From Candidatus Bathyarchaeota archaeon (lineage in GTDB: Archaea; Thermoproteota; Bathyarchaeia; TCS64): DNA of 37,566 nucleotides. The position numbers and the translations under genes are program-made. Positions 1 to 37,566 of this stretch are shown here, piece by piece. A model generated the notes under the pieces. That model worked only from the letters and a program-made list of their open reading frames with translations. It was not told where the DNA came from and did no database searches. Numbering within the stretch: position 1 is the first letter of the stretch; each line of letters starts with the position of its first letter. The DNA lies in NCBI GenBank assembly GCA_017883585.1, contig JADGNG010000057.1, positions 1 through 37,566 on the forward strand. The letters are read 5' to 3'.

Positions 1-2
1 AC

Positions 3-746
3 TTGTATTCTGAGAGTCACTGCCACCTCGGCGACATAAGCCCTGAGGAAGTAAAGAAAGCGGAGGACGCTGGCCTCGCCCTCATGATTACGATGGGCCT
101 CGATGAGGCGTCCACAGCAGTAGCCCTGAAGCTTGCGAGGCGGCACCCGAGCATACGACTAAGCCTCGCCGTCCACCCCTGGTACAGCGACGAGTACGAT
201 GAAGAGACGCGTAGGATGTTCGTGGGGCTCGCAGATAACTCAGAAGTCGTCGCCATCGGGGAGACGGGACTCGACTTCACGGGGAGGATGAGCCACCAGT
301 GGGTCAGGGAGGAAAGGTACGTTGACCCGGGCATTCAGAGGGCGACATTCAGAGCACATATTGGGTTGGCCCGCGAGCTCGACCTCCCTGTCATCGTCCA
401 CGACAGAGCCCCCGGGCAGGAGGCCCTTGACATTCTGGAGGAGATGGGAGCTGCAAGGACCGGTGTAATAATCCACGGATTCGCAAAGGACGAGGCATAC
501 GCAAAGAGATGCGAGGCCCTCGACATACACCTTAGCCTCGGGCTCAGGACTCTACAGGCACCACCCTCCGGCTTTGAGACCGCTGTCAAGCGGACACCCT
601 TGAGGCTCATCGTCACAGAGACGGATTCGAACAAGCCTTGGGAGGTGGTGAAGGCCTGCGAGTTGATCGGTACACTCAAGGGGCTAAGCGCTGACGAGGT
701 CGGATCCACAGCCACTGATAATCTCCGCCGCCTCACCGAGCAGTAA
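3..746 (+). CDS. TatD-family metal-dependent deoxyribonuclease
   Basis: This 247-residue TIM-barrel hydrolase belongs to the TatD family, two-metal enzymes with DNase or phosphodiesterase activity. All family metal ligands are visible: the HxH pair (H6, H8 in SHCHLGD), E87 in GETGLD, H133 in VIVHDR, H158 in IIHGF and D208 in TETDSN. The first readable start is a TTG at base 3. The frame is open to the window edge, so the true start may lie a few codons upstream, but family proteins begin just before the HxH motif, so little or nothing is missing. It stands alone, with the next gene carrying its own box A. The natural substrate cannot be told from sequence. Confidence 0.88.
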   Translation: MYSESHCHLGDISPEEVKKAEDAGLALMITMGLDEASTAVALKLARRHPSIRLSLAVHPWYSDEYDEETRRMFVGLADNSEVVAIGETGLDFTGRMSHQWVREERYVDPGIQRATFRAHIGLARELDLPVIVHDRAPGQEALDILEEMGAARTGVIIHGFAKDEAYAKRCEALDIHLSLGLRTLQAPPSGFETAVKRTPLRLIVTETDSNKPWEVVKACELIGTLKGLSADEVGSTATDNLRRLTEQ

Positions 747-794
747 CCAGTCTCAGGCTTTTTATCGCCAGTGCTATACTACTCTTGATTCGTC

Positions 795-2093
795 ATGTCG
801 AGCGACGTATTCTCAAAGGACGAAAAGTACAGGATTCTCAGCTTCACGAAGCTTGAGCCAATTGCGGTCGTGGGGGGCCACGGCGCCACCCTTGTGGACA
901 TGGAGGGTAAGGAGTACCTCGACTGCTTCGCGGGGATAAGCGTAGTCAACGCTGGTCACTGTCCGCCGAAAGTGGTGAAAGCGGTCCAGGACCAGGCCGG
1001 GAAGCTGATCCACTATGGTCCCTACGTCTACCACAGCCCCGTTGTGACGGAGTTGGCGGAGCGGCTTGCAGCTATCAGCCCGAAGGGGCTTGTGAAGACC
1101 TTCTTCGGTAACAGCGGCGCTGAGGCGAACGAGACGGCGATGAAGCTGGCGAAGAAGTTCACTAAGAAGCAGGAGATGGTGGCGCTTGAGTGCAGCTTCC
1201 ACGGGCGCACCGTGGGGACACTCAGCATAACGGGTCAGTCAAAACGGAGGCGCTACGACATGGGCCCATACCTCAGCGGCGTCAGCTTCTGCACGGCTGC
1301 CTACTGCTACAGGTGCCCATTCGAGAAGGAGTACCCGAGTTGTGGCGTCCTCTGTGCCCGCAGGCTAGAAGACATAATCAACTATCATAGCTCCGACAAC
1401 GTCGCGGGGCTGATCGCTGAGCCCATCATGGGTGAAGGCGGTATTATCGTGCCGCCGAAGGAGTACTTCCCCATTATGAAGAAGATACTCGACGCTCATG
1501 GGAGCCTGCTGATCGTTGACGAGGTCCAGAGTGGCTACGGGCGTACGGGTAAGATGTTCGGCATTGAGCACTACGACGTGAAGCCCGACATCCTAACGAT
1601 GGGCAAGGGGATAGCGGCAGGCTTCCCTCTTAGCGCTTGTATCGCTAGGAGCGACGTTGGCGACTCTCTACAGCCCGGTGACCACCTCTCTACCTTTGGG
1701 GGCAACCCAGTCTGCTGCGCGGCAGCCATCGCTAACCTTGACATATTCAAGGAGGATAAGCTCGTAGAAGGCAGCGCCAAGAAGGGTAAGTACCTCGTGA
1801 AAATGTTCAGAGAGTTGATGGAGAAGCACCCATTCATCGGCGACGTCCGGGGCAAGGGCCTCATGGTGGGCGTGGAGCTCGTCAAGGACAGGAAGACGAA
1901 GGCTCCGGCGACCGAGGAGACGAACAAGCTCAAGGAGGGTATGCGCAAGAAGGGCGTCCTGGTCGGGACCGGCGGCGTCAAAGCGAATGTGATGAGATTC
2001 CAGCCGCCACTCGTCATCACGACGAAGGAGCTGGATCACGCCGTCGAGGTCATGGGTGAGGAGCTGGGGAAGATCGAGAAGGGGGCAGCCTAA
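795..2093 (+). CDS. Class III (GABA/beta-alanine type) aminotransferase
   Basis: This 432-residue PLP enzyme transfers an amino group from an omega-amino acid to a keto acid. The PLP lysine is K271 (TMGKG) and the cofactor-nitrogen aspartate is D242 in VDEVQSGYGRTGKM; NSGAEANE near 106 and SFHGRT near 134 are typical of class III. A four-cysteine patch (C171, C174, C183, C187) follows AAYCYRC and recurs in the paralogue at 27170. A box A (TTTTTATC, 759-766) lies about 30 nt before the ATG. The next gene starts 1 nt after the stop and encodes a semialdehyde dehydrogenase, so the pair probably oxidises beta-alanine, beta-aminoisobutyrate or GABA. The exact substrate is uncertain. Confidence 0.9.
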   Translation: MSSDVFSKDEKYRILSFTKLEPIAVVGGHGATLVDMEGKEYLDCFAGISVVNAGHCPPKVVKAVQDQAGKLIHYGPYVYHSPVVTELAERLAAISPKGLVKTFFGNSGAEANETAMKLAKKFTKKQEMVALECSFHGRTVGTLSITGQSKRRRYDMGPYLSGVSFCTAAYCYRCPFEKEYPSCGVLCARRLEDIINYHSSDNVAGLIAEPIMGEGGIIVPPKEYFPIMKKILDAHGSLLIVDEVQSGYGRTGKMFGIEHYDVKPDILTMGKGIAAGFPLSACIARSDVGDSLQPGDHLSTFGGNPVCCAAAIANLDIFKEDKLVEGSAKKGKYLVKMFRELMEKHPFIGDVRGKGLMVGVELVKDRKTKAPATEETNKLKEGMRKKGVLVGTGGVKANVMRFQPPLVITTKELDHAVEVMGEELGKIEKGAA

Positions 2094-2094
2094 C

Positions 2095-3603
2095 TTGTAC
2101 AAAGCAATCCCAATTATAAGCCACTGGATAAACGGACGCGCTGTCGAGGTCCCGCTTGACAAGACGGGGCCGGTCTACAATCCAGCGACAGGGGAGGAGA
2201 TAGCACGCGTGCCCAGAGGTGGCGAGACGGAGGTGGAGGCTGCCGTCGTCGCGGCGAGCAAGGCGTACCCAGCGTGGCGCGACACACCCCTCATAGCGAG
2301 GAGCGCGATATTCTTCGCCTTCCGCGAGCTCTGCTGGAAGAACAGAGAGGAGATGGCGAAGTTGATCACGCGCGACCACGGCAAAACCTACCCGGATGCA
2401 TTGGGTGAGGTCGTGCGCGGGCTCGAGACAGTCGAGTATGCCTGCGGGCTGCCCGTCCACATGGCGGGGATGAACACACCCAACGTTTCTACGAGCATCG
2501 ACGTCCGAACTCTGCGCCAACCGCTTGGAGTCACGGCGGGCATCACTCCATTCAACTTCCCCGTAATGGTCCCCATGTGGATATACCCCATCGCCCTCAT
2601 GACGGGGAACACCTTCATTTGGAAGCCTTCAAGTCACACGCCAGGGGCGACGCAAATGCAGGCGGAGCTCTGGAAGCAAGCAGGGTTGCCCGATGGCGTC
2701 TTCAACATCGTCTACGGCGGACGGGAGGCGGTGAACGCAATCCTTGATAGCCCCGGTATACAAGCGGTACAGTTCGTCGGCTCCACTGCGGTGGGCAAGA
2801 TGGTTCACGAGAGGGGAACGAAGGCAGGAAAGCGCGTCGGATGCTACATGGGTGCGAAGAACGCCATGGTCGTCCTCCCCGACGCCGACATGGAGCTGGC
2901 TGCTGACTCCGCCGTCGCAGCGGGCTACGGCTCAGCTGGCGAGCGCTGCATGGCACAGTCGCTAGTCATCGCCGTCGGTGACGTCGGCGACAGGCTCCTG
3001 CCCCTCATGAAGGAGAGGATAGCGAAGCTCAAGATCGGTCCCGGGATCGAGCCGGGTATGGACATGGGCCCCATCTACTCCGCGGAGCACAGGGAAACTA
3101 TCATAAAGTGGATCGATAAGGGCGTCGAGGAAGGAGCGAAACTCGTCGCAGATGGACGGCCCTTCAAGCACCCAACAAGTCCCAAAGGATTTTTCCTCGG
3201 AGTCACACTCTTTGACAACGTCACTCCGAAGATGAGCATCTACACCGAGGAGATATTCGGCCCCGTCCTCGGCATGGTCCGCGTCAAGACCTTCGACGAT
3301 GCTCTAGCTCTCATCAACGAGCACCAATACGGCAACGGCACAGCCATATTCACAACGGACGGCGGAGCGGCGAGGCGCTTCGAGCTTGAGGTCGACGTGC
3401 CAATGATCGGCATAAACGTCCCAATACCGGTACCCGCAGGCTACCTCAGCTTCGGCGGCACCCGGAGCTCCGCATTCGCGGACGTCCAAATGCGCGGCGA
3501 GGACTCTATACGCTTCTTCACGAAGCAGAAGGAGGTCACCGTCCGCTGGCCCAAGCCGGGCAAGCAGGGGCCGCTTAGCCTCGTCTTCCCAGGAAACAAG
3601 TAG
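2095..3603 (+). CDS. mmsA: CoA-acylating methylmalonate/malonate-semialdehyde dehydrogenase
   Basis: This 502-residue aldehyde dehydrogenase belongs to the MmsA group, which converts (methyl)malonate semialdehyde plus CoA and NAD to propionyl- or acetyl-CoA. The N-terminus SHWINGR, the stretch GITPFNFPVMVPMW and the catalytic cysteine C285 in GERCMA are typical; most family members have Q before RCMA, here E. I chose the TTG at 2095, 1 nt after the aminotransferase stop, because family similarity begins there; an upstream ATG at 2056 would read through the neighbour's 3' end. It is probably co-transcribed with the aminotransferase and oxidises its product. Two-step beta-amino-acid catabolism is inferred from this pairing. 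Confidence 0.92.
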   Translation: MYKAIPIISHWINGRAVEVPLDKTGPVYNPATGEEIARVPRGGETEVEAAVVAASKAYPAWRDTPLIARSAIFFAFRELCWKNREEMAKLITRDHGKTYPDALGEVVRGLETVEYACGLPVHMAGMNTPNVSTSIDVRTLRQPLGVTAGITPFNFPVMVPMWIYPIALMTGNTFIWKPSSHTPGATQMQAELWKQAGLPDGVFNIVYGGREAVNAILDSPGIQAVQFVGSTAVGKMVHERGTKAGKRVGCYMGAKNAMVVLPDADMELAADSAVAAGYGSAGERCMAQSLVIAVGDVGDRLLPLMKERIAKLKIGPGIEPGMDMGPIYSAEHRETIIKWIDKGVEEGAKLVADGRPFKHPTSPKGFFLGVTLFDNVTPKMSIYTEEIFGPVLGMVRVKTFDDALALINEHQYGNGTAIFTTDGGAARRFELEVDVPMIGINVPIPVPAGYLSFGGTRSSAFADVQMRGEDSIRFFTKQKEVTVRWPKPGKQGPLSLVFPGNK

Positions 3604-3739
3604 CCCCCTATTTCTATTTAGCGGCTAGGTGCTGCTCCATATAGATCTTAAAAAGAGTGAATTGATTAAGGCAATGCAGACCATTTTACGCCAGGAAAAA
3701 TAACCGAATGGGAATAAAACTATGGATAATTGGGACTGG

Positions 3740-5338
3740 TTACTTTCTCTCGTAGATGATCTTCCCGCCGACAATCGTGGCCTCGATTGGGATGTCCTTG
3801 ATCTCCGTCGTCGGGACTGTGAGGATGTCTTTCCCCAGTATGACGAAGTCCGCGAGCTTGCCCTCCTCGATACTACCGAGGCGGTCCTCATCGAAGCTGT
3901 GATAGGCGGAGTTGATCGTGTAGAGCCTCAGTGCCTCCATGACGGAGATTCGCTGACTCTGGCCTATGGGCTTCCCAGCCTTCGTTGTCCTGTTCACCAT
4001 TGCGTGTATCGCCATTAGCGGCGGGAATGGGGCACAGGGGTGGTCGCTGTGCGCTGCCACGATTATGCCCTCGTCGAGGAAGGTGCGGGCTGCGAACATA
4101 CGCTCCAGCCTCTCTGCCCCGAAGGGCACGAGCAGCTTGTCCCCATGGTAGTAAGGGTAGGGGCCGAAGATTGTCGGCAGGATGCCCAACTTCTTGATCC
4201 TCGCCACCAGCTCGGGGGTGATGACCGTGCAGTGTATGTCCCTGTTGCGCGGGTCTTCACGGGGGTACTTGGCCTGCAGTTTCTCCATGATGTCGAGGTA
4301 CATTGCTATCGCCTTATCCCCGTTAGCGTGGCAGCTCACCCTGTACCCAGCGGCGTAGGCCTTGCCCAGTATGTCCTCCGCTATTTCCCGTGTCGTCGAC
4401 ATGACACCGTAGAATCCGGGCTTATCGCAGTAGGGCTCAGTTACCGCTGCAGTCCTAGCCGAGATGGCGCCATCGAAGAAGAACTTGACACCGCAGAGAC
4501 GTAGCATGTCATCACCGAACACCTGGTGGACGCCCGTGGCGTTGAGCTGGGGGAAGAGGTCGATTATGGCGTCCATCCTCATCCTGATAGGCAGCTCGCC
4601 CTTTGTGTTTAAGTCGATTAACGCCTTGATTTGGCTCTTGTCAACTAGGTCATAGGTGCAGGTTAAGCCGACGCTGGCGCAGTCCATGAGGATCGACTTG
4701 GCACCTTCGTAGCTCTGCTCGGCGGTGGGCAGTTGAGCCTCGGCGGGTATAAGCATGTCAATCGCCTTCTCGTGAGCGCCTCCGGTGATTTCGCCCTTGG
4801 CGTCTCTGTCGAACTTTCCTCCAACGGGGTCCGGCGTATCCTTTGTGACGCCTACAATCTCGTACGCCTTACTGTTGAGAATGGAGAAGTGACCACCAAC
4901 TGTGGAGATGCTTATCGGATGGTTCTTGCTAGCGACATCTAGCTCCCAACGCGTGGGGTGCCTCTTCTCGGCGAGTTTAGAGTCGTCCTCCTGATAACCA
5001 AATATCCAGGCACCCTTCGGCGTCTTCTTGGCGCGCTCGGTGAGCCTCAATTGTATGTCCTTTATCGACTTGACGCCCGCCTCTTGACTTAGATCGACGA
5101 AGCGCAGCCTCCCCGCGCCTTCGTCCGCCATGTGGCTGTGACTGTCCATGAGGCCGGGGATAACCGTCTTGCCTCTTAACTCGATGACCTTCGTCTTTGG
5201 TCCGACGAGTAGATTCAAGTCCCCGTCTTTCCCGACGGCGATTATCCTGCCATACTTGACGGCGACGGCCTGCACCGTCGACTCCGCCTCATCCATCGTT
5301 ATAATCTTCCCGCCCCGTAGCACAAGATCGGCGTACAT
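3740..5338 (-). CDS. Amidohydrolase family 3 (YtcJ-like) enzyme
   Basis: This 532-residue metal-dependent amidohydrolase has the opening ADLVLRGGKIITMDE, the metal-binding HxH (H67, H69 in MDSHSHM), SCHANGDKA, and the late SDHP motif, all typical of the amidohydrolase 3 subfamily. Substrates of this group vary and cannot be predicted here. The frame is open 57 codons further upstream, but the ATG at 5338 is preferred: a box A (5371-5378) lies about 33 nt before it and family similarity begins there. No signal peptide is seen. It converges on mmsA with a 136-nt gap. The upstream side has a severed MFS transporter fragment that its promoter region abuts. Confidence 0.87.
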   Translation of the reverse strand: MYADLVLRGGKIITMDEAESTVQAVAVKYGRIIAVGKDGDLNLLVGPKTKVIELRGKTVIPGLMDSHSHMADEGAGRLRFVDLSQEAGVKSIKDIQLRLTERAKKTPKGAWIFGYQEDDSKLAEKRHPTRWELDVASKNHPISISTVGGHFSILNSKAYEIVGVTKDTPDPVGGKFDRDAKGEITGGAHEKAIDMLIPAEAQLPTAEQSYEGAKSILMDCASVGLTCTYDLVDKSQIKALIDLNTKGELPIRMRMDAIIDLFPQLNATGVHQVFGDDMLRLCGVKFFFDGAISARTAAVTEPYCDKPGFYGVMSTTREIAEDILGKAYAAGYRVSCHANGDKAIAMYLDIMEKLQAKYPREDPRNRDIHCTVITPELVARIKKLGILPTIFGPYPYYHGDKLLVPFGAERLERMFAARTFLDEGIIVAAHSDHPCAPFPPLMAIHAMVNRTTKAGKPIGQSQRISVMEALRLYTINSAYHSFDEDRLGSIEEGKLADFVILGKDILTVPTTEIKDIPIEATIVGGKIIYERK

Positions 5339-5370
5339 CTCAGGAACCAGAGAAGAATCTCCTCTAGGAT

Positions 5371-5378
5371 GTATAAAT
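5371..5378 (-). promoter_or_regulatory. Box A (TATA) of the amidohydrolase gene
   Basis: On the minus strand this reads ATTTATAC, a good archaeal box A. It is centred about 36 nt upstream of the ATG at 5338, so transcription should start around 5346 and leave a leader of roughly 8 nt. It supports the shorter start. It ends only 4 nt from where MFS transporter similarity begins on the other strand. Confidence 0.6.
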
Positions 5379-5381
5379 CGT

Positions 5382-5780
5382 GGTCGCCTCATCGCCACCC
5401 CCCTCATCGGAAGGTTCTCCGACAGGGTCGATAAAAGGAAGCTCCTCACCGCAATCCTCGGTGGGGCATCAGTCTTCTTCCTACTCTTCCTCGCTATTAC
5501 CAAAAGCACAGAGCTAACCCTCGTCGCCTTCGGTGTCTCTCTCTGCTTCTCCTCCGGCGTCCTCTCTATCGCTATCCACAGCGCCGCAGCGCCGAAGGAG
5601 CTGTCCGGGATGGCCCTCGGCCTCTACGGAACCTTCGAGGACCTCGGCCTAATGGTCGGCTCCACTATCTTCGGGCTGAGCTGGGCCACCTTCGGTCCCC
5701 AGTCTGTCTTCGTTATCGCATCCGGCACTGCACTCGCTGCCGCTCTCCTAGCCCTGAGCCTCAGCCACGGTAAGCAATAA
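5382..5780 (+). pseudogene. C-terminal remnant of an MFS transporter
   Basis: About 132 codons encode the last third of a major facilitator permease. The fragment opens with GRLIATPLIGRFSDRVDKRK, which matches the conserved cytoplasmic loop between helices 8 and 9, and continues with four hydrophobic segments to a normal stop. The first eight helices are missing: upstream codons in the same frame are antisense to the amidohydrolase and are not transporter-like. The break at about 5382 coincides with the amidohydrolase promoter, so a deletion or inversion probably joined the two. The remnant still has clean, in-frame codons with no internal stop, suggesting a recent event. No own promoter is evident and function as a transporter is very unlikely. 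Confidence 0.72.
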
Positions 5781-5805
5781 GTTCCCACCCCATACACCAG
5801 TAGTC

Positions 5806-6123
5806 ATGCACGAGAAGCTCGCGGCCAAGATAGATGAGTTCAAGGCTATGGGGATACAATTCACCTTCGACGGCTTCGCCGTCGCCGACTTCCTCACACA
5901 GCTCGAAGCCGTCGCAACTATCAACTTCGTCGACTTCAAGGGGAGCCGCCTCTCCGTCTGGGTCGGCGACATTAAGGGCATCCCGAAGGAGGTCATGGCA
6001 CTTATCCCCGCCGCCGGCCTATTCGGTGCTATGGCCTCCGGCGCTGAGGAGACCACTGAGGGCTACAAGCTCTGGTTCGAGTGGATGCTCCCCAAGGACA
6101 TCTATTATCAGAAACAAGTCTAA
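5806..6123 (+). CDS. Uncharacterised 105-residue protein
   Basis: I do not recognise this protein. It is soluble-looking and acidic at the N-terminus (MHEKLAAKIDEFKAMG), with a glycine- and alanine-rich hydrophobic stretch near 65-80 (ALIPAAGLFGAMASG) too short and polar-flanked to be a confident membrane helix. Third codon positions are strongly C-rich, as in neighbouring real genes. It begins 25 nt after the MFS remnant, so it may once have been the downstream gene of that transporter. No cysteine pairs, nucleotide-binding loops or signal peptide are seen. Confidence 0.7.
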   Translation: MHEKLAAKIDEFKAMGIQFTFDGFAVADFLTQLEAVATINFVDFKGSRLSVWVGDIKGIPKEVMALIPAAGLFGAMASGAEETTEGYKLWFEWMLPKDIYYQKQV

Positions 6124-6269
6124 AACCTCGGGGGTGATGGCATACCCCGGATAACCCGTTTTCAAGTCTTTCCAACCCAATCAAGCCATAAAACTGCCCC
6201 GTTCACAATCCGATCTACGTAAATGAAGCACATTTTTGCTACCGAGACGCCCCTCTTCACAACCTAACA

Positions 6270-6390
6270 TTTTTATGGAAACAAACAAACAACCCTATCG
6301 GTGCCTATGGTGTCCGGTGACTACCAAATCTAGCCGAAACACTCAAACCTCACCCGACACCAAGATTCTAGACCCAACCGAGGACCATAG
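6270..6390 (+). promoter_or_regulatory. ileS promoter and long leader with an 8-codon upstream ORF
   Basis: A box A (TTTTTATG, 6270-6277) predicts transcription from about 6300, giving a leader near 90 nt, long for this region where most starts lie within about 10 nt of the predicted transcript end. An ATG at 6307 opens an ORF that reads MVSGDYQI and stops at TAG (6331-6333), so its last sense codon is isoleucine (ATC). That ATG is where a near-leaderless start would be expected. It is in the ileS frame, but two TAG codons separate them, the second directly before the ileS ATG. No closer box A was seen before 6391. A regulatory role is inference. Confidence 0.45.
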
Positions 6391-9300
6391 ATGACCTTCC
6401 AACCCATCGATAGTAAAGTCGACGTAGCCGCCTTGGAGCGAGAAGTACAAAAGCTCTGGATTGAGACCCACGCATTCGAGAAAAGGCGCAGTCTCAATGC
6501 GGGCAAACCCAAGTGGAGCTTCATCGACGGACCCATCACCGCAAATAACCCTATGGGCGTTCACCATGCTTGGGGTCGCACTTACAAGGATCTATGGCAA
6601 CGCTACTGGGCCATGCGCGGACGAGACGTCCGTTACCAGAACGGATTCGACTGTCAGGGACTATGGGTAGAGGTTGAGGTCGAGAAGGAGCTAGGCTTCC
6701 AGACCAAGCGCGACATCGAGGCCTATGGAATCGCTGAGTTCGTCGTTAAGTGCAAACAGAGGGTACTTAACTACTCCGCCCGCCAGACGGAGCAGAGCAT
6801 ACGCCTCGGATACTGGTGCGACTGGAACAACCCCGACGAGTTACGCAAACTCGCTGAGGCCATGAACAACCCGATGCAACAGACCACATACATAGGCTCA
6901 TACGGCCCCATCCACGGCACCGCCGAGTACATCGTTGGCCAGCTAGGCATGCAACAGGTCGGTGGAAGCTACTACACCCTCAGTGACGAGAACAACTACA
7001 TGATCTGGACCGCTCTAAAAAGCTGCTACGACCGCGGCTGGATATACCGAGGGCAAGACTCGATGCCCTGGTGCCCACGCTGTAGCACGGGCATCAGCCA
7101 GCACGAGATAGTCACCGAGGGCTACAAGGACATCACTCACACAACCGTCTTCGTAAAGTTCCCACTAAAAGGCAGGGAGGGCTCGCTCCTCATCTGGACG
7201 ACCACTCCCTGGACTCTAACGAGCAACGTCGCCGTCGCTGCCCACTCCGACCTCACATACGTCAAGGTCAAACACGGCGACGAGATACTGTACCTCAGCA
7301 AGGGCGCACTTGTCACCGTCTTCACCCAGAAGGGCAGTTACATAGTTCTCAAGGAGCTGAAGGGCAGGGACATGCTCGGCTGGACCTACACGAGCCCATA
7401 CGACGATCTCGAGGTGCCCAAGAAGCTCGGTGTACCCGAGGCCCACCGTGTCATCATGTGGGACTCCGTAGGCGAGACCGAGGGAACCGGTCTCGTCCAC
7501 ATCGCCCCTGGAGCCGGCAAGGAAGACTTCGAGCTGGGAAAGCAGAATAAGCTCCCCTCCCCCGCGCCACTCGACGAGTACGGTGTAATCACCCCCGGCT
7601 TCGGATGGCTCACAGGGACACATGTCTATAACTCCGCTGAACCCATCTTTGAGGACCTCAAAGCGAGAGGATTCCTCCTTCGCACCCAGAAGATCACCCA
7701 CCGCTACCCCGTCTGCTGGCGCTGCGGCTCAGAGCTCGTCTTCCGCCTCGTCAACGAGTGGTTCATCAACATGGGGGAGAAACTCGACAAGCCATACGAG
7801 GAAGTAACGGAGGCCGAGAAGGACAAGAGCCTCCGCTACCAGATAATGGACAGCGCCTGCAACGTCCGATGGGTCCCCGAGTTCGGCCTCAAACGCGAAC
7901 TCGACTGGCTCCAGAACATGGACGACTGGATGATCTCTAAGAAGCGTTACTGGGGCCTCGCCCTACCCATCTGGCAGTGCAGCTGCGGATGGTTCACAGT
8001 CATAGGAGACAAGGAGGAACTCAAAAGCAAGGCGATCAGCGGCTGGGACGAGTTCGAGGGGCACAGCCCGCACCGCCCATATATAGACTCGGTGAAGATA
8101 CGATGCGTGAAATGCGGCGGGGTCGCAAGCAGGGTCCCAGAGGTGGGCAACCCGTGGCTCGACGCTGGAATAGTCGGCTACAGCACCCTCCGATACCGCA
8201 GCGACCGCGCCTACTGGGAGAAGTGGTTCCCCGCCGACTTCATCACCGAGTCCTTCCCCGGCCAGTTCCGAAACTGGTTCTACGCTATGCTCGCTGAGAG
8301 CACCATCCTCGAACGCAGGACCCCCTACAAAGTCTGCTTAGGGCACGGCTCTGTCCTAGCCGAGGACGGACGAGAGATGCATAAGAGCTGGGGCAACGCA
8401 ATCTGGTTCGACGATGCAGCCGAGACTATGGGCGCGGATATAATGCGTTGGATATATTGCGCCGCCAAACCAGAGAACGACGTCCTCTTCGGCTACACAA
8501 AGGCCAACGAAGTGAAGAGGATGTACTTCATGACACTTTTCAACGTCTACAACTTCTTCACCATCTACGCCAACCTCGACAAGTGGAACCCCGACCAGCA
8601 GCCAAGGAACCTCCCGCAGCTCGATCACTGGGTGCTGTCACGACTCAACACCCTCATCAATAGCGTCACCGTCTCCCTCGAGAACTATGACGCGGAAACC
8701 CCGACGCAGGATCTTGAACGCTTCGTTGACGCCCTTTCCAAGTGGTACGTAAGGAGGAGCAGGCGCCGATTCTGGAAGACAGAGGCGGATGACGAGAAGA
8801 GGGCGGCGTACGCTACACTCTACAGGTGCTTAAAGTCAGTCATTTTACTCATGGCGCCATTAACCCCCCACATCAGCGAGGCTATGTACCAGCGCCTCGT
8901 CCGAACCGTTGAACCGGGTGCCCCCGAGAGCGTCCACCACAACGACTGGCCCACAGTCCAGGAATCCGAGATAGACGAGGGACTGATGGCTGAGATGGAC
9001 CTCGCGATAATGGCGAGCAGCCTCGGGCGCGCCGCGAGGGCGAAGAGCCAGACTAAGCTCCGCCAGCCGCTCAGCGAGGCCATAGTGGTCGCCTCGAAGG
9101 AGCAGCTACCGATAGTCAACAAGGTCGCGTCACTCATCCGCGAGGAGCTCAATGTCAAGGAGGTAAAGGTCACAGGCGAGCGCGACATCCTCCAGAGCCA
9201 CATCGCTAAGCCACTGCCCCGGCTACTTGGGAAGAAGCACGGTCGAAACTTCATGGCCGTCGCGGACGCCATCAGGGCGATGACGTCAGAACAGACCGAG

Positions 9301-9723
9301 ACACTTGCCGGAGGAAAAGCCATCACGCTCAACGTCGGAGGAAGCCCCGTCGAGGTCCTTCCCGAGGAGATCGAACTAGAGTCGAAGCCCATCGAAGGTT
9401 ACTCGATCATGGAGGAGGGCGGCCTGCTCGTCGGCGTCAACACCGCGATCGACGAGTCGCTCAGCAGCGAGGGCCTGGCGAGAGATATTGTCCGCCGTAT
9501 CCAATCACTCCGCAAGGAGGCCAATTTCGACATCAACGACCACATCGAGACATACTACCGCAGCGACCCTGAGGTGGTCGAGGTATTCCAGGAGGAGGCC
9601 GATTACATCAAGGCAGAGACCTTGTCCGAACTGCTCAAGGAGGGTGTTCCCCCCGAGGGAGCGAAGACTGGTGCCTACGAGATGAGCGGCTTCCAGCTCC
9701 TCCTCGGTCTACGCAGAGTCTAG
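6391..9723 (+). CDS. ileS: Isoleucyl-tRNA synthetase
   Basis: This 1110-residue class I synthetase charges tRNA-Ile. The ATP-binding HIGH-type motif appears as NPMGVHHAWG (about residues 53-62) and the KMSKS-type loop as MHKSWGN (663-669), the variant pair found in one IleRS lineage rather than the textbook motifs. Zinc-type pairs are present at C228/C231 (CPRC) and C442/C445 (CWRC), and further pairs follow near QCSCGW and RCVKCG. The editing domain lies between them (LLIWTTTPWTLTSN). The anticodon-binding and C-terminal domains are complete. The ATG follows a TAG stop of the leader frame. It is single-copy in the window and has an unusually long leader. Confidence 0.97.
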   Translation: MTFQPIDSKVDVAALEREVQKLWIETHAFEKRRSLNAGKPKWSFIDGPITANNPMGVHHAWGRTYKDLWQRYWAMRGRDVRYQNGFDCQGLWVEVEVEKELGFQTKRDIEAYGIAEFVVKCKQRVLNYSARQTEQSIRLGYWCDWNNPDELRKLAEAMNNPMQQTTYIGSYGPIHGTAEYIVGQLGMQQVGGSYYTLSDENNYMIWTALKSCYDRGWIYRGQDSMPWCPRCSTGISQHEIVTEGYKDITHTTVFVKFPLKGREGSLLIWTTTPWTLTSNVAVAAHSDLTYVKVKHGDEILYLSKGALVTVFTQKGSYIVLKELKGRDMLGWTYTSPYDDLEVPKKLGVPEAHRVIMWDSVGETEGTGLVHIAPGAGKEDFELGKQNKLPSPAPLDEYGVITPGFGWLTGTHVYNSAEPIFEDLKARGFLLRTQKITHRYPVCWRCGSELVFRLVNEWFINMGEKLDKPYEEVTEAEKDKSLRYQIMDSACNVRWVPEFGLKRELDWLQNMDDWMISKKRYWGLALPIWQCSCGWFTVIGDKEELKSKAISGWDEFEGHSPHRPYIDSVKIRCVKCGGVASRVPEVGNPWLDAGIVGYSTLRYRSDRAYWEKWFPADFITESFPGQFRNWFYAMLAESTILERRTPYKVCLGHGSVLAEDGREMHKSWGNAIWFDDAAETMGADIMRWIYCAAKPENDVLFGYTKANEVKRMYFMTLFNVYNFFTIYANLDKWNPDQQPRNLPQLDHWVLSRLNTLINSVTVSLENYDAETPTQDLERFVDALSKWYVRRSRRRFWKTEADDEKRAAYATLYRCLKSVILLMAPLTPHISEAMYQRLVRTVEPGAPESVHHNDWPTVQESEIDEGLMAEMDLAIMASSLGRAARAKSQTKLRQPLSEAIVVASKEQLPIVNKVASLIREELNVKEVKVTGERDILQSHIAKPLPRLLGKKHGRNFMAVADAIRAMTSEQTETLAGGKAITLNVGGSPVEVLPEEIELESKPIEGYSIMEEGGLLVGVNTAIDESLSSEGLARDIVRRIQSLRKEANFDINDHIETYYRSDPEVVEVFQEEADYIKAETLSELLKEGVPPEGAKTGAYEMSGFQLLLGLRRV

Positions 9724-9776
9724 CTCCCGGGCGTCACCTTTATCAACTTCCCTCCTTGCTTAATCCACGATTCAAC

Positions 9777-10079
9777 ATGCCCGGAAAGAAAAGTCTGAAG
9801 AAGATGGAGAAGACGCAGGACACCGAGGCTCCGAAAGAGGAGAAGAAGAAGGAGAAGCTCATCGGCTCCGTCGACGCTATCCACGCCAACAGCCCAGAGC
9901 TCATGGACGCGATGAAGAAGATGAAGGTCATCACGCCCCCAGCCGTCGCGAGCCAATTCAACTTAAAGGTCAGCGTAGCGAAAAGGATCCTCGCGGAACT
10001 CAACGCGAAGGGGACCATCAACCTCGTGGCGCACACGAACAACCTGAGGGTTTACTCCCTCCCCCCCAAAGCCAACTAG
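9777..10079 (+). CDS. rps25e: Ribosomal protein S25e
   Basis: This 100-residue small-subunit protein has the lysine-rich N-terminal tail (PGKKSLKKMEK) and the winged-helix core of S25e, ending with AHTNNLRVYSLP. S25e is found in eukaryotes and in TACK-group archaea, so it is a useful taxonomic marker. The ATG at 9777 is chosen over an upstream TTG because a box A (CTTTATC, 9738-9744) places the transcript start near 9768. Its TAG stop overlaps the TAG stop of the convergent gene through one CTAG (10076-10079). Confidence 0.93.
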   Translation: MPGKKSLKKMEKTQDTEAPKEEKKKEKLIGSVDAIHANSPELMDAMKKMKVITPPAVASQFNLKVSVAKRILAELNAKGTINLVAHTNNLRVYSLPPKAN

Positions 10080-10450
10080 ACGGCTGCAATAATTATCCGG
10101 GAACCACTCTTCAGGTTCCTGAACATGTCCATGCTACCCGTTACTTTTCCTATCTTGTTGACGGGGCCATAAGTCCTAACGGCGTCCGGGTAGATGCAGA
10201 TGCTACCCGTCCTGGGCCAGTAGACGATTGTGCCTGCATCGACCCGGGTCACCGGCTTCTCAGTGCCCCTATTCAACCCTAGGAGGATCGAGACGCAGCC
10301 TTGAGCGGGTACCGTTCTGCCGTTGATCGGAAGCATCTTCAGGATGTCGCCGACAGTGAGGGGGGCGGTCAACCGGTTCAATTCGCCTTGTGACTCGCCG
10401 ACGCCGGCGATCTTTACGACAATCGGTACCCTAGCCTGGCTCTCACCCAT
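10076..10450 (-). CDS. Cyclophilin-like fold protein (DUF369/PF04126 type)
   Basis: This roughly 124-residue protein matches the small cyclophilin-like family typified by Thermotoga TM1367: GELNRLTAPLTVGDILKMLP followed by a glycine-rich beta-barrel (GTIVYWPRTGSICIY). The biochemical role of the family is not established. The ATG at 10450 overlaps the upstream ATP-grasp gene by 8 nt, and an in-frame ATG at 10456 is also possible, so the two are translationally coupled. Its stop shares a CTAG with the S25e stop. The coupling suggests it works with, or on the product of, the ATP-grasp ligase; that is inference. Confidence 0.75.
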   Translation of the reverse strand: MGESQARVPIVVKIAGVGESQGELNRLTAPLTVGDILKMLPINGRTVPAQGCVSILLGLNRGTEKPVTRVDAGTIVYWPRTGSICIYPDAVRTYGPVNKIGKVTGSMDMFRNLKSGSRIIIAAV

Positions 10451-11324
10451 GTACAAGACTCACCGCGTGCCTAACTATCTCGTCCGCGACCTTGATGTTT
10501 GCTGCGAGGTTGAGGGCCTGCCACCCCGGGGACCCGTTCACCTCAAGTATCACCGGGCCATCGGGCGACTCGATGATGTCCACACCAGAGTAGTCGAGCC
10601 CCATAGTGTGCGTAGCCCGGGGGCCTAATTCAAGCATTTCCTCTGGAACCCTTTCATCCACCATATGCCCGCCCTGGGCCACGTTCGTCTTCCACTTCCC
10701 CTCCGCCTTGTACTTGTAAGCGGAGCCGATGACGGAGTCACCGATCACAAAGACCCTGATGTCCCTGCCGGGGTTCGGCACGTACTTCTGGAGGATGAGG
10801 GGCTGGCTGTACCTGTCAAGCATCTTGTAGGCGTTGTAGGCGAGGTCGGGGTCCGTGAACCTCATGCTCCCCTTTCCCATGCTGCTGAGTATCGGCTTGT
10901 AGATGAAGTCCCCGTACCCTTCAGAGACCCTATAGGCGTCGGACATTCCCTCCGTCGTGTACGTCGTGGGAATGGGCAGCCCCTCGGCCTTGAGTGTATA
11001 CTGGGTCGCGTACTTATCCCTCGCTCTCCTGAAGGCGTAGCAAGGGTTGACGACCCTGATGCCCGCTACCTCCATGTGCTCGATGAGGCTTATACGCCGG
11101 GTTAGCTGCTCGCAGGAACCGGGACCAAAACTCCGAAGGAGGCATACGTCAAAGTCAGTGACCTCTATATCCCTGAGCCAGAACCGTGATCCAGATGGGG
11201 AGACCTCACTTGAGACCTCCGCCGTCTGCCCCCCGACCACCTCATGTCCATGATTCTTCGCGGCCTCAACGAGTTCCTCGCTGTTCCTGCTCGCCACCGA
11301 GCCGTAGAGGACGAGAATCTTCAT
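10443..11324 (-). CDS. RimK-family ATP-grasp ligase
   Basis: This 293-residue ATP-grasp enzyme is of the RimK/MptN/CofF type, which forms amide bonds, usually adding glutamate to a carboxylate substrate. Visible motifs are the N-terminal MKILVLYG, the ATP-binding segment FIYKPILSSMGKGS, and the metal-binding ILEVNGSPGW near the C-terminus. The frame opens 21 codons earlier, but the ATG at 11324 starts the conserved N-terminus and has a TATA-like element (GCTTATC on the minus strand) about 35 nt upstream. Which acceptor is modified (ribosomal S6-like tail, tetrahydromethanopterin, F420 or another) cannot be decided. It leads a two-gene unit with the cyclophilin-like protein. Confidence 0.85.
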   Translation of the reverse strand: MKILVLYGSVASRNSEELVEAAKNHGHEVVGGQTAEVSSEVSPSGSRFWLRDIEVTDFDVCLLRSFGPGSCEQLTRRISLIEHMEVAGIRVVNPCYAFRRARDKYATQYTLKAEGLPIPTTYTTEGMSDAYRVSEGYGDFIYKPILSSMGKGSMRFTDPDLAYNAYKMLDRYSQPLILQKYVPNPGRDIRVFVIGDSVIGSAYKYKAEGKWKTNVAQGGHMVDERVPEEMLELGPRATHTMGLDYSGVDIIESPDGPVILEVNGSPGWQALNLAANIKVADEIVRHAVSLVHG

Positions 11325-11476
11325 AATATCCGCATAACTGAGTGGGGCACACGTAGATAAGCACACACGCTCAGTCGGGTCGCGCAACGCCTCCCAGTTG
11401 AGCTAGACCAGGGACAATTTTCAGTCAAAATGGCTAGAATTAACAGTTTCTGAATGACAAATAATGGTCCATAACG

Positions 11477-11484
11477 TTTTTAAG
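11477..11484 (+). promoter_or_regulatory. Box A of the PadR/ABC operon
   Basis: TTTTTAAG here predicts transcription from about 11507. That places the dyad at 11514-11531 just downstream of the transcript start, where a bound repressor would block polymerase. It is the only strong TATA-like element in the 207-nt gap between the divergent ATP-grasp and PadR genes. Confidence 0.55.
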
Positions 11485-11513
11485 ATGCCTCTGCCCTCTA
11501 GTAGAAAATCAAC

Positions 11514-11531
11514 TAGGTAGAGGTCAACCTA
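11514..11531 (+). promoter_or_regulatory. Probable PadR operator, TAGGT-N8-ACCTA
   Basis: A perfect 5-bp inverted repeat with an 8-bp spacer ends exactly where the padR TTG codon begins. PadR-family proteins typically bind dyads with 8-bp spacing in their own promoters. The spacer and left arm also hold GAGGT (11520-11524), a Shine-Dalgarno-like element 7 nt before the TTG, so binding and ribosome entry sites overlap. Autoregulation of the whole operon is inferred. Confidence 0.6.
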
Positions 11532-12077
11532 TTGTCCCCCCTCCGAAATGCCATGCCGACGCCCCTAAGGATCAGTCCGCTCCAATTCCTGCTCCTCATT
11601 CAGCTGGAGGCCTCGCCGAAGTATGGCTACGAGATGCTCAAGTCCATAAAGGAGGCATTCGAGGGAGTCTGGGAACCGAAGACCGGGACGCTGTACCCTG
11701 CGCTCAAAAGTCTAGAGAGAAGGGACCTAATAGAACCACTCGAACGCGACGGCGTTGACTTCTACAAGATAACCGAGAAAGGACATAGGTTCCTCGAGCA
11801 AATAGGCTCCCACCAGGAGAGCAGCGCCAAGTTCAGCGCCAGGTTCCTCACCGTACTCATCAAATGGATCTCCCCCGAGTTGAAAAAGAAAATCATATCA
11901 TCATTCTCATGGATGGCAGGCGACGATACAAACATGTTCGGTAACATCATGGGATTCTTCGACGAGGGCGTTGACAGGGACACGCGGCTCCTCTTCCTCA
12001 AGGGAATGCATAGGAAGATGTCAAAACGCCTCGATGACCTTGACAAATCCATAGCGGAGCTTGAGACCAAGTCATGA
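11532..12077 (+). CDS. PadR-family transcriptional regulator
   Basis: This 181-residue protein has the PadR winged helix at about residues 15-80 (LQFLLLIQLEASPKYGYEM, then the recognition-region TGTLYPALKSLERRDLIE) and a C-terminal helical region ending in a heptad-like stretch (MHRKMSKRLDDLDKSIAELE) likely to dimerise. The TTG at 11532 has a GAGGT 7 nt upstream; the ATG at 11553 is the alternative. Its stop overlaps the ABC ATPase start by 4 nt, so it is the first gene of a four-gene transporter operon it probably represses. The ligand is probably a transported or toxic compound, but that is inference. Confidence 0.88.
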   Translation: MSPLRNAMPTPLRISPLQFLLLIQLEASPKYGYEMLKSIKEAFEGVWEPKTGTLYPALKSLERRDLIEPLERDGVDFYKITEKGHRFLEQIGSHQESSAKFSARFLTVLIKWISPELKKKIISSFSWMAGDDTNMFGNIMGFFDEGVDRDTRLLFLKGMHRKMSKRLDDLDKSIAELETKS

Positions 12078-12763
12078 CACTCGTAATAGAGACTCAGGAC
12101 CTCGTGAAGGAGTACATGCAGGGTGGCCACTCGCTCACCGTGCTGAAGAAGATCAACCTCAAGATCGAGAAGGAGGAGTTCATGGCTATTATGGGTCCCT
12201 CCGGGAGTGGGAAGTCGACGCTACTAAACATGCTTGGAGCCCTCGACCGTCCGACGTCGGGTCAGGTCTTAATAAACGGGATAGACATCTCAACCCTCAA
12301 CGATAATGGACTCGCCGACCTCAGGAACAAAGAGATCGGCTTCATTTTCCAACAGTTCAACCTCATCCAGAGAATGGACGCACTCCACAACGTGGAGCTT
12401 CCCCTCTCGATAAGCGGCGCCCCACACAAGCAGAGGGAAGAGAGAGCGAAGAAGCTCCTCGAGTCAGTTGGGCTAGGCGACAGGCTCGACCACCGGCCCA
12501 ACCAGCTCAGCGGCGGTGAGCAGCAGAGGGTCGCGATAGCCAGGGCCCTCGCAAACGACCCACCGCTCTTCCTTTGCGACGAGCTGACCGGCAACCTAGA
12601 TTCTAAGACCGGTCAGGAGATAATGGGTCTGCTCCGCCACCTAAACCAGGAGCAGGGCAAGACCTTCGTACTCATCACCCACGACCCCAACGTGGCACAG
12701 GCCACTGACCGGCTCGTAGAGATCCGAGACGGGGAGATCGCGGGAGAGAAGAGGTTCAAGTGA
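12074..12763 (+). CDS. MacB/LolD-type ABC transporter ATPase
   Basis: This 229-residue ATPase powers the FtsX-type permease encoded downstream. Walker A is GPSGSGKST (41-49), the signature [15 protein letters not shown] starts at 145, Walker B is LFLCDE (165-170), and the H-loop histidine is H203. After the catalytic glutamate the usual proline is leucine (DELTGNLD, normally DEPTGNLD). It overlaps padR by 4 nt and the following secreted-protein gene by 4 nt, so the operon is translationally coupled. MacB-type systems act mechanically on periplasmic or extracellular partners rather than moving a substrate through the membrane. Confidence 0.95.
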
Positions 12764-14286
12764 TAGAAATGAACGGAAAAAAGTATCTCATACCAATCCT
12801 ATTTGCCTGCCTACTAGCGGGCCAGATAGCGACCATATACGCGGAGGATTTCATCCCCCACCTGCAAGTAACGACAACAAACACGACGTTAGCGGCGGGG
12901 TCAAAGGGAAGCATCAGCATAACATTCTACAATAGCGGCAACTTCGACGTCACGGAGATCGAAGCTCTAATAACCTCTACGACGCCCGGAGTATCCCTAC
13001 TCAGCGGATCTCAGTACGTTATCAACAAGATCGCGATAGGCACCTCGGCTAGCTACTCTGCGACCGTAATAGTCGACCAGAGCGTCGCGGTCGGAGCCTA
13101 CCCACTAACCATGACACTCAGTTACCTACGGGCAGGCAGAGGCATCGTGACCGTGACCGTCCCACTTACCATCGTGGTGAATCAGCCCTCACTTCCCGTC
13201 CTCAGGATAGCCACATCGGCGAACAAGATCACACCCGGTGTGGAGAACACGATCACCCTCACAGTGGAGAACATGGGCAACACAAGCGTCAGCGACGTCG
13301 ACATAACCCTCACCCCCGCTAGCCCGCTCCTCACCTTAACCAGCGGCATCAACAATCACCTCAACGAACTGAAGGCAGGCGCATCAACCTCCTACGATGT
13401 GAAGATCAAGGCACTCGAGAACACACCAATAGGAGCCTACTCCCTGACTGCACAGGCTTGGTTCACGAACGACTCAGGCGTCGAATCAAAGCAGACACTA
13501 AGCTTCCCGCTTGAGGTAACAACCGCTGTCCAGTCCAAGAACCCGGTCATCACTATAACGAACCTGAACCCCAGCAGGGTCATCCCCGGCGAGCAGTTCA
13601 ATATCGATCTTCAGGCATCCTGCGTGGACGCAGCGGTCTACAACGTGAAGGCAGTTCTGAGCCCAGACGCAAAGGGGATGATCTCGCCACTCAACCCCAC
13701 CACGGTCTCCCTCGGCGACCTGTCCATCGGGGGGAACGCGAAGTTTACCTACATCCTACTGCTCAGCGGCGCTGCTACTGCGGGTGACATCCCACTTACA
13801 GTCAGTGTAAAGTACATTGATGCCAGGGGTGTCCAGGGCACGGCGACTGAGACAATTACGATCCCCGTAGAGAACCTAGTTCAATTCTCACTGATGGAAG
13901 ACTTGACACCCATGGCAGAAAGGGGCAGCACCCAGACATTGGAAGCCGACCTGCTACTCGTAGGTACCGGTAGGGTCGAGTTTACGAGGATTCAGGTACT
14001 ACCAGAAGGTCCCGTGAAGCAAGTCGCGGGTAGCACCGAGTACATAGGCGCAATAGACCCTGACAGCCCTGTCCCGTTCACTCTGAAGTACGCGATAAGC
14101 AACAGTTCGACAACTGGTGACTACAACCTGAAGCTGAGGATCACATACCTAGACAGTAGAAACAACCAGCAGAACGCAACGATCAACTTACCCCTAACCG
14201 TCACGAATCCGTCAACGGTCATACCGACCACAACAAACGACGGCGGAATATGGGGCTGGATAAGAAGACTATTCGGCCTCCAGTAG
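12760..14286 (+). CDS. Secreted protein with four tandem Ig-like (COG1361/CARDB-type) domains
   Basis: This 508-residue protein begins with a Sec signal peptide (KKYLIPILFACLLAGQIATIYA) and then has about four repeats of roughly 115 residues. Each carries a beta-sandwich pattern with NxG-type turns and a closing phrase such as IGAYSLTAQAWF or AGDIPLTVSVKY, as in archaeal S-layer-associated COG1361 proteins. The C-terminus (IWGWIRRLFGLQ) is aromatic and basic; no full membrane helix is present. The GTG at 12760 overlaps the ATPase stop; an ATG at 12769 is possible. Its place between ATPase and permease, where bacterial operons would carry a MacA-like adaptor, suggests it is the extracytoplasmic partner of this transporter. 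That role is inferred. Confidence 0.82.
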   Translation: MIEMNGKKYLIPILFACLLAGQIATIYAEDFIPHLQVTTTNTTLAAGSKGSISITFYNSGNFDVTEIEALITSTTPGVSLLSGSQYVINKIAIGTSASYSATVIVDQSVAVGAYPLTMTLSYLRAGRGIVTVTVPLTIVVNQPSLPVLRIATSANKITPGVENTITLTVENMGNTSVSDVDITLTPASPLLTLTSGINNHLNELKAGASTSYDVKIKALENTPIGAYSLTAQAWFTNDSGVESKQTLSFPLEVTTAVQSKNPVITITNLNPSRVIPGEQFNIDLQASCVDAAVYNVKAVLSPDAKGMISPLNPTTVSLGDLSIGGNAKFTYILLLSGAATAGDIPLTVSVKYIDARGVQGTATETITIPVENLVQFSLMEDLTPMAERGSTQTLEADLLLVGTGRVEFTRIQVLPEGPVKQVAGSTEYIGAIDPDSPVPFTLKYAISNSSTTGDYNLKLRITYLDSRNNQQNATINLPLTVTNPSTVIPTTTNDGGIWGWIRRLFGLQ

Positions 14287-14297
14287 GGTGAAAGCTC

Positions 14298-15554
14298 TTG
14301 TTGATATGGGATATCATTGATTCAGCTTGGAATGGGGTTAAGTCTAGAAAGTTCCGCTTCGTACTTAATCTAATCGGAATCCTGATTGGCTGTGCTGCCG
14401 TCACCGGCTTGATCTCTCTCACCCAGGGACTGAGCAACAACATTAGTGGTCAACTAGGTTCCCTTGGCGCGTCAACTATCACTATCATCCCGGGAAGCAG
14501 CTTCAATAATCCTCTAGGCGGCGCTAACCCTAGCAGCCCCGTCAGCGGAAGCGCTGCAAGCAACCCTTTCGGAGGCAGCTCATCAACCGGCACACGTACT
14601 CTTGACTATAAGGTCGTTAACACATTATCAAAAATAACTGACATCGCATTTGTGGTACCAGTTGACTCGGGGGGAGCAGTTACTTACTCGATAAATGGAA
14701 AAACATACTCCCATTCACTGACAGGATCAACGGATGTATACTTTCAGGTCAACAAGTCTATAGAAGTCGTTCAGGGTAGAGTGCTACTCAGATCCGATTC
14801 AGGAGTGGCGGTGATTGGAGCCGATATTGCTCAGCCGACAGATTCAGCTACCCAAATAATAGGCGTAGGAGATAGACTCAAGGTAACGACTACTGTTAAC
14901 GATGTAACTAAGCAGTTGACGCTCAGGGTCGTGGGTGTGTTGAAGAAAACTGGGGGTAGCTTCGGCTCAAGCGATAGCGCCATCATTATTCCCTTGTCAA
15001 CTTTCGATCAGTTCTTTGAGAAGAATGGGAGATATAGCACAATTCAGGTGCTAGCCACCTCACCCGACGTAATCGATTCCGTTTCACATAGCATCAAAGC
15101 CAAGATCAGCAACATCAACGTCATCACGGCTGCGGCGGCTCAGAGTCTGGTCTCAAGTGTTCTTGGGACCATTCAGGCTGTGCTGGGTGGAATCGCGGCG
15201 ATAAGTCTCGTAGTCGCTGGTGTTGGTATCATCAACACTATGACTATCAGCGTACTAGAAAGGACTAGGGAGATTGGAGTACTGAAGGCTCTGGGGGCTA
15301 AAGGTAGAGATATTCTGTTTCTTTTTCTCTCGGAGGCTATTCTTACTGGGGTAGTAGGAGGGATCATTGGGGCTGCGTTGGGTTTTGTGGTGAGTAGTGT
15401 GGCGGGTAACCTCATTGGTTTGGCGGTTGATGTCAACTTGTACCTTGGTCTCATTGTGGTGGGTTTCTCTGTGTTGACTTGCGTTGCCTCAGGTATTTAC
15501 CCGGCTTGGCATGCAGCGAAGATGAACCCCGTCGAGGCCCTAAGGTCCGAGTGA
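14298..15554 (+). CDS. MacB-type FtsX-domain ABC permease
   Basis: This 418-residue permease has one N-terminal membrane helix (about 22-42), a large extracytoplasmic domain rich in Ser/Gly/Asn (about 45-280), and a C-terminal FtsX unit of three helices (about 285-410) containing ERTREIGVLKALGA. The TTG at 14298 has a GGGTGA 7 nt upstream. It is the last gene of the PadR/ABC operon. Codon use toward the 3' end, roughly 15180-15550, has many more T- and G-ending codons than neighbouring genes, which could mean different ancestry of that segment or relaxed selection. The stop is 1 nt from the convergent tRNA-Gly gene end. Confidence 0.92.
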   Translation: MLIWDIIDSAWNGVKSRKFRFVLNLIGILIGCAAVTGLISLTQGLSNNISGQLGSLGASTITIIPGSSFNNPLGGANPSSPVSGSAASNPFGGSSSTGTRTLDYKVVNTLSKITDIAFVVPVDSGGAVTYSINGKTYSHSLTGSTDVYFQVNKSIEVVQGRVLLRSDSGVAVIGADIAQPTDSATQIIGVGDRLKVTTTVNDVTKQLTLRVVGVLKKTGGSFGSSDSAIIIPLSTFDQFFEKNGRYSTIQVLATSPDVIDSVSHSIKAKISNINVITAAAAQSLVSSVLGTIQAVLGGIAAISLVVAGVGIINTMTISVLERTREIGVLKALGAKGRDILFLFLSEAILTGVVGGIIGAALGFVVSSVAGNLIGLAVDVNLYLGLIVVGFSVLTCVASGIYPAWHAAKMNPVEALRSE

Positions 15555-15555
15555 T

Positions 15556-15649
15556 TGGTGCGGTCGCCGGGAATTGGACCCGGGTCACCAACTTTCCCCG
15601 AGAACAACTCGTGGGGGGCTGGCGTCCTACCAGGCTGGACTACGACCGC
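15556..15649 (-). tRNA. tRNA-Gly(CCC) with an 18-nt intron and encoded CCA
   Basis: On the minus strand a 7-bp acceptor stem (GCGGTCG/CGACCGC), D-arm, anticodon stem CCAGC/GTTGG and T-arm fold as a tRNA with discriminator A and genomic CCA (15556-15558). The intron lies at 15594-15611, between 37 and 38, with canonical bulge-helix-bulge geometry: CCCC pairs with GGGG, bulges are CA^C and AA^A, and a GAG/CTC hairpin closes it. The spliced loop is CCCCCAA, so position 33 is C instead of the near-universal U. T-loop position 55 is C. A TTTATC-type box A lies about 25 nt upstream (near 15670). Confidence 0.85.
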
Positions 15650-15820
15650 GCTGATTAACAGAGGGATAAACAAGGGCGGTCTAATAAGTATGTCGAGGAG
15701 CCTCATACTTACACCCACATGCAAACTTAACCTATCTGAGCATTTATATTAAACAATTAAAGCAAAACCAAAAACAGTTAAATACCAAGTTTGTCCTAAT
15801 GGGTAAACGCTTAGGGCCAT

Positions 15821-15913
15821 GGGCCTGTAGCTCAGCAAGGAAGAGCGTCGGCCTTTTAGGACCTTAGGGTCGAAGAGAGCCGTTGGTCAGGGGTTCAAAT
15901 CCCCTCAGGCCCG
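15821..15913 (+). tRNA. tRNA-Lys(UUU) with a 19-nt intron
   Basis: Acceptor GGGCCTG/CAGGCCC, D-arm GCTC/GAGC, and T-arm AGGGG/CCCCT with loop TTCAAAT are intact. The anticodon loop splices to CTTTTAA, giving TTT. The intron at 15859-15877 sits at 37/38; its bulge-helix-bulge is regular, with CTTT pairing GAAG (one G-U), 3-nt bulges, and a GACC/GGTC hairpin. The outermost anticodon-stem pair (27-43) is a U-U mismatch. CCA is not encoded. Box A candidates are TTAAATACC near 15780 and TTTATATT near 15745. The GfcR-like gene begins 25 nt downstream and may share the transcript. Confidence 0.92.
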
Positions 15914-15938
15914 CTCCGCCAGCTGGGGGATGAAATGA

Positions 15939-16664
15939 ATGGCAGAGACGAGGGTACGGGAACTAAAGTATAGAATGATGATCACCGACCTCCTGAAGGT
16001 CGCAAGCGAGAGTCACACCTATCAAGAGCTGTCCGACTACCTTGGCCTCAGCCCTCCAATACTCAGCAGATACATGAGGGGGCACGTCCTCCCGAGCTAC
16101 GATAGGGCACAGGGCCTATACGAGAAACTTATGGAGATCACCGACATCAAGGCGGAGCTCAAGAAGAGGATCAACTTCGACGAGGATGGATACTTCGACA
16201 ACACCCCTCTCGTCGCAGAGATCACCTGGCTTAAGATCATGGCGAACTACGCAATGGAAAAGTTCGCGGGACGCCGCGTGACGAAGGTTCTCACGGCGGC
16301 TGTGGACGGCATACCCGTTTCCACCCTCGTCGCTAACCTCCTCGACGTAGATCTACTCGTAGCGAAGGAGACCCGGGAGGTCGGGATAAACGACTTCCTT
16401 GAGGAGTCCTTCATCCCCAAGGGCTCAGCGATGAGGAAGACTATGTATGTCCCAAAGGCCTCCCTCAAGAAGAAGGACAGCATACTCATCATAGACGATG
16501 TAGTCCGCAGCGGCGAGACTGTCAAGGCGCTCGTGGACCTCGTCAGGAACCAGCGCGCTGACATCGCGGGGATATACATCCTCGTAGCCGTCGGCGACGA
16601 GTGGAAGAAGGACCTCGGGGAGATCATCAGCAAGGAGTCCTTCGAGGTGCTCATAGAGCTATGA
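15939..16664 (+). CDS. gfcR: GfcR-like HTH/phosphoribosyltransferase-fold regulator
   Basis: This 241-residue protein joins an N-terminal helix-turn-helix (YQELSDYLGLSPPILSRYMRG, about 28-48) to a type I phosphoribosyltransferase domain with the PRPP-binding loop IIDDVVRSGET (184-194). This architecture matches the archaeal GfcR/orotate-PRTase-like regulators, which control sugar metabolism in haloarchaea; the target here is unknown. GGGGGA lies upstream of the ATG. It follows tRNA-Lys closely and precedes rpoE, which has its own box A. Naming it gfcR assumes conserved function; a nucleotide-sensing regulator of the same family is the cautious reading. Confidence 0.78.
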   Translation: MAETRVRELKYRMMITDLLKVASESHTYQELSDYLGLSPPILSRYMRGHVLPSYDRAQGLYEKLMEITDIKAELKKRINFDEDGYFDNTPLVAEITWLKIMANYAMEKFAGRRVTKVLTAAVDGIPVSTLVANLLDVDLLVAKETREVGINDFLEESFIPKGSAMRKTMYVPKASLKKKDSILIIDDVVRSGETVKALVDLVRNQRADIAGIYILVAVGDEWKKDLGEIISKESFEVLIEL

Positions 16665-16676
16665 GCTTCAGGAACG

Positions 16677-16684
16677 TTTTTATC
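16677..16684 (+). promoter_or_regulatory. Box A of the rpoE-spt4-rps24e-rps27ae operon
   Basis: TTTTTATC is centred about 35 nt before the rpoE ATG, predicting transcription from about 16708 and a leader of roughly 7 nt. No further box A of comparable quality was seen between the five downstream genes, so they probably form one operon. Confidence 0.65.
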
Positions 16685-16714
16685 AATCAACCCCGGCTAA
16701 ATTGAGGCGATGCG

Positions 16715-17290
16715 ATGTTCAACCTAGTCACCCTTAAGGACACCATCAGGATAAGTCCCAATAAGTTTGGCCAACCACTCGACGCCGCGGCCTACGAAGA
16801 GCTACGCGGGAAGTACGAGGGGCTCGTTGACGAGGACCTCGGCTACGTCATCTCTGTCATCAAGGTTGAGGTCAACCCCATTGGTCGCATCGTCCCGGGT
16901 GACGGTGGGACACACCACCAGGTTACCTTCAGCATCATGACCTTCTTCCCGCAGCTTCAAGAGATCGTCGAGGGTGAGGTAGTCGAGGTCGCGGACTTCG
17001 GTACATTCCTTAGGATTGGGCCGGTGGACGCGCTTCTTCATGTCAGCCAGTTGATGGATGATTTCATCAGCTACGACGAGCGGCAGGGTATCCTGCTCGG
17101 TAAGGAGAGCGGGCGCACCATTCAGAGGGGTGATCTCTTCAGGGTGAGGATGGTCGCGGTAAGCTTTCCCAAGGGGAGAAGCTCTGGTAAGATCGGTGTC
17201 ACAGCGCGCCAGCCGATGCTCGGTAAGATCGAGTGGATCGACGCGGAGGTCAAGGCGATGGACGCCCCCAAAGAGGAGAAGAAGAAGTAA
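16715..17290 (+). CDS. rpoE: DNA-directed RNA polymerase subunit Rpo7 (E')
   Basis: This 191-residue stalk subunit pairs with Rpo4, helps melt the promoter and binds nascent RNA. It has the N-terminal tip domain (MFNLVTLKDTIRISPNKFG) and a C-terminal S1 RNA-binding barrel (EGEVVEVADFGTFLRIGPVDALLHV from about residue 86 on, ending near GKIGVTARQPMLGKIEW). The lysine-rich tail EEKKK resembles the tails of S24e and S25e nearby. Its TAA overlaps the spt4 ATG by one base (TAATG), indicating coupled translation. Confidence 0.96.
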   Translation: MFNLVTLKDTIRISPNKFGQPLDAAAYEELRGKYEGLVDEDLGYVISVIKVEVNPIGRIVPGDGGTHHQVTFSIMTFFPQLQEIVEGEVVEVADFGTFLRIGPVDALLHVSQLMDDFISYDERQGILLGKESGRTIQRGDLFRVRMVAVSFPKGRSSGKIGVTARQPMLGKIEWIDAEVKAMDAPKEEKKK

Positions 17291-17475
17291 TGCCGCTCAA
17301 AGCCTGCAGGACCTGCAAGATAATTACCAACGAAAACGTCTGCCCCGTTTGCAAGGGCTCAGAGCTGAGCGAGGACTTCCTCGGCTTCGTCATCATACTC
17401 GACCCATCTAAGAGCCAATTGGCTGAGAAGATGAAGATCAAAGAGGCGGGGCGTTACGCCCTCAAGATCCGCTAA
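17290..17475 (+). CDS. spt4: Transcription elongation factor Spt4 (RpoE'')
   Basis: This 61-residue zinc protein is the partner of Spt5 in the processivity clamp over RNA polymerase. Four zinc ligands are visible, C6/C9 (ACRTC) and C18/C21 (VCPVC), followed by the conserved GFVIILDPSKSQLAEKM. The ATG at 17290 sits in the rpoE stop. Position between rpoE and the ribosomal genes matches the common archaeal arrangement. Confidence 0.95.
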   Translation: MPLKACRTCKIITNENVCPVCKGSELSEDFLGFVIILDPSKSQLAEKMKIKEAGRYALKIR

Positions 17476-17527
17476 GAAAAAGGATGCGAGCCTCCCCCAG
17501 ATAAAGACTCTGCTTCTACCCGAGTCG

Positions 17528-18013
17528 ATGCGCGGCGAGCTGAAGACGCCTCTCGGGGAACTTTACTATGGTGAGCCGAAGGACACGGCCGTCCGCCTCA
17601 AACTTAAGTTTAAGGCTAAACCCCCGCTTTTCGCGGTCGTCGGCGACTTCGTCGCGGCCAACCTCATCTTCGCCGGGCTGTCCCCCGACATCGTAGTGGT
17701 CGATGGCAAGACGCTCAGGGCGGTTGTCGAGCCTGTAGAGCACGGCTTGAAGGAGATTCACGTCCCCAACGAGGCAGCGACGATAAACGCTGAAGCATGG
17801 CTTGTCCTCCGGGCCGCGGTAACGCTTAAAAGGCGGGTGGCGGTAGTCGTGGAAGGTGAAGAGGATCTCCTGGTCCTCCCGCTGTTGGCTGAGATGCCCG
17901 TCGGATCGGTGATAGCCTACGGCCAGCCCCACAAGGGGCTTGTTGTAGTGACCGTGTCTGACGAGAGGCGGGACTGGGCGAGGGGATTCCTCAACCGAAT
18001 GGAGATGAAATAG
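17528..18013 (+). CDS. GTP-dependent dephospho-CoA kinase (DUF359)
   Basis: This 161-residue protein is the archaeal enzyme for the last step of CoA synthesis, using GTP to phosphorylate dephospho-CoA. Typical elements are LKTPLGELY, FAVVGDFVAANL, IVVVDGKTLR and VVVEGEEDLLVLP, including the conserved aspartates and EGEEDL. The first ATG in frame is 17528, but family proteins usually begin with an LPE segment just before this; here LLLPES is encoded directly upstream with no ATG, GTG or TTG, only CTG (17510) or ATA (17501). A non-standard start, or loss of a few residues, is possible. It lies between spt4 and rps24e, as in other archaea. Confidence 0.9.
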   Translation: MRGELKTPLGELYYGEPKDTAVRLKLKFKAKPPLFAVVGDFVAANLIFAGLSPDIVVVDGKTLRAVVEPVEHGLKEIHVPNEAATINAEAWLVLRAAVTLKRRVAVVVEGEEDLLVLPLLAEMPVGSVIAYGQPHKGLVVVTVSDERRDWARGFLNRMEMK

Positions 18014-18016
18014 ACA

Positions 18017-18352
18017 GTGAAGCTGGAGTTAACATCCACCAAGATCAACAAGGTGGTTGGCAGAAAGGAGCTTGCCTTCAAGGTTACTGAGGCCTCCACT
18101 CCGAGCAGAGCCGACGTCAGGCGTGAGATCGCGGTCCTCATGAGGACCGAGCCCGATAACGTCTACGTCCGCGTCTTGGAGGCGAAGTCCGGTACTCGGG
18201 TGACGACTGGTCTCGCCCACGTATACAACAACGCGGTGACGGCTGAGGCTGTGGAGCCCAAGTACATCATCACACGCAACAAGGGGAAAGAAGCCGTCAA
18301 GGCCGAGAAGCCCGCTGCTACCCCCGCTGCGCCTGAGGAGGAGAAGAAGTAA
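18017..18352 (+). CDS. rps24e: Ribosomal protein S24e
   Basis: This 111-residue small-subunit protein starts at a GTG 3 nt after the DPCK stop. [29 protein letters not shown] and HVYNN are S24e hallmarks. The C-terminal tail is rich in Ala, Pro, Glu and Lys and ends in EEEKK. The TAA overlaps the rps27ae ATG (TAATG). Confidence 0.94.
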
Positions 18353-18585
18353 TGGCCCAAGCACCACCACAAGCAAAGAAACCCACCGATAAGAAGCCGG
18401 CTGAGAAGAAGGCGCTTAAGCATGTCGACTCGATCTATAAGAAGTACGAGATCAAGGACGGTAAACTGGAGAGGAAGAGGCCCTTCTGCAACAGGTGCGG
18501 GCGAGGATATTTCATGGCAGACCACGGCGATCGCTACACGTGCGGGAACTGCGGGTTCACCATGTTCAAGTCCAAGTCCGACTAG
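18352..18585 (+). CDS. rps27ae: Ribosomal protein S27ae
   Basis: This 77-residue zinc-ribbon protein of the small subunit has ligands C46/C49 (CNRC) and C64/C67 (CGNC). A lysine/proline-rich N-terminal extension of about 25 residues precedes the conserved core ([16 protein letters not shown]). In eukaryotes the homologue is fused to ubiquitin; here it is free. It ends the rpoE operon and is followed by a T-run terminator. Confidence 0.95.
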
Positions 18586-18607
18586 ATCTATTCTCAGCCG
18601 TGCGCGC

Positions 18608-18614
18608 TTTTTTT
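18608..18614 (+). terminator. T-run terminator after rps27ae
   Basis: Seven T residues follow the GC-rich stretch GTGCGCGC 23 nt after the rps27ae stop. Archaeal transcription commonly ends at such T-runs. The next gene has its own box A at 18623-18632. Confidence 0.5.
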
Positions 18615-18658
18615 AGCTCTGGTTCTTTTAACCAACAACCGACCGATATCTAATTGAA

Positions 18659-18958
18659 ATGATATTCAGGACGTCAAAGATAGACGAGCACACTAGGCTA
18701 TATGTGGTGGAGGACACGTGGAACACCATCTACACCATCGTCGTTGACGGGTACCTCACGAAGCAGGACTTCATTAGGAGAAGGAACGTCTGCTCCATAT
18801 GCAGAAAGAGCTACCTCACGGAGCTGAAGAACCAGACGCACCTCCATTATGTCAGGTTCGACCCCGCGAACCCAACTGGTAACACAATCGAGGTCTGCGA
18901 CGACCCCGGTGACTCGTGTCACAACAGGCTACATGGCGGTACGCTAGAGAAATACTGA
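18659..18958 (+). CDS. Uncharacterised 99-residue probable zinc-binding protein
   Basis: I do not recognise this family. The N-terminal half is a beta-rich stretch (TRLYVVEDTWNTIYTIVVDGY). The second half carries C45/C48 (CSIC), C80 and C87/H88, a likely zinc site. A box A (TTCTTTTAAC, 18623-18632) predicts a transcript start about 4 nt before the ATG, so it is expressed on its own. It sits between ribosomal protein genes and DUF1805. A nucleic-acid-related role would be a guess. Confidence 0.75.
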   Translation: MIFRTSKIDEHTRLYVVEDTWNTIYTIVVDGYLTKQDFIRRRNVCSICRKSYLTELKNQTHLHYVRFDPANPTGNTIEVCDDPGDSCHNRLHGGTLEKY

Positions 18959-19008
18959 CTCCCGAAGGGGTTAAATTCCAAGATCCGAGTCTCATCTATC
19001 GACTAGAC

Positions 19009-19305
19009 ATGTTCGAGATCGAGAAGATCGAGATCGGGGGTAAATCCTTCCAGGCCATGAAGTCGACGCTGCCCGAGAACGCGCCGCCGCTCCTCCTCAT
19101 CAAGGGAGCCAAAGGTTACGTCATGTGTGGTTACCTCAACATCGATGCCGCCGAAAAGTTCGGATCCGCCGCAGCCATCGTCAGCGGCGTGAAGACCTTC
19201 GACGACGTCCTCAACGCTCCGATCAAGGCTGCGACGACTAAGGCGAAGCAGCTTGGTCTCGAGCCGGGTAAGGTCGTCAAGGACGTAATAGCCGCGCTAG
19301 GCTAG
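19009..19305 (+). CDS. DUF1805 domain protein
   Basis: This 98-residue protein matches DUF1805 (PF08827): FEIEKIEIGGKSFQ, LLLIKGAKGYVMCGYLN, and AAIVSGVKTFDDVLNAPI. The family's biochemical function is unknown. The frame is open 31 codons upstream, overlapping the preceding gene, but a box A (TTAAATT, 18971-18977) puts the transcript start near 19001, so the ATG at 19009 is right. Its TAG stop overlaps the stop of the convergent MBL hydrolase in one CTAG (19302-19305). Confidence 0.85.
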   Translation: MFEIEKIEIGGKSFQAMKSTLPENAPPLLLIKGAKGYVMCGYLNIDAAEKFGSAAAIVSGVKTFDDVLNAPIKAATTKAKQLGLEPGKVVKDVIAALG

Positions 19306-19937
19306 ACATTCACCAGTTTCTCAACTTCTTCTTTCGCGTTTCTGAGAATGTTCTTGCCATGGGCGAGTAAGAGCTTGTCGAAGTCATAGTCGAGGAGCTT
19401 CCTGATCTCCCGCTTCGCCATTTCGGCGTCGTCGCTGTACTTGGCGGGCGGGGTGAAGAGGTTCCCGTCGTCGTCACCGAAGATGGTGTCGCCTACTATC
19501 ATCGCCTTCTCCTCTCGGAGGTAGTAGGTGAGGTTACCCGCAGAGTGGCCGGGGACGCTTATTATCTCTATGCCTCCGCATGCGCCGATGAGGTCCCCCT
19601 GCTCGAGGCCCATGTCCGTCTCGACACCCGTCTGCTCCTTGAGCGCCTCCATATCACCGGTACCGAGCATAACCTCTGGGTGGTCCGTGAGTTCGAGGAC
19701 CTTCTGTAGGTTTTCTATGTGGTCGCCGTGGGCGTGGGTTATGAGTATGAGCTTTATGCTGTCCCACTTCTCACACATGTCATGTAGCTCCGCCTCGATG
19801 TTCGCGATGCAGAGGGGGGTGAAGCCTACGTCGATGAGTATGAGCCCCCCTTCGCAGCGGAGGATGTAGACCATGGTGCTGAGGCCGTCAATCGGAGAGA
19901 CGGCGACGCCTCTGATGCGCTCGGTTATCTTCGCCAT
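19302..19937 (-). CDS. Metallo-beta-lactamase-fold hydrolase
   Basis: This 211-residue hydrolase has the full di-metal set: HAHGDH (H68, H70, D72, H73), H131 in VPGHSAGN, D150 in VGDTIFGD, and a C-terminal histidine in LLAHGK. It resembles glyoxalase II-like MBL proteins that cleave thioesters or other esters; the substrate is not predictable. A TTAAA element about 25 nt upstream suggests a near-leaderless ATG. It converges on DUF1805 with a shared CTAG stop. Confidence 0.88.
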   Translation of the reverse strand: MAKITERIRGVAVSPIDGLSTMVYILRCEGGLILIDVGFTPLCIANIEAELHDMCEKWDSIKLILITHAHGDHIENLQKVLELTDHPEVMLGTGDMEALKEQTGVETDMGLEQGDLIGACGGIEIISVPGHSAGNLTYYLREEKAMIVGDTIFGDDDGNLFTPPAKYSDDAEMAKREIRKLLDYDFDKLLLAHGKNILRNAKEEVEKLVNV

Positions 19938-19969
19938 GCCTCCACGGTTCCCTCTTTGGTTTAAGTTCC

Positions 19970-20182
19970 TTACTCCTCGACATCGATTATTTTCGTGGTT
20001 GAGGTTGCCCCAGAAACGAGGCTGACTTGCTTACCCAGGTGCTTCTTGAGAAGCTTTAGTACCGCGACGTTAGCCTTCCCCTTCTTGCGTGGCTCCCTGA
20101 TCCTTACGAGGTAGTGGCCCTCGTCTATCCTCTCCACGCCCTCCTCTCTGGACTCGGCTTTGACGTCGACGATAATACGCAT
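19970..20182 (-). CDS. DUF167 (YggU-type) protein
   Basis: This 70-residue protein of the DUF167 family (PF02594) shows YLVRIREPRKKGKANVAVLKLL and the closing VSGATSTTKII. Family members are small alpha/beta proteins of unknown function. A box A (TTTTAAC on the minus strand, about 20208-20214) places transcription at the ATG itself, so it is leaderless. It lies between the wHTH and MBL genes in the same direction. Confidence 0.87.
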   Translation of the reverse strand: MRIIVDVKAESREEGVERIDEGHYLVRIREPRKKGKANVAVLKLLKKHLGKQVSLVSGATSTTKIIDVEE

Positions 20183-20232
20183 GTCTGGGTGAAGAGTGAT
20201 GCTTAGGGTTAAAAGGAGCTAGGTTTCGTCGC

Positions 20233-20613
20233 CTAGTTGTCGTTGAGGGCTTCTTCGACGGCTTCCTTCGTCTGGACGGGAAAGTCTTTCATGAGGCTCT
20301 TGAATACGACCGTCGCGACATGCTTCTTGAAGCCGAGCTCGTCGAGTCCCGTGAAGTATTTCCTGCGGGTACCGCCCTTGCAGGTCTCCTCCTCGTACTT
20401 TAGGACTCCTTCGTCGCACATGTCGTTGAGGAAGTTGATTATGGAGGCTCTTGAGATCGTCTTGCTCCCGAGTGACCTGTTGACGGCCTGGTATACCTCG
20501 CGTGAGGTCATGCCCTTGTTGTCGCTGTTCCAGATGATCTGCAGCGCCTCGATCTGGTAGTCCCTTAGGACCTTCTCGAGGCCTTCCTTTGAGGGGTCGA
20601 TGACGATTGTCAA
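20233..20613 (-). CDS. Winged-helix regulator, BlaI/MecI-like
   Basis: This 126-residue protein has a winged helix in which RDYQIEALQIIW is helix 1, GMTSREVYQAVNR the turn region, and SRASIINFLNDMCDEGVLKYEE the recognition helix and wing. The arrangement resembles penicillinase-repressor (BlaI/MecI) DNA-binding domains, but no peptidase partner is nearby. The C-terminal acidic helix (VQTKEAVEEALND) may dimerise. A box A (TTTTATATCC on the minus strand, about 20653-20664) lies about 45 nt upstream. Its targets are unknown. Confidence 0.8.
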   Translation of the reverse strand: MTIVIDPSKEGLEKVLRDYQIEALQIIWNSDNKGMTSREVYQAVNRSLGSKTISRASIINFLNDMCDEGVLKYEEETCKGGTRRKYFTGLDELGFKKHVATVVFKSLMKDFPVQTKEAVEEALNDN

Positions 20614-20695
20614 ATTTGCTTGCTCCTGAACGCCGTTTACTTACCGACGTCGGATATAAAAGAATTAGCCTACGCTTTTTCCTGAGTTTTTCTCG

Positions 20696-21085
20696 TCATT
20701 TGTCGAGGACATGCTTTTCAAGGGTATAGCAGGTGAATGAACCGGTGAGGACCTTTTTATCACCCACCTTGACCTCGACGCTCACCTCGGTTTTCCTCCC
20801 CTCGGTCTTTGTGACGGTGGCCTCGGCCCTCATCGTCTCCTTGACGCGGATAGGTGCAGTGAACTTCGCCTGTGCATGGCCGAGTACAACGTTCGGTTGG
20901 TTGACGGCGAGCATTGCGGCGTAGTCGGCGAGGCTGAAGGCGAATCCCCCGTGCACGAGTCCAGTCGAGTCCGCTGCCATATCACTCGTCGCGGTTAGCT
21001 CCGCGACCGCTCTGACTCCGTCCACTATCTTTATTGGCGCACCAACAAGCTTCTTGGAAATAGCTCCATGAGTCTTGATTTCCAT
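20696..21085 (-). CDS. Hotdog-fold (PaaI-like) thioesterase
   Basis: This roughly 129-residue acyl-CoA thioesterase has the hotdog signature LVHGGFAFSLADYAAMLAVN around the central helix, with an aspartate and histidine in place, and the later strand TGSFTCYTL. PaaI-type enzymes hydrolyse acyl- or phenylacyl-CoA esters. An ATG at 21100 would add five residues, but the only box A (21114-21120) predicts a transcript start near 21090, favouring the ATG at 21085. It is divergent from the FAH-family gene and may share that TATA element. Confidence 0.85.
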   Translation of the reverse strand: MEIKTHGAISKKLVGAPIKIVDGVRAVAELTATSDMAADSTGLVHGGFAFSLADYAAMLAVNQPNVVLGHAQAKFTAPIRVKETMRAEATVTKTEGRKTEVSVEVKVGDKKVLTGSFTCYTLEKHVLDK

Positions 21086-21113
21086 ATCGATCCCTACCAT
21101 TTACCGTATGGTG

Positions 21114-21120
21114 TTAAAAA
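21114..21120. promoter_or_regulatory. Shared TATA element between divergent thioesterase and FAH genes
   Basis: TTAAAAA is the only good box A in the 63-nt gap. Measured 27 nt either way it predicts starts near 21144 (5 nt before the FAH ATG at 21149) and near 21090 (5 nt before the thioesterase ATG at 21085). A TATA that serves both strands is the simplest reading, though orientation would normally be set by a flanking BRE. Confidence 0.45.
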
Positions 21121-21148
21121 CCCGAGTATGTTGCATTAAGGGATTAGC

Positions 21149-22057
21149 ATGAAACTCGTAACTTATAGCGTAGGAAAGAATGTCAACGTCGGCGCCGTAG
21201 TCGGTGATGATGTGCTCGACCTGAATGCAGCCTTTAAGGCGCACCTTGGGGGCTCGTTCAAAGGCGCGAAGGTGGTGCCACTCGATATGCTCGGGTTCCT
21301 TGACTTGGGCACCAAGGGTCTAGCCGAGGCGAAGAGGGCAATGAAGGCAGCAGAGGGCTCCAAGTACCTGACACCACTCAAGAAGGTGAAGCTTGTGGCC
21401 CCCATCCCGAGGCCGAGAAAGAACATAGTCTGCCTAGGGTTGAACTACGCCGAACACGTTAAGGAGGGGAGCAAGGGCACTTCGGCGAACCTACCTCCGG
21501 TGCCGATCTACTTCACCAAGCCCCCGACCGCCGTCTCGGGACCATATGATAACATCGTCTACCCGAAGGTCACGGAGAAGCTCGACTACGAGGCGGAGCT
21601 CGCCTTTGTCATTGGGAAGAAGGGGAAGAACATCCCCGAGGAGAAAGTCTATGACTACATCGCGGGTTACATGGCCTTCGATGACGTGTCCGCCCGGGAC
21701 CTCCAGTCGAAGCACCAGCAGTGGTACAGGGGTAAAAGCCTCGACACCTTCGCCCCTATGGGTCCGTGGATTGTGACGAAAGACGAGATCAGCGATCCAC
21801 AGAACCTCGACCTCTGGTGCAAGGTAAACGGCGTGGAGAGGCAGCACACTAACACGAGCGACATGATATTCAACCTCAAGAAGATAGTCGCCGTCCTCTC
21901 CGCCGGGATCACCCTTGAGGTCGGTGACATCTTCGCCACTGGCACCCCCTCCGGCGTCGGTGCCGCTCACCCACTCGGCCTCCTCAAACCAGGGGACGTG
22001 GTCGAGGTGGGCATCGAGAAGATCGGCTCCATCAAGAACAAGGTAGTCGCCGAGTAG
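21149..22057 (+). CDS. Fumarylacetoacetate hydrolase-family protein
   Basis: This 302-residue protein has an N-terminal domain of about 80 residues and the FAH catalytic core from about 90: NIVCLGLNYAEHVKEG, the acidic metal site LDYEAELAFVIGKKGKNI, FDDVSARDLQ, KSLDTFAPMGPWIVT, and the TGTPSGVG loop. Family members cleave or hydrate C-C bonds in acylpyruvates and 2-keto-4-pentenoates, or decarboxylate oxaloacetate. The specific reaction here is unknown. It fits a catabolic cluster with the thioesterase and the acyl-CoA dehydrogenase nearby, but no operon links them. Confidence 0.92.
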   Translation: MKLVTYSVGKNVNVGAVVGDDVLDLNAAFKAHLGGSFKGAKVVPLDMLGFLDLGTKGLAEAKRAMKAAEGSKYLTPLKKVKLVAPIPRPRKNIVCLGLNYAEHVKEGSKGTSANLPPVPIYFTKPPTAVSGPYDNIVYPKVTEKLDYEAELAFVIGKKGKNIPEEKVYDYIAGYMAFDDVSARDLQSKHQQWYRGKSLDTFAPMGPWIVTKDEISDPQNLDLWCKVNGVERQHTNTSDMIFNLKKIVAVLSAGITLEVGDIFATGTPSGVGAAHPLGLLKPGDVVEVGIEKIGSIKNKVVAE

Positions 22058-22115
22058 ACTATGCGATACCCCAATTTTTTCAGTTCGTGTTAATTCTGAA
22101 AGGTTAATAGGCACG

Positions 22116-22222
22116 TTTATATTGAGAGTATCTGGTTTGCTAGGTTAGTTTCGTGGTGGCAACTTTGTGTGAACATGACTCCGGTCAAACAACATTCTGC
22201 ACACTTGGCGCGCCGCCGACGA
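22116..22222 (+). ncRNA. Candidate structured leader or small RNA upstream of rpoK
   Basis: A box A (TTTATATT, 22116-22123) predicts transcription from about 22146, a hundred bases before rpoK. The RNA from there can fold into a long hairpin: 22152-22160 pairs with 22212-22221 (nine pairs, one bulged G), followed by an internal loop and GTGTG (22067+100 to 22171) with CACAC (22200-22204). No ORF of note lies inside. It could be an rpoK leader or an independent RNA; rpoK may also have its own weaker box A at 22223-22230. The pairing was done by eye. Confidence 0.3.
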
Positions 22223-22247
22223 TCTATACTTTGTGAAGGTAAGTACG

Positions 22248-22490
22248 ATGAGTGGAAACGTAATGATTGGCCCGCCGAAGCTCACGCGTTTCGAGAGGGC
22301 GAGGATCGCGGGCGCACGTGCGCTGCAAGTATCGCTGGGGGCACCCATCCTGGTCGAGCTACCCCCGAGGGTCAGCGACCCGATAGACATCGCATTAGCA
22401 GAGCTGAACGAGGGGGTCCTCCCCATGACCATCAGGAGGACGCTGCCTGACGGCTCTCACCAGGACATCGCACTCGTCGACCTCCGGTGA
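22248..22490 (+). CDS. rpoK: DNA-directed RNA polymerase subunit RpoK (Rpo6/omega)
   Basis: This 80-residue assembly subunit has the signature [26 protein letters not shown] split across its conserved core, then [26 protein letters not shown]. The ATG at 22248 has GGT upstream; a GTG at 22233 and an ATG at 22263 are alternatives. The last would fit a TCTATACT element at 22223-22230. It is followed 43 nt later by an unrelated small membrane protein, not by the usual archaeal rpoN or enolase genes. Confidence 0.94.
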
Positions 22491-22533
22491 CCCGGTGAAG
22501 CCTTTTTACCCCAGAACACATTACTCATAGCCG

Positions 22534-22749
22534 TTGAACCCGACGGATATTAACTCTTGGAGGACGACGGCCATTATTCTCGGCCTGATGTCAGTGGTGC
22601 TGTTCTTGGTTCAGCGCTCGTCATATATGTTCCTGGACCCGATATTCGAAATCTGCATCTTCCACGTACCAGCAATCCTCGCGGTTAGCATCTACTTGTA
22701 TTATAGAAGGAAGGAGCCGATGCCAGCTCCGACGGTTGTAGCCGCCTAG
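22534..22749 (+). CDS. Small two-helix membrane protein
   Basis: This 71-residue protein has two hydrophobic segments (about 11-26, TAIILGLMSVVLFLVQ, and about 38-57, including FEICIFHVPAILAVSIYLYY), then a basic turn YYRRKEP and a short Pro/Ala tail. I recognise no family. The TTG start is about 29 nt after a box A (TTTTTAC near 22503), consistent with leaderless expression. Its TAG shares a CTAG (22746-22749) with the stop of the convergent dehydrogenase. Confidence 0.7.
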   Translation: MNPTDINSWRTTAIILGLMSVVLFLVQRSSYMFLDPIFEICIFHVPAILAVSIYLYYRRKEPMPAPTVVAA

Positions 22750-23915
22750 ACGCTTCGAGTCTTAGTAATTGTCTCGGTTATCTCGACGCCCCTCTCTTTG
22801 AGGCTGCCGAGGAGTTCCTCGAATAGCTCGCCCCTGATAACCCTGACGGGCCACTGTATCCCTTTCTTCTTTACCGCGCCGCTGCCGAGGATTCGGGCGA
22901 TTATAGCGGCCGTATAGCCAGTCGTCTTCGCCATGGAGGTGATCTTGTGCTCCTCGTCGTACTCATCGATCATGTCGTATGTCACATCAACCTCCAAGTC
23001 GCCGCTCTTGCCGGATACCCCGACTAGTAGAACGGTGATGTCCCGGTCGCCGGCAGCCTCGTCGAACTTTATAATGGGGTAAATGAGCTCGTGGAAGAGG
23101 TCCACTGGCACGATCTCTCTCCCCTGGTAGTTAACTGGTGTGCTGCCGATGACGCCGAGGTCCTGTAGGAACATGATCTTGTCGACGAAGCCGCTGTACC
23201 TGATGGTCTTACCCCTGAAGTTCTTCACCTTCTTCTCCTGGCAGAGCTTGAGGAGGCTTGACGGGAAGCCGTCGACGAAGGACTCCATCTCCTGGTACTT
23301 ATTTACGTAAATGGACTCGACCTCAGTGTACCTGTCGAGCTCCTTCAGCTCCCCGTTGACGATCATGGGAACCTTGCCTGGGCGGATGGGCATCCTCGTG
23401 CCGCCGAAGACTATCTTATAGTCGAGCGGGGGTTTGGGATCCCTGGGTAGGCCGCCGCATGCGAAGTTCACGTCCTCCACCTCATCCATGTACTCCATCG
23501 CCTGCCCGCAGAGCAGGTCGATGAGGCCCGGGTCGACGCCACTCCCGGGGATGGCGGTTATCCCCGCCTTCTCAACCTCATTGTAGATGTCCCCATCGAG
23601 GGGGTATCCTCCGCCGGCAAGATCCTCCACGTTGCACTTCGCCTCCATGGCAGCTTTGAGGACGCCCATGCTGAACTTCGCCGAGGAGGCGTTTACGACC
23701 ACGTCGTAGCCATTTATAGCGGTGACGAGCGACTCGTGGCTAGTCAAGTCCGCCTTCTTAGTGTCGAACTTCTTGCTGTTGACATATTTCATAGCTGCCT
23801 GCAGTTTCGACTCGTCGATATCGCAGCCCGTCACCTTATCGACACGTTTGTCGCTGGCGCAGTCCTTGGCAACCGTGGGCCCCATGAGGCCCATCCCGAG
23901 TACGAGTATCTTCAT
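22746..23915 (-). CDS. Saccharopine dehydrogenase-family (lysine 6-dehydrogenase-like) enzyme
   Basis: This 389-residue NAD(P)-dependent oxidoreductase starts with a Rossmann motif (MKILVLGMGLMGP), has ADLTSHESLVTAINGYDVVVN for the cofactor domain, and GSGVDPGLIDLL at the start of the catalytic domain. The pattern fits the Lys9/lysine 6-dehydrogenase branch, which oxidises lysine or handles saccharopine. The ATG at 23915 is preferred over an upstream one at 23933 because it begins the beta-strand. Substrate assignment is tentative. Together with aminotransferases and the acyl-CoA dehydrogenase it suggests amino-acid breakdown. Confidence 0.83.
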   Translation of the reverse strand: MKILVLGMGLMGPTVAKDCASDKRVDKVTGCDIDESKLQAAMKYVNSKKFDTKKADLTSHESLVTAINGYDVVVNASSAKFSMGVLKAAMEAKCNVEDLAGGGYPLDGDIYNEVEKAGITAIPGSGVDPGLIDLLCGQAMEYMDEVEDVNFACGGLPRDPKPPLDYKIVFGGTRMPIRPGKVPMIVNGELKELDRYTEVESIYVNKYQEMESFVDGFPSSLLKLCQEKKVKNFRGKTIRYSGFVDKIMFLQDLGVIGSTPVNYQGREIVPVDLFHELIYPIIKFDEAAGDRDITVLLVGVSGKSGDLEVDVTYDMIDEYDEEHKITSMAKTTGYTAAIIARILGSGAVKKKGIQWPVRVIRGELFEELLGSLKERGVEITETITKTRSV

Positions 23916-24063
23916 CAGGAAACCACGCTTCAAGCTTGGTCCGTTTGGGTATTAATCACTGCCGTGAACTGGAATCGTCTCACGTCGAACCCATATTCGT
24001 CTCATGACGAAGCGCTTAAATATCGTCGGAGCGCTCAGACACCAAAAACAAGGGTTTGTAAAG

Positions 24064-25266
24064 ATGATAGACTTCTCATTCACCGAAGAGCAGCAGTTAT
24101 TCCGCGAGTCGGTCAAGGACTGGCTCTCAAAGAACTTGACCCTCGAACAGGTCAGGGAGAACGACACGAAGCACCAGATCCCCAAGAGCTTCATGAAGGG
24201 GCTCGGTGACCTCGGTCTTCTCTGCCTCACGCTGCCCGAGGAGCACGGCGGCGCTGGAGCGGACTGGATCACAGCCACCATCGGGGCCGAGGAACTGGGA
24301 TACGCAGACATTTCAGTCGCGTCCCCCGTCTTCTACCTCGTGCAGGCGAGCTGGGGCTTCGTCGTCGACAAGTACGCCCAGGAGGCAGTCAGGGACGCTT
24401 GCTTACGCAAGGCAGCAAGGGGTGAGTCATTCATTGGCATAGGCGCTACGGAGCCCGGAGGCGGCAGCGACGTCGCAGGCTTCAAGACGATGATCAAGAA
24501 TAACGACAAGGGTTACCTCCTCAACGGCGAAAAGTGCTACATCAGCGGTACCGCTGAGGCCACTGAGATCAACGGCGGCTACTTCGTATCCGGGTACACC
24601 GACCGGGCGAAGGGCCACAAAGGTATGAGCGCCCTCTTCATGCCAATCAACGCCCCAGGCGTCGAGATCACGAAGCGCTTCGATAACATGGGCAGAATGG
24701 CCATCAGCACGGGCGGCTTTAAGATGACCGACGTACAGCTCCCCAAGGAGTACCTTCTAGGTGAGGAGGGGAGGGGCTTTTACTACACGATGGAGGGCTT
24801 CGACGCGGCACGTGTCATGGTCTCCGCGAGCTGCATAGGGGCGGCGTCCCGTGCGATGGAGCTCGGCATGGACTACATAAAGCAGCGCCAGGTCTTCGGC
24901 CAGCCGATCGCCAAGTTCCAAGGCGTGCAATTCGACCTAGCCGACATGGCGGCTCACCACGAGGCGATAAAGAGCCTCGTCTACAGGACGGCTTGGATGC
25001 TCGACCAGAAGTACAAGCACGGCACCTTCGACTCGCTCGAGGTGAGCAAATACCTCGGCATGTGCAAGTACCTCGCCCCTCACCACGCACTAGATGTCTT
25101 CCGAAGGGTCCTCCTATGGATGGGTGCCTACGGATACACCAAGGAGTGCCCCCTCGAGATGGGTCTCCGCGGCGTAATGAGCTACTGCATAGGGGCAGAG
25201 GGCGCGGCGAACGTCCAGAAGGTCATCATCAGCCGTGAGGTCCTCGGACGCGAGTGGCGCGCTTAA
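24064..25266 (+). CDS. Acyl-CoA dehydrogenase
   Basis: This 400-residue flavoenzyme oxidises acyl-CoA to the 2,3-enoyl-CoA and passes electrons to an ETF. It begins with MIDFSFTEEQQLFRESV and carries the FAD/substrate motifs IGATEPGGGSDV and LNGEKCYISG, RQVFGQPIAKFQGVQF in the C-terminal helical domain, and the probable catalytic glutamate in GAEGAANVQKVI. The frame extends 20 codons upstream, but a box A (TTAAATA near 24015) predicts transcription from about 24043, so the ATG at 24064 is used. No ETF gene is in the window. Acyl chain preference cannot be told. Confidence 0.95.
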   Translation: MIDFSFTEEQQLFRESVKDWLSKNLTLEQVRENDTKHQIPKSFMKGLGDLGLLCLTLPEEHGGAGADWITATIGAEELGYADISVASPVFYLVQASWGFVVDKYAQEAVRDACLRKAARGESFIGIGATEPGGGSDVAGFKTMIKNNDKGYLLNGEKCYISGTAEATEINGGYFVSGYTDRAKGHKGMSALFMPINAPGVEITKRFDNMGRMAISTGGFKMTDVQLPKEYLLGEEGRGFYYTMEGFDAARVMVSASCIGAASRAMELGMDYIKQRQVFGQPIAKFQGVQFDLADMAAHHEAIKSLVYRTAWMLDQKYKHGTFDSLEVSKYLGMCKYLAPHHALDVFRRVLLWMGAYGYTKECPLEMGLRGVMSYCIGAEGAANVQKVIISREVLGREWRA

Positions 25267-25332
25267 ATTTCCTTTTTCTCCGTCCATTTAATATCCTCCC
25301 AGATTCGACTAATCTTCTGTAAGGTGTCTTAG

Positions 25333-25797
25333 ATGGACGCGCTTAGAGAACACATCGTCAAGTCACTGAATGGTGGGCAAGCATTTGTAGGATACAAGGA
25401 AGCGCTGGAGGGCGTAAACCCGAAGCTCAGAGGGGTGAAGCCCAACGAAGACGTGCACTCAGTCTACGAGGAGCTCGAGCACATGCGCCGGGCACAGAAG
25501 GACCTCCTCGACTTCGCCCTCGACCCTAACTGGAAGCCGACGGAGTGGCCGAAGGGATTCTGGCCCGAACCTTGCCACGTCCCAACCGAGGAGGAGTGGA
25601 AGAAGACCCTCAACGGATTCCTCAGTGACCAGAGGAGGGCGGTGAAATTTGCGAAGGACGAGAACATAGACCTCCTATCCCTGGTGCCCCAGACGGAGAA
25701 CACGTACCTCCGGGAGCTGATGATAATCATCGAGCACAATGCCTATCACTTCGGCAAGATACTCGACATCAGGAAGTCCCTGGGGGACTGGAAGTAA
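25333..25797 (+). CDS. DinB-like four-helix metalloprotein
   Basis: This 154-residue protein fits the DinB/YfiT-like fold: the metal-binding histidine triad is H50 (EELEHM) and H135/H139 (EHNAYHFGKI). The insert WKPTEWPKGFWPEP is proline/tryptophan-rich. Members of this superfamily include thiol transferases with bacillithiol or mycothiol, but function is unknown for most. A box A (ATTTAATATCC near 25290) lies about 43 nt before the ATG. The stop is 2 nt from the stop of the convergent zinc-ribbon ORF. Confidence 0.82.
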   Translation: MDALREHIVKSLNGGQAFVGYKEALEGVNPKLRGVKPNEDVHSVYEELEHMRRAQKDLLDFALDPNWKPTEWPKGFWPEPCHVPTEEEWKKTLNGFLSDQRRAVKFAKDENIDLLSLVPQTENTYLRELMIIIEHNAYHFGKILDIRKSLGDWK

Positions 25798-25799
25798 CC

Positions 25800-25904
25800 C
25801 TACTGGAGCTGTGCCCCGCAGTTATTACAGAATTTTTCCCCAGATTTGAAGTCGTTCCCGCACTTCGGACAAGCTAGGAGCTGCACGCGCGCATGTTTGG
25901 CCAC
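25800..25904 (-). CDS. 34-residue zinc-ribbon mini-ORF (gene or remnant)
   Basis: On the minus strand a GTG at 25904 opens an ORF ending CPKCGNDFKSGEKFCNNCG plus four residues, a textbook double-CxxC zinc ribbon. A second GTG at 25886 would leave 28 residues. A TGA lies 15 nt upstream of the first GTG in the same frame. Such ribbons are common as C-terminal tails of larger archaeal proteins, so this may be the surviving end of a decayed gene whose body lay in 25905-26095. I found no convincing protein there in other frames. It may also be a real microprotein. Confidence 0.5.
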   Translation of the reverse strand: MAKHARVQLLACPKCGNDFKSGEKFCNNCGAQLQ

Positions 25905-26095
25905 ACGCCGAGCTAATCATCGTCAACGAGGTGGGCTACGCCTCGAATACAAGCGTCACCTCGAAACTGGTCAAGACCACAGACAGTTTTGCCCTGCAAT
26001 AATTTTTTCTAATTATCTACAATGGTAACAACCCATGTTCCATCCGCGACCGCTAACGTTAAAGACGCTCTAGATAGATCATACCATGACTCGTT

Positions 26096-27034
26096 ATGAG
26101 TATGAAGGATCGCTTCCTCGGAAAGGACTTCCTCACCCTTATGGACTTCTCACCCCTCGAGATCACATACATGCTGGACGTCGCCCAGCAGCTGAAGTAT
26201 AAGCGGATGATGAAGGAGCCCCACGACTACCTAGCGGGACGCACCATCGCCATGATCTTCGAGAAGAACAGCACGCGCACCCGCTTCAGTTTCCAGGCGG
26301 GGATTGCCCACCTCGGAGCCCAGAGCTTCTACGCCACCCCAGACACGATGCAGCTGGCACGCGGCGAGCCCATCAAGGATACGGCGCGCATCCTAGACAG
26401 GTACTGCGACGCCCTCGTCATACGCACCTACGGTCAGGAGATCGTCGACGAGTACGCCAAGTACATGAAGAACCCCGTCATCAACGCGCTCACAGACCTC
26501 GTCCACCCCTGCCAAGGCCTCGCCGATATGCTCACCATACGGGAGCATAAGGGCAAGATCAAAGGCCTCAAGCTAGCATACGTAGGCGATCCGTGGAACG
26601 TCTGCCACAGCCTTATGACATGCAGCAGCCTTCTAGGGATGGACTGTTACATCGCCCTACCCAAGGGCTGGGCACCGAATCCCAATATAACGAAGTTCGC
26701 GGAGGAGCACGCTAGCATCGGCAAGACCCAGATGGTCGTCACTGATGACCTCGAGGAGGCACTGAAGGGTGCTGACGTCGTCTACGCCAACACATTCCAT
26801 AGCATGGGGCACAAGGACATCGAGCAACGCAAGGTAGCCTTCGCCAAGTACCAGATCAATGACGAAACAATCAAGTTCGCGAAGCCCGACAGCATCTTCA
26901 TGCATTGCCTACCCGGATACAGAGGTGAGGAAATGACCGACTCGGTCATCGAAGGGCCACACAGCGTCGTCTTCGACGAAGGCGAGAACAGAATGCACAC
27001 AGAGAAGGCTGTCCTGGCTCTTACCGTCGCCTAA
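26096..27034 (+). CDS. argF: Ornithine carbamoyltransferase-like enzyme
   Basis: This 312-residue transcarbamylase has the carbamoyl-phosphate motif STRTR (59-63), HPCQ (137-140) and HCLP (270-273). Against typical ornithine carbamoyltransferases, two substrate-side motifs differ: GDPWNV (164-169) where GDGNNV is usual, and ANTFHSMG (231-238) where DVWxSMG with an ornithine-contacting aspartate is usual. The acceptor may therefore not be ornithine. No other arginine-synthesis gene adjoins; the neighbour is a class III aminotransferase. A box A (GTTAAAG near 26058) predicts a start about 10 nt before the ATG. The symbol is by family only. Confidence 0.85.
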   Translation: MSMKDRFLGKDFLTLMDFSPLEITYMLDVAQQLKYKRMMKEPHDYLAGRTIAMIFEKNSTRTRFSFQAGIAHLGAQSFYATPDTMQLARGEPIKDTARILDRYCDALVIRTYGQEIVDEYAKYMKNPVINALTDLVHPCQGLADMLTIREHKGKIKGLKLAYVGDPWNVCHSLMTCSSLLGMDCYIALPKGWAPNPNITKFAEEHASIGKTQMVVTDDLEEALKGADVVYANTFHSMGHKDIEQRKVAFAKYQINDETIKFAKPDSIFMHCLPGYRGEEMTDSVIEGPHSVVFDEGENRMHTEKAVLALTVA

Positions 27035-27169
27035 ACAACCCTTTTTCAACCCCTCATACCAAATGAAGAAAAATATTTTTCATAAGTATTGCCGCACGTA
27101 AGAAAACGGCCACCACGAACCCCACCATTACCGTTATTAGTACAATCAAGGAAGCATAGACGATGGAAC

Positions 27170-28513
27170 ATGCCGAAGGCGAAGGTTCCTAACCTCATCA
27201 CAGAGATACCCGGACCCAAGAGCAAGGCGCTGCTCGCGGAGAGAAACGAGTTTGTGCCACCTGGCGTCTACCTCACACAACCCATCGGCGTAGCCGAGTC
27301 AAAGGGCGCATTAGTAACGGACGTCGACGGGAACACCCTGATCGACTTCACGAGCGGCATAGGCGTAGTTAGCCTCGGCCACTGCAAGCAAGAGATCGTC
27401 GACACAATCTGCGACCAGGCTGGCAAACTCATACACGGCTGCATACACGTCGTCAACTACGAGCCGTACGTCAAGCTCGCGGAGGCGATGGTGAAGGCCA
27501 CGCCTGGCACTTACAAGAAGAGGGCCATGTTCCTGAACAGCGGGAGCGAAGCAGTCGAGAACGCGGTGAAGCTCGTCCGCCAGGGGACGAAGAGACCCAA
27601 CATCCTGAGCTTCGAGAACAGTTTCCACGGCAGGACCTGGATGGCCATGACCCTCACGGGTAAGTGGGACCCATACAAAGTTGGTTTCGGACCATTCGTG
27701 CCCGGCGTCTATTTCACCCCCTATGCCTACTGTTACAGGTGCCCGTTCCACTGCGAGTACCCCGATTGCGGCCACGCATGCATCGAGCACATCGAGCACA
27801 GCATCTTCAAGACTCAGGTCGACCCCAGCACCGTCGGCGCAATAATCGCCGAGCCCGTACAGGGTGAGGGAGGCTTCATCACGCCTCCATCCGACTGGTT
27901 CAAGGAGCTGAAGAAGCTCGCGGACGCCCACGGCATCAAAATGATAATCGACGAGGTCCAGACAGGCTTCGGCCGCACCGGTAAGATGTGGGCCATCGAG
28001 CACTACGGCATCGAACCCGACATCATGACGATGGCGAAGGCAATCGCCTCCGGCCTCCCGCTCAGCTGCGTGGTCGCCAAAGACGAGTTGATGAAGGACA
28101 CATATCCGGGTAGCTTGGGTGGCACATACGGCGGCAACCCGATCGCCTGTGCCACTGGCCTCAAGGTGTTAGAGCTCATAAAGCGCGAAAAGATCGTCGA
28201 GCACTCTGCAAAAATGGGCACGCACTTGCGTCCGATGCTCGAGGAGATGAAGGAGAAGTACGAGATCATAGGCGACGTCCGCGGCCTCGGCCCGATGCTC
28301 GCGATGGAGTTCGTCACGGACAAGAAGTCCAAGACCCCCAACCCCGACGCAAGCAGCAAGGTCATCAAGACCTGCCTAAGCAGCGGGCTGATGATCCTCA
28401 AGGCGGGGCTCTACAACAACTGCGTGCGCCTCCACCCACCGCTCACTATCGAGGATGACGTTCTGGACGCCGGCATGGAGATCCTCGAGAAGGCGGTCAA
28501 GAAGGCATCGTAG
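27170..28513 (+). CDS. Class III (GABA-type) aminotransferase
   Basis: This 447-residue PLP enzyme is a paralogue of the one at 795. It shows NSGSEAVENAVK, SFHGRTW, IDEVQTGFGRTGKMW and the PLP lysine in MTMAKAIASG. It has the same cysteine patch (AYCYRCPFHCEYPDCGHAC). The ATG at 27170 is chosen; the frame extends to a TTG at 27089, but those 27 residues are basic and proline-rich and not family-like. A box A-like stretch (AAAAATATTTTT near 27070) would give a leader of about 70 nt. It follows the carbamoyltransferase by 135 nt. An ornithine or GABA substrate is possible; neither is shown. Confidence 0.9.
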   Translation: MPKAKVPNLITEIPGPKSKALLAERNEFVPPGVYLTQPIGVAESKGALVTDVDGNTLIDFTSGIGVVSLGHCKQEIVDTICDQAGKLIHGCIHVVNYEPYVKLAEAMVKATPGTYKKRAMFLNSGSEAVENAVKLVRQGTKRPNILSFENSFHGRTWMAMTLTGKWDPYKVGFGPFVPGVYFTPYAYCYRCPFHCEYPDCGHACIEHIEHSIFKTQVDPSTVGAIIAEPVQGEGGFITPPSDWFKELKKLADAHGIKMIIDEVQTGFGRTGKMWAIEHYGIEPDIMTMAKAIASGLPLSCVVAKDELMKDTYPGSLGGTYGGNPIACATGLKVLELIKREKIVEHSAKMGTHLRPMLEEMKEKYEIIGDVRGLGPMLAMEFVTDKKSKTPNPDASSKVIKTCLSSGLMILKAGLYNNCVRLHPPLTIEDDVLDAGMEILEKAVKKAS

Positions 28514-28559
28514 CCCCCTTTTCTCCCACTTTTAATACCCGGAGATCTATATCTCAAAT

Positions 28560-29396
28560 GTGAAACTGGGCTTTCACATCTCGATATCCGGTTCCATAGA
28601 CCAGGCTTTCAACAGGGCCCAGCTTCTCGGGTGCACCGCCTTCCAGATATTTACGCGGAACCCGAGGACGTGGAAGTCCAAGCCGCTCAACCCGGATGAG
28701 GTTAGGGCGTTCCACAGAAAGCACAAGGAGTCGGGGATAGGCTCAGTCTTCTCCCACATGCCCTACCTCCCAAACCTCACCAGCCCAAACGAGACCATAT
28801 ACAAGCAATCCCTGGACACCCTCGTCGAGGAGACGGAGAGGTGCGACGAGCTTGGCATCCGGTACATAGTGACTCACGTCGGGAGCCACGTGGGCTCGGG
28901 CGTCGAGAGCGGGAGGCTGCGCCTTATACAGGCTCTCGGGAAAGTAGCTGACAAGAATGGTCCCATGATACTGTTAGAGAACGACTCGGGCTCTGGGGGA
29001 CACATGGGGTCAAACTTCGGCTACATAGCTGACCTCGTTAACCATTTAGGAAGCAAGAAGCTTGGGTTCTGCCTCGACACCTGCCATACTTTCGCCGCAG
29101 GATACAATATAGCCACAGAGGACGGCCTCACCCAGACGCTGCGGGTAGTGAGTGAGACTATCGGCTTCAACAGGCTCAAGCTCATCCACCTCAACGACTC
29201 CGTCGGCGATCTCGGCTCCGAGGTGGACCACCACGACCACATCGGGCTCGGTAAGATCGGGGAGGAAGGTTTCCGCCGAATACTCGCGAGCCAACTAGCC
29301 AAGAGGCCCATGATAATGGAGACGCCTATAGACAGCAGACGCAGCGACGTCGAGAATATGGAGAAGGTGCGGGAACTAGCCGGGCTCAGTAGGTGA
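28560..29396 (+). CDS. nfo: Endonuclease IV (AP endonuclease)
   Basis: This 278-residue TIM-barrel nuclease cleaves abasic sites using a trinuclear zinc centre. Zinc ligands are visible: H66, H106, E140, D173/H176 (LDTCHTF), H210 (HLNDS), D223 and H225 (DHHDH), and E254 (METP). The GTG at 28560 lies about 27 nt after a box A (CTTTTAATACC near 28530), so the transcript is probably leaderless. The 3' end overlaps the convergent small gene by 11 nt. Confidence 0.96.
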   Translation: MKLGFHISISGSIDQAFNRAQLLGCTAFQIFTRNPRTWKSKPLNPDEVRAFHRKHKESGIGSVFSHMPYLPNLTSPNETIYKQSLDTLVEETERCDELGIRYIVTHVGSHVGSGVESGRLRLIQALGKVADKNGPMILLENDSGSGGHMGSNFGYIADLVNHLGSKKLGFCLDTCHTFAAGYNIATEDGLTQTLRVVSETIGFNRLKLIHLNDSVGDLGSEVDHHDHIGLGKIGEEGFRRILASQLAKRPMIMETPIDSRRSDVENMEKVRELAGLSR

Positions 29397-29622
29397 CAAG
29401 GGTCATCTGGTGAGGGTCGGAACTCTTGTTGCTTAGAATCACACGCAGGGCAGTAGACGCGCAATCGAGGAGCTCACGTTCGGAGAGGTACGGGTATATC
29501 CTCCGACTGACCTTTATGATTGGGTCGATGGTCTCAATGCTCCTTCGCCTCGACGCCGCCTCCTCGCGGGTCATCTGCACGATGCGCTCGACCATCGCTC
29601 GTTTAGAACCAACCTGAGCCAC
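29386..29622 (-). CDS. Uncharacterised 78-residue protein
   Basis: I do not recognise this protein. It is helical and basic in its first half (SKRAMVERIVQMTREEAASRRRSIETIDP), with a second helix-rich part (YPYLSERELLDCASTALRVIL) that resembles small DNA- or RNA-binding folds, but no motif is decisive. A strong AT-rich box A on the minus strand (29653-29670) predicts a transcript start about 11 nt before the GTG at 29622. An ATG at 29595 is an alternative. The end overlaps nfo tail-to-tail. Confidence 0.65.
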   Translation of the reverse strand: MAQVGSKRAMVERIVQMTREEAASRRRSIETIDPIIKVSRRIYPYLSERELLDCASTALRVILSNKSSDPHQMTLVTY

Positions 29623-29909
29623 TACTCATCAGCCCTACAAATAGGATAATTTCTTAATATATAAATATAATGGCAATAGTCAGAAATTACTTTCGTATCA
29701 ATTTCACTCAGTTTCACTCGGGTTCATTACCTGGTTTTAACGGACGATGATAATCGCCATGTTTATTAAAATAGGCGATAATATTGGTTATTTGGCAACC
29801 GGAAAAACACACTCAACGGTGACAGGCAGGCGTCTATTCTCTTTTTCATTTAGACACTTACTGCATGGGATAACCTTAAAATTAATCCTCCCAGTGCTTA
29901 TGATTGTTC

Positions 29910-29987
29910 GCCCCGGTGGCTTAGCCAGGCTAAAGCGTTTGCTTGGTAAGCAAAAGATCGCGGGTCCAAATCCCGCCCGGGGCTCCA
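29910..29987 (+). tRNA. tRNA-Thr(GGU) with encoded CCA
   Basis: Acceptor GCCCCGG/CCGGGGC, D-arm GCTT/AAGC, anticodon arm TTTGC-TTGGTAA-GCAAA (anticodon GGT) and T-arm GCGGG-TCCAAAT-CCCGC pair fully. Discriminator is T and CCA follows in the DNA (29985-29987). There is no intron. T-loop position 55 is C rather than U. A box A (TTAAAATTAA, 29876-29885) lies about 30 nt upstream. The HAD gene begins 16 nt later. Confidence 0.96.
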
Positions 29988-30003
29988 CTTAAACATAAAT
30001 ACC

Positions 30004-30720
30004 ATGACGCCATCCTCCGCTCTTAGCTTGACTTGCCTGAAGATCAAAGGCATAGTATTCGATCTCGACGCCACCCTCATCGACCTCGGCGAACATGTCA
30101 GGTGGAGGGAAGCGCAGGGGGAGGTTATCGAGGCCTATCGAACTTGCGGCTGTAGTGAGGAGATGATCGCGAGCTGCACTTCCAAGGGATTATTCAATCT
30201 GATGCACGAGATGGAGACCAGGCTGACTGCCACGAAGTCTCGTGAGGAGATCGACGAACTACGCGAAAAGATATGGAAGTTGCTGGATAGCTATGAGGAC
30301 GAAGGTGTCCAGATGTGTGGGTTCATGCCGGGGACCCGCGAAACGCTTGAGTGGCTCAAGGCGCAGGGCATCAAGATGGCGGTCTGCACCTCGAACTCGG
30401 GCGATGTGGCGAAGCAAATCCTCGAGAAGCTTGAGGTATCCCAATTCTTCCAATCCGTCATCGGGAGGACACCTGGCCTGCTCATGAAACCCCACACCGA
30501 TCAGGTACTCGCCTGCTTTAAGGAGATAGGCGTTGACCCCCGCGACGGCGTGATGGTTGGCGACAGTCACAACGACGTGTTGGCGGGCAAAGCGGCAGGG
30601 GCGAGGGCAATAGCGGTCCCCGTCTACTTCACGAACAAGTCGGCGATGGAAGCCGCGAGACCCGACGCTACGGTCAAGTCGATGAAGGAACTACCCGAAG
30701 CGCTGCTCGGCTTTAGATGA
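30004..30720 (+). CDS. HAD-superfamily phosphatase
   Basis: This 238-residue hydrolase has HAD motif I FDLDATL (nucleophile D20, acid/base D22), motif II TSNSG, the motif III region with a lysine near LLMKPH, and motif IV VGDSHNDV. A helical cap sits between motif I and II, as in phosphoglycolate-phosphatase-like enzymes. It carries A instead of the common G in DxDGTL. It follows tRNA-Thr by 16 nt without its own obvious box A and may be read from the tRNA promoter; a TTG at 30028 closer to the core is an alternative start. Confidence 0.87.
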   Translation: MTPSSALSLTCLKIKGIVFDLDATLIDLGEHVRWREAQGEVIEAYRTCGCSEEMIASCTSKGLFNLMHEMETRLTATKSREEIDELREKIWKLLDSYEDEGVQMCGFMPGTRETLEWLKAQGIKMAVCTSNSGDVAKQILEKLEVSQFFQSVIGRTPGLLMKPHTDQVLACFKEIGVDPRDGVMVGDSHNDVLAGKAAGARAIAVPVYFTNKSAMEAARPDATVKSMKELPEALLGFR

Positions 30721-30999
30721 CTCCGAGGTACAACCCGAGCATGTAGATGAGTATGGCGACTCCCGACCTCAATTACTAGCCACTTCAGCGCCCGCTTTAC
30801 CCTCTTTAGACTTCACGAAGAAACCTTAAGCACACTGATCCTTAAAGAGATTCGGGGCGAGCCTTTTTCCAAACAACCCAAGCAGGTATTCGAATATAGA
30901 GTATTGATGCCTGAGATTACCCGCCTAGCGCGAGCTAATAGAGTGATATGAAAAATAGTTAGGTGAGTTAAGCAACAAAATAATGGATCCGTGAGATTA
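30713..30999. other. Non-coding stretch with a possible 19-residue membrane peptide
   Basis: No conventional gene lies between the HAD gene and the next ORF. On the minus strand a TTG at 30772 reads MRSGVAILIYMLGLYLGVI and stops at 30713-30715, overlapping the HAD 3' end. A neighbouring frame just upstream (about 30775-30815) reads SLKRVKRALKWLVIEVG, which with one base change would join it into a basic-then-hydrophobic small membrane protein. This could be a frameshifted remnant or chance. A CTTAAGG box-A-like element sits near 30822. Confidence 0.25.
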
Positions 31000-31548
31000 T
31001 TATGACCTTAGCGCCCGTGTGATGAAGATGATTACAGCTGCCCAAGCCAGGATGTCTACAATTATTGCCCATATGGACCAGTCAGCGTATACCAGCATCG
31101 TGACATTCTTCGTGAAACTACCTACCTTTATGTCGTATTGTTTGCTGGAGATGGGATTCTGGAAGGGATTCATTAATTTTGTATAGTTTGCTGATATTGG
31201 GTTAAACGTTGCGAAGGGGTTTGTCATCAATACAGCTGCACCCGGAAGAGTGACGTTCGCTGAGACGATTTTTGAGATCTCATTCGCCTTCATCGCTATA
31301 CCGATTTCTGAGAGCGTCGTGCCGTTTACCACTACTGGGATCTGCATAAACTCCTCCTGAGTTGTAGTTTTGTTTACCACTATGTTGAAACGACAACTTC
31401 CATAGAGTGGTGAGCCAGAGGCAACGACGTTCGGGATCGTAACACTCTGGACGTTTATTGTTGCATTAGCCGCTGGAAGAATGAGGGTGGCCAGAAAAGC
31501 TGAGGCGAAGATCAACTGGAGTAACTTCATTTTTTTGTTTACCAACAT
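31000..31548 (-). CDS. Secreted, C-terminally membrane-anchored surface protein
   Basis: This roughly 182-residue protein has a signal peptide (MKLLQLIFASAFLATLILPAANA is split from position 7 on), a beta-rich exterior domain with several N-x-S/T sites (NKTTT, NGTT, NVT, NYT), and a C-terminal helix (SIWAIIVDILAWAAVIIFI) followed by RALRS. This is a type I membrane topology. I know no family. The ATG at 31548 fits a TATATAT box A at 31581-31588; ATGs at 31569 and 31530 are alternatives. Its A+T content is higher than that of neighbouring genes. A perfect palindrome lies just upstream. Confidence 0.75.
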   Translation of the reverse strand: MLVNKKMKLLQLIFASAFLATLILPAANATINVQSVTIPNVVASGSPLYGSCRFNIVVNKTTTQEEFMQIPVVVNGTTLSEIGIAMKANEISKIVSANVTLPGAAVLMTNPFATFNPISANYTKLMNPFQNPISSKQYDIKVGSFTKNVTMLVYADWSIWAIIVDILAWAAVIIFITRALRS

Positions 31549-31590
31549 CTCACACCAACTACCATACACAACTTCTTAGGATATATATCA

Positions 31591-31612
31591 ATTAAATGCA
31601 CGCGCATTTAAT
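31591..31612. promoter_or_regulatory. 22-bp palindrome between divergent surface-protein and lysS genes
   Basis: ATTAAATGC and GCATTTAAT form a perfect 9-bp inverted repeat around a 4-nt spacer (ACGC). It lies directly upstream of the TATATAT box A (31581-31588) of the minus-strand surface-protein gene and before the box A (TTTTTAC near 31635) of the plus-strand lysS gene. Position and symmetry suit a dimeric regulator of one or both genes; no binding protein can be named. Confidence 0.5.
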
Positions 31613-31683
31613 TTGATGGTTGAAATGAACATATTTTTACACTACCTATATGGCTTACAATAACGGCGAGGGCTGAAAGACAC

Positions 31684-33306
31684 TTGACAGACCATATCAA
31701 ACATAATATTTCGCCCAACATCATTGGTAAGGGCACATGGTACGATAAAGCCGCCTCGGAGCTCATAGAGAGGGAGAAGAGTCTCGGGCGGAGCCTCAAA
31801 CTCATAAGAACGGAGAGTGGCCTCGGCGCCTCAGGGTTCCCGCACATAGGCAGTCTTGGGGACGCACTACGTAACTACGCCGTCGCTCTCGGCTGCAGGG
31901 TCCAGGGCTACGACGCGGAACTCATCGCCTTTAGCGACGACAAGGATGGCCTCAGGAAAGTTCCTGCCGGGCTCCCAAAGGAACTGGAGAGGTGGCTAGG
32001 CTATTCCGTTAGCACCATACCCGACCCCGCAGGCGACTGCCACAAGAGCTTTGGCGCTCATATGACCAGTCAACTGCTCGCCGCTCTCGACACCTCGGGC
32101 GCGGACTACCACTTCATGAGCGGCTTCGAGTGCTACAAGCAGGGCGTCTTCGACAAAGAGATCCTCGCAATAATGAACAATCACGAGAAGGTTGGGAAGA
32201 TCATCGAGGACGAGATCGGGCAGGAGAAGTACACCGAGGAACTCCCCTACTTCGTAGTCTGCGAGAAGTGCAGCCGCATCTACACGACACACGCCACGAA
32301 GTACCACCCCGAGTCACACACCATTGAGTACGAATGCAATGGCATGGAGGTTCGTGGCAACTGGCTCGAGGGCTGCGGCCACAAAGGAGAGGTCAACATA
32401 CTTTCCGGCAACGGCAAGCTAAGCTGGAAGGTCGAGTTCGCAGCCCGCTGGAGGGCACTAGACATACGCTTCGAGGCATACGGTAAGGACATCGCCGACA
32501 GCGTACGGGTCAACGATCGGATATGCCGAGAAATACTCGGCTGGGAACCCCCAATGCACGTCCAGTACGAGATGTTCACAGATCGCGGCGGAAAGAAGAT
32601 CAGCAAGAGTGCTGGCAATGTCTTCACCCCGCAGGTATGGTACCGCTACGGCTCGCCTCAGTCCCTCAACCTCCTCATCTTCAAACGATTCGTCGGCACG
32701 AAAAGCGGGAGCGTCCTCGACATACCAACACACATGGACGAGCTCGACGACACCGAAGACGTCTACTTCGGGAAAGCGAAGACCCTGAACGAAATGGAGA
32801 AGGCGCAAGCATCTGGCCTCTACGAGTACTGCTGGATGCTGAAGCCCCCAAAAGAGCCCGAGGTGCATGTCCCCTTCAACCTCGTGCTGAAGCTCGCGCG
32901 CCTCGCACCTAAGGGCTCGGAGGCCGAGTTCATTATTTCGAAGCTCAGGGAGTATGGGTACCTCGACAAGACGGAGAACGGGCTCTCGAAGCGGATCGGT
33001 TATGCCATGAACTGGGTGGAGGACTTCTGCGAGGAACTTCCGGAGATTATCCTCACCGAGCCAGAGGCGATGATCGTGAAGGCCGTCATAGCAGAACTGA
33101 GGAAAGCGAACACACCCGAGGAGATTCAGGGCGTGGCCTTCAACGCAGCTAAGGAGAATGGCCTGAATCCGCGGGATGTCTTCCCCGTCGTCTACAGGGT
33201 CCTCTTAGGGAAGAATCAAGGTCCAAGGTTAGGACCGTACATTTCGCTCATCGGAAAAGAGAGCGTTATCTCCGAGCTGGAGAACGCGGTTAAAAAGAGG
33301 GAGTAG
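31684..33306 (+). CDS. lysK: Class I lysyl-tRNA synthetase
   Basis: This 540-residue enzyme is the archaeal-type class I LysRS, unrelated to the class II enzyme of most bacteria. The HIGH motif is PHIGS (53-57) and the KMSKS motif KISKS (305-309). A zinc-type cysteine set occurs in the middle (CEKCSRIY and a later C in GCGHK). The C-terminal half is the all-helical anticodon-binding domain. The start is a TTG at 31684 with GAGGG about 12 nt upstream. The stop is 5 nt from that of the convergent tautomerase. Confidence 0.96.
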   Translation: MTDHIKHNISPNIIGKGTWYDKAASELIEREKSLGRSLKLIRTESGLGASGFPHIGSLGDALRNYAVALGCRVQGYDAELIAFSDDKDGLRKVPAGLPKELERWLGYSVSTIPDPAGDCHKSFGAHMTSQLLAALDTSGADYHFMSGFECYKQGVFDKEILAIMNNHEKVGKIIEDEIGQEKYTEELPYFVVCEKCSRIYTTHATKYHPESHTIEYECNGMEVRGNWLEGCGHKGEVNILSGNGKLSWKVEFAARWRALDIRFEAYGKDIADSVRVNDRICREILGWEPPMHVQYEMFTDRGGKKISKSAGNVFTPQVWYRYGSPQSLNLLIFKRFVGTKSGSVLDIPTHMDELDDTEDVYFGKAKTLNEMEKAQASGLYEYCWMLKPPKEPEVHVPFNLVLKLARLAPKGSEAEFIISKLREYGYLDKTENGLSKRIGYAMNWVEDFCEELPEIILTEPEAMIVKAVIAELRKANTPEEIQGVAFNAAKENGLNPRDVFPVVYRVLLGKNQGPRLGPYISLIGKESVISELENAVKKRE

Positions 33307-33311
33307 CCAGG

Positions 33312-33494
33312 CTAGTTACCGTAGGGCTTCCCGGCTTGGCCCCAGTTGTACTTCTCGATGTCGTAGAAGACGACGCTGACCGCCTCGGGTTTGCACCCAA
33401 CAGCCTCGCACATTGCCTTCGTTAGTAATTCCATGGTCTTGGCCTTTGTGGCCTTGTCCCTACCAGCGTACCATTTGACTTCTATCCACGGCAT
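33312..33494 (-). CDS. 4-oxalocrotonate tautomerase-family protein
   Basis: This 60-residue protein has the catalytic Pro directly after Met (MPWIEVKWYAGR), R12 in the substrate position and KATKAKTMELLTKAM helix typical of the tautomerase family, which uses Pro-1 as general base on enol substrates. The C-terminal half VVFYDIEKYNWGQAG matches. The physiological substrate is unknown. A probable box A lies near 33533 on the minus strand. Confidence 0.9.
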   Translation of the reverse strand: MPWIEVKWYAGRDKATKAKTMELLTKAMCEAVGCKPEAVSVVFYDIEKYNWGQAGKPYGN

Positions 33495-33695
33495 GATTCT
33501 TTCACCGTGGATAAGTCTCCCCGACTCATGTTATTAGGGTTGCGAGCGGCGGGCTCCAAACTCAAGATCCTCATCACGGATTCAGAAGGGCAAAGTCATC
33601 ATCGCCCGCCTAAGTACTCGGGGCGGGGTGAAGCGATAAACGTTTTCCACCGAGGGGCTGGAAGCCTTTTTATCCGAACCACCTTTTCTTCTGCC

Positions 33696-34208
33696 ATGGA
33701 TCGGCCGGATAAGGATAGATATTTCCTTGACATCGCGCTTAGCGTCGCGGAACGCTCGACGTGCACGAGGCGCAAGTTCGGGGCGGTCATTGTTAAAGAC
33801 AGCACCATCGTGGGGACCGGCTACAACGGCACCGCGAGGGGCGTCGTCAACTGCTACGAGGTTGGCTGCATAAAGGACGAGATGGAGTCCCCGCAGGGGG
33901 CCGCTTACGACTACTGCCCCGCTGTCCACGCAGAGGAGAACGCGATAATCAACAGCAGCCGCTCGGACCGCATCGGCGCCACCCTATACATAGCGGGGAA
34001 GGATCGGGATGGCAAGCTCACTATGGCCGCTCCTTGTCAGCGCTGCCGCCGTAAGATTATGAATAGCCAGATCAAGGAAGTCATCGTCCTCAGTAACGAG
34101 GGCAAGCCCCTACGATCCGAAGTGTTAACCTACGCGGCTGAGGATACCAAGTGGTACACCGACGCCCTCAAGCACGATAAGAGGACACTTAGCGGCAACC
34201 GACTCTAA
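33696..34208 (+). CDS. dCMP/CMP deaminase-family protein
   Basis: This 170-residue zinc deaminase has HAEENAI (H78, E80) and PCQRC (C114, C117), the catalytic zinc site of cytidine/deoxycytidylate deaminases. The segment GVVNCYEVGCIKDE with C53 and C58, and a YDYCPAVH lead-in, matches dCMP deaminases that have an extra zinc or loop region. Conversion of dCMP to dUMP for thymidylate supply is the likely role. A box A (TTTTTATC near 33668) puts transcription at the ATG at 33696, so the longer open frame back to 33507 is not used. The 33495-33695 stretch otherwise shows only this promoter. Confidence 0.88.
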   Translation: MDRPDKDRYFLDIALSVAERSTCTRRKFGAVIVKDSTIVGTGYNGTARGVVNCYEVGCIKDEMESPQGAAYDYCPAVHAEENAIINSSRSDRIGATLYIAGKDRDGKLTMAAPCQRCRRKIMNSQIKEVIVLSNEGKPLRSEVLTYAAEDTKWYTDALKHDKRTLSGNRL

Positions 34209-34262
34209 CCCAGTTAAATTTATAAAGAGAGCCAATCAACGCAGAACCGGAGACTATCATAC

Positions 34263-34400
34263 ATGAGTCAGGAGAAAAAAGTTAACGACCTCGAAGTTGA
34301 GGTAGCCGGTCTCATCGACAAGATCGACACCATCGAGGAGAAACTCGAGGGGATTATGGAGCGCCTCAGTGAGATCGAGGAGAAGCTCGAGGAACTTTAA
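34263..34400 (+). CDS. 45-residue coiled-coil microprotein
   Basis: An ATG at 34263 opens a 46-codon ORF whose product is almost entirely acidic/leucine heptads: VNDLEVEVAGLIDKIDTIEE, then EKLEGIMERLSEIEEKLEEL. Hydrophobic residues recur at positions a and d, so a dimeric or multimeric coiled coil, or a partner-binding helix, is expected. A box A (TTTATAAA near 34220) lies about 42 nt before the ATG, so it appears to be a true gene with its own promoter. No cysteines and no DNA-binding basic region are present. Its partner is unknown. Confidence 0.72.
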   Translation: MSQEKKVNDLEVEVAGLIDKIDTIEEKLEGIMERLSEIEEKLEEL

Positions 34401-34473
34401 CTGCCACCAATCAACGCTGTCCATTTGTAGAAAGTTAATAGACTGACACGTTGCCGTAAGCCATGCGATTGGG

Positions 34474-35727
34474 ATGGCATTCGGAGAGCATACATCTAAG
34501 TCGATAATTGGCACGAAGTCTCGCGAGCTTCTCGGGAAGAGGATTGTTTTATGCGTGACGGGGAGCGTCGCGGCGATCAGGAGTCCCGACATCGCTCGGG
34601 AGCTGATGCGCCTTGGGGGGGACGTCTACGTCGTCATGAACGAAGATGCCGGAGCACGTTGTCCATCCTGACCTGCTCCACTGGTCTACGGGTAACCCCG
34701 TTGTCACCGAAATTACAGGGAATATTGAGCACGTTCAGTACGGCGGAGAGCATAAAGAACACGCCGATCTGATACTCGTCGCGCCATCCACTGCCAACAC
34801 TATCGGTAAGGTCGCAGCGGGCATCGACGACACCCCGTGATGACGCTTCTCACGACCGCCATAAGCGCGAGCATCCCTAAGATAATCGCCCCTGCTATGC
34901 ACGCGGGCATGTACAAACACCCCATCGTCAACGAAAACATTCGCAAGCTCCAGGGCATAGGTGTCGAGGTATTGATGCCTCGCTTCGAGGAGGGGAAGGC
35001 GAAGATACTCGGCACCGAAGAGATCGTCGCAGCCGTCGTCAAGAAGCTGACGAAGCCACAGGATCTCCGTGGTAAGCGCATCTTAATCACCGCCGGCCCG
35101 ACGCGAGTCTACATCGACGCCTTCCGTTACATCACCAACCCGAGCTCCGGGAAGATGGGTGTGGCCATTGCGGAGGACGCCCTAGAGCGAAGGGCGGAGG
35201 TGACCTTGGTCTACGGCCCGGCCACTGCCTTACCCCCGCCGAACGCGAATGTCATCAAAATCGAGACTACTGAGGAGATGCTCAACACCGTCGTCGATGA
35301 GCTGAAGACCAAGAAGTACGACGCCGCCATACTCTCCGCCGCCGCCTCCGACTGGGGACCCGCGGACAGGAAGATGGAGAAGACCCCCTCAATCCAAGGT
35401 GAGTGGACCCTGAAGCCGAAGGTTCTACCGAAGATCATCGCTGAGGTGAAGAATGCGGACCACAAGGTCTTCCTCGTCGGCTTCAAGGCGGAGTACAACA
35501 TCAACGAGGAGGAGTTAATTGATCGAAGCTAAAAGAGGCTAAAGGAGATGAAGATGAACCTAATAGTAGATAACGACGTCTCAAAGGAGAACCGTGACTT
35601 CAACATCGACACTAACGAGGTTTACATTATTGACCCGAAGCGTGACGTCCTCCACATCGCCCTCACGTCGAAGAGGGAGATAGCTGGCAGGCTTCTCGAC
35701 AGGGTCCGGGACCGGATAAAGGCTTAA
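34474..35727 (+). pseudogene. coaBC: Interrupted coaBC (phosphopantothenoylcysteine synthetase/decarboxylase)
   Basis: The full length of CoaBC, the two-step enzyme making phosphopantetheine, is recognisable in pieces: the flavoprotein N-terminus (RIVLCVTGSVAAI), HPDLLHWSTGNPVVTEITGN, STANTIGKVAAGID, PAMHAGMYKHPIVNENI, then the CoaB domain (ILITAGPTRVYIDAFRYITN). Three lesions break it: one extra base near 34651, one missing base near 34836, and an in-frame TAA at 35530-35532 where Tyr is usual (RS-stop-KRLKEM). The two frameshifts cancel, so the corrected product is about 417 residues, normal for the family. CoA synthesis is essential, so assembly errors must be excluded. A box A lies near 34430. 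Confidence 0.85.
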
Positions 35728-35761
35728 AATCGGTCCCACTCCAACGTATTCGGTGCTAGCG

Positions 35762-36971
35762 ATGACCCCTTACAGATTCTCCTACATCGAGGGTGAGCAC
35801 GCCCTCGAAGAGTACGCCGCGCTTCTGCGTCTTGCATTCCCCGGCGAAGGGGTAGACGTCCTCGGCAAACGGTTATACGATGCCCACCCCGGGATGAGCC
35901 CCGCAACTTCTTCTCCCTCTGGGACGGAGATCGGATGGTAGCAACGCTGAATCTAATACCGATGATTTGGAGCCTCGAGGGCGTTCCCCTCAGTGTAGCC
36001 GAGATGGGGCTCGTCGCCACGCACCCCGAATACAGACACAGGGGGCTCCAGAGGCTTCTCAACACGGAGTTCGACAAACGCCTGGTGGAGGACGGGTACG
36101 ACTTCGCGGCGATCGAGGGGATACCCTACTTCTACAGGCAGTTTGGGTACGAGTACTCGGTGACGCTCGACGAGTGGGCGGCGATCCCCTTTGTCAAACT
36201 CCCGACCCAAGCGACGCTTGGCATCTCCCCCTCCAACCAGAGGAGATTCCAGTGGCCATGAGCCTACTCGAAACCTCCCAGAGAAAGTATCTGGTCCGAA
36301 GCATCAGAAATCCATAAGAGTGGGCGACACAGGAGAAGGCCGGGATCTTGGGAGAGCACAAGAGCACAACTTATGCTTTGAAGGTTGGTGGACATATCTC
36401 CGCTTATTTCAGGGCAGGTATTGAGTGTAAGACTATTCTACTTCACGAGATAACGGAGACGGGCGCGTCAACATCGACGACGATCGCCGCGTTCCTACGA
36501 AGGCTCGGCGAGGAAAACGGGCTAACGGAACTCGTCTCCCGCGAGGGTTATACCCAGCCGTTCACAGAATACCTCATCAATCTTGGCGCCACGAAGATGA
36601 GACCATACGCGTGGCAGACAAAGGTCATAGACCATGCGCAAATACTGGAGAAGATCAAGCCGGTCTTCGAGGAGCGGATCAAACACTCAACTCTCAAGGG
36701 ATACACTGGTATGATCTCCATTAACCTCTATGTTGCTACGATTACGCCGACATTCGAGAACGGTGTCCTTATCCGTGTTAAACGAAGCCAAAACGAGCAG
36801 AGTGGGGACATCAGGGTCAACCCCAGGGTCTTCCCGAAGATGTTTCTCGGTTACCGAAGCATCGAGGAGCTTGAATCGGAGTACCCTGATGTCACAGTTA
36901 GGCCCCAGTACAGGGAGATCATAAACATCATGTTCCCCAAAGGCGAATCCCATATCCACACGACCTACTAG
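35762..36971 (+). pseudogene. Interrupted Eis-like GNAT/SCP2 acetyltransferase
   Basis: Three frames together give a GNAT-plus-SCP2-like protein of about 400 residues. The acetyl-CoA loop is VATHPEYRHRGLQRLL; the middle part reads EEIPVAMSLLETSQRKYLVRS; the C-terminal part (from about 36680) is the sterol-carrier-like domain. Lesions are a missing C in the run at 35899-35902, a missing base near 36235-36240, and an in-frame TAA at 36315-36317, probably replacing Glu (NP-stop-EWATQ). Codon usage in all pieces remains normal. Start is ATG 35762 (a GTG at 35753 is in frame), with GCTTAAAA box A near 35725. Substrate unknown. Confidence 0.8.
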
Positions 36972-37195
36972 ACAACGCTAAATCCCCGATCACCTCCCTT
37001 AGCTTTTGAACGGAGAATGATGAGAGGAGTGAGAAGAGAGAGGTCACGTGGGAATACCGGATACCCATCCTGACGAACCACTATATTCTCATAGACTCCG
37101 CTAAGACGTTCGTGATCACGCGCGCATGCAAATGTTACCCAAACTCAGCGATGGATGCTTTTTAAGAAACGTTCACCAACACCACTACACAACCA

Positions 37196-37566
37196 TTGCC
37201 TGAAGAAGTCAAACCAAGGGACGCCCTCAAGGGCCGAGCCATCATCGTAATGCTAAAAACAAACATACACGACCACAAGGTCTACCGCGTCAGACTGGAC
37301 GAGCTAAAAGCACTCGTCCAAGCACTCGGATTAGAGGTCATGGGAGAGGTAGTCCAGACCCGGTACCGCCCCTTTGAAAAGTACTGCATAGGCAAGGGAA
37401 AAGTCGGCGAGATTAAGAGACAGGCAACGAAACACGACGTCAAACTCGTCGTCTTCTACAACCTGCTGAAGAGCAGTCAGAAGCTCAACCTCATACAGGG
37501 AACGGGTTGTGACGTCATCGACAGGTACGAGTTGACCCTCGAGATATTCGACCAGATGGCCTCAGA
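37196..37566 (+). CDS. hflX: GTPase HflX, N-terminal part (cut by window end)
   Basis: From a TTG at 37196 the frame stays open to the window edge (123 codons). It matches the HflX N-terminal domain: KALVQALGLEVMGEVVQTR, the hallmark YCIGKGKVGEIK, and GCDVIDRYELTLEIFDQMA. HflX is a ribosome-binding GTPase; its G domain lies beyond the window. A box A (TTTTTAAG near 37159-37166) predicts a transcript start about 8 nt before the TTG. The 224-nt gap before it holds no gene I can support. Confidence 0.9.
   Translation, partial: MPEEVKPRDALKGRAIIVMLKTNIHDHKVYRVRLDELKALVQALGLEVMGEVVQTRYRPFEKYCIGKGKVGEIKRQATKHDVKLVVFYNLLKSSQKLNLIQGTGCDVIDRYELTLEIFDQMAS

What the first reader, a model, noticed from the sequence alone, without database searches (positions are those of the whole stretch)
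6270..6390. Upstream ORF ending in an Ile codon in the isoleucyl-tRNA synthetase leader
Most genes here have starts within about 10 nt of the predicted transcript end, but ileS has a leader near 90 nt. An 8-codon ORF (MVSGDYQI) begins at 6307, just where a leaderless-type start would be, and its last sense codon is ATC (Ile) before TAG. A ribosome stalled for want of Ile-tRNA would sit at that codon. This resembles attenuation logic, which is hardly described in archaea. The ORF is short, so chance is a real alternative.
Basis: partly seen in the sequence, partly recalled or inferred. Interest (0 to 1): 0.55.

Follow-up and report, generated by a model that had tools for sequence, protein, structure and literature searches.

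The report
Starvation-sensing frameshift leader before ileS
The tiny reading frame before the isoleucyl-tRNA synthetase gene is part of a switch shared across Bathyarchaeia that appears to sense shortage of one amino acid by making the ribosome slip into the frame of the enzyme that relieves that shortage.

Summary
The 8-codon ORF is real and ends in an Ile codon. It is conserved in all 23 ileS leaders available in its order, and a 34-nt model finds it widely in class Bathyarchaeia but not outside it in a 398-genome phylum sample. Layout: SD-like GGTG, RTG start, internal GGTG, then at fixed spacing a shift-prone codon (xAA or UUU) followed by one A-initial sense codon, with the frame-0 stop 0-10 codons later. 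The frame that continues is +1: it is fused to the native bathyarchaeal ileS, or runs to the start of an acquired, Chloroflexi-like ileS, as in the window (TGA 6392 overlaps ATG 6391). The same layout precedes other genes with the matching codon: Thr before homoserine kinase (window genome included) and thrS, Asn before asnS. The codon is cognate in 141 of 142 instances. In five thrB genes a TAG in the +1 frame excludes ordinary initiation, so a +1 frameshift seems required there. Best reading: programmed +1 frameshifting at a hungry codon, logic like bacterial RF2 but sensing aminoacyl-tRNA. A 2016 review says no such example was known. There is no experiment yet; exceptions are listed.

The parts
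6270..6277 (+). TATA-box-like TTTTTATG, about 25 nt before the inferred transcript start
   Evidence: sequence by eye; T-rich TATA-like stretches at a similar distance in most relatives; not mapped
6300..6303 (+). SD-like GGTG, 6 nt before the GTG start of the frame-0 mini-ORF
   Evidence: complementary to CACC of this genome's own 16S 3' end, GGATCACCTCC; spacing counts
6307..6333 (+). frame-0 mini-ORF MVSGDYQI*; the start conserved in relatives is GTG 6310
6316..6319 (+). internal SD-like GGTG, 5 nt before the shift codon
   Evidence: GGTG in 139 of 142 instances; membership of the set is biased by the search patterns
6325..6330 (+). proposed shift site CAA-ATC: CAA in the P site, hungry Ile codon ATC in the A site
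   Evidence: AAA/CAA/GAA in 133 of 142, TTT in 8, TAA in 1; cognate A-site codon in 141 of 142
6317..6394 (+). +1-frame leader ORF (25 codons from GTG 6317), TGA 6392-6394 overlapping ileS ATG 6391
   Evidence: +1 frame reaches the ileS start in 36 of 40 leaders, 10.0 expected from shuffles
6308..6362 (+). possible long-range stem TGGTGTC (6308-6314) with GACACCA (6356-6362); role unclear
   Evidence: fold z -1.16; 9 of 23 order leaders p<0.05, window p 0.13
6391..9723 (+). isoleucyl-tRNA synthetase gene (acquired, Chloroflexi-like type)
   Evidence: TIGR00392 700 bits; 50-56% identity to many Chloroflexi/Anaerolineae IleS in the listing, about 32-38% to IleS of most other Bathyarchaeia shown

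Best explanation
A leader in which a ribosome starts at RTG (6307/6310) on an SD-like GGTG, reads six or seven codons past an internal SD-like GGTG, and reaches one codon for the amino acid that the downstream enzyme supplies (here Ile, ATC 6328). If aminoacyl-tRNA is plentiful the codon is read and translation ends at the nearby frame-0 stop. If it is scarce, the ribosome waits with a slip-prone codon (xAA or UUU, next base A) in the P site and slips one base forward. It then translates the +1 frame, which is the enzyme itself (native ileS, thrB) or an ORF ending at the enzyme's start codon so that its translation is coupled (window ileS, asnS, thrS). Shown: conservation, frame architecture, cognate codons, genes where ordinary initiation is excluded. 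Inferred: the slip itself, its dependence on starvation, and the coupling.
For: (1) Cognate codon in 141 of 142 instances in 118 genomes: Ile before ileS 108 of 109, Thr (ACA) before thrB/thrS 23 of 23, Asn (AAC) before asnS 10 of 10; gene identities, with G004's thrS cut by the contig end and assigned by similarity. (2) Five thrB genes in three genera (G028, G030, G031; G006; G011) have TAG between the +1 GTG and the enzyme's first residues, and no ATG/GTG/TTG in the ThrB frame from there until at least 75 nt past the start of the conserved SIANLGPGFD region. flags those TAGs independently. ileS and/or thrB end at TAG in G006, G028 and G030, so TAG is a normal stop there. (3) Acquired ileS leaders: +1 frame reaches the ileS start in 36 of 40 (10.0 expected), frame 0 in 0 of 40 (9.7 expected), frame +2 in 7 of 40 (10.2 expected). 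(4) Start codon alternates ATG/GTG/TTG, 141 of 142. (5) In ileS of G041 and G247 the +1 GTG is GCG. (6) Own 16S ends GGATCACCTCC, so GGTG can pair. (7) The analogous pattern with xUU-U gave 41 scattered hits and no orthologous leader series that I could see in the listing.
Against: No experiment. Nearly all instances keep a GTG in the +1 frame (140 of 142) from which the enzyme or leader ORF could in principle start. Exceptions: G003 ileS has GTT for the start codon; G012 ileS has TAA at the shift codon; G193 ileS has ACC (Thr); thrB of G016 lost the start codon (TCG) and has ATG in the +1 frame; thrB of G027 has an ordinary ATG and no device. GGTG lies 5 nt from the P-site codon, whereas the SD of RF2 genes lies 3 nt from the shift site (PMC5009743). 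CAA, GAA and UUU re-pair with a mismatch after +1. A panB gene in G021 has the layout with a non-cognate Thr codon. Model R1 and the patterns select for the motif, so conservation outside the order sets is partly by construction. ThrB of G031 also has a TAA.
Confidence: 0.74

Rival explanations
1. Overlapping upstream ORF without frameshift: the enzyme or leader ORF starts at the +1 GTG, and the frame-0 ORF with its cognate codon competes with it or represses it.
For: +1 GTG present in 140 of 142; in G016 thrB the device is lost together with a +1 GTG to ATG change, and G003 ileS keeps GTG after losing the RTG.
Against: Cannot express thrB in five genomes with TAG after that GTG. A ribosome stalled at the cognate codon would cover the GTG and lower enzyme synthesis in starvation, the wrong direction. 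Leaves the slip-prone codon and fixed spacing unexplained.
Confidence: 0.15
2. Classical leader-peptide attenuation: a ribosome stalled at the Ile codon changes RNA folding and so transcription or ileS initiation.
For: Cognate codon in an upstream ORF; some stem potential between the RTG region and the downstream leader (9 of 23, p<0.05).
Against: One codon, no terminator-like site, stem not general, and does not explain the fused thrB and native ileS or the TAG genes.
Confidence: 0.06
3. A conserved RNA or DNA element (riboswitch, T-box-like RNA, operator) with incidental reading frames.
For: Strong nucleotide conservation of GTGTCCGGTGAC in family f1.
Against: No Rfam match but tRNAs in the window. 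Start codons alternate among ATG/GTG/TTG, stops keep frame, the A-site codon follows the gene's amino acid, and +1 openness is far above expectation.
Confidence: 0.03
4. TAG in the five thrB genes is read through (pyrrolysine or suppression) rather than bypassed by a frameshift.
For: Some archaea decode TAG as pyrrolysine (recalled).
Against: ileS of G028 and G030 and thrB of G006, G028 and G030 end at TAG, so TAG is an ordinary stop there; would not explain the frame-0 features. pyl genes were not searched.
Confidence: 0.02

Closest known systems
Bacterial release factor 2 gene (prfB) autoregulatory +1 frameshift
   Same: Short frame-0 ORF with an early stop, gene body in +1, internal SD before the shift codon, slow A-site decoding as the sensor, negative feedback (PMC5009743, passages).
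   Different: Senses an aminoacyl-tRNA at a sense codon instead of a release factor at UGA; xAA-A or UUU-A instead of CUU-U; SD spacing 5 nt rather than 3; several genes and amino acids; archaeal; in some genes the +1 ORF is only coupled to the enzyme.
Leader-peptide attenuators of bacteria (trp, ilv, aaRS leaders; recalled)
   Same: Upstream ORF carrying cognate codons senses amino-acid supply.
   Different: One codon instead of a run, no terminator found, output by change of reading frame.
Starvation-induced (hungry codon) frameshifting in E. coli
   Same: Limiting aminoacyl-tRNA raises frameshifting at the codon (PMC5009743).
   Different: There incidental. The review states that for starvation-specific trans-frame proteins 'no examples are known'; here it would be programmed and regulatory.
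Archaeal recoding: fucA1 -1 frameshift of Sulfolobus; magnesium chelatase of Methanococcus
   Same: Programmed frameshifting in archaea (PMC8211752, passages).
   Different: -1 direction for fucA1, no amino-acid sensing, no cognate link.
T-box riboswitch (recalled)
   Same: Controls aaRS and amino-acid genes through one cognate codon-like triplet.
   Different: Binds uncharged tRNA by RNA structure; no Rfam match here and translation frames are conserved instead.

Membership tests
RF2-type autoregulatory +1 frameshift | gene body in the +1 frame relative to a short ORF with an early stop | tested here: met
   (gene body itself in +1 for native ileS and thrB; for the window gene a +1 ORF leads to its start)
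RF2-type autoregulatory +1 frameshift | A-site stop codon UGA sensing release factor | tested here: not met
   A-site is a sense codon in 142 of 142
RF2-type autoregulatory +1 frameshift | internal SD 3 nt before the shift codon | tested here: not met
   GGTG present in 139 of 142 but 5 nt away; 3 nt from PMC5009743
RF2-type autoregulatory +1 frameshift | CUU-U shift site | tested here: not met
   xAA-A or UUU-A
RF2-type autoregulatory +1 frameshift | measured frameshifting | not testable with these tools
   needs reporter or mass spectrometry
Leader-peptide attenuation | run of cognate codons in the leader peptide | tested here: not met
   one Ile codon in MVSGDYQI; one at the fixed place in relatives
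Leader-peptide attenuation | terminator/antiterminator or SD-sequestering alternative structures | tested here: inconclusive
   no terminator-like site; stem signal in 9 of 23; archaeal factor-dependent termination not testable
T-box | match to the T-box covariance model | tested here: not met
   cmscan of the window at gathering threshold gave tRNAs only

The most novel reading that the evidence does not exclude
Bathyarchaeia use programmed +1 ribosomal frameshifting at a single hungry sense codon as a general amino-acid sensor, re-used for Ile (ileS), Thr (thrB, thrS) and Asn (asnS). The slip-site chemistry limits it to A-initial codons, and the cassette was kept when the native ileS was replaced by a bacterial one.
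Probability: 0.7. Interest if true: 0.95.

Novelty: categorically new. Interest (0 to 1): 0.9.

Why it matters
Frameshifting at starved codons has been studied as an error; a 2016 review states that no natural use of it for starvation-specific protein synthesis was known (PMC5009743). Here it would be a built-in sensor controlling tRNA synthetases and threonine biosynthesis in an abundant, barely cultured archaeal class, and an amino-acid-responsive leader in archaea. It predicts exact junction peptides and simple reporter outcomes. It would also change the annotated N-termini of ileS and thrB, and warns that gene callers will call some of these thrB genes 5'-truncated or broken.

Tried and rejected
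Rejected: conserved structured RNA or operator (my first reading) after the cognate-codon and frame results; T-box; a GTG-start-only model (TAG in five thrB); pyrrolysine readthrough. The xUU-U version of the pattern gave 41 hits in 28 genomes, which I judged from the listing to be chance. The xAA-A pattern had matches in 110 of 256 genomes. Of the hits not assigned to ileS, thrB, thrS or asnS I looked at G021 panB and six others with translations and at L281, L282, L283, L288, L297, L302 and L306-L310 by frame lengths only; the rest were not inspected. Of the 40 secondary R1 hits fetched, those not assigned to these genes looked by eye like chance matches inside other genes. A long-range stem in f1/f3 leaders is suggestive only. 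Of the 49 acquired-type ileS leaders examined, nine lack the motif: G244, G083, G254, G252, G251, G255, G086, G049, and G111 whose leader is masked by N. Acquired-type genes whose 5' end is missing from the assembly were not examined (56 genomes match). 19 further class genomes were read: 4 of 19 have the motif (G037, G036, G055, G047) and 15 do not, 14 of those with leaders of other kinds and G046 a possible variant. G016 thrB is left out of the 142 because its start codon is lost; G021 panB is also left out. No structure prediction was run.

Full report
Observation. The window carries MVSGDYQI* at 6307-6333, 57 nt before the isoleucyl-tRNA synthetase start at 6391. The window is contig 93 of a 1.6 Mb genome assembly. 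Named relatives of its IleS are Candidatus Bathyarchaeota, the nearest being RBG_13_52_12 at 80% identity, so I take the class to be Bathyarchaeia. The block RTGNNNGGTGRNNNNMAAATY occurs once in this genome, here.

Conservation in the order. Of 32 genomes in the order, 24 have this IleS. For 23 of them the 5' region is available, and all 23 carry the block. In-frame insertions of 3, 6 or 12 nt separate the Ile codon from the stop. Two order members break this frame: G003 (GTT instead of a start codon) and G012 (TAA at the codon before Ile).

The other frame. Seven bases after the RTG, the second G-GTG opens the +1 frame. In 40 acquired-type ileS leaders with the motif this frame is open through the leader (71-151 nt) and stops between -31 and +26 of the ileS start, most often with TGA overlapping ATG as in the window. 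Against shuffled leaders it reaches the ileS start in 36 of 40 (10.0 expected). Frame 0 does so in 0 of 40 (9.7 expected) and frame +2 in 7 of 40 (10.2 expected). Leaders in one order are related, so these are not 40 independent events; among the 17 outside the order the +1 count is 14 of 17.

Class-wide picture. Among 19 further class genomes with IleS only about 32-38% like the window's, 4 of 19 have the motif (G037, G036, G055, G047) and there the +1 frame is fused to IleS; 15 do not (G046 is a possible variant). A sequence model (R1) found matches at E <= 0.5 in 152 of 256 class genomes. 60 of the stronger hits were fetched and all 60 keep start codon, GGTG, xAA and ATY; in 58 the +1 frame is IleS, and in G053 and G213 it is a leader ORF. 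These 60 were chosen by the model, so their motif conservation is partly by construction; the fused +1 frame is not. In 398 phylum genomes all 33 hits at E <= 0.01 lie in this class.

History of the window gene. The window-type IleS is 50-56% identical to many Chloroflexi IleS in the listing but about 32-38% to the IleS of most other Bathyarchaeia shown. Some +1 leader ORFs before it still resemble the native IleS N-terminus (G112 VAVKFKADSRRWSTLDYSLSETAK; native G055 VAVKFKADSRRWLTLDYRPLELEQK), and G112 has both genes. I infer that a bacterial ileS replaced the native body downstream of the old start region, and the cassette stayed.

Other genes, other codons. Secondary R1 hits and a looser pattern (xAA-A with any A-initial codon) showed the same cassette before homoserine kinase with ACA (Thr), before threonyl-tRNA synthetase with ACA, and before asparaginyl-tRNA synthetase with AAC (Asn; UUU-A slip site in family f8, GAA-A in f18). 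Identities: NF002288 homoserine kinase, NF003037/TIGR00457 AsnRS, NF003068 ThrRS, TIGR00392 IleRS (partial sequences, most below the whole-protein cut-offs, which is expected for fragments). The window genome itself has the thrB cassette (VMGDHQTA*, contig 94). Over all collected instances (142 in 118 genomes) the A-site codon matches the gene's amino acid in 141; the exception is ACC before ileS in G193. G021 panB with a Thr codon is not counted there and is non-cognate.

Why a frameshift. A protein search for thrB in the order found 23 genes. 21 have the cassette with ACA; G016 has lost the start codon (TCG) and has ATG in the +1 frame; G027 has an ordinary ATG and no cassette. In five of the 21 (G028, G030, G031, G006, G011; three genera) a TAG stands in the +1 frame directly before the first ThrB residues, with no ATG, GTG or TTG in that frame from there until at least 75 nt past the start of the conserved SIANLGPGFD region (TAG also flagged). 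In G006, G028 and G030 ileS and/or thrB themselves end at TAG, so it is an ordinary stop. ThrB of G031 has one further stop. Ordinary initiation therefore cannot make ThrB in these genomes, while RTG initiation plus a +1 slip at GAA-ACA can. ileS of G041 and G247 likewise lack a start at the +1 position (GCG), although later starts cannot be excluded there.

How it would work. The genome's 16S rRNA ends GGATCACCTCC, so GGTG can pair with it. The first GGTG, mostly 5-7 nt before RTG, would place initiation; the second, 5 nt before the xAA codon, would hold or pause the ribosome. With the cognate aminoacyl-tRNA scarce, the P-site tRNA re-pairs one base forward (perfect for AAA; with one mismatch for CAA, GAA, UUU). 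This requires the hungry codon to start with A, which Ile, Thr and Asn codons do. The regulatory direction is right: shortage gives more synthetase or biosynthetic enzyme. A plain stall at the codon would instead cover the +1 GTG and reduce synthesis. None of these dynamic steps is shown here.

Against it. Exceptions and the GTG-start alternative are set out above. The SD spacing differs from RF2 (5 versus 3 nt). Eight unmasked acquired-type leaders and 15 of the 19 genomes lack the cassette. A possible stem between the RTG region and the downstream leader is significant in 9 of 23 order leaders and not in the window (p 0.13); I cannot assign it a role.

Known work. I read passages, not whole texts, of PMC5009743 and PMC8211752. 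The first says of hungry-codon frameshifting serving starvation-specific trans-frame proteins that no examples are known; the second lists for archaea -1 frameshifting of fucA1 and presumed magnesium chelatase cases in the passages seen. Eight library searches (listings only) returned no title or abstract start describing such a switch. Only open-licence PMC papers are held, so this is not proof of absence in print.

Verdict. Real, conserved, cognate and probably functional. The most likely mechanism is a programmed +1 frameshift at a hungry codon, closest in logic to prfB. If 'regulatory +1 frameshifting' is taken as one broad kind, it is a new variant of that kind; as an amino-acid sensor I know of no described class that it belongs to.

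Noticed in passing
window 6391-9723: ileS is of a Chloroflexi-like type (50-56% identity to many Chloroflexi IleS) and appears to have replaced the native bathyarchaeal ileS while keeping its leader; G112 carries both.
   Followed up: partly
G000 contig 94:678-705 (L311): The window genome has a second cassette, before homoserine kinase, with a Thr codon (VMGDHQTA*).
   Followed up: yes
L314 (G021:C2:3999): Cassette-like start MPGEYQTEPGFSR* with the +1 frame encoding PanB (ketopantoate hydroxymethyltransferase); the Thr codon is not obviously cognate, chance or a further target.
   Followed up: partly
L402 (G016 thrB): Natural escape: the frame-0 start is TCG and the +1 GTG became ATG, giving an ordinary in-frame start.
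   Followed up: yes
L072 and L076 (G254, G255 ileS leaders): No cassette, but short ORFs MSRKI* and MSKKI* ending in an Ile ATA codon upstream of ileS.
   Followed up: no
window 6308-6314 with 6356-6362, and order leaders: Stem between the RTG region and the downstream leader, strong in G016, G022, G028-G030 and apparently compensated in G007 (GTGCCC/GGGCAC); role unknown.
   Followed up: partly
window 15821-15914: ARAGORN reports a tRNA with a two-base anticodon reading (tRNA-???), probably intron-containing; Rfam confirms a tRNA. A tRNA-Trp prediction lies on the other strand at 15556-15649.
   Followed up: no
G005:C117:3408-3427 (L055): A two-mismatch match to the leader block near what looks by eye like an M16-type peptidase gene; probably chance.
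   Followed up: no
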